From contig NZ_NHOY01000104.1 of the NCBI RefSeq assembly GCF_002252755.1, positions 1-64,000 on the forward strand: DNA of 64,000 nt. The letters run 5' to 3'. Positions 1 to 64,000 of this stretch are shown one piece after another (position 1 is the stretch's first letter; each line of letters opens with the position of its first letter). Under the pieces are notes generated by a model that worked only from the letters and a program-made list of their open reading frames with translations, had not been told where the DNA came from and made no database searches. The position numbers were made by a program, and so were the translations under genes. Origin of the DNA: Halorubrum sp. Hd13. GTDB lineage: Archaea > Halobacteriota > Halobacteria > Halobacteriales > Haloferacaceae.

Positions 1-160
1 CCGCGGTCGGGAGTCTCTTTCTCGCGATACGCCGCACCGACTCGGAGCCGGCAGTCTCGCCGGTTCTGATGGAGGGATCGGATCGCATGCGTCTCGGCGT
101 TCGACCGGCGGCCGAAAAGGGGCGCCGATAGCTCAAACAGCGGTCGTAGCTATCCGCCGC
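1..160. other. Leading 160 nt without a recognised gene
   Basis: GC-rich sequence downstream of the M24 peptidase stop codon. A short GAAAAGG-type A-rich word and no convincing frame or RNA fold are seen. It may contain the end of a convergent gene outside the window. Confidence 0.4.
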
Positions 161-1537
161 TCACCCGCGCTTCTCCGGCACGATCCCGAACGGGTACTCC
201 GCCAGGATCTCGTACCCGTCGTCGGTGACGACGACGAGGTCCTCCAGCCTGACGCCGCCGACGTCCGGGTCGTAGACGCCGGGCTCGACCGTCACGACGT
301 GGCCCGGCCGCAGCTCGCCGGCGCCGGTCAGCGACGGCGACTCGTGGAGGCTCACGCCAACGCCGTGGCCCGTGCCGTGCGTGAACCCCGTCTCCCCCTC
401 GCCGGCGTTCGGGTCGAAGCCGTAGGCGGCCAGCTCGGCGGCCGCCTCGCCGTGGACGGTCTTCGCCGGGACGCCCGGCTCGACCTCCGCGAGCGCGGTC
501 TCGCGCGCCGACTCGACCGCGACGTACGCGCGGCGCTCCCAGCCGCCGTCCCCGTCGACGACGAACGTCCGGGTCATGTCGCCGTAGTAGCCGTCGGGCC
601 CCCGCGGCGAGATATCGAGGAGGACGGTCTCGCCCGGTCGGACGGGCTCGTCGCCGACGTAGTGGAGGTCCGCGGCCGACGGGCCGGCGCCGATCACGGT
701 GTTGCCCGCGTCCCGGACGCCCCGCGCGGCGAGGGCCGCGTTCGCCTCTCGGCGGAGCCGCTCGGTCGTCAGGGGGGCGCCCTCCCAGCGGAGGACCGGT
801 CTCCCCGCCTCGTCCTCGCCGGCCTCGCCGTCCGCCAGCACGGTCTCGGCACGCGCCATCCCCGCGGCCGTCGCGCGCTGGGCGCGGCGGAGGCGGTCGA
901 GTTCGGCGGCCGTCTTCCGCGCCCGCGCCGCCGTCACCGCGTCGGTCGACGAAAGCTCGTTGCCGGCGCGTTCGAGGTAGACGGCGGCGTCGTGAGGGAC
1001 AGACGACGGGACGAGGAGGGTGTGGTCGGTGTCCGATCCGTCGACCAACTCGGCGACCGCCGCGGCCGCGCGCTCCCCGGCGTGGTCGCCGACGTTCTCG
1101 GTCCGCACCTCGCGGGCGACGCCGTCGTGGGCATTGGTCTCGTCGCCGGGGTCCTCGCCGTCGCCGGGATCGTCGTCCTCGCCGTCGCCTCGAGCCCTCG
1201 CGCCGGCGACGAACTCGCGCCGGGCCTGCTCGTCGAACAGGGCGGGGGCACAGCAGACGGCGCGGCCGACGTCGGCCCCGTTTTCCCGGTCGTCGCCGCT
1301 CGCGCCGTCCGGGACCACGACCAGCGCGTACGGCCGATCCGGTCCCGAAAATCGGGTGAGGTACCGGAGGTCGTCGTCGAAGCGGTCGCCGACCGCGACG
1401 AACGCGTCGGCACCGGCGGCCTCGACCGCCTCGACGACCGGAGCGAGATCGGTGCGGAGGGGTCGGAGCGCGTGAGTGGTTCCGGCGGACGCGTCGTCGC
1501 TTTCCGCGTCGTCGCCCTCGTCTCCCCCGTCGCTCAC
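161..1537 (-). CDS. M24 family metallopeptidase (Xaa-Pro aminopeptidase-like)
   Basis: A cytosolic aminopeptidase of the creatinase/prolidase fold, expected to remove N-terminal residues, often before proline. The C-terminal half carries the M24 dinuclear metal ligands in order: two Asp in LLDISPRGPDGYYGDMTRTF, His in GTGHGVG, Glu in VTVEPGVYD and Glu in VRLEDLVVV. The N-terminal half is the poorly conserved creatinase N domain and has a long acidic insert rich in Asp, Gly and Glu. The start is taken as the GTG at 1535-1537, which overlaps the TGA of the upstream helicase gene (GTGA). That gives 458 aa, a normal family length, and implies translational coupling. The same frame stays open much further upstream, but only as a shadow of the helicase. 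A paralogue lies at 24983-26143. The exact substrate cannot be read from the sequence. Confidence 0.88.
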   Translation of the reverse strand: MSDGGDEGDDAESDDASAGTTHALRPLRTDLAPVVEAVEAAGADAFVAVGDRFDDDLRYLTRFSGPDRPYALVVVPDGASGDDRENGADVGRAVCCAPALFDEQARREFVAGARARGDGEDDDPGDGEDPGDETNAHDGVAREVRTENVGDHAGERAAAAVAELVDGSDTDHTLLVPSSVPHDAAVYLERAGNELSSTDAVTAARARKTAAELDRLRRAQRATAAGMARAETVLADGEAGEDEAGRPVLRWEGAPLTTERLRREANAALAARGVRDAGNTVIGAGPSAADLHYVGDEPVRPGETVLLDISPRGPDGYYGDMTRTFVVDGDGGWERRAYVAVESARETALAEVEPGVPAKTVHGEAAAELAAYGFDPNAGEGETGFTHGTGHGVGVSLHESPSLTGAGELRPGHVVTVEPGVYDPDVGGVRLEDLVVVTDDGYEILAEYPFGIVPEKRG

Positions 1538-3378
1538 GGCTCCGGTTCGGGGACCGCCAGCTCGGCCTGGACCTCCTCGATGAGCTCTTCGGGGGTCTCG
1601 TCGCGGAGCTCGTTGAACAGGAGGACGCTGATCGGAAGCGTCGGCGCCCCGCTTATCAGGCTCTCCATGATGACGAGCCGTTCGCGGGCGCGGGACATCC
1701 CGACGTAGAACACCCGACGTTCGTTGTCGGTGAGGACGGGGACGGGGCTCGTCGCCTTCGTGAACTCGTCGACGCCCTCGACGTCGGTCGGGTCGTCGAT
1801 GGAGGCCGCCATCTGCTCGACGACCTTCTCGGTGAGGTCGGTCGCGACGAACACGTGGTCGGCCTCGCGGCCCTTCGCGGAGTGGATGGTGCCGACGCGG
1901 ACGCGGGTCGGGTCCATTCCTCCGTAGTCGCCGTCGAAGTACGCGCCCATCGACTTCCGCTGGAAGCTCGTCACCTTCCGGACCATGTCGTCGGCGCTCG
2001 CGGTGTCCGGCATGAACGGGATGTGCTCGTCGAGCTCCTCGGACGTCACCTCGATCAGCGAGACGTCGTCGGCGTCGGCGGCCTCCTCGCGGTCGTCGAG
2101 GAAGTCGTAGAACTCGTCGCGGTCGTGGGTCCCGAACGCGGAGTCCTGGAGCATGTCGGCGAGTCGCCGGGCCTCCAGCCCGTTGACGGGGTCGCCCGCC
2201 TCGGACTTCTCGATGGCGCTGACGTAGTCCTGCACGCGGTCGGTCCACATCCGCCCGTCGGTGAGCATCGTGAACGGGATCCCGTGGTCGATGAACTCGT
2301 CGATGAAGTCGAACATCTGGTACCGGGCGCGGAACAGGCACATCACGTCGCCTTCGTCGTCCTCGACCGTGTACCGGACGTTCCGGACGAGCTCGATCAT
2401 CGACGGCGACTGGATCGCCTCGACGGTGCCGCCCTCCTTGCGGGGGTGGAGGTCCTTCTCCTGGCGCTTGTCGATGTGGCGGATCTCCGCGTTGACGACG
2501 TTGAGGATCTCGGAGGGGAGCCGGTAGGAGTTCGGGAGGACGACGTCCTCGTCGACGTCGGTGTCGAGGAGGAGGTCGGGGTCGGCGCCCTGCCACGCGT
2601 AGACGACCTGGTCGTCGTCGCCGGCGATGAGCACCTTCTTCATGTGCGGCCGCCACTCCTGAAAGACGTTGTACTGCAGCGTCGTGATGTCCTGGAACTC
2701 GTCGATGATCAGGTAGTCGACGCTGGGGACGAGCGACCGCTGCGCGACCCGTTCGAGCATGTCCGCGAAGCCGACGAGGTCGTTGTCGCCCTTGTAGGTC
2801 CGCCACGCGCGGATCGTCTCGGGGATGTCGATCCGGTCGTCGTCGGAGGGCCACGTCGGCGTGTACTTGTTCCCCTGCTGGGCGTTGGGGTCCTCCTCGG
2901 GCGGGAGCCGGACCTCCTCGACGTTCCACTGGAATGGCACGTCGTACCAGTCGGCGACGTCGCGCTCGGTGCGCTGGAGCCACTGCGAGGTGGCGATGAT
3001 CTTGTTCCCGATCGTCGTCGACCGGGCGGTCCGGCGGCCGGCGCCGCCGTGCTGGTCCTCGAACTCGATGCCGTACTCCTCGCAGAACGCCTCCTTGTCG
3101 TCCTCGCCGACGACGTCGCCGCGGGAGAGGTCCAACAGCTCGTACGCCTTCGCGTGCATGGTGCTGACGTTCCCCTGGAGGCTGCGCGGGGAGACGTCGA
3201 GCCGCTCCGCGAGGCGCTCGCGGATCTCGGCGGCGGCCGCGCGCGTGTACGAGACGACGAGCACGTCGCGGACGTCGGCGTCGCCGTCCTCGAGGATCCC
3301 CTCGACGCGATCCAGTAGCGCCGTGGTCTTCCCGCTGCCCGGACCGCCGAACAGTCGCGTCACCGTGGGCTCGGTCAT
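1534..3378 (-). CDS. UvrD/Rep-like superfamily I DNA helicase
   Basis: An ATP-dependent DNA helicase of superfamily 1 (614 aa), likely acting in repair or fork maintenance. Motifs in order: Walker A GGPGSGKTT at residues 11-19; motif Ia SYTRAAAAEI; Walker B DEFQD at about 226-230; motif III AGDDDQVVYAWQGADP; motif IV around NSYRLPSEI; motif V GTIHSAKGREADHVF; motif VI YVGMSRARERLVI. All helicase motifs are intact. It is shorter than bacterial UvrD (about 720 aa), with reduced 1B/2B subdomains, as is usual in haloarchaea. Its last codons overlap the GTG start of the M24 peptidase gene. Upstream, an IS1341-type element begins about 20-30 bp before the start codon, so the promoter region may have been altered by the insertion. 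Confidence 0.93.
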   Translation of the reverse strand: MTEPTVTRLFGGPGSGKTTALLDRVEGILEDGDADVRDVLVVSYTRAAAAEIRERLAERLDVSPRSLQGNVSTMHAKAYELLDLSRGDVVGEDDKEAFCEEYGIEFEDQHGGAGRRTARSTTIGNKIIATSQWLQRTERDVADWYDVPFQWNVEEVRLPPEEDPNAQQGNKYTPTWPSDDDRIDIPETIRAWRTYKGDNDLVGFADMLERVAQRSLVPSVDYLIIDEFQDITTLQYNVFQEWRPHMKKVLIAGDDDQVVYAWQGADPDLLLDTDVDEDVVLPNSYRLPSEILNVVNAEIRHIDKRQEKDLHPRKEGGTVEAIQSPSMIELVRNVRYTVEDDEGDVMCLFRARYQMFDFIDEFIDHGIPFTMLTDGRMWTDRVQDYVSAIEKSEAGDPVNGLEARRLADMLQDSAFGTHDRDEFYDFLDDREEAADADDVSLIEVTSEELDEHIPFMPDTASADDMVRKVTSFQRKSMGAYFDGDYGGMDPTRVRVGTIHSAKGREADHVFVATDLTEKVVEQMAASIDDPTDVEGVDEFTKATSPVPVLTDNERRVFYVGMSRARERLVIMESLISGAPTLPISVLLFNELRDETPEELIEEVQAELAVPEPEP

Positions 3379-3488
3379 TGTGTATCCCTGATCCCGGTTC
3401 TCCTTAACCCTTTTTCAAGCGCTAAGTCCTCTTCCTCAAAGAGAACGCAGGGAGAAGCCTGAGTAGCGCAGTGGAAGGATACAGCGCC

Positions 3489-3517
3489 GTCGTTGTTTCT
3501 AAATACTCTACAACGAC
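3489..3517. repeat. Subterminal hairpin in left end of IS element
   Basis: GTCGTTGT (3489-3496) and ACAACGAC (3510-3517) are perfect 8-bp arms around a 13-nt AT-rich loop. IS200/IS605 ends carry such imperfect palindromes, recognised as single-stranded hairpins by TnpA. The position, upstream of the first element gene, fits a left-end structure. Confidence 0.55.
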
Positions 3518-3543
3518 CGATCCACAGCCGCCCGTCATCTTCA

Positions 3544-3564
3544 TGTATATATAATATATATACA
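3544..3564. promoter_or_regulatory. AT-only palindrome with TATA box before DUF2080/tnpB
   Basis: Arms TGTATATAT (3544-3552) and ATATATACA (3556-3564) are perfect inverted repeats around AAT. The ATG of the DUF2080 gene follows at 3571. This is the only plausible TATA region for the two element genes. Because it is symmetric it could fire in both directions or serve as an operator. It is too close to the ATG for a classical 25-nt spacing, so the transcript may start inside the first gene or the TATA may serve tnpB. Confidence 0.45.
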
Positions 3565-3570
3565 TTGGTG

Positions 3571-3717
3571 ATGGATAGATTTGAAATCGAAGGCGAGGAA
3601 GTGCTTGACGGCACTGCAAAACCGTCTGGTAATAGTGCCCACGTCATCGTTCCCAAACGCTGGCGTGGGGCCGACGTGAAGGTCGTCCGCGTCTCTGACC
3701 CCGACTCAGACCAGTAG
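3571..3717 (+). CDS. DUF2080 family transposon-encoded protein
   Basis: A 48-aa protein starting MDRFEIEGEEVLDG and containing the phrase SGNSAHVIVPKRWRGADVKVV, characteristic of the small DUF2080 proteins encoded just before tnpB in haloarchaeal IS1341-type elements. The GNSAHVIVPKRW segment resembles AbrB/SpoVT-like swapped-hairpin DNA-binding antitoxin domains, so it may bind DNA and control the element; that function is an inference. It ends 3 nt before the tnpB ATG, so the two are cotranscribed. A longer in-frame start upstream (3493) runs through the hairpin and promoter and is less likely. Confidence 0.8.
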   Translation: MDRFEIEGEEVLDGTAKPSGNSAHVIVPKRWRGADVKVVRVSDPDSDQ

Positions 3718-3720
3718 GCC

Positions 3721-4950
3721 ATGCAGTACAACTACAAGTATCGACTCGACCCGTCAGAAGCCCTCCACCAGGAACTCTGCTACCATGTCGATACCTGTAG
3801 GCAACTGTACAACCATGTCCTCTACCTGCTCAACGACGCAGACGACATTCCTGCACGCTACGAGGTGCAGGGACGACTCCCCGATCTCAAATCGTGGTGG
3901 GACGACCTCGAAGACGTTCACTCGAAAGTGTTGCACATGGTCGTCAAGCGTGTCTACGACAACCTCTCCACGCTCAAAACACAGAAAGAGAACGGACGCG
4001 CTGTGGGGATGCTCAAGTGGAAACCTCCCCGGGAGTATCGGTCGCTTACCTACAACCAGTCCGGCTTCGAACTCAAGAATACGAGTGGTCGGTCCGTGCT
4101 GTGGTTGAGCAAAATCGGCGAGATTCCAATTCGCCTCCATCGAGACATCCCTGAGAACGCGACCATCAAACAGGTCACCATCAAACGGGAGCCAACGGGG
4201 GAGTGGTACGCTACGTTCGGTATCGACGTGGACGAAGACTCCCCCAACAAACCGGAGACGCCCGCGAAGGTCGTCGGTATCGATGTGGGGATTATCAAGT
4301 ACGCCCACGACACCGATGGGTACGCCATCGAGAGTCCTGACTTCAGCGAGGAGCGCAACCGACTCGAACGCGCCCAACGCGACCTCTCCCGAAAGGAATA
4401 CGGCTCGAACAACTGGGAGAAACAGCGAAAGGTCGTAGCCGAACGCCACGCTGACCTGAAGCGGAAGCGACGAGACTTCCTCCACAAGTTGTCGAACTAC
4501 TACGCCACCGAGTACGATTTGGTGGCGGTCGAGGACTTGGACGCAAAGGGACTGCTTGAACTTCCCGGCAACTCTCGCAATCGAGCGGGAGCTGCGTGGG
4601 GGACATTCCTACGGATGCTCGAGTACAAGTGCGAGCGCGAGGGAACGCATTTCGTTGCGGTTGACCCGAAAAACACAACAAAAATATGCGCGTCCTGCGG
4701 TGTCAAGACAGACAAACCGCCGTGGGTTCGTGAACAATCGTGTCCCGCGTGTGGGTTCGAGGCGGATAGGGACGCGAATGCGGCGTGGAACATCCTTTCT
4801 CGTGGTCTCGAAGATTTAGGAGTGGGACACTCCGAAGTAACGCCTGTTGAGACTGCGCTCCCTGTGGATACACCCGTATCTGCAAAGCGCGTCGTGGAAA
4901 CAGGAAGCCCAACCCTCAAGCAGCGACCGGCGTTAGCCGTGAGCGAGTAG
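3721..4950 (+). CDS. tnpB: TnpB, RNA-guided endonuclease of IS200/IS605-family element
   Basis: A 409-aa OrfB/TnpB protein. The RuvC-like catalytic triad looks complete: D188 in VVGIDVG, E271 in VAVEDLD and D351 in ADRDANAAWN. A zinc ribbon is formed by C323-x2-C326 and C341-x2-C344. TnpB proteins are programmable nucleases guided by an RNA from the element right end (reRNA or omegaRNA), cutting next to a transposon-adjacent motif and promoting element retention. The C-terminal tail after the RuvC domain (about residues 360-409, ending LKQRPALAVSE) is typical of haloarchaeal copies and overlaps the expected guide-RNA gene. The gene has lower GC and different codon choice from its neighbours, supporting horizontal transfer. 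No frameshift or stop is seen, so the nuclease may be active. Confidence 0.93.
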   Translation: MQYNYKYRLDPSEALHQELCYHVDTCRQLYNHVLYLLNDADDIPARYEVQGRLPDLKSWWDDLEDVHSKVLHMVVKRVYDNLSTLKTQKENGRAVGMLKWKPPREYRSLTYNQSGFELKNTSGRSVLWLSKIGEIPIRLHRDIPENATIKQVTIKREPTGEWYATFGIDVDEDSPNKPETPAKVVGIDVGIIKYAHDTDGYAIESPDFSEERNRLERAQRDLSRKEYGSNNWEKQRKVVAERHADLKRKRRDFLHKLSNYYATEYDLVAVEDLDAKGLLELPGNSRNRAGAAWGTFLRMLEYKCEREGTHFVAVDPKNTTKICASCGVKTDKPPWVREQSCPACGFEADRDANAAWNILSRGLEDLGVGHSEVTPVETALPVDTPVSAKRVVETGSPTLKQRPALAVSE

Positions 4951-4968
4951 GGTGGGGTAGTTCACACG
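4905..4968 (+). ncRNA. Putative reRNA/omegaRNA scaffold at tnpB 3' end
   Basis: ACCCT (4912-4916) pairs with AGGGT (4949-4953) across the tnpB stop codon, with an inner hairpin CGGC-GTTA-GCCG (4928-4939). In Halobacterium salinarum, sense-overlapping transcripts (sotRNAs) from the 3' ends of IS1341-type tnpB genes are documented, and TnpB guide RNAs arise from this position. The guide would be the sequence just past the element end, about 4967 onward (ACGCCGTGGCTCGGGGTC). The 5' end of the RNA is unknown and probably lies further inside tnpB. Confidence 0.45.
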
Positions 4969-5021
4969 CCGTGGCTCGGGGTCGCTCCCGTCGAAACGCT
5001 ACGATCCCGTCGACTGATAGG

Positions 5022-5180
5022 TCAGTTGCTTCGCGTCGCGCGCGCTTCCCGAACGTCGGCGCCGTCGCGGACGAGGTCCTCGCAGGCCGGGCAGACGCGG
5101 GGACGGTCGACCTCGTTCGGGGTGAACACCCGAACGTAATCGGTCGTGACGAACGAACCGCAGTTCTGGCAGGTCGGCAT
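5022..5180 (-). CDS. DUF7563-type small zinc-binding protein
   Basis: A 52-aa protein with two CxxC knuckles, CQNCGSF near the N-terminus and CPACEDL near residue 30. Between them is FVTTDYVRVFTPN, a phrase recurrent in a haloarchaeal family I recognise as DUF7563. Cys4 spacing predicts one zinc ribbon; the function is unknown. The ATG at 5178-5180 gives the conserved MPTCQNCGSF start, while an upstream in-frame ATG would add ten residues. It lies just downstream of the IS element and points toward it. Confidence 0.72.
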   Translation of the reverse strand: MPTCQNCGSFVTTDYVRVFTPNEVDRPRVCPACEDLVRDGADVREARATRSN

Positions 5181-5268
5181 GGTCGTCACTATCGATTGAT
5201 GACACATAATACTGCCGCCGAGTGCAACCGAAAGAAAACCGCTCACCGCCCGTGCGCCGTCGTCGGCG

Positions 5269-5451
5269 TCAGGTCGGGCGCCAGTCGCAGACGTCACACC
5301 GCGCCGTTCCCTCGGGGTGGAGCGCACCACACTCCGGACACTGAAGCTTGTTATAGGATCGCTCCCAGCGTACGATCTCGGTCTCGTGGCCGCGATCGGA
5401 CAGGAACTCGTCGAGCACGTCGTCGTCCGAACTGGGTGCACTACTAGACAT
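5269..5451 (-). CDS. HVO_0416-like small zinc finger protein
   Basis: A 60-aa protein with an acidic N-terminus (DDDVLDEFLSDRGHE), the conserved phrase WERSYNKLQCPECG, and two CxxC motifs (CPEC, CDVC) forming a compact zinc ribbon. It resembles the haloarchaeal HVO_0416 family. The minus-strand promoter is visible as an AT-rich TATA segment at about 5476-5490 (ATATATAT), roughly 25-35 nt before the ATG, suggesting a leaderless or short-leader transcript. Its role is unknown; small zinc proteins of this kind have been linked to regulation and stress adaptation in Haloferax, which is only a general hint. Confidence 0.72.
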   Translation of the reverse strand: MSSSAPSSDDDVLDEFLSDRGHETEIVRWERSYNKLQCPECGALHPEGTARCDVCDWRPT

Positions 5452-5594
5452 GCATGCTAGTCAATGGCACGCGAGTATATATATTTTCTCGTGGTTCTCA
5501 CTGAACCGTCATATCGACCACGAACGATCGGTTATCTCGTCCGAAGGTGTTCGTGTCCCTACATCAGCGCGTCGCGCCGCGGCTCGTGTGAACT

Positions 5595-5700
5595 ATTCTC
5601 ACCTCTCGCATTCTCACCTCTCGCTCTCCGAACGGCGCGCGCCGGTGACGGGTGCGGTCGTTCGCAGTCGGGGGCGAGGGTGCGGTCGTTCGCGGTCGGG
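5595..5700. repeat. Short tandem and direct repeats in spacer 5452-5726
   Basis: ATTCTCACCTCTCGC occurs twice back-to-back (5595-5609 and 5610-5624). Slightly downstream, a 23-bp unit beginning GGGTGCGGTCGTTCGC recurs at about 5650-5672 and 5678-5700 with one difference. The rest of the 275-nt spacer between the zinc-finger gene and carS holds only the zinc-finger promoter; I see no gene in it. Confidence 0.7.
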
Positions 5701-5726
5701 CGGTCCCGACGGTCCGGCCGCCCCGC

Positions 5727-6269
5727 CTACCAGGGCTCGTTCTTCAGCCCGAGGAGGTAGGCGCCGACGTTCGTGACCACGTGGAGGACGGGCGTCATCA
5801 CGAGGACGGCCGCCAGGACCCCGGGCGTGAACGTCGCCAGCGCCCAGTCGGTGTCGACGACGAAGACGGCCAGCAGCGCCCCGGCGACGAAGTCGAGCTG
5901 GTCCAGCCCGGGGAACGCCGCGCCGCGTTCGCGCCCCGAGCGTCGCTTGAGAAAGGAGGCGCCGATGTCGCCGCACATCGCGCCGAACGCGAGCGCGACC
6001 GCCGCGGGGAGCGCGAACGTCGGGAGCTCGACCCCGAGGGCGGCGCTCGCCGGGTCGTTGAGCGCGTTGAGCGCCAGCGCGAGGACGACCCCCACGAGGG
6101 TGCCGACCGCCGTGCCGCGCCACGTCTTCCCGTCGCCGAGCAGACGCGCCCCGCGCCACTCTCGACCGCCGTCGATGGGGCGGCCGCCGCCGGCGAGCAC
6201 CGCGGCGTTGTTGGGCACGTACGCGGGCACCATCGCCCAGAACGCCGTCGCGACGAGCGAACCGATCAT
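5727..6269 (-). CDS. carS: CDP-archaeol synthase
   Basis: A CDP-2,3-bis-(O-geranylgeranyl)-sn-glycerol synthase (180 aa), which transfers CTP onto unsaturated archaetidic acid in archaeal membrane lipid synthesis. It is an integral membrane protein with about four to five hydrophobic segments. Family signatures: the N-terminal [16 protein letters not shown], the loop [30 protein letters not shown], and [37 protein letters not shown] with its Asp-rich catalytic residues. Length and motif order are standard. It is a lone gene with no obvious operon partner. Confidence 0.93.
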
Positions 6270-6328
6270 ACTCGGTCCACTCCTGTCGTCGATTTATAAA
6301 CCACGATCCGTCTCGCCCGGCGGTCCTC

Positions 6329-6400
6329 GCGGGCGATCTCTCGGGCGGTTACGCGGGCGATCTCTCGAGCGGTTACGCGGGCGAACTCGTGTGCGGTCGC
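6329..6400. repeat. Three tandem 24-bp units upstream of proline dehydrogenase
   Basis: Unit GCGGGCGATCTCTCGGGCGG plus TTAC is repeated at 6329-6352 and 6353-6376 with a single change (G to A); a third, diverged unit fills 6377-6400. It lies in the 210-nt spacer between divergent carS and the proline dehydrogenase gene. It could be slipped-strand expansion or a set of regulator half-sites; nothing distinguishes these. Confidence 0.75.
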
Positions 6401-6479
6401 GCGGCCACGACACCGGTCGACGGTCACCGAGACCGCCCGTTTCGACAACAGTGAAGTCGTCGCCGCCCTCATAGCCGGT

Positions 6480-7319
6480 ATGATCCCTCCGATCGCGCGC
6501 CGCTTCGTCGCCGGCGAGAGCGTCCCGGAAGTCCTCGACCACGTCCGGGCGTGTAACGAGGACGGCGTCGCCGTCGTCGTCAACCTGCTCGGCGAGCACT
6601 ACGACGACCCCGCCGACGCCCGCGCCGACGTCGACGCCTACCTCGGGCTGATCGACGACATCGCCGACAGCGGCCTCGACGCCCGCGTCTCGGTGAAGCC
6701 CTCCCAGATCGGGCTCGAGGTCTCCGCCGATCTGTTCGAGGAGCACTACCGCGAGATCGTCGCTCGCGCCCACGAGCTCGACGCCTTCGTCTGGTGCGAC
6801 ATGGAGGACGCCGACACCACCGACGCCACCCTCGACGCCTTCGAATCGATCGCCGCCGACTACCCGTGGAGCGTCGGCCAGTGCGTCCAGTCCAACCTCA
6901 GGCGCACCCGGGAGGACCTCGACCGCCTCGTCGACGTCCCGGGCGAGATCCGGCTCGTGAAGGGGGCGTACGACGAGCCGGCGTCGGTCGCGTACACGGA
7001 GAAGTCGCGGGTCGACGAGGCGTACCGCGAGGACCTCCGCTTCCTCTTCGAGCGCCGGGACCGGGGCGTCGCCGTCGGCAGCCACGACCCCGCGATGATC
7101 TCGCTGGCCGACCGGCTCGCACGCGACCACGGCACCGACTACGAGGTGCAGATGCTGATGGGGGTCCGGGAGGACGCCCAGCGCGACCTCGCCGCGCAGG
7201 GCGTCGACGTGGTCCAGTACGCGCCGTACGGCGACAAGTGGCTCTCCTACTTCTACCGGCGCGTCCGCGAGCGCCGGGAGAACCTGACGTTCGCGCTGCG
7301 CGCCGTCGCGGGTCGGTGA
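6480..7319 (+). CDS. Proline dehydrogenase family protein
   Basis: A monofunctional FAD-dependent proline dehydrogenase (279 aa) that oxidises proline to pyrroline-5-carboxylate and passes electrons to the respiratory chain. It is a TIM-barrel protein. Visible family features: VSVKPSQIGLEVS in the first half, WCDMEDADTTDATLD, VGQCVQSNLRRTREDL, IRLVKGAYDEP, and the substrate/FAD-binding C-terminus VQYAPYGDKWLSYFYRRVRERRENL, matching the YxxRRxxERxxN signature of PRODH. No partner P5C dehydrogenase is adjacent. Confidence 0.9.
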   Translation: MIPPIARRFVAGESVPEVLDHVRACNEDGVAVVVNLLGEHYDDPADARADVDAYLGLIDDIADSGLDARVSVKPSQIGLEVSADLFEEHYREIVARAHELDAFVWCDMEDADTTDATLDAFESIAADYPWSVGQCVQSNLRRTREDLDRLVDVPGEIRLVKGAYDEPASVAYTEKSRVDEAYREDLRFLFERRDRGVAVGSHDPAMISLADRLARDHGTDYEVQMLMGVREDAQRDLAAQGVDVVQYAPYGDKWLSYFYRRVRERRENLTFALRAVAGR

Positions 7320-7426
7320 GCCCGTCGTCCGGCGCATTCGCGGCCGACGTGCTCGTCGACCCCCCGCTCGCCGAGCGGTCCGGTAGAAGCCCTCTTAAGG
7401 GTCGACGCCGCATACCAACGCGATAG

Positions 7427-8131
7427 ATGTCCACGTGGAAACGCGACTTCGCCAGCGGGCTCATCGTGTTGGCGCCCCTCCTAGTCCTCCTCCTCGTCAT
7501 TCAGTGGATCTACCGCTACATCGCCTCGATCCCCCTCATCGAGGGACTCCAGCCCGCGATCATCCCCGGCCCGCTGGAGCCGATCTCCCGCGTGATCATC
7601 GCGCTCGCGGTGTTCGCGACCGTCGTCCTCGCGGTCGGCTACTTCATGCGGACGACGTTCGGACGGATCGCGGAGTCCGCCGTCGACGGCGCCATCAACC
7701 GGATCCCGGCGCTACGCGTCGTCTACAACGCCTCCAAGCTCGCGATCGAGACGGCCGTCTCCGGGACGGACGAGCTCCAGAGCCCGGTGTACATCGAGAC
7801 GTGGCCGGGGATCCGCATGACGGCGTTCCGGACCGGCAAGAAGACTCGCGACGGGAAGATCGTCTTGTTCATGCCGACGGCGCCGAACATCACCACCGGC
7901 TTCGTCATCGAGGTCGAGCCCGAGCGCATCGAGGAGACCGGCGAGACCGTCGAGGAGGGGATGACCCGCGTCCTCTCGGCCGGCTTCGCCGAGTCCGCGC
8001 ATCAAGTCCCCGTTCATGAGGAGGCGCCTCCCGACGACGGCCCCGGTCGCCCGGGCGGCGTCGGCGGCGTCCGCACCGACGGCACACCCGGAGAGTCGGA
8101 GCGCCCCTCGACGGACGGCGGCAACGACTGA
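7427..8131 (+). CDS. DUF502 domain membrane protein
   Basis: A 234-aa integral membrane protein of the DUF502 family. The N-terminal hydrophobic helix (residues about 10-30, FASGLIVLAPLLVLLLVIQWIY) and a second segment near 60-80 (IALAVFATVVLAVGYFM) flank the family phrase on helix two. A soluble region follows with IPALRVVYNASKLAIETA, then LFMPTAPNITTGFVIEVEPE. The last 50 residues are a low-complexity acidic/Gly/Pro tail. Function is not established for the family. A TATA-like CCTCTTAAGG at about 7390-7400 lies 30 nt upstream of the ATG. Confidence 0.85.
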   Translation: MSTWKRDFASGLIVLAPLLVLLLVIQWIYRYIASIPLIEGLQPAIIPGPLEPISRVIIALAVFATVVLAVGYFMRTTFGRIAESAVDGAINRIPALRVVYNASKLAIETAVSGTDELQSPVYIETWPGIRMTAFRTGKKTRDGKIVLFMPTAPNITTGFVIEVEPERIEETGETVEEGMTRVLSAGFAESAHQVPVHEEAPPDDGPGRPGGVGGVRTDGTPGESERPSTDGGND

Positions 8132-8218
8132 GCGCGCCGGAAGTCGCGTGAGAGAAAGGGGCACGGCGCGCGGCGCGAGGCAACCCGACGCACCGCGGAG
8201 CGTCCGAGACCGCGTCGC

Positions 8219-9148
8219 CTACAGGTACGTGAACCAGTCGTCGTGGTCGTCGGTCCGCCGCTCGACGAGGTCGAAGAACGCCTGCTGCAGCTCCTCGGTG
8301 ACCGGGCCGCGGGTGCCCGCGCCGATCTCGGTGTCGTCGACGGAGCGGATCGGGGTGACCTCGGCGGCGGAGCCGGTGAAGAACAGCTCGTCGGCGGTGT
8401 ACAGCTGGCCGCGGGAGATGACGGCCTCGTCGTGGACCTCGTAGCCGCGTTCCTCCGCCAGTTCGATGACGGTGTCGCGGGTGATCCCCTCGAGGATGGA
8501 CTGCGCCGGCCCGGTGGTGTAGATCTCGCCGTCGTTCACCATGAACACGTTCTCGCCCGGGCCCTCGGCGACGTTCCCCTCCTTGTTCAGGACGATGGCC
8601 TCGACGTAGCCGTTCCGGCGGGCCTCCTCGCCCGCGAGCATGGAGTTGACGTAGAGGCCGGTGGTCTTCACGTTCGTCGGCACCTGCGAGGAGGCGTGCT
8701 TCCGCCACGAGGAGACCATCACGTCGACGCCCTCCTCGAGGGCCTCCTCGCCGAGGTACGCGCCCCACGGCCAGGCCGCGAGCACGAGGTCGGTCGGGCA
8801 GTCCTTCGGCGAGACGCCGAGGGAGTCGTAGCCGTAGTAGGCGATCGGGCGGATGTACGCGGAGTCGAGGTCCTGCCGGTCGAGGAGTTCGAGGGTCGCG
8901 TCGGTGATCTCCTCGCGGGAGTGTTCGATCTCCATGTCGTACATCTTCGCGGAGTCGAACAGCCGGTCGAGGTGCTCCTCCCACCGGAACACCGCCGGTC
9001 CGCGCTCGGTGTCGTAACAGCGGACGCCCTCGAACACGCCGCTCCCGTAGTGGAGCGCGTGGGTCAGAACGTGGGTCGTCGCGTCCTCCCAGTCGAGGAA
9101 CTCCCCGTTCTTCCAGATCGTGTCGACGTCCATCTCGTCGAATCCCAT
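8219..9148 (-). CDS. ilvE: Branched-chain amino acid aminotransferase
   Basis: A PLP-dependent fold type IV aminotransferase (309 aa) converting 2-oxo acids to Leu, Ile and Val with glutamate as donor. It starts MGFDEMDVDTIWKNGEFLDWEDATTHVLTHALHYGSGVFEGVR, the canonical IlvE opening. The PLP lysine is in EAIVLNKEGNVAEGPGENVF, followed by GITRDTVIELAEERG and TGSAAEVTPIRSVD, all strong IlvE signatures. A minus-strand TATA (TTTAAGA, complement of 9171-9178) lies about 26 nt before the ATG, indicating a leaderless mRNA. The divergent spacer upstream carries the first structured repeat copy. Confidence 0.95.
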   Translation of the reverse strand: MGFDEMDVDTIWKNGEFLDWEDATTHVLTHALHYGSGVFEGVRCYDTERGPAVFRWEEHLDRLFDSAKMYDMEIEHSREEITDATLELLDRQDLDSAYIRPIAYYGYDSLGVSPKDCPTDLVLAAWPWGAYLGEEALEEGVDVMVSSWRKHASSQVPTNVKTTGLYVNSMLAGEEARRNGYVEAIVLNKEGNVAEGPGENVFMVNDGEIYTTGPAQSILEGITRDTVIELAEERGYEVHDEAVISRGQLYTADELFFTGSAAEVTPIRSVDDTEIGAGTRGPVTEELQQAFFDLVERRTDDHDDWFTYL

Positions 9149-9264
9149 AATCTGTGGTTGCGGCCGTCGGTCTTAAATCTGCGACATGCGGAGGACGCGA
9201 CGACGACGGCCGAACTACCGCCGGAGTCCTCGCTGCTCGGTTATCCGCAGTCGCTGACGGATCG

Positions 9265-9327
9265 TCGGCGAATCACTCTAAACCCCCAGCCGGTCGGGTA
9301 TAAACGGTTGATACCGGGTCGGCGGTG
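9265..9327. repeat. Partial duplicate of the 5' module of repeat copy 1
   Basis: GAATCACTCTAAACCCCCAG at about 9270-9289, followed by CCGG, is repeated as GAATCACTCCAAAGCCCCAG at about 9327-9346, followed by CCGG, where the full element begins. Between them GGTAT and ATACC form a small stem around a TATAAA-like sequence (9299-9304). The partial unit lacks all later modules. The TATAAA sits roughly 25-30 nt before the full element and could be its promoter. Confidence 0.65.
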
Positions 9328-9330
9328 AAT

Positions 9331-9660
9331 CACTCCAAAGCCCCAGCCGGGAGGCGGGCGCACGCTCGCTGCGCTCCTCAGTCGCTCGTTTCACTCGCTC
9401 CCTGCGGTGCTTCCGTCGCCTGCGCCCGCCTCCCGGCTGCCCCTTTGCGTCCACCCGACCGCAACCGCACCGCACCTTACCTCACGCCTCCCCAGCCTCG
9501 GCGGACGGCCCGGCGCGGCTCCGCCCGCGCCGGACCGCCGCCTCCCTCGCACGCGCTCCTCGTGGCCGCCTTCGGCGACCACTCGAAGGCGCGCAGGGCG
9601 AGAGCAAAGCTCTCGCTTGCAGCCGGCGGCAGAGCCGCCGGCGACGCCGACGGCACCGCG
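9331..9660 (+). repeat. Structured intergenic element, copy 1
   Basis: First of three related elements (others at 23409-23730 and, inverted, 43120-43327). Modules in order: P1 CAAAG (9336-9340) with CTTTG (9443-9447); facing CCC/CCC internal loop; P2, a 19-bp perfect stem (9344-9362 with 9421-9439) around a simple-sequence loop; a conserved C-rich strand (9460-9500) with a 10-nt insertion relative to the other copies; P3, about 17 bp (9500-9518 with 9524-9541, one bulge and one mismatch); then TCCCTCGC; P4 GTGGCCGCC-TTC-GGCGACCAC (9562-9582). Two extra triloop hairpins follow: GCGAGAGC-AAA-GCTCTCGC (9598-9616) and GCCGGCGGC-AGA-GCCGCCGGC (9622-9642). It ends six bases before the convergent ribB stop codon. 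Whether it acts as RNA or DNA is unknown. Confidence 0.85.
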
Positions 9661-9665
9661 TTCGG

Positions 9666-10418
9666 TTATTTAAACGCCTCGACGAGGGCCGCGCCCTCGA
9701 CGTACGGGATCCCGCGGCGGCGGGCGTACGCCTCGGCGTCCGCGGGCGCCAGCGCGGTGCCGGTCTCGTCGTCGAGCATCTCGCAGACCACGGCGGCGGG
9801 CGCGGAACCGACCGCCTCGGCCATCGCGAGCCCGAGCTCCGTGTGGCCGGTCCGGCCGCCGAGCCCGTCGCGGTCGCCGCGGAGCACGTGGACGTGGCCG
9901 GGCGCGCGGAACTCCGCCGCGAAGTCCTCCGGGGCGTATCCCGCGGGGTCGGCGTCGACGGCGGCGGCCGCGCCCGCGAGTTCGACGATGGTCCGCGCGC
10001 GGTCCTCGTCCGTGATCCCGGTGAACGTCTCGCGGTGGTTCACCGGGAGCGAGAAGGAGGATCGGTCGTCGTAGTCGGGGTCGTCGTCGACCGCGGGGTG
10101 ATCGAGCGCGTCGGCGAGGAACGGGAGCCCGAACGCGTCCGCGACGGGGTCCGCCACCGCGACGCAGATCAGCCCGCCGGCGTCGTTGCGCATGTGCGCG
10201 ACGGCGGCCTCGTCGACGGCGCCGGCCGGGTAGACGATGTCCGTCTCGCCCTCCCGGTCGGCGAAGTCGTGGACGCAGACGGGGTCGCCGGCGCGGAAGG
10301 CGTCGAGCGCGCGCTCGACCGACTCGGCCGCGTCGGTCGGCTCCCCGTCGGCGGTCACTCCGGCCTCGGCTTCGGGGGCGACCTCCGCGTCGCCGTCGGC
10401 GTCGACGTCGGCGCGCAT
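9666..10418 (-). CDS. ribB: 3,4-dihydroxy-2-butanone 4-phosphate synthase
   Basis: Converts ribulose 5-phosphate to DHBP plus formate, one of the two riboflavin precursors. The protein is 250 aa, and the first 35 residues are an acidic extension typical of halophiles. Signature segments: VCVHDFADREGETDIVYPAG (metal-binding acidic loop), HMRNDAGGLICVAV, DDRSSFSLPVNHRETFTGITDEDRARTI, FRAPGHVHVLRGDRDGLGGRTGHTELGLAMAEAVG and AAVVCEMLDDETGTALAPADAEAYARRRGIPYVE. The start ATG overlaps the rbkR stop (ATGA at 10418), so it is translationally coupled to the regulator/kinase. The 3' end abuts structured repeat copy 1, convergent with it. Confidence 0.95.
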   Translation of the reverse strand: MRADVDADGDAEVAPEAEAGVTADGEPTDAAESVERALDAFRAGDPVCVHDFADREGETDIVYPAGAVDEAAVAHMRNDAGGLICVAVADPVADAFGLPFLADALDHPAVDDDPDYDDRSSFSLPVNHRETFTGITDEDRARTIVELAGAAAAVDADPAGYAPEDFAAEFRAPGHVHVLRGDRDGLGGRTGHTELGLAMAEAVGSAPAAVVCEMLDDETGTALAPADAEAYARRRGIPYVEGAALVEAFK

Positions 10419-11185
10419 CAGGCCACCTCCGTCTCGGGGGCGTCGGATTCGTCGTCGTCGCTCTCGCCGGGGTCGTCCGCCCGGCTCGTCGCGGCCACCC
10501 GGACCTCGATCTCGTCGCCGTCGTCGAGGTCGAGCGCGTCGCGGAGCCGCTCCGGGGCGATCAGCTCCAGTTGGTCGTCGTCGTGGTGGGTCCGGTCGGG
10601 GACGATCGCGTGGACCTCCTCGTAGCGCTCGTCGCCGGCGACGAGGGTGACGCCGTAACACGAGGCCGCGCCGTAGGTGCGGTCCTCGTCCTCCCACGCG
10701 TCGATGGGGACCGCGTCGATGCCGGCCATCTCGCCGCGGCGCCGGACGCTCTCCTCGGTCAGGTCGACGTTGAGCGTGCCCGGGAACGGCTCGTAGCCGA
10801 GGCGCTCGCGGAACTGCTCGGCGTAGCCGGGCAGGGTGATGTAGTGGCGCCCCTCGCCCATCCCGCCGGTGACGGCGCCGCGGAGGACGAGCTCGACGTC
10901 GGTCTCGAACAGCCGGCGGTAGTCGGCGTACTCGGCGCGGAGGGCCGCCTCGCCCGCGTCGGTGACGCGCACCCACTGGCCGTCGCCGACCACGTCGCGC
11001 TCGATGTACCCCGCGGACTCGAGGGTCTGCAGCCGCCGGGAGGCCGTCTGCGTCGAGGCGTCGAGGCGGTCGCCGAGCGCCGCGCACGACACCTTCGTCT
11101 CGGTCAGGCCGCCGACGAGCCCGACGTGTTTCAGGGCCGCGATCGCGGCCGGGTCGGGGTCCGTCGTCGCCGTCGCTTCTGCCAT
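10418..11185 (-). CDS. rbkR: HTH-containing CTP-dependent riboflavin kinase / transcriptional regulator RbkR
   Basis: A two-domain protein of 255 aa. Residues about 10-90 form a winged helix ([33 protein letters not shown]). The C-terminal part is the archaeal CTP-dependent riboflavin kinase (DUF120/RibK): [30 protein letters not shown], and the C-terminal [25 protein letters not shown]. RbkR proteins are established archaeal bifunctional regulators and kinases that control riboflavin genes. Its operon with ribB fits. The start is placed at the ATG at 11183-11185 (MAEATATTD); a longer start at 11212 is possible but would lie close to the predicted transcription start. A palindrome at 11227-11240 is a candidate operator. 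Confidence 0.9.
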
Positions 11186-11226
11186 AGTCGGACCTCGGTC
11201 GCCCGCACGCAAAAGAGTAACGAATA

Positions 11227-11240
11227 TGGGATGCGTCCCA
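11227..11240 (-). promoter_or_regulatory. Candidate RbkR operator in rbkR-ribB promoter
   Basis: TGGGATGCGTCCCA is an inverted repeat (TGGGA/TCCCA around four bases). On the minus strand it lies just downstream of a TATA-like TTTAAC (complement of about 11246-11251) and about 40 nt before the rbkR ATG, the position expected for a repressor that blocks transcription start. No second copy exists in the window for comparison. Confidence 0.4.
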
Positions 11241-11442
11241 AAAACGTTAAACAGGTTTAGATTCGCTATCGGAAGCGAACGGGGAACTACTTCGACTATA
11301 TCTCGGGCAGGCGGCTACCTAGTTCCGTCGGTATCGGCGGTGCTCGTCGCGAGCTGTGACGGGCGCCGTCGCCTGCGAACCACCCGCGTGCGGGTCGTCG
11401 AAAGGTAAGGTACAAATACGAACGGCGATTGGTTCCGGATGC

Positions 11443-11514
11443 GGGCTCGTAGATCAGCGGCAGATCGCTTCCTTCGCAAGGAAGAGGCCCGGGGTTCAAA
11501 TCCCCGCGAGTCCA
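11443..11514 (+). tRNA. tRNA-Ala (anticodon CGC)
   Basis: Cloverleaf folds by eye: acceptor GGGCTCG (11443-11449) with CGAGTCC (one G-U) and discriminator A; D stem GATC/GATC; anticodon stem CTTCC/GGAAG around TTCGCAA, giving anticodon CGC for alanine codon GCG; T stem CGGGG/CCCCG around TTCAAAT. No intron, and CCA is not encoded. A TATA-like TACAAATA lies at about 11411-11418. Its 3' end is the source of the repeated fragments downstream, marking it as an integration target. Confidence 0.93.
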
Positions 11515-11574
11515 CTCGACTCACTTCGTTCGTCTCGTTCCCTCGCGTGCCCCCACTCGCTTCGCTCGTGGGGA

Positions 11575-11720
11575 CCCCGCGAGTCCATAATTCTGTGCCG
11601 CGAGCAACACCGCCAGCGGCGCAATTCTGCAGCGAGCGGGGATTTGAACCCTCCCAGTCACGCGCAGCGAACGAAGTGAGCGAGCACGTCTGGCTCTGGT
11701 TCAACATCTCCGCGAGTCCA
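11575..11720. repeat. tRNA-Ala 3'-end fragments (att-like scars)
   Basis: CCCCGCGAGTCCA, the last 13 nt of the tRNA (11502-11514), recurs exactly at 11575-11587. A third copy, with part of the T arm, is GGTTCAACATCTCCGCGAGT plus CCA at 11698-11720 (one insertion and one substitution against the tRNA). In the opposite orientation GCGGGGATTTGAACCC (11636-11651) is the exact reverse complement of the T arm. Integrative elements recombine at tRNA 3' ends and leave such copies, so several nested events are suggested. No integrase gene is present in the window. Confidence 0.75.
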
Positions 11721-11863
11721 TGTCTTTGTGTCATGAGCGACGCCGGTCTCGACTGGAGTTGTTCACGGAGGCGGTGACGCACTTCTGCGACGAGTCGGGA
11801 CTGAAGATCCGCCCGGCACGAGGCGCGTGGGCAGGGGTCAAACTCCCCGGTAGCGGCCCCTGA
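11720..11863 (+). CDS. Possible small protein in tRNA-linked island
   Basis: A 47-aa reading frame starting immediately after the third tRNA-like fragment (its ATG uses the final A of that repeat). It contains RLELFTEAVTHFCDESGLKI and ends AWAGVKLPGSGP. The middle could form an amphipathic helix, and composition is closer to a real protein than the shadow frames. It may be the 3' part of a gene truncated by integration. No family is recognised, and low confidence is warranted. Confidence 0.3.
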   Translation: MSLCHERRRSRLELFTEAVTHFCDESGLKIRPARGAWAGVKLPGSGP

Positions 11864-12142
11864 TGAGTGGTGACACTTCCTCGACCCTCTTTTGCGACAG
11901 TTCTCGCCGTGATCGATCTGTTTCGGCTCGTCGAGCGGCGTCGATTGCGACTGTAACTCAAGCAAGCCCTAACCGCGCACCACTGACTGGCGTGGTCAGG
12001 TCGACCTAGGGAGTCGGCCGACGTGCAGGGGTGTGACGAAGGCCACAGTAGCTAAGCCATCACATCGCTTTCGCGGGGCTCCCATGTAGAAGATTGTCGG
12101 CGGAGACTTGCTCAGCGACATTTTACACGGAAAACTCGACGG
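11864..12142. other. Non-coding or decayed stretch in accessory island
   Basis: No convincing gene on either strand. Codon use is irregular and short frames are broken by stops. A T-arm-like segment GGGGTCAAACTCCCC lies just before it (about 11834-11848), inside the small frame. From about 12000 the base composition becomes more AT-rich than the surrounding chromosome. Confidence 0.5.
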
Positions 12143-12204
12143 CATGATTCCCCAGAATGGGAGTGAGGCCGGCTGAACGAGGATATTTACAACTCGCCTC
12201 AAGC
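12143..12204. repeat. Imperfect direct repeat, left copy
   Basis: The core beginning CCCCAGAATGGGAGTGAGG (12150-12180) matches 13936-13966 at 27 of 31 positions. After a divergent stretch both copies continue to CTCAAGC (12198-12204 and 13985-13991). The pair brackets the two-gene glycine-repeat cassette. It may be a duplicated target or recombination site, or remnants of one duplicated gene. Confidence 0.65.
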
Positions 12205-12333
12205 GGCGGAGTCGCCATCGACAATTTGCGCCATAAGAACGGCGCGTTATTCGAGAAACAGCGCACAGAATCAGCAAGAATTGCTGACAGTCTCACACAG
12301 AAATTAAAAATTGAACACATTAAATACGTCTAA
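12157..12333 (+). CDS. Possible 58-aa protein or gene remnant
   Basis: Reads MGVRPAERGYLQLASSGGVA, then a charged stretch with RHKNGALFEKQRTESARIADSLTQ, ending IEHIKYV and stop. The second half looks like a coherent amphipathic helix. It starts inside the left direct repeat, where the right repeat shows a related but broken reading frame (PRTEVRTAKRTDLSTWL). It is therefore probably the tail of an older gene. No family is recognised. Confidence 0.3.
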   Translation: MGVRPAERGYLQLASSGGVAIDNLRHKNGALFEKQRTESARIADSLTQKLKIEHIKYV

Positions 12334-12399
12334 AAAATTTTAATATAACGCAGTGTCATCTTGGATGTGTCATGTTGACAAGCAACAAGGGTGGCAAGG

Positions 12400-13086
12400 A
12401 TGTCAGCCGCTGATGACTCGCGTATCGAACGGTTAGCGACGTACGGGCTCACGCCCGACGATATCGGTGATGAGGACCTCGTCGTCGAAGAGGGCGAACA
12501 GCGTAGTACGGCGGAGCTTCCGTCGATAACCGTGGAACCAGAATCGTTCGCAGAGGTGCGAAAGATGATCGGGGTCCGGCCGGAAGACTCTCTCCCAATT
12601 GAGAGCGACCACATTCCGGCGTTCACTCCGTCGACAGAGGAACTTATCGACGCGATGGAATCTGAGACCCAACCCCCTGGGAGTCCTGACGAATCGTTAA
12701 ATCATTGTATCGACTGTTTACTCTACAGGGCCGGTAACATTGGGCTCTCCGAGGATGAGGACGACGATGATGATGGCGGCGAGTCAGTACTTTCAGAAGA
12801 CTTCGAACGATATGTAGAGCGGGAATGGCGGCGATCGAGAGGGGAGCGTGCCATCCTGGAGAACTGGTCTGGTCGTATTGAAGATCTGATTCATGAAAGG
12901 GTTCTCGTCCCCGAACTCGATCTGTCTGGGTGGCGGGATATCACAATCAAGGATGGCGGGCAGCTCAATGTGGATGACAACACGAACGTACTGTTAGCTG
13001 ACGAAATCACGATCCACGGGAGCGGCGAGCTGACCTACGCTGGTAATGTAAAGATCGACTGCGACAGAACGATCGGGCGGCCCTGA
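12400..13086 (+). CDS. Hypothetical protein, first gene of glycine-repeat cassette
   Basis: A 228-aa acidic protein with no recognised family. Residues about 1-90 are charged and likely partly disordered. A DEDDDDDGG run (near 125) precedes a helical segment FERYVEREWRRSRGERAILENW. The last 60 residues (from LDLSGWRDITIKDGGQL to NVKIDCDRTIGRP) alternate hydrophobic and polar residues with Gly/Asn turns, like beta-helix rungs. The ATG at 12400 is preferred over the GTG at 12391. A TATA region (TTTTAATATAA, about 12338-12348) lies about 55 nt upstream. Stop to next ATG is 11 nt, so it is cotranscribed with the glycine-rich gene. GC content is lower than in the flanking core genes. Confidence 0.7.
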   Translation: MSAADDSRIERLATYGLTPDDIGDEDLVVEEGEQRSTAELPSITVEPESFAEVRKMIGVRPEDSLPIESDHIPAFTPSTEELIDAMESETQPPGSPDESLNHCIDCLLYRAGNIGLSEDEDDDDDGGESVLSEDFERYVEREWRRSRGERAILENWSGRIEDLIHERVLVPELDLSGWRDITIKDGGQLNVDDNTNVLLADEITIHGSGELTYAGNVKIDCDRTIGRP

Positions 13087-13097
13087 GGATAACACTC

Positions 13098-13793
13098 ATG
13101 CCAACGATTAGAGCCAAAGGTTCGAACGGAAGAGGCGGAAACGGCGGCCAAAATGGAACAGACGGGTCCGATGGAAGTGATGGTGACGACGTGACCTGTC
13201 GGCCGATCTGGGGCGGTCCAGACAAATGCCCCGAAGACGGCACGGACGGTGGTGACGGGTCGGGCGGAAGCGACGGCACAGACGGGTCAGACGGAACCCA
13301 AGCGGGGAAACTGTTCCACAAAGGCAACGTGGAGGGGATTGTGGAATTAAACGCCAATGGGTTCGACGGTGGTGACGGTGGCGACGGCGGTGACGGCGGC
13401 AATGGTGGTGACGGTGGCGACGGTGGGGACGGGAAGGACTGTGAAGCCGGGGCGGACGGCGGTAACGGAGGGAATGGTGGTCCAGGTGGCAATGGCGGGG
13501 ACGGTGGGAACGGCGGAGACGCTGGCGACATCATCGTCCCGAAAGATGCCGAGATCGAGGCACACACCATCAGCACATCGGCCAAAGGCGGCCGAGGCGG
13601 TGCGGGAGGCGAGGGTGGTGCTGGAGGGGCTGGCGGGGCCGGCGGCGACAGTGGGTCGACACAGGGGTTCGCCAACGCAGTGTGTGACAAAAATCCGTCC
13701 TCGGGATCAGTCGGCAGCGCCGGTGAGCCAGGGCAGAACGGAAAACCTGGGTCAGATGGACAACGTGGCAACGTCAATCTCCCACCTGGATAA
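13098..13793 (+). CDS. Glycine-rich repeat protein (GGDGG/GGNGG)
   Basis: A 231-aa protein dominated by Gly, Asp, Asn and Ser repeats. There are three repeat blocks, at about 10-65 (GSDGSDGDD, GTDGGDGSGG), 90-145 (GFDGGDGGDGGDGGNGGDGG) and 165-185 (GGRGGAGGEGGAGGAGG). They are separated by short structured segments with beta character, LFHKGNVEGIVELNANG and GDIIVPKDAEIEAHTISTSA. Four cysteines (VTCRP, DKCPED, KDCEAG, AVCDKN) could form two bridges or bind metal. No signal peptide or membrane segment is seen. Triplet GGX repeats resemble collagen-like or PGRS-like proteins; the spacing of beta segments suggests solenoid caps joined by flexible or polyglycine-helix regions. Function unknown. 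It is the most unusual protein in the window. Confidence 0.8.
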   Translation: MPTIRAKGSNGRGGNGGQNGTDGSDGSDGDDVTCRPIWGGPDKCPEDGTDGGDGSGGSDGTDGSDGTQAGKLFHKGNVEGIVELNANGFDGGDGGDGGDGGNGGDGGDGGDGKDCEAGADGGNGGNGGPGGNGGDGGNGGDAGDIIVPKDAEIEAHTISTSAKGGRGGAGGEGGAGGAGGAGGDSGSTQGFANAVCDKNPSSGSVGSAGEPGQNGKPGSDGQRGNVNLPPG

Positions 13794-14078
13794 CGGTCAA
13801 GGAGTGATTTCTGCTGTGGAGCACAACATAAATGTAATCCTGACAAGCCAAGAATCGAATGATCGCTCTTGTGTAGAACATTGTTGGTAGAGAGCCGCCC
13901 GGCGAACTTTCTGTGGGTAGATTCAACAACATAATCCCCAGAACGGAAGTGAGGACGGCTAAACGAACAGATCTCTCGACTTGGCTCAAGCAATTGGTTT
14001 GTATACCCTATTGATATGGTAGATCCTACAATACAGTTGAAAACGATAGAAACGAGATATGCTGATAATATGACTTAG
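13794..14078. other. AT-rich spacer with right copy of the direct repeat
   Basis: No gene is seen on either strand. The right copy of the direct repeat occupies 13930-13991 (core 13936-13966, starting CCCCAGAACGGAAGTGAGG). Sequence after 13990 is AT-rich and carries short frames only. Confidence 0.6.
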
Positions 14079-14434
14079 TCAGTCTTGCCGAGATAGGAAT
14101 GAGGCGTCAATCTGTGCCTTCCGGCTGTAATTCCCATAGTGAGTCTCGCCGGGATTCGTCCAATTGTTGATCTCTAGCGCCCTCACACGAATGCTCCGCG
14201 ACGACATGACAGTAACCTCCCGTCCCTCCGCTCGGTACCACACGAGCACATAGCCGCCGTCCTCGTGACCGAGCACGCGGTGCTGATCCTCTCAGAAGTT
14301 GAAAGTCGGCCGGATCCCGTTCGTCATCGAGCCTTCACGTCCCTTGGCCGACCAATCTCCTCGTCGGTCGCGTCGAACTTGAGTCCGTCAACCTCAGGAT
14401 AGTTGTTGCCTGCTCAGGTCTCGATAAGCTCTTA
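14079..14434 (-). pseudogene. Decayed two-gene unit of unknown family
   Basis: On the minus strand a reading frame VADYY-stop-ELIET-stop-AGNNYPEVDGLKFDATDEEI continues to RPRDVKAR and ends at 14324. Its stop overlaps (ATGA) the start of a second frame, MTNGIRPTFNF-stop-EDQHRVLGHEDGGYVLVW, that continues to FLSRQD at 14079. Amino-acid character continues smoothly across each stop, and the ATGA junction is typical of coupled genes. I therefore read this as a former operon disabled by three nonsense changes. The two-small-gene layout recalls toxin-antitoxin pairs, but no family is recognised. Confidence 0.5.
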
Positions 14435-14502
14435 GTAGTAGTCAGCTACTCAAGGATCAATGCTCAGTCACGGTGAAAAAACTGAAAAGTAGAATTAGTA
14501 AT

Positions 14503-14985
14503 TTAGAAGCTGAAGGACCCGCCAGACACGGCGGAAAGTCCGTCTGCTTCGATCGTCCGATCCACCAGAATCGAGTCACTCGGCTGGTGAATTACACGCA
14601 CACGAATGTTTTCGCTCCCAGAAGCTTCACTTACACTGAACGAGCCGGTCTCTATATCCCCAACAGTAAATGCATCAGTGAATTCATCAGATGCAGTTGC
14701 TTCATTACCCGACGTATCACTCACGATAACACGGAGGCTTTCGGAGTCGATCCGATCGCCACCGCTGTGCTCAAGTGTAACGTTGAATGTGCTTCCCGCG
14801 GTTGCATTTTTCACGTCCACGTCGATCTGCGCCGTCGGCTGACTGTCCCCGAGCGAGTCACCCAGACCGAGCACGAACGTCCCGATGACGGCGGCCAGGA
14901 TCACGGTGATTGCGACCATGAGGATGACTCCGATAACGGGACTCACCGCGCGGTCGTCCGAATTGAACAGGTTGCTTGGTTTCAT
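14503..14985 (-). CDS. Type IV pilin N-terminal domain protein (PilA-like)
   Basis: A 160-aa archaellin/pilin-type secreted protein. The N-terminus [20 protein letters not shown], then [23 protein letters not shown], is the haloarchaeal Pilin_N (DUF1628) signature, in which a prepilin peptidase (PibD) should cut before the hydrophobic helix that forms the pilus core. The remainder is a beta-rich Ser/Thr/Asp domain ([24 protein letters not shown]) with several N-glycosylation sequons (NAT, NVT). The start chosen is the ATG at 14983-14985; an upstream frame start adds only seven residues. It lies at the border of the accessory island, divergent from the HTH gene at 15147. Confidence 0.88.
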
Positions 14986-15115
14986 AGTTTGAACCCAGCG
15001 GTCCACCGATGAAACGGCCGTTCCGTTCCGATCGGTTGCTGGTTACTCTCCGATTAACCGTACCCCCTTATGTACTTACTGGCATAAATATCAGAGGCGA
15101 AAATTAGCTCCACAC

Positions 15116-15132
15116 GGTCAACTACGTTGACC
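15116..15132 (+). promoter_or_regulatory. Perfect palindrome GGTCAAC-TAC-GTTGACC before HTH gene
   Basis: Seven-bp arms, no mismatch, centre TAC, ending 14 nt before the ATG at 15147. A TATA-like CATAAATAT lies at about 15082-15091, so the palindrome overlaps or directly follows the expected transcription start. That is a classic repressor site. The first product of the transcript has a putative DNA-binding segment, and autoregulation is the simplest reading. Confidence 0.5.
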
Positions 15133-15146
15133 TGTAAGCGATCCGT

Positions 15147-15923
15147 ATGGAACCCACGGCCCGGTCCCTCGCCCGGACGTACAGCGATCGCGTCTATCCG
15201 GACCCGTGGGAGAAGGTCCTCGACTACCGCCGCGTGCGCGAGTACGCCGCCGAGCACCCGAGCGCCGGCCGGGTGCGCGTCGGCAACGCCCTCGACCTCC
15301 CGAACGAGCGCGTCAGGGGGTGGCTCGAAGGCACGGTCCCCGACCCGGTCCGAGCGATCGACGCGGCGATCGACCGCGGCTGGCTCGATCCGGACCCCGA
15401 GGGCGAGGCGGCCGCCGCGCTCGTCGCGCTGATCGCGCACGTCCTCGCGGGCGGGAGCGTCTCGGCCGAGAGCTACGTCCCCGCGGTGACGCCGGGCGAG
15501 CGGGTCGACGCCGCGGAGATCCGCCGCGCCTTCGAGCGCGTCGACGTCGAGACGACGCGCCGGAACGCCGACGCCGCCGGCCGCGCGACCGAGGTCGTCC
15601 CCACCCGCGACGGGACGGTCCTCGGTCGGTGCCTCGTCACGACGGGCGTGCCGACCGGCGCGAAGACGTCGTTCGACCGGCTCCCGTCGGTCGTGTGGGA
15701 CGTGCCGCGCCCGGTCCGACGGTCGTTCGCGCGGACCTACGTCCGCCACCGCGGGCTGAACTACGCGGGCAAGTCGACGACCCGGATTCAGGTCGACCGG
15801 CCGGGCTCCTTCGTCGCGGACCTGCGGGACCTGCTCGCGGACGTGCTCGACGGGCGCGTCACCGCGTCCGACGCCGGGGTCACCGTCTCGGCCGACGCCG
15901 CGCGGGAGCTCGGCGTGGAGTAG
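15147..15923 (+). CDS. Hypothetical haloarchaeal protein with putative N-terminal HTH
   Basis: A 258-aa protein. Residues about 40-75 (GRVRVGNALDLPNERVRGWLEGTVPDPVRAIDAA) look like a helix-turn-helix in the style of homeodomain-like resolvases (recognition helix around NERVRGWLEG). The central and C-terminal regions include RNADAAGRATEVVPTRDGTVLGRCLVTTGVPTGAKT and a basic patch RRSFARTYVRHRGLNYAGKSTTRIQ. No catalytic signature is recognised. The palindromic operator candidate directly upstream supports a regulatory role. The name of the family is not known to me. Confidence 0.75.
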   Translation: MEPTARSLARTYSDRVYPDPWEKVLDYRRVREYAAEHPSAGRVRVGNALDLPNERVRGWLEGTVPDPVRAIDAAIDRGWLDPDPEGEAAAALVALIAHVLAGGSVSAESYVPAVTPGERVDAAEIRRAFERVDVETTRRNADAAGRATEVVPTRDGTVLGRCLVTTGVPTGAKTSFDRLPSVVWDVPRPVRRSFARTYVRHRGLNYAGKSTTRIQVDRPGSFVADLRDLLADVLDGRVTASDAGVTVSADAARELGVE

Positions 15924-15988
15924 CGCCGGCCGCCGTCGGTCCCGTTTTGTTGAAAGCGATTAAATACTCTCGGCGAATCGGTCCGGAT

Positions 15989-16123
15989 ATGGGCGTCTCA
16001 GAGATACTCGAGGGAAAGAACCTCTCGCATCGCCAGATGGGTGCGATCATGATCGGCTGGCTGGTGCTGGTCACCGTCGTCTCCGTCGGGCTGCTGCTGT
16101 ACACGTCGTTCAACTTCGCGTAG
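15989..16123 (+). CDS. Small single-pass membrane protein
   Basis: A 44-aa protein: short charged N-terminus (MGVSEILEGKNLSHRQMG) followed by one transmembrane helix, AIMIGWLVLVTVVSVGLLLY. Short haloarchaeal membrane proteins of this kind are common and uncharacterised. A TATA-like TTAAATACT at about 15959-15967 lies about 25 nt before the ATG, indicating an independent leaderless transcript. Confidence 0.7.
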   Translation: MGVSEILEGKNLSHRQMGAIMIGWLVLVTVVSVGLLLYTSFNFA

Positions 16124-16187
16124 CGCGCGGTCGACGAGCCCGGCGGACGCGTCCCATTTTTGTCGGTCGTCGCCGTCGGTGCTCGGT

Positions 16188-16823
16188 ATGGTTCGCGACG
16201 GCGATGCGCACGACCGGGGGGAATCGGACGCGAGCGGCGAGCGCGGCGGTTCGGACGCCGACGCCGCGACCGACGGCGGCACCGATCGCCGGCTCGTCGC
16301 CGGCTGGGAGGGGCGGTACTACGAGGACTTCGCGGTCGGCGACGTGTACAAGCACCCGTACGGGCGGACGGTGACCGAGACGGACAACGTCTGGTTCACC
16401 AACCTCTCGATGAATCTCAACCCGATGCATTTCAACGAGGCGTACGCCGCCGAGACGGAGTTCGGCGAGCGCCTCGTCGACGGCACCTTCGTCATCGCGC
16501 TGGCGGTCGGGATGAGCGTCATCGACGTGAGCGCCAACGCCACGGCGAACCTCGGCTACGACGAGATCCGCCACCACGCGCCCGTCTTCCACGGCGACAC
16601 GCTGTTCGCGGAGTCGGAGGTGCTCGACAAGCGCGAGTCCGACTCGCGCGATCGCGTCGGCATCGTCACCACCGAGCTGCGCGCGTACAACCAGAACGAC
16701 GAACTCGTGCTCTCCCTGGAGCGCACGCCGATGGTCCTGAAACGCTCGCACGCGCAGCCGAGCGCGGCGCGGCCGACGGGGTGGCCGGCGGGGGTCGGCA
16801 CCCAGCCGGAGGACCTGGAGTGA
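16188..16823 (+). CDS. MaoC-like dehydratase
   Basis: A hot-dog fold hydratase (211 aa). After a roughly 40-residue disordered acidic extension comes GRYYEDFAVGDVYKHPYGRTVTETDNVWFTNLSMNLNPMHFNEAYA. It contains the MaoC catalytic Asp/Asn-His pattern in the form NLSMNLNPMHFNE, then GERLVDGTFVIALAVGMSV. Such enzymes hydrate enoyl-CoA thioesters or act in the methylaspartate cycle; the exact substrate cannot be set from sequence. The ATG at 16188 is favoured over the GTG at 16179. It is followed by an MFS gene in the same direction. Confidence 0.85.
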   Translation: MVRDGDAHDRGESDASGERGGSDADAATDGGTDRRLVAGWEGRYYEDFAVGDVYKHPYGRTVTETDNVWFTNLSMNLNPMHFNEAYAAETEFGERLVDGTFVIALAVGMSVIDVSANATANLGYDEIRHHAPVFHGDTLFAESEVLDKRESDSRDRVGIVTTELRAYNQNDELVLSLERTPMVLKRSHAQPSAARPTGWPAGVGTQPEDLE

Positions 16824-16832
16824 CCCGGTCGC

Positions 16833-16868
16833 CCGGCGCTCGCGGCAACTCCGGCGCTCGCGGCAACC
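16833..16868. repeat. 18-bp tandem duplication
   Basis: CCGGCGCTCGCGGCAACT at 16833-16850 is followed directly by the same unit with one change at 16851-16868, in the short spacer between the MaoC and MFS genes. It is probably replication slippage. Confidence 0.75.
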
Positions 16869-16917
16869 CCGGCGGCTACCCTCGAAGCTATCCCCGCCGA
16901 CGGAGAACGGGCGGCCG

Positions 16918-18198
16918 ATGGACCGCGCCGAGCGACGGATCGTCGCCTTCACCGCCGGCTCGCACGGGCTTGTCCACACCTACGAGCTCTCGATCCCGAT
17001 CCTGCTGACGGTGTGGATCGCGGAGTTCTCGACGACCGCGGCCACGCTCGGCCTCGTCTCCACGGTCGGCTACGGGCTGTTCGGCGTCGGCGCGCTCCCC
17101 GGCGGCATCCTCGTCGACCGGTTCGGCTCCAAGTCGCTCATCCTCGCGTGTCTCGGCGGGATGGCCGCCTCGTTCCTGCTCGTGAGCGTCGCCCCGAACC
17201 TGCTCGCGCTCGCGCTCGCCATCGCCGTGTGGGGCGTCACCGCGAGCGTCTACCACCCCGCGGGGCTGTCGCTGATCTCCAAGTCGGTCGACCGCCGCGG
17301 GACCGCGCTCGGCTACCACGGGATCGGCGGCAACCTCGGCATCGCCCTCGGGCCGCTGGCGACCGCGCTGCTCCTCCTGGCGTTCGACTGGCGGGTCGTC
17401 GCGGCCGCGCTCACCGTTCCCGCCGTCGTCGTCGCCGCCTACGGCCTCACCGTCGACGTCGACGCCGCGCTCCCGGAGTCCGCGGTCGTCGACGGCGGCG
17501 GCGAGGGTTCGGCCGCCGCCGACGAAACGGGCGACGGCACCAAAGGCGAGGTGTCGCCGTCGACGATCGTCGACGACACGCGGGTCCTGCTCGCCGGCGG
17601 GTTCCTGATCGTGTTCGCGTTCGTCACGCTCAGCGGGCTCTACTACCGGACGTTCCTCACGTTTCTCCCGGACCTCCTCGGCGACGCCCTCGGCGGGTTG
17701 GTCGACGTCCAGCTCATCGATCCGGAGAGCCCGTACGCCGAGGAGTTCGACCTCGCGCGGTACCTGTACGTCGCCGTCCTCATGGTCGGCGTGCTCGGCC
17801 AGTACCTCGGCGGTCGGATCGCCGATTGGGTCCGCCCGGAGCGGGGACTGATCGCTCTCATGTCCGTCCTCGCGGTCCTCGCGCTGCTGTTCGTCCCCGC
17901 CGGCGCGACCACCGCGTCGTTCCTCGCGGTCTCGCTCGCGCTCGGAGTCGCGCTGTTCACCGTACAGCCGCTCTCGCAGGCGACGGTTGCGGCCTACTCG
18001 CCGAGCGAGGCGCGGGGGATCTCGTTCGGCTACACCTACCTCGGCATCTTCGGCGTCGGATCGCTCGGCGCCGCGCTCGCTGGGACGGTTCTCACCCGTG
18101 CGGGCCCCCGCGAGCTGTTCCTCGTGCTCGCCGTCATCGCGGTCGTCGGCGCGCTCGCGGCGGCCGCGATCTCCCGGTTCGCGACCCGGCGGGACTGA
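16918..18198 (+). CDS. MFS transporter
   Basis: A major facilitator superfamily permease (426 aa) with about 12 hydrophobic segments and a central acidic cytoplasmic loop (residues about 190-215, ESAVVDGGGEGSAAADETGD). The motif-A-like loop between helices 2 and 3 is GGILVDRFGSKSLI. VYHPAGLSLISKSVDRRGTALGYHGIGGNLG is characteristic of the FSR/NarK-like sugar or drug efflux branch. The substrate is not predictable. It is probably cotranscribed with the MaoC gene, or has its own promoter in the 94-nt spacer. Confidence 0.9.
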   Translation: MDRAERRIVAFTAGSHGLVHTYELSIPILLTVWIAEFSTTAATLGLVSTVGYGLFGVGALPGGILVDRFGSKSLILACLGGMAASFLLVSVAPNLLALALAIAVWGVTASVYHPAGLSLISKSVDRRGTALGYHGIGGNLGIALGPLATALLLLAFDWRVVAAALTVPAVVVAAYGLTVDVDAALPESAVVDGGGEGSAAADETGDGTKGEVSPSTIVDDTRVLLAGGFLIVFAFVTLSGLYYRTFLTFLPDLLGDALGGLVDVQLIDPESPYAEEFDLARYLYVAVLMVGVLGQYLGGRIADWVRPERGLIALMSVLAVLALLFVPAGATTASFLAVSLALGVALFTVQPLSQATVAAYSPSEARGISFGYTYLGIFGVGSLGAALAGTVLTRAGPRELFLVLAVIAVVGALAAAAISRFATRRD

Positions 18199-18220
18199 CG
18201 ACGCGGGTCGCGCGCGTCGG

Positions 18221-18695
18221 TCACTCCTCGGACCGGTGGTCGTCGCCTTCGGCGTGGTCGTCGCCCTCGTCGTGGTCACCTTCGCCGTGGTCGTCGCCTT
18301 CACTGTGGTCGTCGTCCCCGCCGTGGTCGTCGCCCTCGTCGGCCTCTTCGCCGACCGCTATCCGCACCGGGCCCTCGTCTCCGGGATCGTCGCCGCCGTC
18401 GTCCACCGGCGCGTGGTCCGGCTCGTCGCCGTCCGCGTAGTCGTCCAGCGTCGCCTCGCGGTGGTCGCCGCGCTCGCCCTCCAGTTCGCTCAGCGCGTAG
18501 CCGACGGCGTAGCCGGTCGATCCCCCGAGGAAGGCGCCGATCCCGGCGCCGATCGGGCCGCCCCGAGCCCACGAGCACCGCCCCCGTGAACCCGCCGACC
18601 GTGGCGGCTCGCTCCGCTTCTCGCTCGGCCCGCGTGCGGTCCCGGTCGGCGATCCGATCGGCGGCGTGGCCCTCGTCGTGGTCGTGATGGGTCAT
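18221..18695 (-). pseudogene. Glycine-zipper protein with His/Asp-rich tail, frameshifted
   Basis: Reading from 18695, the frame begins MTHHDHDEGHAADRIADRDR and continues EAERAATVGGFTGAVLVGSG. Then the frame changes near 18555-18570 in a G/C run. The continuation in another frame is GPIGAGIGAFLGGSTGYAVG, then YALSELEGERGDHREATLDD, ending in a tail built from repeats of DDHGEGDHDEGDDHAEGDDH to the stop at 18221. A glycine zipper (GxxxG repeats) implies membrane insertion or oligomerisation, and the His/Asp tail could bind divalent metals. A single-base deletion would restore one 157-aa protein, so this is either a recent frameshift or a sequencing error. No start exists for the downstream part alone. 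Confidence 0.6.
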
Positions 18696-18764
18696 ACCCG
18701 ACGGTAGGGGCTCCGACGGTCTATACGCTTCGCCGATAAGGGACGAGGGGGGCGAGCGGAGCGA

Positions 18765-20066
18765 TCAGACCGTGTGTTTCGCCTCTTCCGCGTCGTCGAC
18801 GACCTCGATCCCGCGGTTGTTCACCGCGTGGGGGTCGAGCCCCTGCTCCTGCAGGAACTGCTTGTAGATGCGTTCGACCGTCTCGCCGTCCTTCTGTCGG
18901 TCGCTGGCGTGGTCGCACAGCTCCACGAGGTTCTCCGGCACGTCGTTCTCGTGGACGATCCAGTGGTTGATCGTGTCCGAGAGCCGGCGGATGGGCGAGG
19001 TGAAGTGGCCGTAGATGTCGAAGTTGAGCGCGTGATGGCCGCCGAACGGGTCGTTCATGTACTTCGCGCGGGGCATCACCTTCAGCACGGCGCGCTGGAT
19101 CTTGTTGAGCTGCCGGCCGGGCGACTCCTCGAGGGCGGCGTTGACCGCCTTGCGCGGGTCGTCGCCCCACGCGCTACCCGGGATTGAAACCCCGTCGAGC
19201 TCCTGGATCTCCGTGAGCGCCTCGCTCCACTGGTCGGGGGTCGGCTGCGGGTGGACCCGGTACATGGCCTCGACGCCGCGGTCCCACATCAGGGTGTGCG
19301 TCACCGCCTTGTTCGCCTTCAGCATCGACTCCTCGATGATGGTGTGTGCGCGGTCGCGGCGCGGGTTCAGGACGAGCGAGCCGTCCTCCTTGCGCTGCTC
19401 GTGCATCCGGTCGGCGAGCTCGAAGGCGAGTTCGTTCTCCTCGCCGAGGGGGAGCGAGGGGTCCTCCAGCCGCTCCTCGCACTGCTTGTAGGTGAGCCGC
19501 TCGTCGGAGTTGATGACGGACTTGTAGATGTCGATGTCCTCGAACGAGAGCGTCTCGTCGTCGATCTCCATCTCGACGGTGTGCGCGAGCCGGTCCTCGT
19601 TAGGGACGAGCGAGCAGACCGTCTCGGCGAGCACCGGCGGGAGCATGTGGATCGTGTAGTCGGGCAGGTAGACGGTGTTCGCCCGCTTCACCGCCTCCTC
19701 CCACATCGCCGTGTCGGGCGTGACGTAGTGGGTGACGTCGGCGATGTGGACCCACAGCCGGTAGGCGCCCTCCTCGCGCTCGATCGAGATCGCGTCGTCG
19801 AAGTCCTGCGCGTCGACGGGGTCGGTGGTCCAGGTCGTGAGATCGCGGAGGTCCTCGCGCTCGTCGATCTCGGCTTCGATCTCGTCGTACACGCCCTCGG
19901 TCCGGGTCTCCGCCTCGCGGAGGACCTCGTTCGGGAACTCGTCGGGGATCTCGAACTCCTCGAACAGGTCCGCCCGCTTGTCGGCGAGGCGGTCCGCCAG
20001 CTCCGGCGTGATCGTCACGGGCCCCTGGTCCTCGGCGGACCCCGGTTTCGGCTCGTCGTCTGACAT
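18765..20066 (-). CDS. rnr: RNB domain ribonuclease (RNase R/II family)
   Basis: A 3'-5' exoribonuclease (433 aa). The RNB catalytic core begins with the Asp cluster TTDPVDAQDFDDAISIE, which binds Mg2+, then LWVHIADVTHYV, YLPDYTIHMLPPVLAETVCSLVPNEDRLA, and near the C-terminus GHHALNFDIYGHFTSPIRRLSDTINHW. It is shorter than bacterial RNase R and lacks cold-shock and S1 RNA-binding domains. This matches the haloarchaeal RNase R reported as essential in Haloferax. It is a monocistronic gene; 99 nt upstream, in the same direction, is a membrane protein gene. Confidence 0.93.
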   Translation of the reverse strand: MSDDEPKPGSAEDQGPVTITPELADRLADKRADLFEEFEIPDEFPNEVLREAETRTEGVYDEIEAEIDEREDLRDLTTWTTDPVDAQDFDDAISIEREEGAYRLWVHIADVTHYVTPDTAMWEEAVKRANTVYLPDYTIHMLPPVLAETVCSLVPNEDRLAHTVEMEIDDETLSFEDIDIYKSVINSDERLTYKQCEERLEDPSLPLGEENELAFELADRMHEQRKEDGSLVLNPRRDRAHTIIEESMLKANKAVTHTLMWDRGVEAMYRVHPQPTPDQWSEALTEIQELDGVSIPGSAWGDDPRKAVNAALEESPGRQLNKIQRAVLKVMPRAKYMNDPFGGHHALNFDIYGHFTSPIRRLSDTINHWIVHENDVPENLVELCDHASDRQKDGETVERIYKQFLQEQGLDPHAVNNRGIEVVDDAEEAKHTV

Positions 20067-20160
20067 ACCGGGACCAACGCGGGTCCGTTAGAAAGGCCTG
20101 TCGGGGGCGCAGGAGCGGCCGCGCCAGACCGGGGGCGGGAGTGTCGGAGGCATCGCCCGC

Positions 20161-21054
20161 CTACCCGACAATCACGCCGAGGACCGGCGAGAGCGCGACC
20201 GCCGCGACCGTCAGCGAGACGAGCCCGAGAACGACCGGCACCGCCGACCGGCCCACCAGCCGGAGCGCGGTCCGACGCGCGCTCGCGTCGCCGACCACGA
20301 ACGGCGATCCGCCGGCGATCCGCGCTTTCACCTCGCCGACCGGAGCGTCCGGGAAGGCGGTCGCGTCGCCGACGACCGTCACGGCGTCGCCGGGGCGAAG
20401 AACGCGCTGGCGGTATCGACGCTTCGGGTCGCTTCCGACGGTTACCGGGCCGAGCTCCCACCCCGTCTCCGACTCATCCACCGCCTCCACCGCGTCCGTG
20501 AACCGGCGGACGCGCTCGGGCGGCGTCTCGTCGGCCGCGACTTCGACGTCCTCGTCGACGCCGAACGCGAAGCCGGCGGCCGCGGGGTCGACGCGAACGC
20601 CGACCCCGTCGACGACGACGCGGAACGGGACGCCCGCCTCGCCGGTGTCGATCGAGACCCACGATCGGCCCCTCCCTTGGCTGCGGTACTCCGACACGTC
20701 GTACGAGCAGCAGAGGCACCGCTCGTCGGTGAACAGAGCGGGGAGCGTTTCGGGGTCCTCGCCACCCGTGTCACCGCTCTCCCCGTCGTCTCCCCAGCCG
20801 CCGGACCCATCGGGCGCGTCCGACGCGGTCTCGGCGCGTCCGGTGATCCGCACCCGGCGGTCGCCCGGCTGCAGCGACCGGGGATCGGTCGCGGTCGCGC
20901 GGGCGACGCGGAGCGCGTCGAGCGAGCCCCGTCCGCCGTGAGCGAGGAACGCGAGCCCGACGAGCAGCGCACCGACGCCGATCAGGGTCGGGAGGGGATC
21001 GATCGGGGCCTGGATCGGAATCGGGGGGACGGCGGGCGTCAGGTGGAGGGACAT
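20161..21054 (-). CDS. Membrane protein, GIDE-domain-like
   Basis: A 297-aa protein with an N-terminal hydrophobic helix (about 25-42, TLIGVGALLVGLAFLAHGG) and a C-terminal pair of hydrophobic stretches (about 265-297, AVPVVLGLVSLTVAAVALSPVLGVIVG). The middle contains GDRRVRITGRAE, then TDERCLCCSYDVSEYRSQGRGRSWVSIDTGE, FRVVVDGVGVRVDP, and RYRQRVLRPGDAVTVVGDA. This order resembles the GIDE/MULAN-type membrane domain found in many prokaryotes. The function is unknown and the assignment tentative. It follows the zinc-protein gene at 21131 in the same direction. Confidence 0.65.
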   Translation of the reverse strand: MSLHLTPAVPPIPIQAPIDPLPTLIGVGALLVGLAFLAHGGRGSLDALRVARATATDPRSLQPGDRRVRITGRAETASDAPDGSGGWGDDGESGDTGGEDPETLPALFTDERCLCCSYDVSEYRSQGRGRSWVSIDTGEAGVPFRVVVDGVGVRVDPAAAGFAFGVDEDVEVAADETPPERVRRFTDAVEAVDESETGWELGPVTVGSDPKRRYRQRVLRPGDAVTVVGDATAFPDAPVGEVKARIAGGSPFVVGDASARRTALRLVGRSAVPVVLGLVSLTVAAVALSPVLGVIVG

Positions 21055-21130
21055 GCGTGCGTCCGGTTTCGAACGGCCCGAGGAAGGCGTGTCGGTCGGC
21101 GAGGCGAAGAGCGGTCCGGACCGAAGCGCG

Positions 21131-21475
21131 CTACCGGTCGCGGTCCGACGGTTCCCGGTCGCGATCGGATCGGCCGCGAGACTCGGCCGAGTCGGTGCCC
21201 TCGTCGGGCGCGACCGCGTCCGCGTACCGATCGAGGAACTCCTCGCGCGAGAGCCCGTCGGCCTCGATCGAACAGACGAGCGACTCCAGCCCGTCCCGGG
21301 GCTGGTGGCAGAGGTCGTCGTCGCAGTCTGTACAGAGGTACTCGAACTCCTTGTCGCGCCGGTTCCAGCGGTCCCCCTCCTTGTCGTACTCGCGCGCGTC
21401 CTCGCGCAGCAGCGAGTCGCCGCACGCGATGCAGGTCACCGTCCGCCGGTCCCGGCTCTTCCGGGATCCCCACAT
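21131..21475 (-). CDS. Small zinc-ribbon protein (DUF7562-like)
   Basis: A 114-aa protein with two CxxC pairs: CIACGDSLLREDAREYDKEG near residue 15 and LCTDCDDDLC near 48. The connecting phrase DRWNRRDKEFEYLC and the later CHQPRDGLESLVCSIEADGLS are conserved in a haloarchaeal family I recognise as DUF7562. The last 25 residues are low complexity (RGRSDRDREPSDRDR). It is probably a single zinc ribbon with unknown role. Confidence 0.7.
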   Translation of the reverse strand: MWGSRKSRDRRTVTCIACGDSLLREDAREYDKEGDRWNRRDKEFEYLCTDCDDDLCHQPRDGLESLVCSIEADGLSREEFLDRYADAVAPDEGTDSAESRGRSDRDREPSDRDR

Positions 21476-21603
21476 GTGCGCTACCTCGGTCCCACCCTAC
21501 TTAGCGTTTGGTGCGGAGCGGTCAGACCCGCGTCGCACGGGCGTCGTTCGAGGCGGACGCCGGCGACGTGCACACCTATAACGCTGGCACCGCTCCCCCC
21601 GGT

Positions 21604-22083
21604 ATGACGATCCGCGAATCCGACCTCCCCGGCGTCGGGAAGAAGTTCGAGATCGAACTCGACGACGGCGAGATGATCGTCGTCATCCACAACACGGGTA
21701 AACGCGAGCTGTTCCGCCGCCCCGACCCGGACGCCGACTCGGAGAGGGTGTTCGAGTTCGGCGACGACCTCGCCCGGACGATCGGGTCGATCGTCGAGGG
21801 CGCGTACTTCCAGCCGGTCGAGCCCGACACGCAGGAGACGACGCTGCCCGGCGGCATCCTCCTGGAGTGGTACGAGATCCAGCCGGGGTCGCCGCTGATC
21901 GGCGAGACGCTGGAGAGCGCGGACATCGGCGACCGAACCGGGCTCGCCGTCGTCGCGCTCCAGCGCGGCGACGGGGTCGTCGACAGCCCGAGCGCGGACA
22001 CCACGCTCCGCGAGGGCGACACGGTCATCGGGGTCGGGACGCCCGAGGACTGCGCGGCGTTCGAGGAGCTCCTCACCGGATGA
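21604..22083 (+). CDS. Cation:proton antiporter regulatory subunit (TrkA-C, KhtT-like)
   Basis: A 159-aa cytosolic protein. The N-terminal part MTIRESDLPGVGKKFEIELD matches the KhtT N-domain; the C-terminal part is an RCK-C/TrkA-C domain (LLEWYEIQPGSPLIGETLES, LREGDTVIGVGTPEDCAAFEELL) that binds a regulatory ligand. In Bacillus KhtT partners KhtU, a CPA2 K+/H+ antiporter; here the CPA2 gene follows 61 nt downstream in the same direction. The ATG at 21604 starts at the conserved motif. Confidence 0.88.
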   Translation: MTIRESDLPGVGKKFEIELDDGEMIVVIHNTGKRELFRRPDPDADSERVFEFGDDLARTIGSIVEGAYFQPVEPDTQETTLPGGILLEWYEIQPGSPLIGETLESADIGDRTGLAVVALQRGDGVVDSPSADTTLREGDTVIGVGTPEDCAAFEELLTG

Positions 22084-22144
22084 GCGGCCGCGACGACGCG
22101 GTCGGGGCGGCCCCTCGGGTCGCCCGTCTCGGGGGTAGCCGGTA

Positions 22145-23380
22145 GTGGCGCTGCTCGACGTCGGCGTCATGTTCGCCGCGGTCGCGGTCGCCGGGTGGGT
22201 CGCGAACCGCGCCGGTCAGTCCGTGATCCCCTTCTATATCGTCGCCGGGATGCTACTCGGGGAGTTCGTCCTCGGCCGGCTCTCCCTGCCGGCGGTCGGG
22301 ACCGTCTACGTCCCCGAGACGGAGTTCATCGCGCTCGGCGCGGAGCTCGGGATCGTCTTCCTCCTGTTTTTCCTCGGGCTGGAGTTCAACCTCGACCGCC
22401 TGCTCGCGCGACGGCGCCAGATCGGGACCGCGGGGACGATCGACCTCGCGAACTTCGGGGCCGGGCTCGTCCTCGGGTGGCTCGTCTTCGGCGCGTTCCT
22501 CCCGGCGTTTCTGACCGCCGGGATCGTCTACATCTCCTCGTCGGCGGTGATCACGAAGTCGCTCATCGACCTCGGCTGGATCGCCAACGACGAGGCGGAG
22601 CCGCTGCTCGGGACCCTCGTCTACGAGGACCTGTTCATCGCCGTCTACCTCGCCGTGGCCTCGGCGCTCGTGCTCGGCGGCGGCGACGTGGGCGCGGCCG
22701 CGGTCGACGTCGGTATCGCCGTCGGCTTCATCCTCGTGCTGCTAGGGGCGGTCCAGTTCGGCACGCCCGCGTTCGACCGGCTGCTGGCGACCGACAACCC
22801 GGAGTTCGTCGCGCTCAGGTCGATCGCGACCGTGGTGCTCGTCGCCGGCGCGGCGCTCGCGCTCGGCGTCAGCGAGGCGGTCGCCGCCTTCTTCGTCGGG
22901 ATGGCGTTCGCGTCGACGGAGTACGCCCACGGGGTCGAGACGCTGCTCGAACCCGTCCGCGACACGTTCGCGGCGGTGTTCTTCTTCTGGATCGGGCTCG
23001 TCACCGACCCGCTCCTGTTCGGCGGCGTGGCGGCGCTGATCGCGCTCGCGGTGCTCGTGACGACGCCGACGAAGCTCGTCACCGGCTTCTTCGCCGGGCG
23101 CGCCTTCGACCTCGACGCCAAGCGGTCGACCCGCGTCGCGCTCGGGATGACGACCCGCGGGGAGTTCTCGCTGATCATCGCGACGGTCGCCGTGACCGGG
23201 GCCGAGGCGGGGACGTTCGACCCGGCGGTCGCGCAGACGATCAACGCGTTCGCGGTCGGCTACGTCCTCGTGATGGCGATCCTCGGCACGACGCTGATGC
23301 AGTACTCCGGGCCGTTCGAGTCGATCGCGGTCTCGTGGCTGGATCGCGGTGCCGGTGATGCGGATGGCGATCGTTTATAA
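22145..23380 (+). CDS. CPA2 family cation:proton antiporter (KhtU/Kef-like)
   Basis: An integral membrane antiporter (411 aa, about 12 hydrophobic segments) of the monovalent cation:proton antiporter-2 family. Signatures: IPFYIVAGMLLGEFVLG, GAELGIVFLLFFLGLEFNLDRLL, SSSAVITKSLIDLGWI, and AVFFFWIGLVTDPLLFGG. It starts with GTG at 22145. It has no fused RCK domain; that role is probably taken by the TrkA-C protein encoded just before it. Likely role is K+ or Na+ export and pH homeostasis. The TAA stop is embedded in the TTTATAA of the element that follows. Confidence 0.92.
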   Translation: MALLDVGVMFAAVAVAGWVANRAGQSVIPFYIVAGMLLGEFVLGRLSLPAVGTVYVPETEFIALGAELGIVFLLFFLGLEFNLDRLLARRRQIGTAGTIDLANFGAGLVLGWLVFGAFLPAFLTAGIVYISSSAVITKSLIDLGWIANDEAEPLLGTLVYEDLFIAVYLAVASALVLGGGDVGAAAVDVGIAVGFILVLLGAVQFGTPAFDRLLATDNPEFVALRSIATVVLVAGAALALGVSEAVAAFFVGMAFASTEYAHGVETLLEPVRDTFAAVFFFWIGLVTDPLLFGGVAALIALAVLVTTPTKLVTGFFAGRAFDLDAKRSTRVALGMTTRGEFSLIIATVAVTGAEAGTFDPAVAQTINAFAVGYVLVMAILGTTLMQYSGPFESIAVSWLDRGAGDADGDRL

Positions 23381-23751
23381 ATAGCCGACGATGGATCGAC
23401 GGTAAACACCTCCAAAGCCCCAGCCGGGAGGCGGGCGCACGCTCGCTGCGGTCCTCGGTCGCTCACTCCGCTCGCTCCCTGTGGTCCTTACGTCGTCATC
23501 AGAACGCTCCGCGTTCTGATTGGCTCACGAGAGCAGAGCTCTCGTGAACGCCTGCGCCCGCCTCCCGGCTGCCCCTTTGAGTCCCACCCCGCACGGCACC
23601 GCAACCGCACCTCACGCCTCCCCAGCCTCGTCGCTGGCACCCTCCGCTTCGCTTCGGGAGCCAGCGACTCCCTCGCGCGGCGCTCTTCGCGGCCGCCATC
23701 GGCGGCCGCTCGGAGGCGCGCGCCACCGCACTATCGTTTATTTATAAATAG
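23374..23751 (+). repeat. Structured intergenic element, copy 2, between TTTATAAATAG repeats
   Basis: Core element 23409-23730. P1 CAAAG (23413-23417)/CTTTG (23575-23579); CCC/CCC internal loop; P2 19-bp stem (23421-23439/23553-23571), identical to copy 1. The P2 loop holds two hairpins absent from copy 1 at this position: ATCAGAACGC-TCC-GCGTTCTGAT (23498-23520) and TCACGAGAGC-AGA-GCTCTCGTGA (23525-23547). The conserved C-rich strand at 23600-23630 is identical over 31 nt to copy 3. P3 is GTCGCTGGC/GCCAGCGAC (23630-23638/23660-23668); P4 is GCGGCCGCC-ATC-GGCGGCCGC (23689-23709). TTTATAAATAG flanks it at 23374-23384 and 23741-23751; the first could be a TATA box for rightward transcription. 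The 3' end faces the DUF302 stop codon. Confidence 0.87.
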
Positions 23752-23768
23752 TCGCCGTCGGCGGTCGC

Positions 23769-24224
23769 TTAGGCCTCTTCGCTCGCCAGTTCTTCGAACA
23801 CGGCATCGACCATCTCGCCGGTGTCCTCGACGATCGCGTCCATCTCGTCGTCGTCGACGGGCATGCCGAGGAGGCGCGCGATCTTCATGATCGAGACGTG
23901 GTAGACGACCTGCTCGCCGGGGGACTCCTCCCAGACGATCATGTTACACGGGAACAGCCCGCCGATGCGCTTGTCGGTCGCGTCGAGCGCGCGGTCCGCC
24001 ATCGCGGGGTTGCAGGCGCCGAGCACGTAGTACGGGTCCCGGTCGGCGTCGACCTTCTCGTTCAGCATGTCGGACGGGGAGAACTCGACCGGGATGCCGA
24101 AGCCGGCGTCGAGGCACACCTCGCGGACGCGCTCGACCGCCGACTCGTGGTCGGTCGACAGCGTCGCTCGCTTCTCGCCGTACTCCTCGGGGTCGATTTC
24201 GTGCGGATCGAAGGGAATCGCCAT
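23769..24224 (-). CDS. DUF302 domain protein
   Basis: A 151-aa protein of the DUF302 family (alpha/beta, TT1751-like fold). It contains CLDAGFGIPVEFSPSDMLNEKVDADRDPYYVLGACNPAMADRALDATDKRIGGLFPCNMIVWEE, the family core with its ...LGACNP...A...LFPCN...V motif. The two conserved Cys may bind a ligand or metal. Function is unknown; some DUF302 proteins associate with sulfur or redox metabolism. It is convergent with structured repeat copy 2. Confidence 0.88.
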   Translation of the reverse strand: MAIPFDPHEIDPEEYGEKRATLSTDHESAVERVREVCLDAGFGIPVEFSPSDMLNEKVDADRDPYYVLGACNPAMADRALDATDKRIGGLFPCNMIVWEESPGEQVVYHVSIMKIARLLGMPVDDDEMDAIVEDTGEMVDAVFEELASEEA

Positions 24225-24283
24225 GCGTCGACTCCGCCTCGCCGAGTTAAAAAGGGCGCGGCGGCCGGGAACGGCGGCGCGGG

Positions 24284-24571
24284 CTACTCGGTCGCGACCG
24301 GGCCGCGCCCGACGAGCTTCTCGACCTCGGCGACGAACTCGCTGCGGCTCTCGAACAGCGGTACCTCGGAGTCCGCGAGGACGTCGTCGAGGTCGCGGGG
24401 GCCGTCCGGGCTCCGGACCGCGGCGTCGCCCTCCTGCGCCGCGACGTCGCTGCGCGTCGCGGGCCACGTGAGCCGTGACGCGACGCGGGCGATCGGCTCG
24501 CCCGCCACGTCCGGTCCCTCGCCGAGCTCGACGGCCGGCTCGCTCTCCTCGGCCTCGTCGTTGTCGCTCAT
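24284..24571 (-). CDS. DUF5789 family protein
   Basis: A 95-aa acidic protein. The conserved part is LADSEVPLFESRSEFVAEVEKLVG near the C-terminus, diagnostic of haloarchaeal DUF5789 proteins, preceded by RLTWPATRSDVAAQEGDAAVRS. Function is unknown. It is 59 nt upstream of the DUF302 gene in the same orientation, so the two may be cotranscribed. Confidence 0.75.
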   Translation of the reverse strand: MSDNDEAEESEPAVELGEGPDVAGEPIARVASRLTWPATRSDVAAQEGDAAVRSPDGPRDLDDVLADSEVPLFESRSEFVAEVEKLVGRGPVATE

Positions 24572-24982
24572 ACCCCGCGGTTCCGCTCCGGCGACACTAA
24601 TGGTTTCGATGCGAATCGGATCGTGCCCTCACGCGCCGCGCGGCCTCGGATTCGCCCGTTCGATCGATTTCCGTGACTCTCAACCGAGATCGGCCCACGA
24701 TCTGGTCGGCCATCGCCCGTCTGACGACCGACAAACAAACCCGAAATAATTCGGTATCACAACTATATCATTCGGCAATAAGTTCCGATTGCGGAGTAAG
24801 CACACGACTCCCGTATCTCGCGTCGGGTCCCTGCGCGCCGATCTTTCGGGTCTCACTGTCACACTCCCCCTTCGCGTCCCGTTCCTCGCGCGCTTCGTCT
24901 CTCCCACGCCCGCTTCGTCTCTCCCTCGCGCGCTCTTTCGCTTCGCGGACACGGACCTTTCCCCCGCGGCCGGACGGACCGG
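24572..24982. other. 411-nt spacer without a recognised gene
   Basis: It lies between the start of the DUF5789 gene and the 3' end of the M24 gene. An AT-rich patch at about 24735-24785 has a short palindrome (CCGAAATAATTCGG) and a TATA-like ACTATATCATT. The section 24870-24960 is CT-rich simple sequence (repeated CGCTTCGTCTCTCC). Short open frames here have simple-sequence composition and no recognisable protein. Confidence 0.55.
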
Positions 24983-26143
24983 TCACCGCCAGCCGCGGTC
25001 GGTGTCGTTCAGTCGCTCGCAGCCGTCCGCCGTGACGACGACGAGGTCCTCGATCCGGCAGCCGAACCGTCCGTCGAGGTAGACCCCCGGCTCGACGGAG
25101 AACACCATCCCCGGCTCGAGCTCCCGGTCGTTGCCCGCGACGATGTACGGCTCCTCGTGGACGTCGAGCCCCACCCCGTGTCCGGTCCGGTGGACGAACG
25201 CGTCGCCGTACCCCACCGACTCGATCACCTCCCGCGCCGCCCGGTCGACCGACGCGGCCGCGACGCCCGGCGCGACGGCGTCGACAGCGGCCGCCTGCGC
25301 CTCCCGAACCGCCTCGTGGACGCGCTCGTACTCCGCCGGGGGGTCGCCGTCGAAGGCGAGCGTGCGCGTCTGGTCGGAGGGGTAGCCGCCGACGCGCGTC
25401 CCGAAGTCGAGCACGACGGGCTCGCCGGCCCGGATCTCTCGGTCGCCGTGGCCGTGGTGCGGCTTCGCCCCGTTCGGGCCCGACCCCACGACCGTCTCGA
25501 ACGAGACGCCGGTCCCGCCGTGCGCGGCCAGCCGGTCGGCGATCCACGCGGCGAGGTCGCGCTCGGTCATTCCGACCGCGTCGGCGCCCAGCTCGCGGAG
25601 GTCGCGCACGGTCGCGTCCGCGGCGGCGGCCGCCTCGCGCAGCGCCGTCAGCTCGGCGTCGTCCTTGCGGACCCGGAGGTCGGCGAGCGCCTCGCTCGCG
25701 AGCCCCCAGGTCGCGTCCGGCGCCGCCGCGCGGAGGTCCTGCGTGAACGTCGCCCACATCGTGTCGTCGACGAGGAGGCGCCCCTCGCGGAGGCCGCGGT
25801 CGGCGAGCAGGTCGCGCGCGGCCGCCACCGGATCGTCGCCGTCGGCCCACGTCCGGACGTCGGCGACGCTCGTCTCCTCGCGCACCTGCGTCTCGTACAG
25901 GTCCGGGACGAGGAGAGCGGGCGCGGTCCCGTCGCTCCGCGCGGCTCCGTCCCCGCTGTCGTGCCCGCCGCCGTCGCCCGCGGTCGGCACGGCGAGCAGG
26001 AAGTGTCGCTCGCTCGGCTCCTCCTCGAACCCGGTGAGGTACTGGAGGTTCCGGCTCGGGAAACAGACCAGTCCGTCGGCGTCGACCGCTCGCAGCCGCG
26101 CCGCGGTGCGTTCGCGGCGGTCCGCGTGGGTGTCGTCGGTCAT
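24983..26143 (-). CDS. pepQ: Xaa-Pro dipeptidase/aminopeptidase, M24 family
   Basis: A 386-aa metallopeptidase. N-terminal creatinase domain (DGLVCFPSRNLQYLTGFEEEPSERHFLL) and C-terminal pita-bread domain with metal ligands: VVLDFGTRVGGYPSDQTRT (two Asp), HRTGHGVGLDVHEEP (His), FSVEPGVYLDGRFGCRIEDLVVV (two Glu). Closer to canonical prolidase/PepQ than the paralogue at 161-1537, which has extra inserts and diverged flanks. The start at 26143 fits the usual N-terminus; the longer frame from 26230 adds residues of no similarity. Confidence 0.9.
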   Translation of the reverse strand: MTDDTHADRRERTAARLRAVDADGLVCFPSRNLQYLTGFEEEPSERHFLLAVPTAGDGGGHDSGDGAARSDGTAPALLVPDLYETQVREETSVADVRTWADGDDPVAAARDLLADRGLREGRLLVDDTMWATFTQDLRAAAPDATWGLASEALADLRVRKDDAELTALREAAAAADATVRDLRELGADAVGMTERDLAAWIADRLAAHGGTGVSFETVVGSGPNGAKPHHGHGDREIRAGEPVVLDFGTRVGGYPSDQTRTLAFDGDPPAEYERVHEAVREAQAAAVDAVAPGVAAASVDRAAREVIESVGYGDAFVHRTGHGVGLDVHEEPYIVAGNDRELEPGMVFSVEPGVYLDGRFGCRIEDLVVVTADGCERLNDTDRGWR

Positions 26144-26239
26144 AGACGACCTCGGCCCGGCGGTCGCATATAAGTAGGGTGTCGTTGACGCCGAGGCAAG
26201 CGGCTCGTAACCATGTGCCTGCCCGTGCAATATGTGAGC

Positions 26240-26380
26240 ATGAGCATCGAGAACGCGTCGACGTTCGACTGCCCGGAGTGCGACGTGACCGCACCCTCCG
26301 CGTCCGTCCCGTACGACACCCTCGGATACGCGGTCTGTCCGGTCTGCTCGTACGCGACCGGCCCGGTCGACCGAGACTGA
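26240..26380 (+). CDS. Small CPxC zinc-finger protein
   Basis: A 46-aa protein with CPECDVTAPSASVPYDTLGY and then AVCPVCSY: two CPxC knuckles forming a zinc ribbon. The ATG at 26240 is chosen; an in-frame GTG at 26234 is possible. It reads divergently from the M24 peptidase. The stop codon lies within a 17-bp tandem duplication, so the last five codons are present twice. Function unknown. Confidence 0.65.
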   Translation: MSIENASTFDCPECDVTAPSASVPYDTLGYAVCPVCSYATGPVDRD

Positions 26381-26474
26381 CGGTCGACCGAGACTGACGG
26401 CCGCTCGACGGCCCCGCCGCGACGACCGCGCCTCGACGACCGCGCCTCGACGGCCCCGCCGCGACGACCGCGCC
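26364..26474. repeat. Nested short duplications after zinc-finger gene
   Basis: CGGTCGACCGAGACTGA is duplicated in tandem (26364-26380, 26381-26397), copying the 3' end and stop of the small zinc-finger gene. A 29-bp unit starting CTCGACGGCCCCGCCGCGAC occurs at 26404-26432 and 26446-26474. It is probably slippage or unequal exchange. Confidence 0.8.
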
Positions 26475-26515
26475 CGAACCGGGCCGTTTTAGCCGCCGCG
26501 CCCGCCTTCTGGGGT

Positions 26516-26746
26516 ATGAGCTGGTCTCTGGGACGCGAGGACGAGGCGATCACCGAGTGGGAGCGCTCCGACGGCTACGCGACGGTCCGCGTCCGCGAGC
26601 GCGCCGACGGCGGGTTCGTCGTCCGCCTCGACGTGATGGAGCAGGCCGTCGACGAGTCGGCCTACGAGCGCGAGCGCTTCGACGACCGCGAGGCCGCGCT
26701 CGACCGCGCCGCCGAGTGGCGCGAGGAGCGGACCATCGAGGACTGA
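26516..26746 (+). CDS. DUF7543-like small protein
   Basis: A 76-aa acidic protein: MSWSLGREDEAITEWERSDG, then YATVRVRERADGGFVVRLDVMEQA and a helical end AALDRAAEWREERTIED. I recognise this from a haloarchaeal family (DUF7543). Probably a small alpha/beta fold; function unknown. A TTTTAG at about 26486 is the nearest promoter-like AT patch. Confidence 0.68.
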   Translation: MSWSLGREDEAITEWERSDGYATVRVRERADGGFVVRLDVMEQAVDESAYERERFDDREAALDRAAEWREERTIED

Positions 26747-26790
26747 CCCGGTCGGTTCGGCCCCGCTCCTCCCGCCCGACCCTCACCGCC

Positions 26791-27177
26791 TCAGATCGGC
26801 CCCACGTCGTCGGCGAGGAACGCCTGACACTCGACGGTCCGCCCGTCGGGGTCCTCGGCGAAGAACTGGTAGATGTCGTACCGCTCGTTCTCCCTCGGTT
26901 CCTCGACCGCGCCGGGCGCGCTCGCGTCGTCCCGGCGGTCGCTCGCCTCTGCGAGGCGCTCCCGCACGTCGTCGACCGTTTCGCGGTCGGGGTAGACGAA
27001 CGTGAACGTCCCGCACGTCTCGGTCTCGTCGCGGTCGCAGAAGCCGAACAGGAGGTTGTCGTGGCGGAGGATCGTGCAGTCGGGCTGTTCGAGCCACGTC
27101 TCGGCGCCCAGTTCCTCGCGGTAGAAGTCGACGACGCCGCCTCGGTTCTCCGTTCCGTGGAAGACGATCCCGGACAT
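26791..27177 (-). CDS. VOC (glyoxalase/bleomycin resistance) family protein
   Basis: A 128-aa single vicinal-oxygen-chelate domain protein. It shows the beta-alpha-beta-beta-beta pattern: [30 protein letters not shown] and [22 protein letters not shown], where the terminal Glu usually binds metal. The family covers glyoxalases, dioxygenases and binding proteins, so the reaction is unknown. Downstream of tiaS in the same direction (26-nt gap), hence likely cotranscribed. Confidence 0.82.
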
Positions 27178-27203
27178 GCCCGAGGCGTCGCGTCCCGATC
27201 ACT

Positions 27204-28634
27204 TCACCGCTCCGGGTGCACCGGCGCGTCGAACCCGCCCCTCACGAGCGGCTTCGCGACGTGCCGTCGGGCGCTCGGGGGGACCTCGTACCAGCCGGGC
27301 TCCAGCTCGCGGTCGATCTCGTGAGCGACCTTTCCGGGCGCGTCGGTGCCGCAGTCCCGGCAGCGGTACCCCTGTCCCCGGCCCGCCGAGGACATGGATC
27401 GACCGCAGTCCGGGCAGGTCGGCACCGCCGGCTCGGTCCGCACGAGGTCCCGGACGGCGAACTTCTCCAGCTTGAGCGTCGCGGTCGGTCCCTCCGCCTC
27501 ACCCGCCGACCGTTCCCGTCGCTCGTGTTCGCCGCACAGGGTCACCCGGTCGCCGGGTCGGAGGGCGCGCACCCGGTCGCGGAAGCGGCCGGTCGGCGCG
27601 AAGGCGACGCAGCGGAGCCGCCCGCCGCCTCCCGCGGAGCGTTCCCCGGGCGCCGCGACGTCGACGTGGACGTGACCCCCCCGTTTCGTCTCCGGTTCGC
27701 CCGCGACCGCGCCGGCGACTCGGTAGCCCGCGCCGTCGCGGAGGTCGCCGATCCGCCCGGGCGCGAGGTGGGCGTCGGTCCCCTGATTGGTGAGGAAGGT
27801 CGCGGCGCGCTCGACCGGCTCGCTCTCGACGGCCTCGGCGACCTCTCGGCACGCCGCCGGGTCGTCGCCGCGGATGCCGTGGAGGATCGGACCGGGAGCG
27901 TTGGGGACGCAGACCGCCGCCCCCGTCTCGCGGTCGACGGTGTCCCAGACGGTCGGGTACCCCGCGTCGGCCGCGGCGAAGACGCTCTCGACGTCGACCT
28001 CGCGGGGCGTCCCGCAGCGGTCCAGCTCGCGGTACGAGATCCGCTCCGCCGTCCAGTCGTCGAACGCGGCCGGGGCGCCGACCGCCGCGAGCGCGCCGAT
28101 CCGGCCGCGGCCGGCGACCGCCTCGTCCCCCGTCTCACCGCCGGTCCCGAACGCCGCGTGTCGGTAGCCGCGCGCGTCGGCGATCGACAGCGCCTCGTCG
28201 AGCGAGAGCCGGCGCCGGAGCGCGCGGCGGGCGAAGTCGGCGACGTCGTCCGGGATCCGCGACGTCGACGAGGCGGCGCCGGCGTCCTCCGGGGCCCCGG
28301 CGGCGGGGGCGACCGGCGCGAACGGGTCCCCCGCGACGTCGACGTCGGCGGCGACGACGCCCGGCGAGGTCCGGGGGTCGTCGGCCGCGGCGAACTCCCG
28401 GACCGCCGCCGCGGCGAGGTCGAACGCCGCCGCCGCGTCGATTCTCGAAACGTGGACCGCGACGGCGGCGTTCCCCCGCGTCTTGTGTTTCACGGCGGGG
28501 TTCAGCCGGACGAGGAGCCGGCGGCGGACCCGCCCGCCGGCCGCTTCGAGCCGCTCGGCGAGCCGCGCGCCGACGTACGTCGTGCACATCCCGCGCTCGC
28601 GGGAGTCGGTGTCGTCGACGGCGACGATGGGCAT
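27204..28634 (-). CDS. tiaS: tRNA(Ile2) 2-agmatinylcytidine synthetase
   Basis: An archaeal enzyme (476 aa) that ligates agmatine to C34 of tRNA-Ile(CAU) so that it reads AUA. The N-terminus [22 protein letters not shown] is the TiaS opening, followed by [20 protein letters not shown]. The middle has [13 protein letters not shown] and the kinase-like segment, then [13 protein letters not shown]. The C-terminus carries an OB-like part and a zinc ribbon ([13 protein letters not shown]) followed by [23 protein letters not shown]. All expected domains are present, at the usual length or slightly longer. Confidence 0.93.
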
Positions 28635-28832
28635 ACGCGTCCTTCTCCGCTCCCGGACAAACCGGTTTCGGCCGGTCGCTCGGGCCCCTCCCGAGCGATT
28701 AGCCGCCGATCGGCGCCGACGCGGTATTTAACGGCTCCGGTGGGTGAGACGGGGAAAACGCAAGCGGGCGGCGGTTTCGAGCGGCCGCAAGTGACACAAC
28801 GCATATATACGGCGAGCCGCCTATTTCAGGGT

Positions 28833-29804
28833 ATGTCCCGGACTGCGCTGATAGAAAACGTCACCGCGATGCTGGAGGACGCGGGCTTCCTCGTCAGCGA
28901 TCGGTGTGCGGTCCGGCCCAAGAGCTTCGACGTGGCGGCCCGGCGCGGCGACGACCTGCTCCTCCTGAAGATCCTCGGAAACGTCGACGCCCTGGACGCG
29001 GAGACCGGCGCTGAGATGCGCCGGCTCGGCGAGTACCTGCGGGCGACGCCGATGGTGATCGGGGTCCGGACCCGCGACGAGGAGCTGAAGCCCGGCGTCG
29101 TCTACTTCCGGCACGGCGTCCCGGTGATCAACCCCGACACGGGGTACGACCTGTTCGTCGAGGGGATGCCGCCGCTCATCTACGCGGCCCCCGGCGGGCT
29201 CTACGTCAGCCTCGACGGCGACCTCCTCGCCGACGAGCGCGAGGAGCGCGGCTGGTCGCTCGGCCAGCTCGCGACCGAACTCGGCGTCTCCCGGCGCACC
29301 GTCTCGAAGTACGAGGACGGGATGAACGCCTCCATCGAGGTCGCGATCCAGTTAGAAGAGCTGTTCGACGAGCCGTTCTCCAGCCCGGTCGACGTGCTGG
29401 ACGGCGCCGACGAGGTGCGCGACGCCGACCCGACCCCCTCGGCGCCCGAGACCGACCCCGACGACGAGCACGTCCTCCACGTGCTCACCAACGCCGGCTT
29501 CACGGTCCACCCGACCGCCCGGGCGCCGTTCAAGGCCGTCTCGGAGGACGATCAGCGCGCCGAGACCCGCGTCCTCACCGGTCACTCGGCGTTCACCCCC
29601 GCGGCGGAGAAGCGCGCGCGGATCATGTCTTCGATCGGCGAAGTCGCCCGCACGCGCTCGGTGTACTTCACCGAAGAGGACGAGAAGCGCGAGTCGATCG
29701 AGGGCACCGCGCTGGTCTCCTGCGACGAGCTCGCCGGTATCACCGACCCCGAGGAGATCCGCGAGCTCATCCGCGACCGGGCGGAAGCGCCCTCCGAGGC
29801 CTGA
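28833..29804 (+). CDS. Putative transcriptional regulator, archaeal HTH family (COG1395)
   Basis: A 323-aa protein. The N-terminal about 120 residues form an alpha/beta domain ([27 protein letters not shown]). A Cro/XRE-type HTH sits at about residues 130-180 ([43 protein letters not shown]). A C-terminal domain ends [20 protein letters not shown]. This is the standard architecture of the archaeal COG1395 regulators. TATA CATATATA at about 28802-28809 is 25-30 nt before the ATG, so it is leaderless. Targets unknown. Confidence 0.88.
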
Positions 29805-29828
29805 GACCGCGAGCGCGTTCCGGCCCAC

Positions 29829-31475
29829 TTATCGCCCGAACAAGCGACTGAAGAAGCCGCCGCTCTCCTCCTCGTCGTCCGCCTCGGTTCCGTCCGACGC
29901 CGTCTTCCCGCTCTGTTCCCCCGCGTCTCCGTCGCCGTCGGTGCCCCCCGAGAGCACGGTGTTCCTGCCGCCGGTGTCGTCGTCGCGGAACGGGACGCTC
30001 CCCGCGAGCTCGTCTTCCGGACCGGTCGCTTCCGCCTCGCCGATCTCCGGCTCGTCGACCTCCGCCTCGTCGTCCGGACCGGCCCCTTCCGCCTCGTCGA
30101 TCTCTGGCTCGTCGATCTCTGGCTCGTCGACTTCCCTATCGTCGCTCCCCGTATCGTCGGTCGCTTCTCCGTCGTCTGCGGCCCCTTCTCCGTCGTCTGC
30201 GGCCCCTTCTCCGTCGTCTGCGGCCGTTTCCTCGGTGTCCTCCGGCGTCGCTTCGTCGCCGTCGTCCGCTGCGACCTCGTCTTCGTCCGCCGCGGTCTCG
30301 TCCTCGAACGCTTCGGCCTCCGCCGCGTCCTCCTCGATCATCGCCTCGAGGTCGTCGCCGTCGACGTGCTCCTCGCCGACGGTCTCCGTCTCGCCGGTCG
30401 CGGCCCGATCCGCGGCCGCGGCGTCAGCGGTCGCTTCGGCGTCGACCTCGTCGTCGTCGGCCGGCGCTTCCGTGCCTTCCTCCGGAACGGGGTCCTCGTC
30501 GGCGACGATGATCTCCTCCTCGTCGCCCGGGTCGCTCAGTCCCCCCGGCTCGGCGTCGGCGACGATGATCTCGTCGTCGTCCGAGTCGGTGCCGTCCGCG
30601 TCGGTGTCGTCGGCCTCCCCTTTGACCTCCTCGGCCTCCGCGGACTCGTCCGCGTGGTCGGCTTCCTCCGCGTGGTCGGCTTCCTCCGCGTGGTCGGCTT
30701 CCTCCGGCTCCGAGTCGTCGGTCGCGTCGGACTCGCCGATCCCGGCTCCCTCGACGGCCGCGCCCGTCAGGGCCCGAGCGAGGTCCCGGTAGGCCCGAGT
30801 GGCGGGCGCCTCCGGCGCGAACGTCTGGAGCGGTCGGTTCGCGGTCGCCGCCCGGACCACCGCGTCGTCCTCCGGGATCCGACCGAGGACCGGCGCGTCG
30901 AGCACGTCGCCGACGTCGTCGAGCCTCTCGGCGCCGGCGACGCCCGGGTCGGCGTCGGGGTCGACGCGGGTGATCGCGGCGCCGGCGACCGCGCCGCCGA
31001 GCCGCTCGGCGAGCTGTCGCGTCTTCTCGGTGTCGCCGAGGGCGCTCCGCTCGGCGGTCGAGACGAGGAGCGTCTCGTCGGCGATCGCGAGCGGGAGGCT
31101 CGAATCGTGCGAGAGCCCCGCGCCGGCGTCGACGAACACGTAGTCGGCGCCCTCGAAGGCGGCGACCGCGTCGCTGAGCCCGGCGGGGTCGGCCGACGCG
31201 TAGGCGTCGAGGTCGTCCGCGCCGGGGACGACCCGGAGCCCCTCGGGCCCCTCGTGGACCGCGTCGAGCGGGTCGGCCCGCCCCGCGAGCACGTCGTGGA
31301 GCGTCGTCTCGCCGGGCGTCACGCCCAGCGCGCCCGCGAGGTTCGCCATGCCGATGTCGGCGTCGACCGCGACGACGTCGGCGCCGGAGCCGGCCAGGAT
31401 CGTCGCGATCGCCGCGGTCGTGGTGGTCTTCCCGACCCCACCTTTCGCCGACGCGACCGCATACACCGTTGCCAT
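29829..31475 (-). CDS. minD4: MinD/ParA-type ATPase with long acidic C-terminal tail (MinD4-like)
   Basis: A 548-aa protein. Residues 1-245 are a MinD-type P-loop ATPase: deviant Walker A AKGGVGKTTTT, DADIGMANLAGALGV, VFVDAGAGLS. The remaining about 300 residues are an acidic low-complexity tail with internal repeats (EEADHA x3, DDGEGAA x2, DEPEI x3, two EIIVAD units), ending in the hydrophobic GGFFSRLFGR, which could touch the membrane. Haloferax MinD4 has the same plan; it oscillates between poles and positions archaella and chemosensory arrays, and its tail is needed. The neighbourhood (beside the ATP synthase operon) agrees with the Haloferax gene as I recall it. TATA (complement of about 31498-31507) lies about 25 nt before the ATG. 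Confidence 0.85.
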   Translation of the reverse strand: MATVYAVASAKGGVGKTTTTAAIATILAGSGADVVAVDADIGMANLAGALGVTPGETTLHDVLAGRADPLDAVHEGPEGLRVVPGADDLDAYASADPAGLSDAVAAFEGADYVFVDAGAGLSHDSSLPLAIADETLLVSTAERSALGDTEKTRQLAERLGGAVAGAAITRVDPDADPGVAGAERLDDVGDVLDAPVLGRIPEDDAVVRAATANRPLQTFAPEAPATRAYRDLARALTGAAVEGAGIGESDATDDSEPEEADHAEEADHAEEADHADESAEAEEVKGEADDTDADGTDSDDDEIIVADAEPGGLSDPGDEEEIIVADEDPVPEEGTEAPADDDEVDAEATADAAAADRAATGETETVGEEHVDGDDLEAMIEEDAAEAEAFEDETAADEDEVAADDGDEATPEDTEETAADDGEGAADDGEGAADDGEATDDTGSDDREVDEPEIDEPEIDEAEGAGPDDEAEVDEPEIGEAEATGPEDELAGSVPFRDDDTGGRNTVLSGGTDGDGDAGEQSGKTASDGTEADDEEESGGFFSRLFGR

Positions 31476-31589
31476 ACGGTGACGGTCCGGCGACTGGTAC
31501 TTAAATGTAGGCGGCGGCCGCCGGCCGGAGACGTGCGGGCGCCGCGGATTCCCGCCGATATCGGGGGCAACGCCCGCGTACTTTCGCAA

Positions 31590-31604
31590 ACACCTTATAC
31601 GTCG
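31590..31604 (+). promoter_or_regulatory. Promoter of the ATP synthase operon
   Basis: CACCTTATACG with TATA element CTTATAC at 31594-31600, 32 nt before the atpH ATG. The 156-nt divergent spacer with minD4 holds both promoters and nothing else recognisable. Confidence 0.55.
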
Positions 31605-31631
31605 CTTGTAGAGTTTCAGGCGATTAGTAGC

Positions 31632-31988
31632 ATGGCGAGACCAGAGGTGCTCGACCGGATCAAGGAGGCTGAACGGGAGGCGGACGAGATCATCGCGGAG
31701 GCGGAATCGGACGCCGACGAGCGCCTCGCCGAGGCTCGAGAGCGCGCGGAGGCGATCCGCGCCGAGGCCGAGGAGGAGGCGGAGTCCGAGGCCGCGGAAC
31801 GGCTCGAGGCCGCCCGCGAGGAGATCGAGGAACGCCGCGAGGAGATCCTCGAGTCGGGCCGGTCCGACCGCGACGAGCTCGAACGCGAGGCCCGCGAGCG
31901 CGTGGACTCGGCCGTCGACTACGCAGTCGAACGGTTCGAGGAAGCGGTGAACCAACAGGCCGAGGAGGCGGTGGATGCTCAGGCCTGA
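31632..31988 (+). CDS. atpH: A-type ATP synthase subunit H
   Basis: A 118-aa subunit of the peripheral stalk. It is almost entirely a coiled coil of Glu, Arg and Ala heptads (IKEAEREADEIIAEAESDADERLAEARERAEAI), as expected for the EH-dimer stalk linking the A1 head to subunit I. First gene of the nine-gene operon; its end overlaps the start of atpI by 14 nt. Confidence 0.92.
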   Translation: MARPEVLDRIKEAEREADEIIAEAESDADERLAEARERAEAIRAEAEEEAESEAAERLEAAREEIEERREEILESGRSDRDELEREARERVDSAVDYAVERFEEAVNQQAEEAVDAQA

Positions 31989-34221
31989 GCGGATGAGCAA
32001 GGTGTCGGTGACGGGCTCGAAGCGCGTCATCGACGACGTCATCGAGGCGGCGTACGCCCACCACTCGCTGCACGTCACGGACTACGACGAGCGCTACGAG
32101 GGGTTCGCGCCCGGCGAGTCGCTCGAGGGCGCCCAGACGGTGAACGAGCGGCTCGTCACCGTCCGCTCGCTGGAGAGCGTCCTCGACGTCGAGGGCGACG
32201 AGGTCGACGCGGCCCGCGCCATCGACGACGAGGAGCTCGAACGCGAGCTCGCCGACGTCCGCGAGCGCGTCAACGCCCTCAACGACCGGCGTGACGAGCT
32301 CCAGACCGAGATCCGCGACCGGGAGGAGGAGATCGACCGCATGGAGCCGTTCGCCGACCTCGGCATCGAGCTCGACCTGCTCCGCGGCTACGACTCGCTG
32401 GAGGTCGTCGTCGGCGAGGCCAAGCCCGACGCCGTCGAGGCGACGCTCTCCGACGCCGACGGGATCGACGCCTACGAGGTGTTCGCCGGGAGCGACGTCG
32501 TGGCGATCTTCGCGAAGCCCGCCGACGGGGCCGAGGAGGGGGTCCTGCAGGACTCGCTCGTCGGCGTCGACATCGCGCTGCTGGAGGTCCCCGAGGCCGA
32601 GGCCGGCCCCGCGGAGTACGTCGCGGAGCTGGAGCGCGAGCGCGAGGATCTGCGGACCGACCTCGAGGCGATCGAGGCCGACCTCGCCGCCATGAAGGAG
32701 GAGGCGGCCGCCTTCCTGCTCCGCGCCGAGGAGCAGCTCACCATCGAGGCCGAGAAGAAGGAGGCGCCGCTCTCCTTCGCGACCACCGAGAACGCGTTCG
32801 TCGCGGAGGGGTGGATCCCCACGGACACCTACCCCGACTTCGAGGCGACCGTCGCCGACGCCGTCGGCGACCACGCCGAGGTCGAGGAGCTCGAACGCGC
32901 CTCGTTCACGCCCGACGGCGACCACCACACCGAGGCGGTGGACGGCGACGAGGGCGATTCCGCGAGCGCGGTCGACGCCGACGCCGACGCCGGCGCCGCG
33001 GACGCGACGGCCGAGAAGGCGGCCGCCACCGACGGCGGCCACGCGATGCACGGCGACGACGACCCGCCGGTCGTCCAAGACAACGGGAACGCGGCGGGGC
33101 CGTTCGAGCTGCTCGTGCAGGGCTTCGGCCGACCGAAGTACTCTGAGTTCGACCCGACGCTCCTCGTCTTCCTCACGTTCCCGCTCATGTTCGGGTTCAT
33201 GATCGGCGACGTCGGGTACGGCGTCCTCTACGCCGCGATCGGCTACTTCCTGTACAGCCGATTCGACGGGACGTTCCGGGAGCTCGGCGCCGTCGCGATG
33301 TGGGCCGGCGGCTTCACGATCCTGTTCGGGATCTACTTCGGGATCGACCTGTTCGGCTACCACGCGTACCAGCTGCTGCCGGGTGACATCCACTGGCCCG
33401 TCGACGGGAAGGGGCTCTCGCCGGCGGACCTCGACTGGGCGCTGTCGTTCCTCGTCGCCAGCGTGCTGTTCGGTCTCGTCCACCTGAACGCGGGGCACAT
33501 CCTCTCGTTCGTGAGCAACTACCAGCAGCACGACCTCAAACACGCACTGTACGAGGGCGGGTCGTGGCTGCTGATCCTCAACGGCGCGTGGGTCTGGATC
33601 TTCAGCCAGCACGTGCTCGGTCCGAAGCCGGCGTTCCTCTTCGACTCGTTCTCGATACTCACCTTCGGGGCGGTGTCGTTCGCCGGCTTCCCGGTCGCGG
33701 TCGGGTACGTCGCCATCGCGGCCATCGCTCTCGGCGTCGTCCTGCTCGCGATCGGCGAGCCGCCGGAGCTCGCCGAGGTGCTCTCGCCGATCGTCAACGT
33801 CATCTCGTACGCCCGGATCATGGCGGTGCTGCTCGCGAAGGGCGGGATGGCGCTAGCGGTGAACCTGCTCGCGTTCGGCGCGTACATCGACGAGGGCGGC
33901 GCGGGGAGCTTCCACTTCATTTTCTCCGCCGACTACCTCGAGTACGTGCGGAGCCACCCGGAGGACTACGAGCTCGTCTTCGCGGGGATCACGACCGCCT
34001 TCGACCCCGCCTCGATCGGCCTCGTCGGGGTCGTCGCGCTCGTCGGCGGGGTCGTCGTGGCCGTCGTCGGCCACGTCGTCGTCCTCCTGCTCGGCGTCAC
34101 CTCCGCCGGCATTCAGGCGGTGCGTCTCGAGTACGTGGAGTTCTTCGGGAACTTCTACGAAGGCGGCGGCGACAGCTACCTGCCGTTCGGCTACGACCGA
34201 GAGTACACCACCGAGGAGTAG
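31975..34221 (+). CDS. atpI: A-type ATP synthase subunit I (subunit a)
   Basis: A 748-aa membrane subunit forming the ion half-channels and the collar anchoring both stalks. The soluble N-terminal half has coiled coils (residues about 80-130 and 220-260) plus an acidic halophile insert with Asp/Ala repeats (about 315-360). The C-terminal half has about 7-8 transmembrane segments, starting LVFLTFPLMFGFMIGDVGYGVLYA, with the conserved MAVLLAKGGMALAVNLL region containing the essential basic residue area. The start MLRPERMSKVSV is the conserved haloarchaeal start and overlaps atpH; a second ATG at 31993 is possible. Confidence 0.94.
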   Translation: MLRPERMSKVSVTGSKRVIDDVIEAAYAHHSLHVTDYDERYEGFAPGESLEGAQTVNERLVTVRSLESVLDVEGDEVDAARAIDDEELERELADVRERVNALNDRRDELQTEIRDREEEIDRMEPFADLGIELDLLRGYDSLEVVVGEAKPDAVEATLSDADGIDAYEVFAGSDVVAIFAKPADGAEEGVLQDSLVGVDIALLEVPEAEAGPAEYVAELEREREDLRTDLEAIEADLAAMKEEAAAFLLRAEEQLTIEAEKKEAPLSFATTENAFVAEGWIPTDTYPDFEATVADAVGDHAEVEELERASFTPDGDHHTEAVDGDEGDSASAVDADADAGAADATAEKAAATDGGHAMHGDDDPPVVQDNGNAAGPFELLVQGFGRPKYSEFDPTLLVFLTFPLMFGFMIGDVGYGVLYAAIGYFLYSRFDGTFRELGAVAMWAGGFTILFGIYFGIDLFGYHAYQLLPGDIHWPVDGKGLSPADLDWALSFLVASVLFGLVHLNAGHILSFVSNYQQHDLKHALYEGGSWLLILNGAWVWIFSQHVLGPKPAFLFDSFSILTFGAVSFAGFPVAVGYVAIAAIALGVVLLAIGEPPELAEVLSPIVNVISYARIMAVLLAKGGMALAVNLLAFGAYIDEGGAGSFHFIFSADYLEYVRSHPEDYELVFAGITTAFDPASIGLVGVVALVGGVVVAVVGHVVVLLLGVTSAGIQAVRLEYVEFFGNFYEGGGDSYLPFGYDREYTTEE

Positions 34222-34455
34222 GGCGTCCGGCGGCCGCGTCCCGCCCTGTCGCCTCCGCCCCTCGCAGTCACTCACTGCCGCTCTCGCCGGCTCGGACACG
34301 CCCGTCACGCGTCGCGGCGAGTCGCGTTCGAGCCGCGTTTAGCCCCGCCTCCGTCCCCGACTGCGGCCGGTCTATTCGGTCGTTTTGGGAAGCTTTATGA
34401 CTACTGTGGCGGCAACTAGCAACTGTTCGGAGACGAGCAACCGGAACTACTACCA
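34222..34455 (+). promoter_or_regulatory. Intra-operon spacer with candidate internal promoter before atpK
   Basis: A 234-nt gap, much longer than the other junctions of the operon (mostly overlaps or under 15 nt; 120 nt before atpD). It has no gene. TTTTGGGAAGCTTTATGACT at about 34383-34402 has a BRE/TATA-like layout and lies about 55-70 nt before the atpK ATG. An extra promoter would raise proteolipid synthesis, needed because the rotor has about ten copies of subunit K. Confidence 0.4.
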
Positions 34456-34710
34456 ATGCTTGAAGCTACCAACGCACTCGGGAACGCCGTACTGTCCACC
34501 GGAGGAACACTTACTGACCCCAACGCCGCGGCAGCGCTCGCCGTCGGCCTCGCGGCGCTCGGTGCGGGCTACGCGGAGCGCGGTATCGGCTCGGCCGCCG
34601 TCGGCGCGATGGCCGAGGACGAGGACCTCTTCGTCAACGGGCTCATCCTGACGGTGCTTCCCGAGACGATCGTCATCCTCGCGCTCGTCGTCGTGTTCAT
34701 CGTCGGGTAA
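34456..34710 (+). CDS. atpK: A-type ATP synthase subunit K (proteolipid c)
   Basis: An 84-aa two-helix hairpin membrane protein forming the rotor ring. Helix 1 NAAAALAVGLAALGAGYAERGIGSAAVG, helix 2 LILTVLPETIVILALVVVFIVG with the ion-binding Glu70. Typical haloarchaeal length, with a short leader-like N-terminus (MLEATNALGNAVLSTGGTLT) that may be trimmed. Confidence 0.94.
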   Translation: MLEATNALGNAVLSTGGTLTDPNAAAALAVGLAALGAGYAERGIGSAAVGAMAEDEDLFVNGLILTVLPETIVILALVVVFIVG

Positions 34711-34724
34711 CCCTTTTTCAACCA

Positions 34725-35303
34725 ATGAGTTTGGACACTGTCGTTGAGGACGTTCGAGACGAAGCCCGCGCGCGTGCAGAGGAGATCCGCGAAGCGGCGG
34801 AGTCCGAGGCGGACGAGATCGTCGCCGAGGCGGAGGCCGACGCCGAGCGCATCCGCGAGGAGCGGCTCGCAGAGGTCGACCGACAGATCGACCAAGAGCG
34901 CGAGCAGACGCTCTCGTCGGCCAAACTCGAGGCGAAGCAGGAGCGGCTCGGAGCCCGCCGCGACGTCCTCGAAGACGTCCACGACGACGTCGAGGCGGCG
35001 ATCGCCGGTCTCGACGACGACCGCCGTCGCGAGCTGACCGAGACGCTGCTCGACGCGAGCCTCGCGGAGTTCGACGGCGACGCCGACGTCGCCGTCTACA
35101 CCCGCGCCGAGGACGTCGAGCTCCTCGAGGAGCTCGTCGCCGACCGCAACGCGGAAGTCGACGGCGAAGTCGACTGTCTCGGCGGCGTGGTCGCCGAGAG
35201 CGACACCTCTCGCGTTCGCGTGAACAACACGTTCGACTCGGTCCTGGAGTCCGTCTGGGACGACGAGTTGAAGAACATCTCGGAGCGGCTGTTCGACCAA
35301 TGA
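34725..35303 (+). CDS. atpE: A-type ATP synthase subunit E
   Basis: A 192-aa peripheral stalk subunit: N-terminal coiled coil (DEARARAEEIREAAESEADEIVAEAEADAERIREERLAEVDRQI) and a C-terminal globular domain that grips the top of A1 (GGVVAESDTSRVRVNNTFDSVLESVWDDELKNISERLF). It partners subunit H. Overlaps atpC by 4 nt. Confidence 0.94.
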   Translation: MSLDTVVEDVRDEARARAEEIREAAESEADEIVAEAEADAERIREERLAEVDRQIDQEREQTLSSAKLEAKQERLGARRDVLEDVHDDVEAAIAGLDDDRRRELTETLLDASLAEFDGDADVAVYTRAEDVELLEELVADRNAEVDGEVDCLGGVVAESDTSRVRVNNTFDSVLESVWDDELKNISERLFDQ

Positions 35304-36346
35304 GCGCCGTCGGGAGCTCGAACCCGGAGTACGTCGTCGCGCGGGTTCGCGCCCGCCGCGGCAGCCTCTACGGGGACGAGGAGTACCGCAAGCTGACCCG
35401 GATGGGCCCGGCGGAGATCGCCCGGTTCATGGAGGAATCGAGCTACGGGCGGGAGATCAACGCCCTCGGGAGCCGCCACGGCGGCGTGGACCTCATCGAG
35501 TACGCGCTGAACCGGAACCTCGCCCAGCAGTTCGAGGGGATCTTAGAGTGGAGCGAGGGAAGGCTGTACGACCAGATCGCCCGCTACCTCCGCAAGTTCG
35601 ACGCGTGGAACGTGAAGACGGTCATCCGCGGCGTCTACACCGACGCGGACCAGTCCGACGTCGAAGTCGACCTGATCCGCGCCGGCGAGTTCGACGACCG
35701 TTTGATCCGACGCCTGCTGGAGGCCGACTCGATCGACGGCGTCGTCGAGGTGCTGGAAGACACGATCTACGGCCCGCCGCTCCGCGAGGCGTACGCCGAG
35801 TACGAGGAGACGGACGTGCTGGTCCCCCTCGAGAACGCCGTCGACCGCGCGTTCTACGAGCGGCTCCTCTCCGGACTCGGTAACGACGAACCGACCCGGC
35901 AGTACGAGGCGTTCCTCAAGGCGGAGGTCGACTTCCGGAACGCGACGAACGCCCTCCGGCTCGCCCGGTCGGGCGCGGACATCGACCCCGCCGCGTACTT
36001 CATCGAGGGCGGCGAGCTGTTCACCCGCGGGTCGCTCGCGCGGCTCGCGCGGAACCTCGACGAGCTCGTGGAGTACATCGCGGACAGCCAGTACGCCGAG
36101 CAGCTCGGCCCGGCGCTGCGCGAACTCGAGGAGGCGGACAGCCTCATCGCGTTCGAGCACGCGACCGACGCCGCGCTGCTCGCGTACGGCGACCGGCTCG
36201 GCACGATCCACCCGGTGTCGGTCACCCCGGTCATCTCCTACATCCTCGCGAAGGAGCGAGAGGTGGAGAACATCCGGGCGATCGCCCGCGGCAAGGAGGC
36301 CGGCCTGTCGGCCGACGAGATCGAATCGGAGCTGGTGATAACATGA
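35300..36346 (+). CDS. atpC: A-type ATP synthase subunit C
   Basis: A 348-aa helical central-stalk adaptor of the V-type d family that couples the D/F axle to the proteolipid ring. Recognised by NPEYVVARVRARRGSLYGDEEYRKL at the start, EGILEWSEGRLYDQIARYLRKFDAWNVKTVIRGVYT, and the end PVISYILAKEREVENIRAIARGKEAGLS. Overlaps both neighbours by 4 nt (ATGA), showing translational coupling. Confidence 0.94.
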   Translation: MSAVGSSNPEYVVARVRARRGSLYGDEEYRKLTRMGPAEIARFMEESSYGREINALGSRHGGVDLIEYALNRNLAQQFEGILEWSEGRLYDQIARYLRKFDAWNVKTVIRGVYTDADQSDVEVDLIRAGEFDDRLIRRLLEADSIDGVVEVLEDTIYGPPLREAYAEYEETDVLVPLENAVDRAFYERLLSGLGNDEPTRQYEAFLKAEVDFRNATNALRLARSGADIDPAAYFIEGGELFTRGSLARLARNLDELVEYIADSQYAEQLGPALRELEEADSLIAFEHATDAALLAYGDRLGTIHPVSVTPVISYILAKEREVENIRAIARGKEAGLSADEIESELVIT

Positions 36347-36672
36347 GCCAGGAGATCGCCGTCGTCGGCAGCCCCGAGTTCACTACGGGGTTCCGGCTCG
36401 CCGGCGTGCGGAAGTTCGAGAACGTACCAGACGACGAGAAGGACGAGCGGCTCGACGACGCCGTCGAACGGACCCTCGACGACGAGGGCACCGGCATCAT
36501 CGTGATGCACAACGACGACCTCGACCACCTCTCGCGGGGGACCCGCGAGTCGGTGGAGGGGAGCATCGAGCCCGTGCTCGTCACGCTCGGCGGCGCCGGC
36601 GCCGGCAGCGGCGGGCTGCGCGACCAGATCAAACGAGCCATCGGGATCGACCTGATGGAGGAGGACGATTAA
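36343..36672 (+). CDS. atpF: A-type ATP synthase subunit F
   Basis: A 109-aa central-axle subunit. Opening [21 protein letters not shown] is the family signature (Rossmann-like fold); acidic middle, then [34 protein letters not shown]. Located between atpC and atpA in the standard order. Confidence 0.94.
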
Positions 36673-36673
36673 C

Positions 36674-38452
36674 ATGAGCAAAGCAGAATCCACGGAGACC
36701 ACCCCTACCGAAGACGGTGTTATCCAAAGCGTGAGCGGTCCGGTCGTGAGCGCCCGCGACCTCGACGCCCGCATGAACGACGTCGTCTACGTCGGCGACG
36801 AAGGCCTCATGGGGGAAGTGATCGAGATCGAAGGCGACATCACGACCATTCAGGTGTACGAGGAGACCTCCGGGGTCGCCCCCGGCGAACCCGTCGAGAA
36901 CACGGGCGAGCCGCTGTCGGTCGACCTTGGTCCGGGCATGCTGGACGCCATCTACGACGGCGTCCAGCGACCCCTGGACGTGCTGGAGGGCAAGATGGGC
37001 AGTCCCTACCTCGACCGCGGGGTCGACGCGCCCGGCATCGACCTCGAGGAGGAGTGGGAGTTCGAGCCGATCGTCGAGGTCGGCGACGAGGTCGGCCGCG
37101 GCGACGTGGTCGGCGTCGTCGAGGAGACGGTCACCATCGACCACAAGGTGATGGTGCCGCCGGACGCCCTCGAGGAGGGCGAGACCACCGAGGTCACCGC
37201 GATCGAGTCGGGCTCGTTCGACGTCACCGAGACGGTGGCCGAGCTCGCGAACGGGACCGACGTCTCGATGCACCAGGAGTGGCCCGTCCGCGAGGCGCGC
37301 CCCTCCGAGAACAAGAAGACCCCCCGGACGCCGCTGGTGTCCGGACAGCGCATCCTCGACGGCCTGTTCCCCATCGCGAAGGGCGGGACGGCCGCGATCC
37401 CGGGCCCGTTCGGCTCCGGGAAGACCGTCACGCAGCACCAGCTCGCGAAGTACGCCGACGCCGACATTATCGTCTACGTCGGCTGCGGCGAGCGCGGAAA
37501 CGAGATGACCGAGGTCATCGAGGACTTCCCCGAGCTGGAGGACCCGGCCAACGGCAACCCGCTGATGGCCCGCACCTCGCTCATCGCGAACACCTCGAAC
37601 ATGCCCGTCGCGGCGCGTGAGTCCTGTATCTACACGGGGATCACGATCGCCGAGTACTACCGCGACATGGGGTACGACGTCGCGCTGATGGCCGACTCCA
37701 CCTCGCGGTGGGCGGAGGCGATGCGCGAGATCTCCTCCCGGCTGGAGGAGATGCCCGGCGAGGAGGGGTACCCCGCGTACCTCGCCGCCCGGCTCGCGCA
37801 GTTCTACGAGCGCGCCGGCTACTTCGAGAACGTCAACGGGACGGAGGGGTCCGTCTCGGCGATCGGCGCGGTGTCGCCGCCCGGCGGTGACTTCTCCGAG
37901 CCGGTCACCCAGAACACGCTGCGCATCGTGAAGACGTTCTGGGCGCTCGACGCGGACCTGGCGGAGCGCCGCCACTTCCCGTCGATCAACTGGAACGAGT
38001 CGTACTCGCTGTACAAAGACCAGCTCGACCCGTGGTTCGAGAACGAGGTCGCCGACGACTGGGCGGAGAAGCGCCAGTGGGCGGTCGACGTGCTCGACGA
38101 GGAGACCGAACTGCAGGAGATCGTCCAGCTCGTCGGGAAGGACGCCCTGCCCGACGACCAGCAGCTCACCCTGGAGGTCGCCCGCTACCTGCGCGAGGCG
38201 TACCTCCAGCAGAACGCGTTCCACCCGGTGGACACGTACTGTCCGCCCGAGAAGACGTACCTCATGCTGACGACGATCGAGGCGTTCAACGACGAGGCGT
38301 TCAGGGCGCTCGAAGCGGGCGTCCCCGTCGAGGAGATCGTCGACACCGAGGCCGCCCCCCGAATTAACCGGATCGGCGTCCAAGAGGACTACGAGGAGTA
38401 CGTCGAGGAGCTCAAAGCGGAGATCGCCGACGAGCTCCGGAGCCTCTACTGA
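36674..38452 (+). CDS. atpA: A-type ATP synthase catalytic subunit A
   Basis: The catalytic subunit (592 aa) with intact Walker [12 protein letters not shown] starting at residue 244, preceded by the A-subunit-specific bulge domain. Other signatures: [64 protein letters not shown], and [22 protein letters not shown]. No intein is present, although this subunit hosts inteins in some archaea. Two nt separate it from both neighbours. Confidence 0.97.
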
Positions 38453-38454
38453 CC

Positions 38455-39873
38455 ATGAAAGAGTATCAGACCATCACCGAGATCAGCGGCCCCCTCGTGT
38501 ACGCCGAGGTCGACGAGGCGATCGGCTACGACGAGATCGTCGAGATCGAGACGGCACAGGGAGAGACGCTGCGCGGACAGGTGCTCGAATCCTCGGAGGG
38601 CGTCGTCGCCATCCAGGTGTTCGAGGGCACCTCCGGTATCGACCAGAACGCGTCCGTCCGCTTCCTGGGCGAGACGATGAAGATGCCCGTCACCGAGGAC
38701 CTCCTCGGACGGGTCCTCGACGGCTCCGGCCGCCCGATCGACGACGGTCCGGAGATCGTCCCCGAGGAGCGCCAGGACATCGTCGGCGCGGCGATCAACC
38801 CCTACTCCCGGGAGTACCCCGAGGAGTTCATCGAGACGGGCGTCTCAGCGATCGACGGGATGAACACCCTCGTTCGCGGCCAGAAGCTCCCGATCTTCTC
38901 CAGCTCCGGGCAGCCGCACAGCGAGCTGGCGATGCAGATCGCCCGGCAGGCGAGCGTGCCGGAAGAGGAGGAGGCCGGGGAGGAGAGCTCCGAGTTCGCC
39001 GTCATCTTCGGCGCGATGGGGATCACCCAGGAGGAGGCGAACGAGTTCATGCAGGACTTCGAGCGCACCGGTGCGCTGGAGCGCTCCGTCGTCTTCATGA
39101 ACCTCGCGGACGACCCCGCCGTCGAGCGGACGGTCACCCCGCGTATGGTGCTCACCACGGCCGAATACCTCGCCTTCGAGAAGGACTACCACGTCCTCGT
39201 CATCCTGACGGACATGACCAACTACTGCGAGGCGCTCCGCGAGATCGGGGCGGCCCGCGAGGAGGTCCCGGGCCGACGTGGCTACCCCGGGTACATGTAC
39301 ACCGACCTGGCGCAGCTGTACGAGCGCGCCGGGCGCATCCAGGGCCGTGACGGGTCGGTGACGCAGATCCCGATCCTCACGATGCCGGGCGACGACGACA
39401 CCCACCCGATCCCGGATCTGACCGGGTACATCACGGAGGGGCAGATCTACGTCGACCCCGACCTGAACAGTCAGGGGCTGCAGCCCCCGATCAACGTCCT
39501 CCCCAGCCTGTCGCGGCTGATGGACGACGGGATCGGCGAGGGGCTCACCCGCGAGGACCACGCCGACGTGAAAGACCAGATGTTCGCGGCGTACGCGGAG
39601 GGCGAGGACCTGCGCGACCTCGTGAACATCGTCGGGCGCGAGGCGCTCTCGGAGCTCGACAACAAGTACCTCGACTTCGCGGACGCGTTCGAGTCGGAGT
39701 TCGTCGACCAGGGCTTCGACACGAACCGCGACATCGAGGAGACGCTGGAGATCGGCTGGGACCTGCTCTCGATGCTTCCGAAGGACGCCCTCAACCGGAT
39801 CGACGAGGAGTTCATCGAGGAGTACTACCGCGAGGAGGACTCCGAGCGCGAAGTCGTCGAAGCGGCCGACTGA
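38455..39873 (+). CDS. atpB: A-type ATP synthase regulatory subunit B
   Basis: The non-catalytic nucleotide-binding partner of A in the A3B3 head (472 aa). The P-loop is degenerate ([21 protein letters not shown]), as expected for subunit [39 protein letters not shown] and [20 protein letters not shown] are family signatures. Confidence 0.97.
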
Positions 39874-39993
39874 CGCGGCGTTCTTCCACTTTTCGCCCTC
39901 AGTTAGCGGCGGCGCCGGCCGGGGCCGATCGCGCGCGACACGTCACGACTGAAAAGAATTATCCGCCTCGGAGCGGAAGACTCCACCAATAAG

Positions 39994-40695
39994 ATGGCCA
40001 AGGACGTCAAACCGACGCGGAAGAACCTGATGGCGATCGAGGACCGCATCGAGCTCTCGGAGCGCGGTCACGACACGCTCGAACAGAAGCGTGACGGCCT
40101 CATCATGGAGTTCATGGACATCCTCGATCAGGCGCAGGACGTCCGCTCGGACGTCTCCGAGAGGTACGAGACGGCCCAGCGCAAGATCGACATGGCCCGG
40201 GCGATGGAAGGCGACGTCGCCGTCCGCGGCGCGGCCGCCGCGCTGAAAGAGCACCCGGAGATAACCACCCAGTCGAAGAACATCATGGGCGTGGTCGTCC
40301 CGCAGATCGAGTCCTCGAAGGTGAAGAAAAGCCTCGACGAGCGCGGCTACGGGCTGCTCGGCTCCTCCGCCCGCATCGACGAGGCGGCCGACGCCTACGA
40401 GGAACTGTTAGAGAAGATCATCCTCGCGGCCGAGGTCGAGACGGCCATGAAGAAGATGCTCACGGAGATCGAGACCACCAAGCGCCGCGTGAACGCCTTG
40501 GAGTTCACGCTCCTCCCGACCCTCTACGAGAACCAGGAGTACATCGAGCAGAAACTGGAGGAACAGGAGCGCGAGGAGATCTTCCGCATGAAGAAGATCA
40601 AGGCCAAAAAGGAGGAAGAAGAGAAGGAGGAGGCCGAAGAGGCCGCCGCCGAGGCCGCCGCGGCCCGGGCCGAGGAGCCGGAGCCCGCGGACTGA
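39994..40695 (+). CDS. atpD: A-type ATP synthase subunit D
   Basis: A 233-aa central rotor axle subunit: long antiparallel coiled coil with N-terminus [37 protein letters not shown] and C-terminal [51 protein letters not shown], ending in an Ala/Glu-rich halophile tail. A 120-nt gap from atpB contains an AT-rich GAAAAGAATTATCC (about 39951-39964) that may be a secondary promoter. Confidence 0.96.
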
Positions 40696-40764
40696 CCGGT
40701 TCCGTCGACTCGCGCCGTCCCGCGTCTACCGACCGAACCCGCCGTCTCATCCATCTCGTTTCTC

Positions 40765-41175
40765 ATGTCCTGTCCCCGTTGTGACGCCGACCTCGTCGCG
40801 TTCGTCGTCCCGCCCGCGATCCGCGAGCACGCGCCGGCCGCGACGACGGCGATCTGCACCCGCTGTCTGCGGACGTTCGCCGCCGACGGGAGCGACGGGG
40901 GCGTCGAGGTCGACGGGTCCGACTCCGCGTCCCCCGCCGACCCCGATTTCTCCGCGGTCGACTCCGCGTTCCCCGACGGCGAGGCGGGCGCGGCGCTCGC
41001 GCTCGTCTGCGGCAAGCTGGAGTCGTTCGCGCTCAACCGCGCCTCGATCGAGGCGCTCGTCGACCACGCGGAGCGGTCCGGCGCCGACGTCTTCGCCTTC
41101 TTGGAGCGCCTCGACGCCGCGGACGCCGCCTTCGACCTCGACCGGCGGCGGGCGGCGCTGCTGGACGTGCTGTGA
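40765..41175 (+). CDS. DUF6276 family zinc protein
   Basis: A 136-aa protein. CPRCDADLVAFVVPPAIREHAP at the N-terminus and CTRCLRTFAADG near residue 32 form a Cys4 zinc ribbon, followed by an acidic linker and a helical domain (GAALALVCGKLESFALNRASIEALVDHAERSGADVFAFLERL). The pattern matches haloarchaeal DUF6276 proteins. Function unknown; its place directly after the ATP synthase operon may be conserved. Confidence 0.75.
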   Translation: MSCPRCDADLVAFVVPPAIREHAPAATTAICTRCLRTFAADGSDGGVEVDGSDSASPADPDFSAVDSAFPDGEAGAALALVCGKLESFALNRASIEALVDHAERSGADVFAFLERLDAADAAFDLDRRRAALLDVL

Positions 41176-41224
41176 GGGCTCGCCGGCGCGTGGCGATCGC
41201 CGAGCCGATACCGACGCTCGGGAG

Positions 41225-41587
41225 TCAGTCCTCGTCGAGGTCGACGCCCGGCGGGTCGTCCCACTCGTCCTCGGCGTCCGACTCGTCGTCGGCCTCCGTC
41301 CCCGCCGGGCCGAGCGCCTTCTCGCCGCGCCGGCGCTCGTGGACCGCGAGGCCGGCCTTGCGCGCGTCGCTCCCGCCGGCGTACGGGTCTTCGGACGGGT
41401 CGTACGACTGTTCGTCCCGCTCGAAGAGGTACGCGAAGAGGCCGAACAGCGGGACGACGAAGGCGATGAGCGCCCACTTCTCGCGGTTCATCCCGTGTTT
41501 CGGGGCGTCGACGTAGACGTACGCGGCGAAGCCGACGAGCCACGCGAGCGGGACGCCGACGAGGATGGCGACGACGAGCGGCTCCAT
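41225..41587 (-). CDS. Small two-helix membrane protein
   Basis: A 120-aa protein: two transmembrane helices (VVAILVGVPLAWLVGFAAYVYVDA and WALIAFVVPLFGLFAYLFERD) followed by a soluble acidic tail of about 60 residues (DDESDAEDEWDDPPGVDLDED). The NREKWALIAFVVPLFGLFAYLF segment resembles phospholipase D N-terminal-type membrane anchors. Function unknown. Convergent with DUF6276 and divergent from the photolyase. The start at 41587 begins with the first helix. Confidence 0.7.
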   Translation of the reverse strand: MEPLVVAILVGVPLAWLVGFAAYVYVDAPKHGMNREKWALIAFVVPLFGLFAYLFERDEQSYDPSEDPYAGGSDARKAGLAVHERRRGEKALGPAGTEADDESDAEDEWDDPPGVDLDED

Positions 41588-41710
41588 ACCCACGCTTCGG
41601 GCTCGTCGGCTTAAGCACACGGGTGGATTTCGGGTGGAGCGCGGTCGCGTCCGTCCCGGAACGTCGCTCCCGGCCGAAGGACACTATCCGGTGGAGTCCG
41701 TACCGATCCC

Positions 41711-43096
41711 ATGCAGCTGTTCTGGCACCGACGCGACCCGCGAACCGGAGACAACGCCGGGCTCGCGGCGGCCGCGCGGGCGGGGACCGTCGTCCCCGTC
41801 TTCGTCTACGACGCCGACCTGTTCGAGACGGTGGGAGCGCGCCAGCGCGCGTTCCTCCTCCGCCACGTGAAGCGGTTGGAGGCGCGCTATCGCGAACTCG
41901 GGAGCGACCTCGTCGTCCGCGCGGGCGACCCCGAGGAGGTCCTCGTCGAGCTCGCCGACGAGCACGGCGCCGAGGCGGTGTTCTACAACGAGTACTACCG
42001 CCCCGCTCGGCGCAACCGCCAGCGCGCGGTCGAGGACGCCCTCGCTGGCGTCGGAGTCGAGACCGACGCGCGGACCGACGCCGTTCTGGTCGACCCCGCC
42101 CGGCTCGAGGAGCGCTACGCGAACCACAGTCGGTTCCACGACGACTGGGCGGCGGTCCCCAAGCCCGGACCGTATCCGGAGCCCGAGTCGGAGTCGCTGG
42201 CGGCCGTGCGCGACGGGAAGACGGTCCCCGAACCGGACGCCGACATCGACCTCCCCGCGGCGGGGTACGAGGCCGCCCGCGAGCGGTTCGACGACTTCCT
42301 CGATTACGGGATCACGTCGTACAACGACACCCGCGACGACCTCCGGCGCGCCGCGGAGGAGCCCACGCACGCGGTCTCGCGGCTGTCGCCGTACCTCGCG
42401 ACCGGCGCGATCGGGATCCGCGAGGTGTGGGCGGGCGCGAGCGACGTCTACGAGGCCGTGACGGGCGGCGAGCGCCGCAACGTGGACAAGTACCGCTACG
42501 AGCTGTCGTGGCGCGAGCAGATGTACCACCTGCTCTACTACAACCCCGACCTGGCGGTGTCGAACTACAAGTCGTTCCCGAACGAGATCGCGTGGCGCGA
42601 CGACGACGCCGACTTCGAGGCGTGGGCGCGCGGCGAGACCGGTTACCCGCTCGTCGACGCCGGGATGCGACAGCTGAACGCGGAGGGATATATCCACAAC
42701 CGCCCGCGGCAGGTCGTCGCGAGCTTCCTGACGAAACACCTCCTGATCGACTGGCGGCGCGGAGCGCGCTACTTCACCAAACAGCTGATCGACCACGACT
42801 ACGCCTCGAACCACGGGGCGTGGCAGTGGACCGCCTCCACCGGGACCGACTCGGTCGACGTCCGCATCTTCGACCCGGTGAGTCAGATGAGCAAGTACGA
42901 CGACGGCGCCCACTTCGTGAAGGCGTACGTCCCCGAACTCCGGGACGTGCCCGCCGGGAAGGTCGTCGACTGGCCGACGCTCTCGCACGGCGAACGCGAG
43001 GAGCTCGCGCCCGACTACCCGCACCCGATCGTCGACCGGAACGAGGGGTACGAGCGCGCCCAGCGCGTCTTCGAGGAGGCGCTCGGAAAGCGGTGA
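41711..43096 (+). CDS. phr: Deoxyribodipyrimidine photolyase
   Basis: A flavoprotein DNA photolyase (461 aa) that splits UV-induced cyclobutane dimers using blue light. The Rossmann-type antenna domain starts MQLFWHRRDPRTGDNAGLAAA. The FAD/DNA-binding domain has SRLSPYLATGAIGIREVW, YELSWREQMYHLLYYNPDL, GMRQLNAEGYIHNRPRQVVASFLTKHLLIDWRRGARYF, and DYASNHGAWQWTASTGTDS (conserved Trp electron relay and FAD pocket). Related to haloarchaeal Phr2. Light repair is expected in sun-exposed brine organisms. Confidence 0.94.
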   Translation: MQLFWHRRDPRTGDNAGLAAAARAGTVVPVFVYDADLFETVGARQRAFLLRHVKRLEARYRELGSDLVVRAGDPEEVLVELADEHGAEAVFYNEYYRPARRNRQRAVEDALAGVGVETDARTDAVLVDPARLEERYANHSRFHDDWAAVPKPGPYPEPESESLAAVRDGKTVPEPDADIDLPAAGYEAARERFDDFLDYGITSYNDTRDDLRRAAEEPTHAVSRLSPYLATGAIGIREVWAGASDVYEAVTGGERRNVDKYRYELSWREQMYHLLYYNPDLAVSNYKSFPNEIAWRDDDADFEAWARGETGYPLVDAGMRQLNAEGYIHNRPRQVVASFLTKHLLIDWRRGARYFTKQLIDHDYASNHGAWQWTASTGTDSVDVRIFDPVSQMSKYDDGAHFVKAYVPELRDVPAGKVVDWPTLSHGEREELAPDYPHPIVDRNEGYERAQRVFEEALGKR

Positions 43097-43119
43097 GAAT
43101 CGGCTGTGTGTAGCTAGGT

Positions 43120-43327
43120 GACGCGGTCGGCGCGTGCCGCCGAGCGCCCACCGGGCGCGAGGTGCACGCGCGAGGGAGTCGGACCGGCGGACACGCGCCG
43201 GTCCGACGAGGCTGGGGAGGCGTGAGGTGCGGTTGCGGAGCGGGCGAGAGGGACTCAAAAGGGCAGTCGCCGGCGGCGTCGCCGCCGGCCGCTAGAGGCG
43301 CGAGCCGTCGCGGCTGGGGCTTTTGGG
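43120..43327 (-). repeat. Structured intergenic element, copy 3 (inverted)
   Basis: Read on the minus strand it has the same module order as copies 1 and 2. P1 is now CAAAA/TTTTG (plus-strand 43321-43325 and 43256-43260): one extra A matched by one extra T. C-rich internal loop with CAG/CTG is retained. The P2 loop contains GCCGGCGGC-GTC-GCCGCCGGC (43269-43289), the same hairpin that lies at the 3' end of copy 1. The conserved strand at 43207-43237 is identical over 31 nt to copy 2. P3 is a perfect 12-bp stem GTCGGACCGGCG/CGCCGGTCCGAC (43178-43189/43196-43207), a different sequence from the other copies. P4 is GCGCGTGC/GCACGCGC (43130-43137/43164-43171) enclosing GCGCCC/GGGCGC. It runs toward the photolyase stop codon. 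Confidence 0.85.
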
Positions 43328-43506
43328 GCGGTCACCGCGGTGTCACCGATGTATCGGCGAGCGGCTGGGTCGTTGGAGGAGTCCGTTACCGGTCCGGTGT
43401 CAGCACCGATTATTTATATACGGATGTACGAGCCGTCAGAGCGCTCCTCTCCGCACCCTCGACCGATCCGACGGTTTAAAACTCTCACCTTTGCAAGCAT
43501 CCGTTA
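43328..43506. promoter_or_regulatory. cysS promoter region, possibly bidirectional
   Basis: TTTAAAAC at about 43474-43482 lies about 27 nt before the cysS ATG and is its likely TATA box. A second AT patch, ATTATTTATATACGG (43409-43423), is nearly symmetric and could drive leftward transcription toward element copy 3, about 90 nt away. No gene lies between. Confidence 0.5.
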
Positions 43507-45015
43507 ATGAGTCTCGTCGTTACCGACACCCTGGCGGACGAGCGCGTCGAGTTCACGGCCGACGGCGACGTCACGCTCTACGTCTGCGGGCTGACGGTGT
43601 CGGACGACCCCCACCTTGGACACGCCCGCCTGTGGTTCCACGCCGACGTTCTCCACCGGTGGCTCGATTACCTCGGCTACGACGTGCGTCACGTCGAGAA
43701 CGTCACCGACGTCAACGAGAAGATCACGGCCCGCGTCGGCGAGCGCGACGAGTGGGCCGCCGAGCGCGACGTGGCCGAGGCGTTCACCGCGACCACCTTC
43801 GACGCGATGCGCGGGCTGAACCTCCTGCGCGCGGAGGTGTACCCCCGCGTCACCGAGCACGTCCCGGAGATCCGCGGGCTGGTGGAGACCCTCGTCGGGA
43901 AGGGGTACGCCTACGAGTCGAACGGCTCCGTCTACTTCGACGTCACGACGTTCGAGGAGTACGGGAAGCTGTCGAACCAGGACGTCGAGGAACTGGAGGC
44001 GCAGGGCGAGCCGGACGAGCGGTCGGAGAAACGCAACCCCTCGGACTTCGCGCTGTGGAAGGCCGGCGGCGTGAGCGAGACCGCCGCGCGCGAGCACGCG
44101 AAACACGCCCACGGCGACGTCGTCCCCGAGGGCGAGACGTGGGACTCCCCGTGGGGCGAGGGGCGGCCGGGATGGCACGTCGAGTGCTCGGCGATGTCGA
44201 CGACGCACCTCGGCGACACCCTCGACGTCCACATGGGCGGGCGCGACCTCGTCTTCCCCCATCACGAGAACGAGATCGCGCAGTCCGAGGCGGCGACCGG
44301 CGAGACGTTCGCCCGCCACTGGCTCCACGTCGGTCTCCTCGAGATGGAGGGCGAGAAGATGTCCTCCTCGATCGGTAACTTCTGGACCGTCCCGGACGCC
44401 TTAGACGAGCTCGGCGTCAACGTGATTCGGACCTTCTACGCCGGCGCCGCCTACCGCTCCGAGCAGGCGCTCACCGAGGAGACGATCGCGGAGGCCGAGG
44501 AGCGCTGGGAGCGCCTCTCCCGGACGTACGACCGCGCCGTCGACGCGCTCGACTCGACCGAGGCCCGCGCGACGGCCGAAGACGGCGACCTCCGCGAGGC
44601 GGTCGACACGGCCCGCGACGAGTTCGCCGCGGCGATGAACGACGACCTGAACCTCCGGGAGGCGACCGCCGCCCTCCTAGAGCTGACGGACGCCGTGAAC
44701 CGCCACGTGGACGGAGCGGGCGACAGCGGGACCGACGGAGGCGGCTCGGGAGCGGCCTACGACTACCGCGGGCTCCGCGAGGCGGTCGAGGCGTTCGAGT
44801 CGCTCGGCGGCGACGTGCTCGGCCTCCAGTTCGAGACGGAGAGCGACGGCGACGTGGAGCTGGCCGGCGAGCTCGTCGAACTGGTGCTGGACGTGCGCGA
44901 GGCCGAGCGGGCGGCCGGCAACTACGAGCGCGCGGACGAGCTCCGGGACGCGCTGCGCGACGTGGGAATCGAGATCGAGGACGGGCCGGACGGGGCGACG
45001 TACCGGTTCGAGTAG
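43507..45015 (+). CDS. cysS: Cysteinyl-tRNA synthetase
   Basis: A class I aminoacyl-tRNA synthetase (502 aa). HIGH-like motif PHLGH at residues 35-39, zinc-ligand Cys27 in YVCGLT, WHVECSAMSTTHLG with the second zinc Cys, LVFPHHENEIAQSEAATG, and KMSSS at 284-288. The C-terminal anticodon-binding domain has a halophile insert (GAGDSGTDGGGSG). Complete and standard. Confidence 0.96.
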   Translation: MSLVVTDTLADERVEFTADGDVTLYVCGLTVSDDPHLGHARLWFHADVLHRWLDYLGYDVRHVENVTDVNEKITARVGERDEWAAERDVAEAFTATTFDAMRGLNLLRAEVYPRVTEHVPEIRGLVETLVGKGYAYESNGSVYFDVTTFEEYGKLSNQDVEELEAQGEPDERSEKRNPSDFALWKAGGVSETAAREHAKHAHGDVVPEGETWDSPWGEGRPGWHVECSAMSTTHLGDTLDVHMGGRDLVFPHHENEIAQSEAATGETFARHWLHVGLLEMEGEKMSSSIGNFWTVPDALDELGVNVIRTFYAGAAYRSEQALTEETIAEAEERWERLSRTYDRAVDALDSTEARATAEDGDLREAVDTARDEFAAAMNDDLNLREATAALLELTDAVNRHVDGAGDSGTDGGGSGAAYDYRGLREAVEAFESLGGDVLGLQFETESDGDVELAGELVELVLDVREAERAAGNYERADELRDALRDVGIEIEDGPDGATYRFE

Positions 45016-45052
45016 GGCGGCGGGAACGAGGGCGGAGCGGCCGCCGGCGACG

Positions 45053-45334
45053 TCAGTCCCAAGTCACGTAGACGAGGAACGCGATCCCGACGAACTCGAG
45101 GATCTGGAGGTACATCATCGCCCGGACCGCCGGCGCCGACATCTGCGGCGGGTTGAGGTAGTAGAACAGCGCCAGCACGTTCTCGGCCAGGAGGAAGAGC
45201 GCGAACACCGCCGACCCGAGCGTGTGCTTCGAGCGGATCTCGAGGTAGTTGCGTCCCCAGATGCCGATGAGGACGAGCAACAGCAGTACGTTGACCGCGG
45301 CGGCGACTCGCGCCACGTCGAGCACCAGGGTCAT
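45053..45334 (-). CDS. DUF7521-like membrane protein
   Basis: A 93-aa protein with three hydrophobic helices: LDVARVAAAVNVLLLLVLIGIWGRN, TLGSAVFALFLLAENVLALFYYL, MMYLQILEFVGIAFLVYVTWD. The phrase RSKHTLGSAVF and the AENVLALFYYL helix match haloarchaeal DUF7521 proteins, which are commonly encoded next to an ArsR-type regulator. Third gene of the operon; its ATG overlaps the stop of the 18-aa frame upstream. Confidence 0.75.
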   Translation of the reverse strand: MTLVLDVARVAAAVNVLLLLVLIGIWGRNYLEIRSKHTLGSAVFALFLLAENVLALFYYLNPPQMSAPAVRAMMYLQILEFVGIAFLVYVTWD

Positions 45335-45387
45335 TCCGCGTCCCCTCCGATTCCTCCGTCGATCGCTTCGTTCCAGATTCGAGTCAT
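45331..45387 (-). CDS. Putative 18-aa micropeptide between ArsR-like regulator and DUF7521
   Basis: MTRIWNEAIDGGIGGDAE. The ATG lies 2 nt after the regulator stop codon, and its TGA overlaps the ATG of the DUF7521 gene (ATGA). Such exact junctions on both sides are unlikely by chance. It could be a real micropeptide or a translational relay coupling the regulator to the membrane protein. Too short for family assignment. Confidence 0.45.
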   Translation of the reverse strand: MTRIWNEAIDGGIGGDAE

Positions 45388-45389
45388 AC

Positions 45390-45671
45390 TCACTCCACCT
45401 GATCGATGATGTCCTCGACGGTCTCCCAGTGGTTCCGGGTGCGTTCCGTCGGCAGATACACGGCGCCGTAGTCCTGTTCGGTGCTCTCGACCACGTCGTT
45501 CTCCTCCAACACTCCGAGGTGGTGCCTGACGGTCTTGTATGCGAGGTCGAGGTCCTCGGCGAGCTGGTTGGCGTTCCGCGGTCGTTCGTCGAGCGCCCGG
45601 AGTAATCGCGCGCGGTTGGGCCCCCCCGCGTTCCTGCCAGCACCTGCCAGAGCACCGGCTCCATCGAACAT
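45390..45671 (-). CDS. ArsR-like winged helix transcriptional regulator
   Basis: A 93-aa winged HTH protein: RARLLRALDERPRNANQLAEDLDLAYKTVRHHLGVLEENDVVESTEQDYGAVYLPTERTRNHWETVEDII, with a recognition helix around YKTVRHHLGVLEEN. No cysteine metal site is seen, so the effector is unknown. The minus-strand TATA TTTATATATC (complement of 45688-45697) lies about 22 nt before the ATG at 45671, supporting this start as leaderless; an ATG two codons earlier (45677) is the alternative. First gene of a three-gene operon with DUF7521. Confidence 0.82.
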   Translation of the reverse strand: MFDGAGALAGAGRNAGGPNRARLLRALDERPRNANQLAEDLDLAYKTVRHHLGVLEENDVVESTEQDYGAVYLPTERTRNHWETVEDIIDQVE

Positions 45672-45768
45672 ACTCATCGGAAGTCGGATATATAAACACA
45701 CGGATAGCCGTACGAGGTGACGGAAGGGCACGTGACGCCGGCGGGGACCATCGAGCCTCGCGGCCGCG

Positions 45769-46269
45769 CTACGGCAGCAGCACTCCGTCGATCACGTGGA
45801 CGAAGCCGTTCGACGCCTCGATGTCCGTGATGACGATGTCGGCCTGATCGCCGTTGAGGTCGGTGCCGTCCACGTCGACTTTCGCGCCGTTCAGGGTCGG
45901 CACTTCGCCGACGTTGACGATCGAGTTCGCCTTCCGACGGCCGGGCACGACGTGGTAGGTGAGGATGTTGGCTAGCGTCTCGTCGTCGACCTCAGCAAGA
46001 CTGTCGGCGCCAAGGCTCTCGAGGGCGTCATCGAACGCCGCGTCGGTCGGAGCGAACACGGTCAACTGGCGGTTTCCTCTCAGCGCGCCGGCGAGACCCG
46101 CCTCCTTGACCGCGGCGACGAGGACGTCGAAGCCGTCGGCGTCGTCGGCCACGTCGACGATCGTCTTGCCCTCGCTCGGCGGCTTGGCCGCGGCGGTGCC
46201 GACGCCGCCGAGCAGTGCCGCTGTTCCCGCGCCGACGCCCCTGAGTACCGTCCGTCTGTTAGCGTTCAT
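45769..46269 (-). CDS. Secreted fasciclin domain protein
   Basis: A 166-aa protein with a twin-arginine signal (MNANRRTVLRGVGAGTAALL) and one FAS1 domain: KTIVDVADDADGFDVLVAAVKEAGLAGALRGNRQLTVFAPTDAAFDDAL (H1 box TVFAPTDAAF), ILTYHVVPGRRKANSIVNVG, and the end VIDGVLLP (H2 box region). FAS1 proteins mediate adhesion or matrix contacts. Processing after TAAAK-like residues would release it to the cell surface. A TATA-like TACTAAAAC lies in the upstream spacer (complement of about 46288-46300). Confidence 0.9.
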   Translation of the reverse strand: MNANRRTVLRGVGAGTAALLGGVGTAAAKPPSEGKTIVDVADDADGFDVLVAAVKEAGLAGALRGNRQLTVFAPTDAAFDDALESLGADSLAEVDDETLANILTYHVVPGRRKANSIVNVGEVPTLNGAKVDVDGTDLNGDQADIVITDIEASNGFVHVIDGVLLP

Positions 46270-46440
46270 GGGATATACCCGTCAGAGAGATCGTTTTAGT
46301 ATGCAATCAACTATTTGGTGAAAGTAACCGCAATCCCACATCAAAGAGACCCAAATCTCCGTCAGTGTTGCCGGTTTCGATCGGGCGTCGGACCGAGAGC
46401 GCCGGGCGCGGAACGGGCTTCGCGATCGGACGCTGAGCCG

Positions 46441-47247
46441 CTACTCCAGCACGTGTTCGGTGTCGTACGAGCCCAGCACGCGCACCCACCCGTTGTCGGC
46501 GATGGCCTCGACGTCCTCGACGGCGGCCGCCATGTGGTCCTCGTAGAGCCCGGCGTCGACGTCGAAGTGGAACAGGTAGTCGCCGAGGCGCTCACCGCTC
46601 GGGCGCGACTCGATCCGAGAGAGGTTGAGGTTGCGGTCGGCGAACGCCTCCAAAAGCTCCAGCAGGAGCCCCGGGTAGTTCGCGTTCGGATAGACGATCA
46701 GGGTCGTCTTTCCGCCCGCGTCGGAGCGGGCGGACGCGGGCGCGACGACGAGGAACCGGGTCGCGTTGGAGGTGCGGTCTTGGATGTCCTCCGCGAGGAT
46801 TTCGAGGTCGTCGCCGGCGTTGTCCGGGTGGCCGATCCCGGCGATGCGGGCGTCCTCGCGGGCGCGCTCGACCCCGCGGGCGGTGGAGGCGACCGCTTCG
46901 AGCCCGGCGTCCGGATAGTGCTCTTCCAGCCAGTTGCGGCACTGCGCGAGCGCCTGGGAGTGGCTGGCGACGACCCCGAACTCGGGCTCCTGCGCGAGGA
47001 GCGCGTGTCGGATCGGGGTGACGACCTCGCGGGTGACCGCGACGTCGTAGTCGGCCAGCGCGTCGAGGCTCTCCGTGACGGACCCCTCGATGCTGTTCTC
47101 GATGGGGACGACTCCGCGCTCGAACTCGCCGGAGGCGACGGCGTCGACGATGGCGGTGACCGACTCGCGGAACGACACCTCGGCGGCGACGGCCCGCGCC
47201 GCACGGTGTGAGTACGTGCCGGCGGGACCGAGCGTGACGGCGTTCAT
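46441..47247 (-). CDS. pheA: Prephenate dehydratase
   Basis: Converts prephenate to phenylpyruvate in phenylalanine synthesis (268 aa). The PDT domain starts VTLGPAGTYSHRAARAV and includes GVVPIENSIEGSVTESLDALADYDV and ASTARGVERAREDARIAGIGH with the catalytic Thr-Arg-Phe motif in NATRFLVVAP. A C-terminal ACT domain (KTTLIVYPNANYPGLLLELLEAFADRNLNLSRIESRPSGERLGDYLFHFDVDAG) provides phenylalanine feedback; SRIESRP is the ligand-binding motif. No chorismate mutase domain is fused. Confidence 0.95.
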   Translation of the reverse strand: MNAVTLGPAGTYSHRAARAVAAEVSFRESVTAIVDAVASGEFERGVVPIENSIEGSVTESLDALADYDVAVTREVVTPIRHALLAQEPEFGVVASHSQALAQCRNWLEEHYPDAGLEAVASTARGVERAREDARIAGIGHPDNAGDDLEILAEDIQDRTSNATRFLVVAPASARSDAGGKTTLIVYPNANYPGLLLELLEAFADRNLNLSRIESRPSGERLGDYLFHFDVDAGLYEDHMAAAVEDVEAIADNGWVRVLGSYDTEHVLE

Positions 47248-47316
47248 CGCCCGTACCTATCAGAGCGCGTTAGAAAAGCGTGCGGGTCGCGCGAACGCCG
47301 TCGCACGGCGGTCCCC

Positions 47317-47652
47317 CTACGGCAGTCGGAGCCGCCCGGCGTACCGGTGCCAGCCGTCGACCGTCTCGACGTACTCGTACGCGTCGGGGGGTTCGATCCC
47401 CCAGGCGCGGAGTCGGTCGTCGACGCCGTCCGCGTACGTCGCGAGGAACGACCCCCGGTCCCGGAGCGTCGGCGGCGCCCGCGTGTGCTCGGTCTCGAAG
47501 CGGCAGCGCGCCGTCCGCCCGTCGTCGAGCGTCGCGATCCGGAGCCGGAGGTCCGAGCGGAGCCGCTCGCTGACCGGCGCGGGGTCGCCGCGGAGGTGAC
47601 CCTCGCCGAACGCGTCGAGCGCGGCGAGCGCCTCGTCCGGAACGTGGTTCAC
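47317..47652 (-). CDS. Hypothetical haloarchaeal protein
   Basis: A 111-aa protein, start GTG at 47652 (VNHVPDEALAALDAFGEGHL). It has RLRIATLDDGRTARCRFETEHTRAPPTLRDRGSFLATYADGVDDRLRAWG and ends EPPDAYEYVETVDGWHRYAGRLRLP. Probably a small alpha/beta domain; the family is not recognised. It lies 25 nt after the gene at 47678 in the same direction, so cotranscription is likely. Confidence 0.6.
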   Translation of the reverse strand: MNHVPDEALAALDAFGEGHLRGDPAPVSERLRSDLRLRIATLDDGRTARCRFETEHTRAPPTLRDRGSFLATYADGVDDRLRAWGIEPPDAYEYVETVDGWHRYAGRLRLP

Positions 47653-47677
47653 GTCTGCCCTCGCGGCCGCAGACACC

Positions 47678-48205
47678 TCACTCGTTCGGCACCGCCGAGA
47701 GCGCCGCCTCGACCACCCGGACCGCGGTCGCGCCGTCGCGCCGTCCCACGACGACGGCGAGCGCGCCCCCGGCGACCCCCGCGGCCGCGACGTCGACGTC
47801 GACGGCGTCGAGGCGGCGGATGGCGGTCGCGAGCGCTCGGGCGTCGACGTCCCCGGTCGCGAGGATGGCCGTGTCGCGCCCCTCGGGGACGACCGCCGCA
47901 CCGCCGGCACTGAGGAGGGGATCGGTGCCGGCGTCGGTGTCTCGCTCCCCCTCGACCACTCCGACCCCGCTCCGCATCGACACGCTCGCCGAGCGCTCGG
48001 CGGTCGCGTACGCCGGGAGGTCCTCCCGGAATCGGCGGAGCGCGGTCGCGATCGCGTCGGTGTCGGCGTCGCCGTCGCCGCCGAGGTCGGCCTCGTCGGC
48101 GAGCCACGCGGCGGCGGCGCTGTGGTTCAACACGCCGGCGCGGAGCGCGTCGAGGACGAACGGGCGGGCCCGGGCCGCTTCGCGGGTGTCGGCTGCCAGC
48201 GACAT
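47678..48205 (-). CDS. DUF7523-like haloarchaeal protein
   Basis: A 175-aa protein starting MSLAADTREAARARPFVLDALRAGVLNHSAAAAWLA, a helical domain that predicts amino-acid-type or DNA binding (FRE-DLPAYATAERSASVSMRSGVGVVEG), then ILATGDVDARALATAIRRLDAVDVDVAAAGVAGGALAVVVGRRDGATAVRVVEAAL, resembling an ACT-like fold. I recognise the family as DUF7523. The ATG at 48205 is preferred; the longer frame upstream is low complexity. Divergent from cbiX. Confidence 0.68.
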   Translation of the reverse strand: MSLAADTREAARARPFVLDALRAGVLNHSAAAAWLADEADLGGDGDADTDAIATALRRFREDLPAYATAERSASVSMRSGVGVVEGERDTDAGTDPLLSAGGAAVVPEGRDTAILATGDVDARALATAIRRLDAVDVDVAAAGVAGGALAVVVGRRDGATAVRVVEAALSAVPNE

Positions 48206-48344
48206 GGTCGGGAGTGCGGCGCGGGCCGGCATGGCGATTTCGGTCGGGCTCGGGGAGCGCCCCTCGGCTGCACGCGGCGCCGTCGCGTTCCCGTTGCGCC
48301 GCACGTGCCGAAGTCCCTAAGAGCGGCGCGCCCTCAGCGTGTGT

Positions 48345-49214
48345 ATGCAGTCGCTCGTCATCGTCGCACACGGCTCGCACCTCAATCCGGAGTCGAGCGC
48401 GCCGACGTACGACCACGCGGACACCATCCGCGCCACCGGCGCGTTCGACGAGGTGAAGACCGGCTTCTGGAAGGAGGAACCGCACTTCCGGGAGGTGCTC
48501 CGCACCGTCGAAGGCGACGAGATCTACGTCGTCCCGCTGTTCGTCTCGGAGGGGTACTTCACCGAGCAGGTGATCCCGCGCGAGCTCCGGCTCGACGGCT
48601 GGGACGTCGCCGAGTGGGACTCGGACGGCCTCTCGGCCGACCAGGCCACGCTCGTCGCCGAGGACATCGACCGGGAGGTCCACTACTGCGGCCCGGTGGG
48701 GACGCACCGCGCGATGACCGACGTGATCGTCCGGCGCGCGGAGTCGGTCACCGGTGACCCCGACGTGGGCGACGACTTCGGGCTCGCCGTCGTCGGTCAC
48801 GGCACCGAGCGCAACGAGAACTCGGCGAAGGCGATCGAGTACCACGCCGACCGGATCGCCGAGCGCGACCGCTTCGACGAGGTGCGCGCGCTGTACATGG
48901 ACGAGGACCCCGAGGTCGACGACCTCCCCGAGTTCTTCGAGAGCGACGACGTCGTCCTCGTCCCGCTGTTCATCGCCGACGGCTACCACACCCAGGAGGA
49001 CATCCCGGAGGACGTCGGGCTCTGCGAGGACTACACGGAGGGGTACGACGTGCCGACCGAGGTGGACGGCACCCGGATCTGGTACGCCGGCGCCGTCGGC
49101 ACCGAGCCCCTGATGGCCGACGTCGTCTTGGAGCGCGCGGCCGACGCGGGCGCCGACCTCGGTGCCGCGCTCGACGACGTGCGCGAGACCACCCGCGTCG
49201 CCACGGGGGACTGA
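48345..49214 (+). CDS. cbiX: CbiX/SirB-type chelatase
   Basis: A class II chelatase (289 aa) made of two CbiX halves: QSLVIVAHGSHLNPESSAPTYDHADTIR with one active-site His, and a second LAVVVGHGTERNENSAKAIEYHADRI. It inserts Co2+ (cobalamin route) or Fe2+ (siroheme) into sirohydrochlorin. An acidic linker and VPLFIADGYHTQEDIPEDVGL are conserved. The ATG at 48345 is chosen over the GTG at 48339. Two nt before the DR2241-family gene, consistent with a cobalamin/siroheme unit. Confidence 0.92.
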   Translation: MQSLVIVAHGSHLNPESSAPTYDHADTIRATGAFDEVKTGFWKEEPHFREVLRTVEGDEIYVVPLFVSEGYFTEQVIPRELRLDGWDVAEWDSDGLSADQATLVAEDIDREVHYCGPVGTHRAMTDVIVRRAESVTGDPDVGDDFGLAVVGHGTERNENSAKAIEYHADRIAERDRFDEVRALYMDEDPEVDDLPEFFESDDVVLVPLFIADGYHTQEDIPEDVGLCEDYTEGYDVPTEVDGTRIWYAGAVGTEPLMADVVLERAADAGADLGAALDDVRETTRVATGD

Positions 49215-49216
49215 CG

Positions 49217-50410
49217 ATGTCCGAACCCGCCGAGGAGTCGGCGGACTCCGGGGCCGCCCCCGAGCCCCCCGACATCGACCTCCCGAGCGACGCCTTCGAC
49301 GCGGTGCTCGACGCGCTCAGCGACCACACCCCGGGCGACCCGCTCCGGTTCGAGGGGTTCAGCGTCGCGCCCGACCTGCGCGGCGACATCGACGAGGACC
49401 GGTACGTCCTCGCCGACGGCGACCGCCGCACCGGGCTGACGGAGGGCGAACTCCACGAGGCGCTCGCCGAGCGCGCCCCCGCGGTCACGGACTGGTACGC
49501 CTTCGAGCGCGTCGTCGGCGAGTTCGGCCCCCGTCGGGCGTTCCTGCGCTGGCTGGAGGACGCCGACGGCGCGACGGTGGCGACCCGGTACGCCGCGCTC
49601 GCGGAGGGGATCGAGCGCGCGTGGGGGGAGCTGCGGATTACGGCCACTCTCACCGACCGCGGCGAGCGCCGGTACGACGTGCGCCACGCCGACGACGCCG
49701 GCGTCTCGGTCGACGAGCTCGACGCCCACGAGGACCCGCTCGACGCCCGCGACCTCGTCAGGTACGACGAGCAGGGGCGCTACCGTCCCCTCAAGACCGC
49801 GCCGTCGCTCGCGGGCGGGTGGGTCTTCCCCGAGCTCGGTCCGCGAGACGCCTACGAGGCGGTCGAGACGATCTACCCCGCGACGGTCGCCAACTGGCAC
49901 CGCGAGCGCGAGGGCGAGCTCGACGTGAACCACTGGCGCGAGACGATGGCGCGGCAGTCCGGCATCTACGGCGTCGTGAAGACGTGGGACCGCGGCGAGG
50001 GGTACGAGCACGTCAACTGGGTCGCGGAGGCGTGCTGCGACGACTCGCAGTGCCTGAAGCGCCGTGAGTGGGAGTACGACGACGAGACCGACCTCGACGT
50101 CGACGGCGGCGACGGCGCGTTCCCCTGCCGCGAGCCCTGCTCGGTCGTCGTCTCGGCCGCGCGTAAGTGGACGCGGCTGGAGAGCGAGCAGCCCCGGACC
50201 TACGAGTTCGAGCTGACGCCGAGCGAGAAGGAGCAGGTCGAAGACATCATCGACGCGGTCGCCGACGGCCGGATCGACGAGATCCGGGAGGCCGATACGA
50301 AGGAGGGCGCGAACCGCTACCGGACGCGCTTCCTCCGCGCCAAGCTGTTCGACGGGGACGGGAACCTCGCCGGCGTGCCGACCGAGCCGGACGAGAACGA
50401 CGAGGAGTAG
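49217..50410 (+). CDS. DR2241 family protein (4Fe-4S, CbiX partner)
   Basis: A 397-aa protein. The C-terminal half has clustered cysteines, CCDDSQCLKRREW and FPCREPCSVVVSAARKW, a pattern of the DR2241 family annotated as stabilising 4Fe-4S proteins linked to CbiX-type chelatases. N-terminal half: acidic with segments AFERVVGEFGPRRAFLRWLEDADG and HWRETMARQSGIYGVVKTWDRG. Starts 2 nt after cbiX and is certainly cotranscribed. A role in cobalt chelation or redox maturation is inferred from this pairing. Confidence 0.85.
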   Translation: MSEPAEESADSGAAPEPPDIDLPSDAFDAVLDALSDHTPGDPLRFEGFSVAPDLRGDIDEDRYVLADGDRRTGLTEGELHEALAERAPAVTDWYAFERVVGEFGPRRAFLRWLEDADGATVATRYAALAEGIERAWGELRITATLTDRGERRYDVRHADDAGVSVDELDAHEDPLDARDLVRYDEQGRYRPLKTAPSLAGGWVFPELGPRDAYEAVETIYPATVANWHREREGELDVNHWRETMARQSGIYGVVKTWDRGEGYEHVNWVAEACCDDSQCLKRREWEYDDETDLDVDGGDGAFPCREPCSVVVSAARKWTRLESEQPRTYEFELTPSEKEQVEDIIDAVADGRIDEIREADTKEGANRYRTRFLRAKLFDGDGNLAGVPTEPDENDEE

Positions 50411-50503
50411 AACGCCCGGTCGCCGCGCGCGCAGTCGCGCGTGCGGGCGATCTTAGGCTGTATCACGAAACCTTTAGACGGGAGAGCGGCGTATCCCGGT
50501 GCA

Positions 50504-53098
50504 ATGAGTCGCGGCCCCGAGCTGATAATTACGGAGAAGGACAACGCGGCGCGCCGCATCGCCGACATCCTGAGCGGCGAGTCCGCGACGACGGAGCGGA
50601 AGAACGACGTCAACGTGTACAAGTGGGGCGGCAAGCGCTGTATCGGCCTCTCGGGCCACGTCGTCGGGGTCGACTTCCCGGCCGAGTACAACGACTGGCG
50701 CGACGTCGAGCCGGTCGAGCTCATCGACGCGCCGGTCACCAAGGAGCCGACCCAAGAGGGGATCGTCGCCGCGCTCCGTACGCTGGCGCGGAACGCCTCT
50801 CGTGTCGTCATCGCGACCGACTACGACCGAGAGGGCGAGCTGATAGGAAAGGAGGCGTACGAGCTGGTGCGCGAGGTCAACGAGGACGCCCCTATCGATC
50901 GGGTCCGATTCTCCTCGATCACCGACAACGAGGTCACCGAGGCGTTCGCGAACCCCGACGAGCTCGACTTCGACCTCGCCGCCGCCGGCGAGGCCCGCCA
51001 GGTGATCGACCTCACGTGGGGCGCGGCGCTCACCCGCTTCCTCTCGCTGTCCGCCCGCCAGCTCGGCGACGACTTCATCTCGGTCGGCCGGGTGCAGGGG
51101 CCGACTCTCAAGCTCATCGTCGACCGCGAGCGCGAGATCCAGGCGTTCGATCCCGAGTCGTACTGGGAGCTGTACGGGAAGCTGACGAAGTCCGGCGGCG
51201 ACCCGTTCGAGGCGCGCTACTTCTACCTGAACGACGAGGGCAACGAGGCCCAGCGCGTCTGGGACGGCAACGTCGCGGAGGTGCTCACCGAGGCCCTGGC
51301 GGCGGCCGACGAGGCCGTCGTCGACGACGTGCGCCGCCGGACTCGGACCGACGAGCCGCCAACCCCGTTCAACACCACGGCGTTCATCCGGGCGGCGGGC
51401 TCGCTCGGCCACTCCGCCCAGCGCGCCATGTCGCTCGCGGAGGACCTGTACACCGCCGGCTACGTCACCTACCCGCGGACGGACAACACGGTGTACCCCG
51501 AGGACCTGGAGCCCCGCGAGCTGATCGAGGAGCTCTCGGCCGCCTCGACGTTCGGGAAAGACGCGAAGTCCCTCCTCGACCAGGAGGAGATCGAGCCCAC
51601 CGAGGGAGACGAGGAGACGACCGACCACCCGCCGATCCACCCGACCGGCGAGCTCCCGTCGGCGTCGGACCTCTCGGAGGACGAGTGGGAGGTGTACGAG
51701 CTTATCGTCCGCCGCTTCCTCGCGACCTGCGCCGAGCCCGCGACGTGGGAGCGGCTCCGCGTCGTCGCGCTCGCGAACGGCGAGGCGACCGCGGTCGCCG
51801 AGGGCGCTGACTGGCGGGCCGCCCTCCGGAACCCGGCGGACGCCGACGGTCCCGCCGACCTCGCCGCCGACGGCGGGCTCCGGCTCAAGGCGAACGGGAA
51901 GCGCCTGCTGGAAGCGGGGTACCACGAGGTCTACCCGTACCGCTCCAGCGACGAGCGAATCGTCCCCGACGTCGAGGTCGGCGAGAGGCTCGCGCTCGAC
52001 GGCCGCCGCACGGACGCGAAGGAGACCCAGCCGCCCCGCCGGTACGGCCAGTCGCGGCTCATCGAGGAGATGGAGAAGCGCGGCGTCGGCACGAAGGCGA
52101 CCCGCCACCGCACCCTCGAGAAGCTGTACGACCGCAACTACATCGAGAGCGACCCGCCGCGGCCGACCCGGCTCGCGGAGGCGGTCGTCGAGGCGGCCGA
52201 GGAGTTCGCGGAGCACATCGTCAGCGAGGAGATGACCGCCCAACTGGAGCGGGACATGCAGGCGATCGCGGCCGGCGAGAAGGGGTACGACGAGGTGACC
52301 GAGGCGTCCCGCGAGCTGCTCGACCGCGTGTTCGACGACCTCACCGAGTCCCGCGACGCGGTCGGCGACCACCTGCAGAAGTCGCTGAAGGCGGACAAGA
52401 CGCTCGGCCCCTGTCCCGAGTGCGGCGCGGACCTCCTCGTCCGGAAGTCCCGACAGGGCTCGTACTTCGTGGGCTGTGACGGCTACCCCGACTGCGAGCA
52501 CACCCTCCCGCTCCCCTCCACCGGGAAGCCGCTCATCCTCGACGAGACCTGCGAGGCGCACGACCTCCGGCACGTGAAGATGCTCGCGGGCCGGAAGACG
52601 TTCGTCCACGGGTGCCCGCAGTGTAAGGCCGACGAGGCCGACGATCAAGAGGACGAGGTGATCGGTGCGTGTCCGGAGTGCGGTGAGACGCACGGGGGAG
52701 AGTTGGCCATCAAACGCCTCCGCTCCGGCTCCCGGCTCGTCGGCTGCACGCGCTACCCCGACTGCGACTACTCGCTGCCGCTCCCCCGCCGCGGCGAGAT
52801 CGAGGTCACCGACGAGCGCTGCGAGGAACACGACCTCCCGCACCTCCGGGTCCACTCCGGCGACGAGCCGTGGGAGCTCGGCTGTCCGATCTGTAACTAC
52901 CGCGAGTTCACCGCCCGCCAGGAGGGCTCGGAGCTCCAGACGGTCGAGGGGATCGGCGAGAAGACGGCCGAGAAGCTGCAGAACGTCGGCGTCGACGGCG
53001 TCGACGATCTCAAATCCGCCGACCCGGACGATCTCGCCGCCGACGTCGACGGCGTCGGCGCCGACACCGTTCGGGACTGGCAGGCGAAGGCGGACTGA
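50504..53098 (+). CDS. topA: DNA topoisomerase I (type IA)
   Basis: An 864-aa enzyme relaxing negative supercoils. The TOPRIM domain starts LIITEKDNAARRIADILSG and has the Mg2+ motif ATDYDREGELIGKEA. The active-site Tyr323 is in TYPRTDNTVYPEDL. The C-terminal region has zinc ribbons (CPECGADLLVRKSRQGSYFVGCDGYPDCEHTLPL; CPECGETHGGELAIKRLRSGSRLVGCTRYPDCDYSLPL; CPICNYREF). A helix-hairpin-helix tail, LQTVEGIGEKTAEKLQNVGV, ends VDGVGADTVRDW. Longer upstream frame (50441) is not conserved; the ATG at 50504 gives the standard start. Confidence 0.95.
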   Translation: MSRGPELIITEKDNAARRIADILSGESATTERKNDVNVYKWGGKRCIGLSGHVVGVDFPAEYNDWRDVEPVELIDAPVTKEPTQEGIVAALRTLARNASRVVIATDYDREGELIGKEAYELVREVNEDAPIDRVRFSSITDNEVTEAFANPDELDFDLAAAGEARQVIDLTWGAALTRFLSLSARQLGDDFISVGRVQGPTLKLIVDREREIQAFDPESYWELYGKLTKSGGDPFEARYFYLNDEGNEAQRVWDGNVAEVLTEALAAADEAVVDDVRRRTRTDEPPTPFNTTAFIRAAGSLGHSAQRAMSLAEDLYTAGYVTYPRTDNTVYPEDLEPRELIEELSAASTFGKDAKSLLDQEEIEPTEGDEETTDHPPIHPTGELPSASDLSEDEWEVYELIVRRFLATCAEPATWERLRVVALANGEATAVAEGADWRAALRNPADADGPADLAADGGLRLKANGKRLLEAGYHEVYPYRSSDERIVPDVEVGERLALDGRRTDAKETQPPRRYGQSRLIEEMEKRGVGTKATRHRTLEKLYDRNYIESDPPRPTRLAEAVVEAAEEFAEHIVSEEMTAQLERDMQAIAAGEKGYDEVTEASRELLDRVFDDLTESRDAVGDHLQKSLKADKTLGPCPECGADLLVRKSRQGSYFVGCDGYPDCEHTLPLPSTGKPLILDETCEAHDLRHVKMLAGRKTFVHGCPQCKADEADDQEDEVIGACPECGETHGGELAIKRLRSGSRLVGCTRYPDCDYSLPLPRRGEIEVTDERCEEHDLPHLRVHSGDEPWELGCPICNYREFTARQEGSELQTVEGIGEKTAEKLQNVGVDGVDDLKSADPDDLAADVDGVGADTVRDWQAKAD

Positions 53099-53166
53099 CG
53101 CTCCCGGCGTCTCCGACTTTCCGACCCACAGACACATAAGCGCGGGACGCGTCAGTCGCGCTACGT

Positions 53167-54669
53167 ATGGGTCGCGACAGCGACGCTGACGGGGACGCGG
53201 ACGGCGGCCTCTCGGCCGGCGAGAGAGACCGCGCCGCCGATGAGGGGTCGCTGAGCGCGCCCGGCGGCGAGGCGGTCCCGCGCGTCCTCCGCTCGTTCGT
53301 CGACGCGATTCCGACGCCGGCGCTCGCGTGCGATCCGGGGAGCCTCGCGATCCGCGCGGCGAACCCGCCGGCGGCCGATCTGCTCGACCGCGACCGCGGC
53401 ACGCTGACGCTGATGGGGCTCGACGACCTCGGCGAAGCGGCGGCGACCGTCGCCGGCGACCCGATCGGCGCGGCCGTCCGCGCCCCGCCCGACGGCGACG
53501 GCGTCACCCGCTTCGAGTGGACCGTCGCGAGCGCGCCGATGCGGCGCCTCGAACTGGCCGTCCGCGCCGCCACGGTCGCCGACCGCGAGTGGCTGATCGT
53601 CGGTCTGACCGACGTCACCGACCGGGTCACCGCCGAGGAACGCCTCCGGTCGCAGCTCCGAGTCACCGACGCGGTCGCCGCGACGGTTCCGGTCGCCCTG
53701 TTCCAGTGCACCGAGCGCGGCACCCTCTCGCGGTGGAACGACCGGCTCGCCGCGGACGCCGGCTACGAGGACGAGCGGCTCTCCGGGACCGCGTTGACGT
53801 CGCTGTTCGACGACGAGAGCCACGACGCCGTCGCCGCTGCGCTCCAGTCCGTCTACCGCGAGGCCGAGAACGCCGAGTGCGAGGCGACGCTCGTCACCCG
53901 TTCGGGCGAGCGCGTCCCGTACCGGCTCTCGCTCGGCCCGGTCACCGACGGCGACGAGGTCGTCGGCGCGGTCGGGGTCGGCGAGGACGTCACCGAGGCG
54001 TCCCTCCGGGAGGAGCGGCTCGCCGTGTTGACGCGAGTGCTCCGCCACAACTTCCGGAACGACCTCAACGTCGTCACGGGGTTCACGCAGCGGGCGATCG
54101 GCGAGGTCGAGGACCCGACGCTCGCCGCGGAGCTCGAGCGCGTCGTCGACACCGCGGAGCGGCTGCTGCGCGTCGGCGAGACCTCGCGGCGGGTCGAGCG
54201 GCTGCTCGCCGACCGGCCCACTCCCCGGCCGACGGACCTCGCGGACGAGGTCGAGGAGGCGCTGGTGACGGTTCCGTCGGAGCTCCGCGACCGCGCCGAC
54301 ATCGAGGTGGACGTCCCGGAGGGGATCACGGTGTCGGCGGTCGGCTACCTCGCCGAGGCGATCGCGGAGCTCGTCGACAACGCGATCCGACACGGCGACG
54401 CGGACCGCCCCTCGGTGACCGTTACTGCCGCCGAGCTCCCCAGCGAGTCGTGGACGTCGCTGGTCGTCGCCGACGACGGTCCGGGGATCCCGCCCGTCGA
54501 GCGCGCGGTGCTCACCGGCGAGGAGACGCCGCTGGAGCACGCCAGCGGGCTCGGGCTCTGGTACGTGAACTGGATCGTCAGCGCCGGCGGCGGGGGCTTC
54601 GACATCGGCGAGAGCAAGGCCGGCGGCACGCGGATCGAGATGGAGCTCCGCACGGTCGACGGGGAGTGA
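53167..54669 (+). CDS. PAS-domain sensor histidine kinase
   Basis: A 500-aa cytosolic sensor. Two PAS-like regions (about 30-150 with FVDAIPTPALACDPGSLAIRAAN; about 160-280 with AVAATVPVALFQCTERGTLSRWNDRLAADAGYEDERLSG and the PAC end LGPVTDGDEVVGAVGVGEDVTE). Phospho-acceptor His294 is in LTRVLRHNFRNDLNVVTGFTQ, the haloarchaeal HisKA variant. HATPase: DNAIRHGD (N box), VADDGPGIP (G1), GLGLWYVNWIVSAGGGGFDI (G2). No transmembrane segment and no response regulator nearby; the signal is probably intracellular or redox-related. Confidence 0.9.
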   Translation: MGRDSDADGDADGGLSAGERDRAADEGSLSAPGGEAVPRVLRSFVDAIPTPALACDPGSLAIRAANPPAADLLDRDRGTLTLMGLDDLGEAAATVAGDPIGAAVRAPPDGDGVTRFEWTVASAPMRRLELAVRAATVADREWLIVGLTDVTDRVTAEERLRSQLRVTDAVAATVPVALFQCTERGTLSRWNDRLAADAGYEDERLSGTALTSLFDDESHDAVAAALQSVYREAENAECEATLVTRSGERVPYRLSLGPVTDGDEVVGAVGVGEDVTEASLREERLAVLTRVLRHNFRNDLNVVTGFTQRAIGEVEDPTLAAELERVVDTAERLLRVGETSRRVERLLADRPTPRPTDLADEVEEALVTVPSELRDRADIEVDVPEGITVSAVGYLAEAIAELVDNAIRHGDADRPSVTVTAAELPSESWTSLVVADDGPGIPPVERAVLTGEETPLEHASGLGLWYVNWIVSAGGGGFDIGESKAGGTRIEMELRTVDGE

Positions 54670-54697
54670 GTCGGACGCGCCCGAGCCGTCGCTCCGG

Positions 54698-55108
54698 TCA
54701 CTCGACGAGCCGGACCTCGTCGCCGACGGCGACGTCGGCGGCGGCGCCCGCGGGGAGCTCGGCGACCGTGTCGGCCCGCCCCCGGCCCAGTCCGACGAAC
54801 GGGGCGAGCCGCTTCCGCTTTCGCACCTCGCCGTCGACGAGCCACAGCGCGTCGATCGCGAACGGGACGAACAGCATGTGGAGCCACTGCGCGTCGGCCT
54901 CCTCGAAGGGGAAGACGAGCGCGTAGCCGTCGGGGACGGCGCGCCTGAACATCAGTCCGCGGCCCTGTTCGAGCGTCGACCGGGCGACGTCGACGTCGTC
55001 GGCGAGGACGGTCGACTTCCGGTCGTCGGCGTCGGGCCCCGCGTCGGCGTCGGGCCCCGCGTCGCCGTCGGACTCCGCGCTGCGGTGGACGAGTCGCACG
55101 CTCCGCAC
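54698..55108 (-). CDS. DUF192 family protein
   Basis: A 136-aa protein with RSTLEQGRGLMFRRAVPDGYALVFPFEEADAQWLHMLFVPFAIDALWLVDGEVRK, the DUF192 core (RGLMFR and the HMLFVPFAID motifs). It lacks a signal peptide or lipobox, although many members are exported. An acidic repeat (DAGPDADAGPDADD) near residue 20 comes from a tandem GGGCCCCGCGTCGGCGTC duplication. Function unknown. Confidence 0.85.
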   Translation of the reverse strand: MRSVRLVHRSAESDGDAGPDADAGPDADDRKSTVLADDVDVARSTLEQGRGLMFRRAVPDGYALVFPFEEADAQWLHMLFVPFAIDALWLVDGEVRKRKRLAPFVGLGRGRADTVAELPAGAAADVAVGDEVRLVE

Positions 55109-55206
55109 GTGGCGACCGTCGGATAAATAGCCTCGCGATCGCGACCGCGAACCGCCGGCGCGACCGTCGATCGCCGCCGCTGACGGTCAGGAACTGCTCC
55201 GTCGGA

Positions 55207-55461
55207 TCAGCTCGCGCTTCCGTACGTCTCCTCGAGGTACTCGACGATGTCGTCGCTCTCGGACATGCCCTCGATCCCGTTCGCCTCGTCGACGAGGACG
55301 GGCACGCCGGTCTGCCCGCTCAGCTCCTCGACCTCCGTGCGCTCGGAGTGCGAGCGCGGCACCATCACCGACTCGTACTCCACGTCCAGCTCGGCGAGCT
55401 TCGTCTTCACCTTCGCGCAGTAGGGACATCCCTCCAGTTCGTAGAGCGTCAGATTTGCCAT
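55207..55461 (-). CDS. Glutaredoxin-like protein
   Basis: An 84-aa thioredoxin-fold protein: ANLTLYELEGCPYCAKVKTKLAELDVEY with the CPYC redox motif, then TGVPVLVDEANGIEGMSESDDIVEYLEETYG with the cis-Pro in GVPVLV and glutathione-S-transferase-like SDDIVEYL. Haloarchaea use gamma-glutamylcysteine instead of glutathione, so its partner thiol is uncertain. Start at the ATG of MANL, with an alternative two codons earlier. Confidence 0.93.
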   Translation of the reverse strand: MANLTLYELEGCPYCAKVKTKLAELDVEYESVMVPRSHSERTEVEELSGQTGVPVLVDEANGIEGMSESDDIVEYLEETYGSAS

Positions 55462-55535
55462 CACCATCGGTAGGGCGTAGACGCGTAAAGAAGTACGGTG
55501 GGCGGTGCGCGCCGCGCGCACGGGCGGCGGTCGGG

Positions 55536-56915
55536 CTACAGGATGACGCCGCGCGTCTGCAGGACGTAGTAGACGACGAGCAGCGCCGCGATGACGTACT
55601 GGCCGAGCGCGACCTCGTCGTACTCGCCGACGGCGATCTTGATAAGCGGGTAGGCGACGATACCGGCGGCCAGCCCGTCGGCGATCGAGTAGGCGAACGG
55701 CATCACGGTGACCGTGAGCCCCGCGGAGACGGCCCACGCCGGGTCCGACCAGTCCACCTCGACGAGCCCCTGCAGCATCATCACGCCGACGACGATGAGC
55801 GCGATGAAGGAGGCGTACTCCGGGATGGCGGCGACGACGGGGATCACCGCGAGCGACCCGAGGAACAGCAGCGCGACGACGAGGGCCGTCAGTCCGGTGC
55901 GACCGCCCTCCTCGACGCCGGTCGACGACTCGATGTACGTCGTCACCGTGGAGGTGCCGAGCACCGCGCCGGCGGTCGTCCCCACCGCGTCGGCCATCAG
56001 CGGCTTGTCCATGTCGGGGAGGTCGCCGTCCTCGTCGAGGAAGTCGCCGAACTGCGAGACGCCGATGAGCGTCCCGGCGGTGTCGAAGAAGTCGACGAAG
56101 AAGAACGTGAACACGACGAGACCGAACGTGAGCGGGTCGACCCCGGAGAGCCCGTCGACGAACGCCCCCGCGAGCGGCGAGATGTCGTACTGTGCGCTCG
56201 GGAGCGTCTCCGGCGTGATCGTGCCGCGGTCGAAGAACCCGGCGAGCGTGAGCCCCCAGCCGACGACGGAGGTCGTCAGGATGCCGATCACGATCGAGCC
56301 CGTGACGCCGCGCGCCCAGAGGCCGAAGGTGAACACGAGCCCGAGGATCCCCAAGATCGCCCACGGGTTGCCGAAGATGCCGCCGAGCGTGACGAGCGTC
56401 GCGTCGTCGGGGACGACGATCTGGAGCTCCTGGAAGCCGATGAACAGGAGGAAGAGGCCGATACCGGCGCCGACCGAGCGCTTCACCGGCTCGGGGAACA
56501 GCCGGATGACGTACTCGCGCGCGCCGACCGCGGTGAGCAGCATGAAGAGGATCCCTTCGACGAACACCGCGGCGAGGGCCGTCTGCCACGGGATACCCAA
56601 GCCGAGCACGACGGTGAACGCGAAGAAGGCGTTGAGTCCCAGCCCCGGCGCGAGCCCGAACGGACGGTTGGCGTACAGCGCCATCACCAGCGTCGCGAGC
56701 GCGGACGAGAGGATCGTCGCGATGGCGATCATCTGGACCACCTCGAAGAACTCGTAGCCGGGGATCTGGATCGCCTCGGCGAGGATGAACGGGTTCACGA
56801 CGATGATGTACGACATCGCGAGGAAGGTGGTGAGCCCCGCGACCAGCTCCGTACGGACGTCGGAGTCGTGCGCCTCCACGTCGAACCGCGCAGCCAGCGT
56901 ATCTGTAAGCCCCAT
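55536..56915 (-). CDS. NCS2 family nucleobase permease (AzgA-like)
   Basis: A 459-aa permease with about 12-14 membrane segments. The AzgA branch signatures are present: ELVAGLTTFLAMSYIIVVNPFILAEA, NRPFGLAPGLGLNAFFAFTVVLGLGIPWQTALAAVFVEGILFMLLTAVGAREYVI, DFFDTAGTLIGVSQ, and ALGTSTVTTYIESSTGVEEGGRTGLTALV. Such proteins import adenine, guanine and hypoxanthine with protons. Promoter region: minus-strand TATA (complement of about 56946-56953) and a palindrome at 56980-56991 also present before the HTH-PRTase gene upstream. That neighbour supports a purine role. Confidence 0.92.
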   Translation of the reverse strand: MGLTDTLAARFDVEAHDSDVRTELVAGLTTFLAMSYIIVVNPFILAEAIQIPGYEFFEVVQMIAIATILSSALATLVMALYANRPFGLAPGLGLNAFFAFTVVLGLGIPWQTALAAVFVEGILFMLLTAVGAREYVIRLFPEPVKRSVGAGIGLFLLFIGFQELQIVVPDDATLVTLGGIFGNPWAILGILGLVFTFGLWARGVTGSIVIGILTTSVVGWGLTLAGFFDRGTITPETLPSAQYDISPLAGAFVDGLSGVDPLTFGLVVFTFFFVDFFDTAGTLIGVSQFGDFLDEDGDLPDMDKPLMADAVGTTAGAVLGTSTVTTYIESSTGVEEGGRTGLTALVVALLFLGSLAVIPVVAAIPEYASFIALIVVGVMMLQGLVEVDWSDPAWAVSAGLTVTVMPFAYSIADGLAAGIVAYPLIKIAVGEYDEVALGQYVIAALLVVYYVLQTRGVIL

Positions 56916-56973
56916 TGAACGGATGTGTCTACTTTCGTATCGGATGATAAGCCTTGCTGAACGAGCGCGGAGA

Positions 56974-56999
56974 ATACACATACACGTGTATTAATACAC
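56974..56999 (-). promoter_or_regulatory. Palindromic operator candidate upstream of NCS2 permease
   Basis: ATACACGTGTAT (56980-56991) is a perfect 12-bp palindrome. Two further ATACAC half-sites flank it at 56974-56979 and 56994-56999. It lies about 30 nt upstream of the TATA box and 65 nt before the permease ATG, so it may be bound by an activator or a repressor. A near match sits before the HTH-PRTase gene. Confidence 0.6.
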
Positions 57000-57018
57000 C
57001 GCTTTAGGCGTCAATAAT

Positions 57019-57140
57019 CTAAAGAAAATGCGCGAACGTGTTTACTCCCCTTCTCTGAGCGCGACCGCCGACCCGCGCGAGCGACTCCCCGCGGGTCGCG
57101 AACGCGCCGACCGGCGCGTCACCCGACGGCCGCCGGCGGG
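57019..57140. other. Spacer downstream of the HTH-PRTase gene
   Basis: 122 nt with no gene. GC-rich with the repeated word GCGCCGACCGGCGCG; the arms CGCCGACCGGCGCG recur once more at about 57160-57173 inside the PRTase gene end, a short inverted or direct repeat that could serve as a terminator-like hairpin. Confidence 0.4.
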
Positions 57141-57854
57141 TTACTCGAACGTCGTCAGCGCGCCGACCGGCGCGTCCGTGATCGCTCGCGCGCGCTCCAT
57201 CCCCTCGTCGCCGACGGCGATGAGGGTGAAGACGCCGGTGACGTCGGCGTCGGCCTGGAGGGCGATGTCGAGGAGGAGCTCCTGGGTCTCTCCCGACCGG
57301 ATCAGGTCGTCGACGACGAGCACGGTGTCGCCGGCGTCGACCGCGCTCGCGGGGAGGTAGTATGTGAGCTCGATGCCGGAGGCGAGCCGCTGGCGCGACT
57401 CGATGAACTCCTCGACGGCGGTCTCCTTCGACTTCTTGGCGTACGCGAGGCGGGCGTCGAAGAAGGAGGCCATCGCCGCGCCGAGGGTGATCCCGTCGGT
57501 GGCGGCGGTGAGGACGACGTCCGGCGACTCGAACGCGAACGTCTCCGCGGCGACGGGCGCGACCAGGTCGAGGAACGACTGGTCGAAGACGACGCCGGAG
57601 TTGTCGACGTACCCCTCGTCGTCGAACTCGACGCGGGCGATCAGCTCGTCGGCGAGCGCGTCGCGGCCCACCGCCTCGACGACCTCGCTCGCTCGGTCGG
57701 CGCCGGGCAACACGTGGCCGTTCACGTACCGGTTCAGGTCGCCGGAGGGGAGCCCGGTCACCTCGGAGAGCTCCTCGTACGTTCGCGTCTCCTTCAACAT
57801 CCGCAACACGGCGACCGCCTGCAGCTGGAGGGCCGCCTTCTCTGCTCGGTTCAT
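57141..57854 (-). CDS. HTH-phosphoribosyltransferase transcriptional regulator (GfcR/PurR-like)
   Basis: A 237-aa protein. Residues 1-60 form a helix-turn-helix (LQLQAVAVLRMLKETRTYEELSEVTGLPSGDLNRYVNGHVLPG). Residues 80-237 are a type I phosphoribosyltransferase fold: DVVLTAATDGITLGAAMASFFDARLAYAKKSKETAVEEFIE, and the PRPP loop VLVVDDLIRSGETQELLLDIA. The catalytic flexible loop appears divergent, so it more likely senses PRPP or a nucleotide than makes one. GfcR of Haloferax has this architecture and controls sugar catabolism; the neighbouring purine-type permease and shared palindromes here suggest a purine regulon instead. The ATG at 57854 starts at MNRAEK. Confidence 0.88.
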   Translation of the reverse strand: MNRAEKAALQLQAVAVLRMLKETRTYEELSEVTGLPSGDLNRYVNGHVLPGADRASEVVEAVGRDALADELIARVEFDDEGYVDNSGVVFDQSFLDLVAPVAAETFAFESPDVVLTAATDGITLGAAMASFFDARLAYAKKSKETAVEEFIESRQRLASGIELTYYLPASAVDAGDTVLVVDDLIRSGETQELLLDIALQADADVTGVFTLIAVGDEGMERARAITDAPVGALTTFE

Positions 57855-57908
57855 GCAGATGATCGTGATCGCACAAGTATGAATACGTCGAAGTGTTCTC
57901 CGGAGGAG

Positions 57909-57922
57909 ATACACATGTGTGT
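57909..57922 (-). promoter_or_regulatory. Palindromic operator candidate upstream of HTH-PRTase gene
   Basis: ACACATGTGT (57911-57920) is a perfect palindrome within ATACACATGTGTGT. It matches the site before the NCS2 permease (consensus ATACACRTGTRT) and lies about 33 nt upstream of a TATA-like TATGAATAC (57878-57886) and 55 nt before the ATG. Autoregulation is the simplest reading. Confidence 0.6.
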
Positions 57923-58004
57923 GCGTGACATGGGGTCGGCTCACGGATCCGTCGCCGGGAAGTCTCGGCTCACGGATCCGCCGTCGCATCGAGAGAGTCT
58001 CGGC

Positions 58005-58463
58005 TCAGGCGTCGGCCGTCGCGTCGAAGAAGACGGCCGGATCGCTCACGTCGATCTCGACCACGTCCCGGTCGTCGAGGGGGCGGAGACGGACCGTGAG
58101 CGCGCCGGCCGCGTCGGCGCCCGCCCTGAGCGACTCCAGCTCGTCGGCGCCGAGGTACGTCGGCACGCAGACGGCGACCCCGGCGTCGCCGTCCTCCGCG
58201 ACGACGAGGCGGTACTCGACGCCCCCGGCCGCGGCGGCGTACACCCGAACCGAGTCGACGTCGGCGTCGCCCACGACCGCGCTCGTCTCCTCGAACTCCG
58301 AGCCGGGGAGCAGCACGTCGATCCGCGCCGCGTCCGCGACCGGGTTCACGTCGCCGGGGTGGGCGGCGACCGCCGTCCAGCCCCGGTCGCGGTACTCCGT
58401 CGCCGTCGCGTCGCTGTCGGCGACCACGTCTCCCCAGCGCTCGCCCGGATCCGTCCGTCGCAT
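58005..58463 (-). CDS. Haloarchaeal DUF7529-like protein
   Basis: A 152-aa acidic protein: TATEYRDRGWTAVAAHPGDVNPVADAARIDVLLPGSEF, then VRVYAAAAGGVEYRLVVAEDGDAGVAVCVPTYLGADELESLR and VRLRPLDDRDVVEIDVSDPAVFF. An alpha/beta protein that I associate with the DUF7529 family. It has no membrane segment and its function is unknown. Divergent from the ABC transporter operon. Confidence 0.65.
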   Translation of the reverse strand: MRRTDPGERWGDVVADSDATATEYRDRGWTAVAAHPGDVNPVADAARIDVLLPGSEFEETSAVVGDADVDSVRVYAAAAGGVEYRLVVAEDGDAGVAVCVPTYLGADELESLRAGADAAGALTVRLRPLDDRDVVEIDVSDPAVFFDATADA

Positions 58464-58589
58464 GTCCTCGTGGACCCGCCGGGATCGTAAATAGTTGTCC
58501 AGTCGCCGTGACAGAAACCGCGCGACGTGACGGCTGACGGGTGCGTTCGCGTCGTTAGGTTCATAACGTTGCCTCGTATGTGGTATGCT

Positions 58590-60224
58590 ATGCGTTCTGA
58601 CAACGACGATCGGATCAACAGGCGGACGATGCTCACGTACGCCGGCACCGCGGCCGCGGTCGGCCTCGCCGGCTGCTCCGGGAACGGCGGCGACGGCTCG
58701 GACGGTTCGGACGGGTCCGACGGCGACGATGGCACGGACGGCTCGGACGGTTCGGACGGGTCCGACGGCGACGACGGCGGCGACGAGGCCTTCGAACTCG
58801 GCGTCACCATGGGCCAGATGGACTCCGGGCTCGACCCGCAGGACCACGCGGAGACGAACACGGAGATCATCGTCGGGCAGGTGTACGAGGGCCTGCTCGA
58901 CCGCGACAAGGAGGGCGGGATCATCGAAGGACTCGCCACCGACTGGGAGCGCACCGAGGACGGCAGCGTCCGGTTCGTGCTCCGCGACACCTCCTTCCAC
59001 AACGGCGACCCGGTCACCTCCGAGGACGTCAGGTTCAGCATCCGGCGGATCGTCGACGACGACGTCGGTATCGCCAGCCCGCAGAAGAACGACCTCGGTT
59101 CGGTCAGCGAGGTCGTCGCCGGCGACGGCGAGGTGACCGTGAGCTTCGAGGGCTTCAACCCGATCGCCTTCCAGCTGTTCGCGACGAACGGCGAGATCGT
59201 GCAGCAGTCGTGGATCGAGGAGAACGACGGCAACTTCATCAACCGGAACACGAACGGCACCGGCCCGTTCGTCGTCACGGAGTACGACTCCGGCAACGAG
59301 GTCGCCTACGAGCCGAACGACGACTACTGGGGCGGCGACGTCCCGGTCGACGCGCTCACGATGAGCGCCTCCAGCGAGTCGAGCACGCGCGTGAACCGCC
59401 TCCTCGCGGAGGAGACGGACATCGTGACGAACGTGCCGCCGCAGGAGGTCTCGCGCGTCGAGAGCTCCGACGTCGCCGGGATCAACTCCGTGCCGAGCGC
59501 CCGGATCATCTTCCTGCAGATGCGCTACGACGTCGAGCCGTTCTCCAGCCAGCAGTTCCGGCAGGCGATGAACCACGCGGTCGACGTCGAGAGCATCATC
59601 GAGAACGTCCTCAACGGCTTCGGGAACATCACCGGCCAGCCCACCCTCGAGGGCCACGTCGGTCACAACCCCGACATCGAGCCGTACCCGTACGACCCCG
59701 AGGAGGCGGAGCGGCTGGTCGACGAGTCCGGCCACGCCGGCGTCGAGATCACGCTGCAGACGCCCATCGGGCGCTACCTCGGCGACGTCGAGATCGCGCA
59801 GGCCGCGGCGAACCAGATCGACTCGCTGTCGAACGTCTCCTGTAGCCTCGAACAGCGCGAGTTCTCCTCGCTCGTCCAGGACATCACGACGGGGAACATC
59901 GAGGACAAGCCGCACTTCAACCTTCTCGGCTGGGGGAACGGCGAGTTCGACGGGAGCCAGACCATCACGCCGCTCATGACCACGGAGGGCGCGCTCACGA
60001 TCCTCGAAAACGAGGAGCTCGACCAGCTCATGGTCGACGCGGAGAGCACCGAGGACCCCGACGAGCGCGTCGAGATCCTCCAGGAGGCGAACCAGCTCGC
60101 CCACGACCTCGCCCCGTGGGTGTTCCTCCACCAGCAGTTCAGCGTCTACGGCGTCTCCAGCGACATCTCGTGGGAGCCGCGGGCCGACGAGTTCATCGAC
60201 CCCGACACGGCCACCCAACAGTAA
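58590..60224 (+). CDS. dppA: Peptide ABC transporter substrate-binding lipoprotein
   Basis: A 544-aa family 5 solute-binding protein. The N-terminus has a twin-arginine motif (INRRTMLTYAG) and lipobox LAGC with Cys29, so it is exported folded by Tat and lipid-anchored. A flexible linker of Gly-Ser-Asp repeats (GSDGSDGSDGDDGTDGSDGS) leads to the binding domain: IIVGQVYEGLLDRDKEG, TSEDVRFSIRRIVDDDVG, FRQAMNHAVDVESIIENVLNG, and ALAPWVFLHQQF-like end HDLAPWVFLHQQFSVYG. First gene of a five-gene dipeptide/oligopeptide import operon; the start at 58590 is preferred over 58578. Confidence 0.9.
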   Translation: MRSDNDDRINRRTMLTYAGTAAAVGLAGCSGNGGDGSDGSDGSDGDDGTDGSDGSDGSDGDDGGDEAFELGVTMGQMDSGLDPQDHAETNTEIIVGQVYEGLLDRDKEGGIIEGLATDWERTEDGSVRFVLRDTSFHNGDPVTSEDVRFSIRRIVDDDVGIASPQKNDLGSVSEVVAGDGEVTVSFEGFNPIAFQLFATNGEIVQQSWIEENDGNFINRNTNGTGPFVVTEYDSGNEVAYEPNDDYWGGDVPVDALTMSASSESSTRVNRLLAEETDIVTNVPPQEVSRVESSDVAGINSVPSARIIFLQMRYDVEPFSSQQFRQAMNHAVDVESIIENVLNGFGNITGQPTLEGHVGHNPDIEPYPYDPEEAERLVDESGHAGVEITLQTPIGRYLGDVEIAQAAANQIDSLSNVSCSLEQREFSSLVQDITTGNIEDKPHFNLLGWGNGEFDGSQTITPLMTTEGALTILENEELDQLMVDAESTEDPDERVEILQEANQLAHDLAPWVFLHQQFSVYGVSSDISWEPRADEFIDPDTATQQ

Positions 60225-60251
60225 CGCCAGACGACCGCCCCGAACTCATCA

Positions 60252-61244
60252 ATGTCATTTGGGAGATTCGTACTCAAAAGAAGCCTCCAGGGACTCGGCG
60301 TCGTCTGGGGGGTCGTCACCGTCGTGTTCGCGCTCCGCTTCGTCACCCCCGGGAGCGCGATCAACGCCGTCGCACCGCTCGACGCGAGCCAGGAGACGCG
60401 ACAGGCGATCGCCGCCGAGCTCGGCTTAGACCAGCCGCTCTACGTCCAGTACGGACAGTACATCTTCGACCTCCTCCGCGGCGACATGGGGTTCTCGTAC
60501 ATCCGCGGGCAGGAGGTCGTCGGGCTCGTGTTCGCGCGGCTGCCGGCGACGGTCGAGCTCGCGCTCGCCGCGAGCGTCGTCGCCATCGCCCTGTCGATCC
60601 CGCTCGGCGTGCTCAGCGCGACCCGGCGCAACCAGCCGGTCGACTACGGCGCGACGCTGTTCTCGCTCGGCGGGATCAGCACGCCGAACTTCTGGCTGGG
60701 AATCATGCTCATCTTGGTCTTCGCGGTGGAGTTCGACGTGTTCAACACCAGCGGTCGCGGCGTCGACGTCGGCGACGTGGCGGTGTCGATCGTCGGATCG
60801 GACCCGTTCGTCGGGACGCTGCTCGCGTGGCTCGCGTACATCACTCTCCCCGCGATCGCCTTAGGGACGTACTTCATGGCGCTGATCACGCGGCTCACCC
60901 GCTCCGGAATGTTAGACGAGCTCGGTAAGGGGTACGTGCAGGCCGCGCGGGCGAAGGGACTCCCGAACACGCTGGTCCGCTACAAACACGCGCTCCGGAA
61001 CACGCTCATCCCGGTGATCACGGTGCTCGGCCTCCAGCTCGGCACGCTGATCGGCGGCGCGGTCATCACCGAGGCGGTGTTCTCGTGGCCGGGGCTCGGC
61101 ACCCTCGTCATCGACAGCATCAACCGCCGCGACTGGCCGGTGTTACAGGGGAGTCTCATCGTCATCGGCACCAGCTTCGTCCTCGTGAACGTCCTCGTCG
61201 ACGCCGTCTACGCGTATCTCGACCCCCAAGTGGTGAACGACTGA
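60252..61244 (+). CDS. dppB: Dipeptide ABC transporter permease (DppB type)
   Basis: A 330-aa inner membrane permease with six hydrophobic segments: FVLKRSLQGLGVVWGVVTVVFALRF at the start, GDMGFSYIRGQEVVGLVFARLPATVELALAA, and the EAA loop YVQAARAKGLPNTLVRYKHALRNTLIPVI that docks to the ATPases. Its stop overlaps the dppC start (TGATG). 27 nt after the binding protein. Confidence 0.93.
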   Translation: MSFGRFVLKRSLQGLGVVWGVVTVVFALRFVTPGSAINAVAPLDASQETRQAIAAELGLDQPLYVQYGQYIFDLLRGDMGFSYIRGQEVVGLVFARLPATVELALAASVVAIALSIPLGVLSATRRNQPVDYGATLFSLGGISTPNFWLGIMLILVFAVEFDVFNTSGRGVDVGDVAVSIVGSDPFVGTLLAWLAYITLPAIALGTYFMALITRLTRSGMLDELGKGYVQAARAKGLPNTLVRYKHALRNTLIPVITVLGLQLGTLIGGAVITEAVFSWPGLGTLVIDSINRRDWPVLQGSLIVIGTSFVLVNVLVDAVYAYLDPQVVND

Positions 61245-62263
61245 TGGTTTCCGCACGTGTCATCCGAAATCTCAAGAAGGAGTTCAGGAACAGCGCGCTC
61301 GCGAAGATCGGCCTGCTGCTCGTGGTCGGTATCCTGTTTACCGCCGCGTTCGCGCCCTTCATCGCGCCGCACGACCCGACCGAACAGCAGCTCGACCAGA
61401 GCGAGCTCCCGCCGCTCGGCTTCAGCGAGACCACCGAGCGGACGACCTCGCAGATGGTCGAGGGGGAGATCCAGACCGTGACCGAGACCGTCGAGATCAC
61501 CCCCGACGCGGCGCACCCGCTCGGCACCGACAGCCTCGGGCGAGACATGCTCTCGCGGATCATCTACGGCGCCCGGACGTCGCTGGTCGTCGGCGTGCTC
61601 GGGACGCTTCTGGCGGCGTTCGTCGGCGTCCCGGTGGGGCTGTTCGCGGGCTATCACCGCGGGAACGTCGACGACGTCCTGATGCGGATCGCCGACGTCA
61701 GCCTCGCGTTCCCGTCGCTCGTGTTGGCCGTCGCGCTCATCGGGCTGTGGGGGCGGGCGGCGGTCAACATCCCCGACCCGTTCGTCGTCGCCGGCCTCGC
61801 GCCGGAGATGCCGGAGAGCTTCGTGCTCCCGATAACCGTGGTTATCGTCGTTGGGCTCGTCAACTGGGTGTGGTTCGCCCGCGTCGCCCGCGGGGAGGCG
61901 CTCTCCCTGCGGAGTCAGGAGTACGTCAAGGCGTCCCGGGCGCTCGGAGCCGACGACACCTCGATCATCTGGAACCACGTCCTCCCGAACGCGATCACGC
62001 CGATCATCGTCCTCGCGACGGTGCAGGTGGCGGCGATCATCCTCCTGGAGAGCTCCCTGTCGTTCCTCGGCTTCTCGGGGACGACGCTCTCGTGGGGCTT
62101 CGACATCGCGCAGGGGCGCGACTATATCTCGTCGGGCCAGTGGTGGATCGCGTCGCTGCCCGGGCTCGCGATCATGTTCTCCGTGATCGGCATCAACCTC
62201 CTCGGCGACTGGCTCCGCGACTCGCTCGACCCGGGCATCGAGGGCGAAGGGGGTGCCGCATGA
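61244..62263 (+). CDS. dppC: Dipeptide ABC transporter permease (DppC type)
   Basis: A 339-aa permease. N-terminal cytoplasmic helix RNLKKEFRNSALAKIGLLLVVGILF and periplasmic insert; HPLGTDSLGRDMLSRIIYGARTSL is the DppC hallmark. The EAA loop is YVKASRALGADDTSIIWNHVLPNAITPIIV. The start at 61244 overlaps the dppB stop, and the end overlaps the next gene by 4 nt. Confidence 0.93.
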   Translation: MVSARVIRNLKKEFRNSALAKIGLLLVVGILFTAAFAPFIAPHDPTEQQLDQSELPPLGFSETTERTTSQMVEGEIQTVTETVEITPDAAHPLGTDSLGRDMLSRIIYGARTSLVVGVLGTLLAAFVGVPVGLFAGYHRGNVDDVLMRIADVSLAFPSLVLAVALIGLWGRAAVNIPDPFVVAGLAPEMPESFVLPITVVIVVGLVNWVWFARVARGEALSLRSQEYVKASRALGADDTSIIWNHVLPNAITPIIVLATVQVAAIILLESSLSFLGFSGTTLSWGFDIAQGRDYISSGQWWIASLPGLAIMFSVIGINLLGDWLRDSLDPGIEGEGGAA

Positions 62264-63467
62264 GCCAGGGCGTGCGGCCAGACCCCGCGCTGCGGAGCGA
62301 CGACGTGCTCTCGGTGTCGGACCTCTCGACCCGCTTCTTCACCGAGGAGGGGCAGATCAACGCGGTCGAGTCGGTCTCGTTCGATCTCCGCGACAACGAG
62401 ATCCTCGGGATCGTCGGCGAGTCGGGCTCCGGGAAGTCGGTGACCGCGCTGTCGCTCATCGACCTCGTCGAGTCGCCCGGTCGGATCACCGATGGAGAGG
62501 TGTGGTACCGGAACCCCGACCTGGCGGAGGAGTTCCGGGCGAGCGACGCGGTCGGCGTCGACGGCGACCACGTCGACCTCCGGACCGTCCCGCCGCGCGT
62601 CCGGCGGTCGCTCCGCGGCCCGTCGTTCAGCACCATCTTCCAGGACCCGATGAGCAGCTTCAACCCCTCGATCACCGTCGGCGAGCAGATCGCCGAGGCG
62701 GTGGAGGTACAGCGGCGCGCGAAGGCGAACCCGCGATCGACCCGCTCGCGGACCCAGGGGTACGGGCTCGGCCAGTACCTCCTCGACGGTATCGTCCCCG
62801 GCCGCGGCTACACCAGCGACGAGAGCGTCGACCGGGCGATCGAGCTGCTCGAACAGGTCGGGATCCCCGACCCGGCGGAACGCGTCGACGAGTACCCCGG
62901 CGAGTTCTCCGGCGGGATGCTCCAGCGCGCGATGATCGCGCAGGCGCTGGCCGGCGAGCCCGACGTGCTCATCGCCGACGAGCCGACGACCGCGCTCGAT
63001 GTCACGATCCAGGCGCAGATCCTCAACCTCCTGCGGGAGGTCCAGGCGGACCGCGGGATGAGCATCGTGCTCATCACGCACGACCTCGGCGTCATCGCGG
63101 AGATGTGCGACCGGGTCTGCGTGATGTACGCTGGCGAGGTGGTGGAGCGCGGGACGCTCGACGCGGTGTTCGACGACTCGGTCCACCCGTACACCGAGGG
63201 GCTGCTCGGATCGATCCCGGACCTTGAGGACCCGCGCCCGCGGCTCCAACCGATCGAGGGGAACGTCCCCGGACTGGTCGATTCCGAGATGGACGACCGG
63301 TGTTACTTCGCCGACCGCTGTCCGAAGGCGATGGAGTCCTGTCTGGAGAAGCCCGCGGAGCGCGTGGTCGACGCCGAGGCCGAACACGGGGCGAAGTGCG
63401 TCCTCGCGGACCGCCCGTACGACCCGAGCGAGGCGCTTCCGGAGGACCACTTCGGGGGTGACGCGGA

Positions 63468-63471
<4 letters not shown>
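62260..63471 (+). CDS. dppD: Dipeptide ABC transporter ATP-binding protein (DppD type)
   Basis: A 403-aa ATPase. Walker [23 protein letters not shown]-loop [11 protein letters not shown], signature [18 protein letters not shown], Walker [14 protein letters not shown], and H-loop LITHDLG. An acidic insert (about 80-140) is typical of haloarchaeal copies. The C-terminal oligopeptide domain has conserved Cys residues ([14 protein letters not shown] and AKCVLAD). ATGA overlap with the next gene. Confidence 0.94.

Positions 63472-64000
<529 letters not shown>

Follow-up and report, generated by a model that had tools for sequence, protein, structure and literature searches.

A large and apparently undescribed family of dispersed hairpin elements in the intergenic DNA of Halorubrum

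Three elements in the window (the whole 64,000-nt stretch of Halorubrum DNA that was analysed) are members of a large dispersed family of non-coding hairpins, apparently undescribed, in which the fold is kept while the sequences of the stems change almost completely. The 21-nt core of the elements, CCTCACGCCTCCCCAGCCTCG, is matched three times in this 64-kb window and was not matched in 100 shuffles. An earlier note on this DNA had described a three-copy element. The count holds for the window but not for the genome, where searches and fetched stretches gave 68 core matches (up to 2 mismatches) and 82 covariance-model hits at E≤0.01, numbers that are swollen by related sequences and, for the model, depend on rough E-values. 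The core was matched in all 52 Halorubrum genomes searched, at 9–194 matches per genome, and a reversed-pattern control gave no match. In a class-wide search 53 of 292 genomes had the core, and covariance-model hits were obtained in 15 of the 59 haloarchaeal genera sampled, the members outside Halorubrum being weaker. Most of the named genomes recovered in a scan with one core variant belong to Halorubrum; two were Halorussus and one was Halogranum.

The elements were read 5′ to 3′ on the strand used in the earlier note (plus for copies 1 and 2, minus for copy 3; called here the reading strand). Their order is a TTATAA box, 37 nt, CCAAAG, then P1, P2, the C-rich strand, P3, TCCCTCGC, P4 and CACCGC, the whole measuring about 250–330 nt with three hairpins and a fixed strand of 21–31 nt. 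P1 (CAAAG/CTTTG) encloses a C-rich internal loop, and the P2 arm is topped by a ladder of very short helices; this apical part is inverted in a few copies. A second TTATAA-like box lies ~12–15 nt past the end of P4, and the TTATAA box flanks the element as a direct repeat. The leader unit, which consists of the box and the 5′ strand of P1, is often tandemly repeated, with spacings of 51, 54, 57, 60 to 69 nt; in 91 of 93 pairs the spacing is divisible by 3. Such tandem units are present upstream of elements at window positions 9278–9335 and at loci L007 and L172, for example. Coding in these units was rejected: none of the frames stays open throughout, the best being open in 64 of 93, and conservation has no period of 3. 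Four conserved runs of G are located in the linker, the core and both strands of the P1 loop; these might form a G-quadruplex. The P1 runs are absent from relatives in the family labelled f6. Two loci of that family (L092 and L095 in genome G196) illustrate that elements can be head to head, with the leader GCTAGCTACTGC in place of P1.

Copy 1 is preceded by a degenerate tandem unit (CTAAACCCCCAGCCG, 9278–9292, plus), 57 nt before the P1 motif, and by a TATA-like box GTATAA (9298–9303, plus), which was assigned from its sequence and the spacing rule, 37 nt before CCAAAG. On the same strand follow the P1 strands CAAAG (9336–9340) and CTTTG (9443–9447), the invariant C-rich core strand (9480–9500), the P3 hairpin (9500–9541), the invariant linker CTCCCTCGC (9542–9550) and P4 (9551–9594), whose usual ending is cut off by a double hairpin that belongs to a second repeat family and is inserted there (9595–9646, plus). 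The covariance-model hit (9473–9595, E 2.1e-7) covers P4, linker, P3 and core on the minus strand, the proposed folding strand. Copy 2, on the plus strand, has a TTATAA box at 23375–23380, 37 nt before CCAAAG, P1 strands CAAAG (23413–23417) and CTTTG (23575–23579), a double hairpin of another kind inserted in P2 (23496–23550), the invariant C-rich strand (23600–23630), P3 GTCGCTGGC...GCCAGCGAC (23630–23668), the linker TCCCTCGC (23669–23676) and a downstream TTATAA box (23742–23747); the model hit is on the minus strand (23603–23724, E 1.8e-13). In copy 3, on the minus strand, a degenerate upstream tandem unit at 51 nt spacing (43362–43376) is followed by P1 CAAAA/TTTTG with a shortened P2 (43256–43325), the invariant C-rich strand (43207–43237), P3 GTCGGACCGGCG...CGCCGGTCCGAC (43178–43207) and the linker TCCCTCGC (43170–43177), and the model hit lies on the plus strand, its proposed folding strand (43129–43234, E 1.8e-17).

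Direct reading of the three copies bore out the module order, the positions and the paired but differing stems given in the earlier note, including P1 as CAAAG/CTTTG in two copies and CAAAA/TTTTG in the third, the P3 stems GTCGCTGGC/GCCAGCGAC and GTCGGACCGGCG/CGCCGGTCCGAC, and the identity of the 31-nt C-rich strand between copies 2 and 3. Its anatomy stands for the modules as such, but in copy 1 P4 is interrupted towards its 3′ end by the separate double hairpin at 9595–9646, and copy 3 is without most of P2.

The double hairpin of copy 1 represents a second repeat family of ~50 nt, of the type AGCGAG..TGGCAGCCGG..CCGGCGAC, with stems that are again variable. Its members occur in either orientation at a small number of fixed insertion borders within the main element, as at window 9595–9646 and at loci L005, L006, L016, L023, L026, L063, L167 and L185. 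The double hairpin at 23496–23550 is a different one and reads TCATCAGAACGC..GCGTTCTGATTGGCTCACGAGAGC..GCTCTCGTGAACG, and similar DNA is present in plasmids of Natrinema, Haloterrigena, Haloferax and other haloarchaeal genera.

Covariation was scored on an alignment of 50 copies, taken on the complement of the reading strand, with a named structure of 27 pairs. Double changes were observed in 18 of the 27 pairs, and the covariation score was 0.451 as compared to 0.143 for shuffled and 0.05–0.11 for slid pairings. A covariance model built from these copies and run on 100 loci yielded 107 matches, 103 of them outside the training set. In the 107-copy alignment, which is fitted to the model and leans towards the structure, double changes were seen in 24 of 27 pairs with a score of 0.497, against 0.136 shuffled and at most 0.07 slid. 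P1 and the pair next to the T.T mismatch also covary: P1 is CAAAG/CTTTG in 120 copies, CGAAG/CTTCG in 17 and GAAAG/CTTTC in 6, and the adjoining pair is C-G in 77, G-C in 29, T-A in 4 and unpaired in 3. Fixed features are the tandem GA/GA of P4 (46 of 50 copies) and a bulged C (50 of 50). The covariance model and genome search proposed in the earlier note have returned many hits with strongly covarying pairs.

The strand on which the fold forms was assessed from the mismatches that remain in the stems. Every constant mismatch sets a purine against a purine on the complement of the reading strand: the P1 loop has G.G, P2 has A.A and P4 has tandem G.A, which is also frequent in P3 and P2. When only Watson-Crick pairs were scored, single mismatches on the reading strand were A.C rather than G.T at 13:1 in P3 and 40:8 in P4, counts which are not independent events; this excess of A.C indicates wobble pairs on the complementary strand. 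The predicted folding energy of copy 2 is −204 kcal/mol for the complement and −168 kcal/mol for the reading strand (z −7.7 and −7.2), and that of copy 3 is −131 and −101 kcal/mol (z −2.9 and −1.8). These mismatch patterns and folding predictions suggest that the G/A-rich strand, and not the strand chosen in the earlier note, is the more likely one to fold, but wobbles in P1 favour the reading strand (CGAAG/CTTTG in 5 copies versus CAAAG/CTTCG in 1).

The leader bears on the same question. Of 110 TTATAA boxes lying 25–45 nt upstream of P1, 82 stand at exactly 37 nt, and a purine (G/A) is conserved on the reading strand near the start predicted from the box, an arrangement that suggests transcription of the reading strand. 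The elements could be a multi-copy structured non-coding RNA that starts ~8 nt before P1 and folds into P1/P2, P3 and P4. Such a transcript would include the entire fold, covariation is independent of strand, and the P1 wobbles agree with it. The conserved mismatches, however, would become C.C, T.T and T.C, unfavourable combinations in RNA; the wobbles of P3 and P4 favour the opposite strand; the box recurs downstream of P4 and may not be a promoter; and so large a family of RNA genes, each with a unique set of stems, would be unusual. Taken together, an RNA gene family appears a possible but rather doubtful explanation. The downstream TATA was considered as a promoter of the G/A-rich strand and set aside, as transcription from it would begin inside P4. 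The reading that we favour, albeit at somewhat less than an even chance, is an old dispersed hairpin repeat resembling REP/REPIN, new to haloarchaea and kept for its fold. The promoter-like TTATAA with its start purine and the P1 wobbles on the reading strand count against this REP/REPIN-like reading, for which neither a binding protein nor a mobilising enzyme was identified.

Comparison of orthologous loci was informative about the history of the elements. At the copy 1 locus the core is present in the same orientation in 20 of 30 species, and the remaining species have mostly remnants or variants, with one assembly gap. About a dozen of the 30 species carry an element at the copy 2 locus, and few of those compared carry one at the copy 3 locus; no clean empty site that would define the element ends was found at the loci compared. 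Stem sequences evolve more quickly than the genes on either side, with pairing kept. All 18 orthologues at the copy 1 locus have distinct P3 hairpins, and 192 distinct P3 hairpins occur among 230 copies. A common P3 is found in 42 copy pairs, none of which has P4 in common. This pattern of sharing, along with the inverted tips of P2, indicates that, beyond stepwise compensation, modules are replaced or exchanged in their entirety. The compensatory change proposed in the earlier note is thus upheld in that covariation keeps the structure, but entire stem modules are also swapped or substituted, even among the orthologues of a single locus.

A recent mobile element was rejected, as the four genomes sampled (G000, G001, G022 and G010) had 0 of 780, 0 of 253, 0 of 153 and 0 of 190 near-identical pairs respectively, at 18–40 copies per genome, the sets of G022 and G010 being their best-scoring copies. 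Between species, one pair of copies from G022 and G010 is 96% identical. For the single-strand mobile element suggested in the earlier note no sign of recent movement was found, though such an element may be the origin of the family. One form of it would be a decayed non-autonomous element of the IS200/IS605 type, or PATE, with hairpins that a Y1 transposase formerly recognised in single-stranded DNA. The PATEs of Haloquadratum, with repeats inside their palindromes (PMC3119063), resemble the Halorubrum elements with their double hairpins. The genome itself has 3 Y1 transposase and 12 TnpB loci, each Y1 gene having a TnpB gene on the same contig within about 1.5 kb; the window carries a TnpB-type gene of an IS1341/IS605 element (3721–4950, PF07282 match). 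The ends of the element had no match at 14 of these 15 loci, and at the remaining one the hit belongs to a complete, distinct element some 1 kb from the transposase. No solitary RAYT-type gene was found in this genome. A relationship to the IS605-type elements of this genome was rejected on these grounds. Stems that covary long after insertion are also unlike those of dead elements, and we consider a decayed PATE distinctly improbable. A virus origin was likewise rejected, as neither phages nor IMG/VR viral contigs gave a match.

Genes around the elements were called with a home-made codon model. Of 155 cores scored, 154 are intergenic, and the contexts in Halorubrum and one sister genus were convergent for 50 copies, tandem for 43 (18 in one orientation and 25 in the other) and divergent for 19. 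Among gaps of 150–900 nt, 14 of 42 with a core are convergent, as compared to 8 of 90 without; the element closely fills its gap. A copy on an annotated plasmid of Halorubrum salinarum has convergent genes on both sides. A 3′-UTR element of one gene was rejected, since orientation in tandem gaps is unbiased. The enrichment in convergent gaps and their close filling could reflect a structure that marks transcript ends, or insulates, between convergent genes. Yet 55% of the copies lie outside such gaps, the tandem-gap orientations show no preference, 82 copies are few for a whole genome, and insertions are also best tolerated in convergent gaps. This explanation is the least probable of those weighed.

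The statement of the earlier note that no RNA of this form had been described is consistent with our searches: Rfam had nothing above threshold (best match E=0.31, far below its cut-off), and no paper on the family was found in a literature search that reached a minority of the subscription journals. The ERIC/IRU sequences of enterobacteria are intergenic imperfect palindromes of about 126 bp with conserved stems, often at conserved loci and of unknown function. The Halorubrum elements are likewise intergenic, imperfectly palindromic and often conserved in locus, but ERIC/IRU have one palindrome with conserved stems and the stems here are hypervariable. In the attC sites of integrons one strand folds, with conserved structure and variable sequence. 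These traits are common to both, whereas the Halorubrum element has long fixed strands and no gene cassettes were seen. REP/REPIN sequences are extragenic, occur in tens to hundreds of copies with conserved segments beside hairpins whose stems change in compensation, and are predicted to fold as single-stranded DNA or mRNA (PMC3116915). The Halorubrum family is similarly extragenic, dispersed and of many copies; its stems change in a compensatory manner, and the segments that flank them are conserved. It differs in its size, three hairpins, long fixed strand and TATA-boxed tandem units, in the lack of a solitary RAYT-type transposase in the genome, and in its haloarchaeal host. The PATEs of Haloquadratum walsbyi are many, transposase-free and near-terminally palindromic, with SMRs inserted into those palindromes, ends related to IS605 transposons, and some copies over 90% identical (PMC3119063). 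Both families are haloarchaeal, non-coding, palindromic and dispersed with smaller repeats inside palindromes; unlike in PATEs, neither ends related to the IS605-type loci of this genome nor copies >90% identical within the genomes sampled were found in the Halorubrum family. The family may therefore be filed with the dispersed extragenic palindromes, by likeness and not by descent.

In the REP/REPIN-like reading, the covarying hairpins P1/P2, P3 and P4 are connected on one strand by fixed single-stranded segments. The G/A-rich strand would fold in its single-stranded state, its purine-purine mismatches serving as the fixed internal loops, and a putative host protein would recognise the fold together with the fixed strands. 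As a first guess, the bound fold may organise DNA or transcript ends between convergent genes. Recombination through shared borders could exchange hairpin modules. If only pairing is read, stems would be free to differ, which in turn would limit recombination between copies. The family would have spread by transposition long ago, and selection on the fold would maintain it now. A more far-reaching proposal, which we regard as unlikely, is a structure-read platform in which P2, P3, P4 and double-hairpin cassettes are swapped between loci and species at fixed single-stranded borders under a dedicated host factor; if true, this would amount to a genome-wide nucleic-acid system of a novel type. 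The family is present in every Halorubrum genome sampled, with no described family, paper or annotation found for it in these searches. Its orthologous loci provide ready-made natural experiments, and the persistence of dispersed hairpin repeats thereby becomes testable in haloarchaea.
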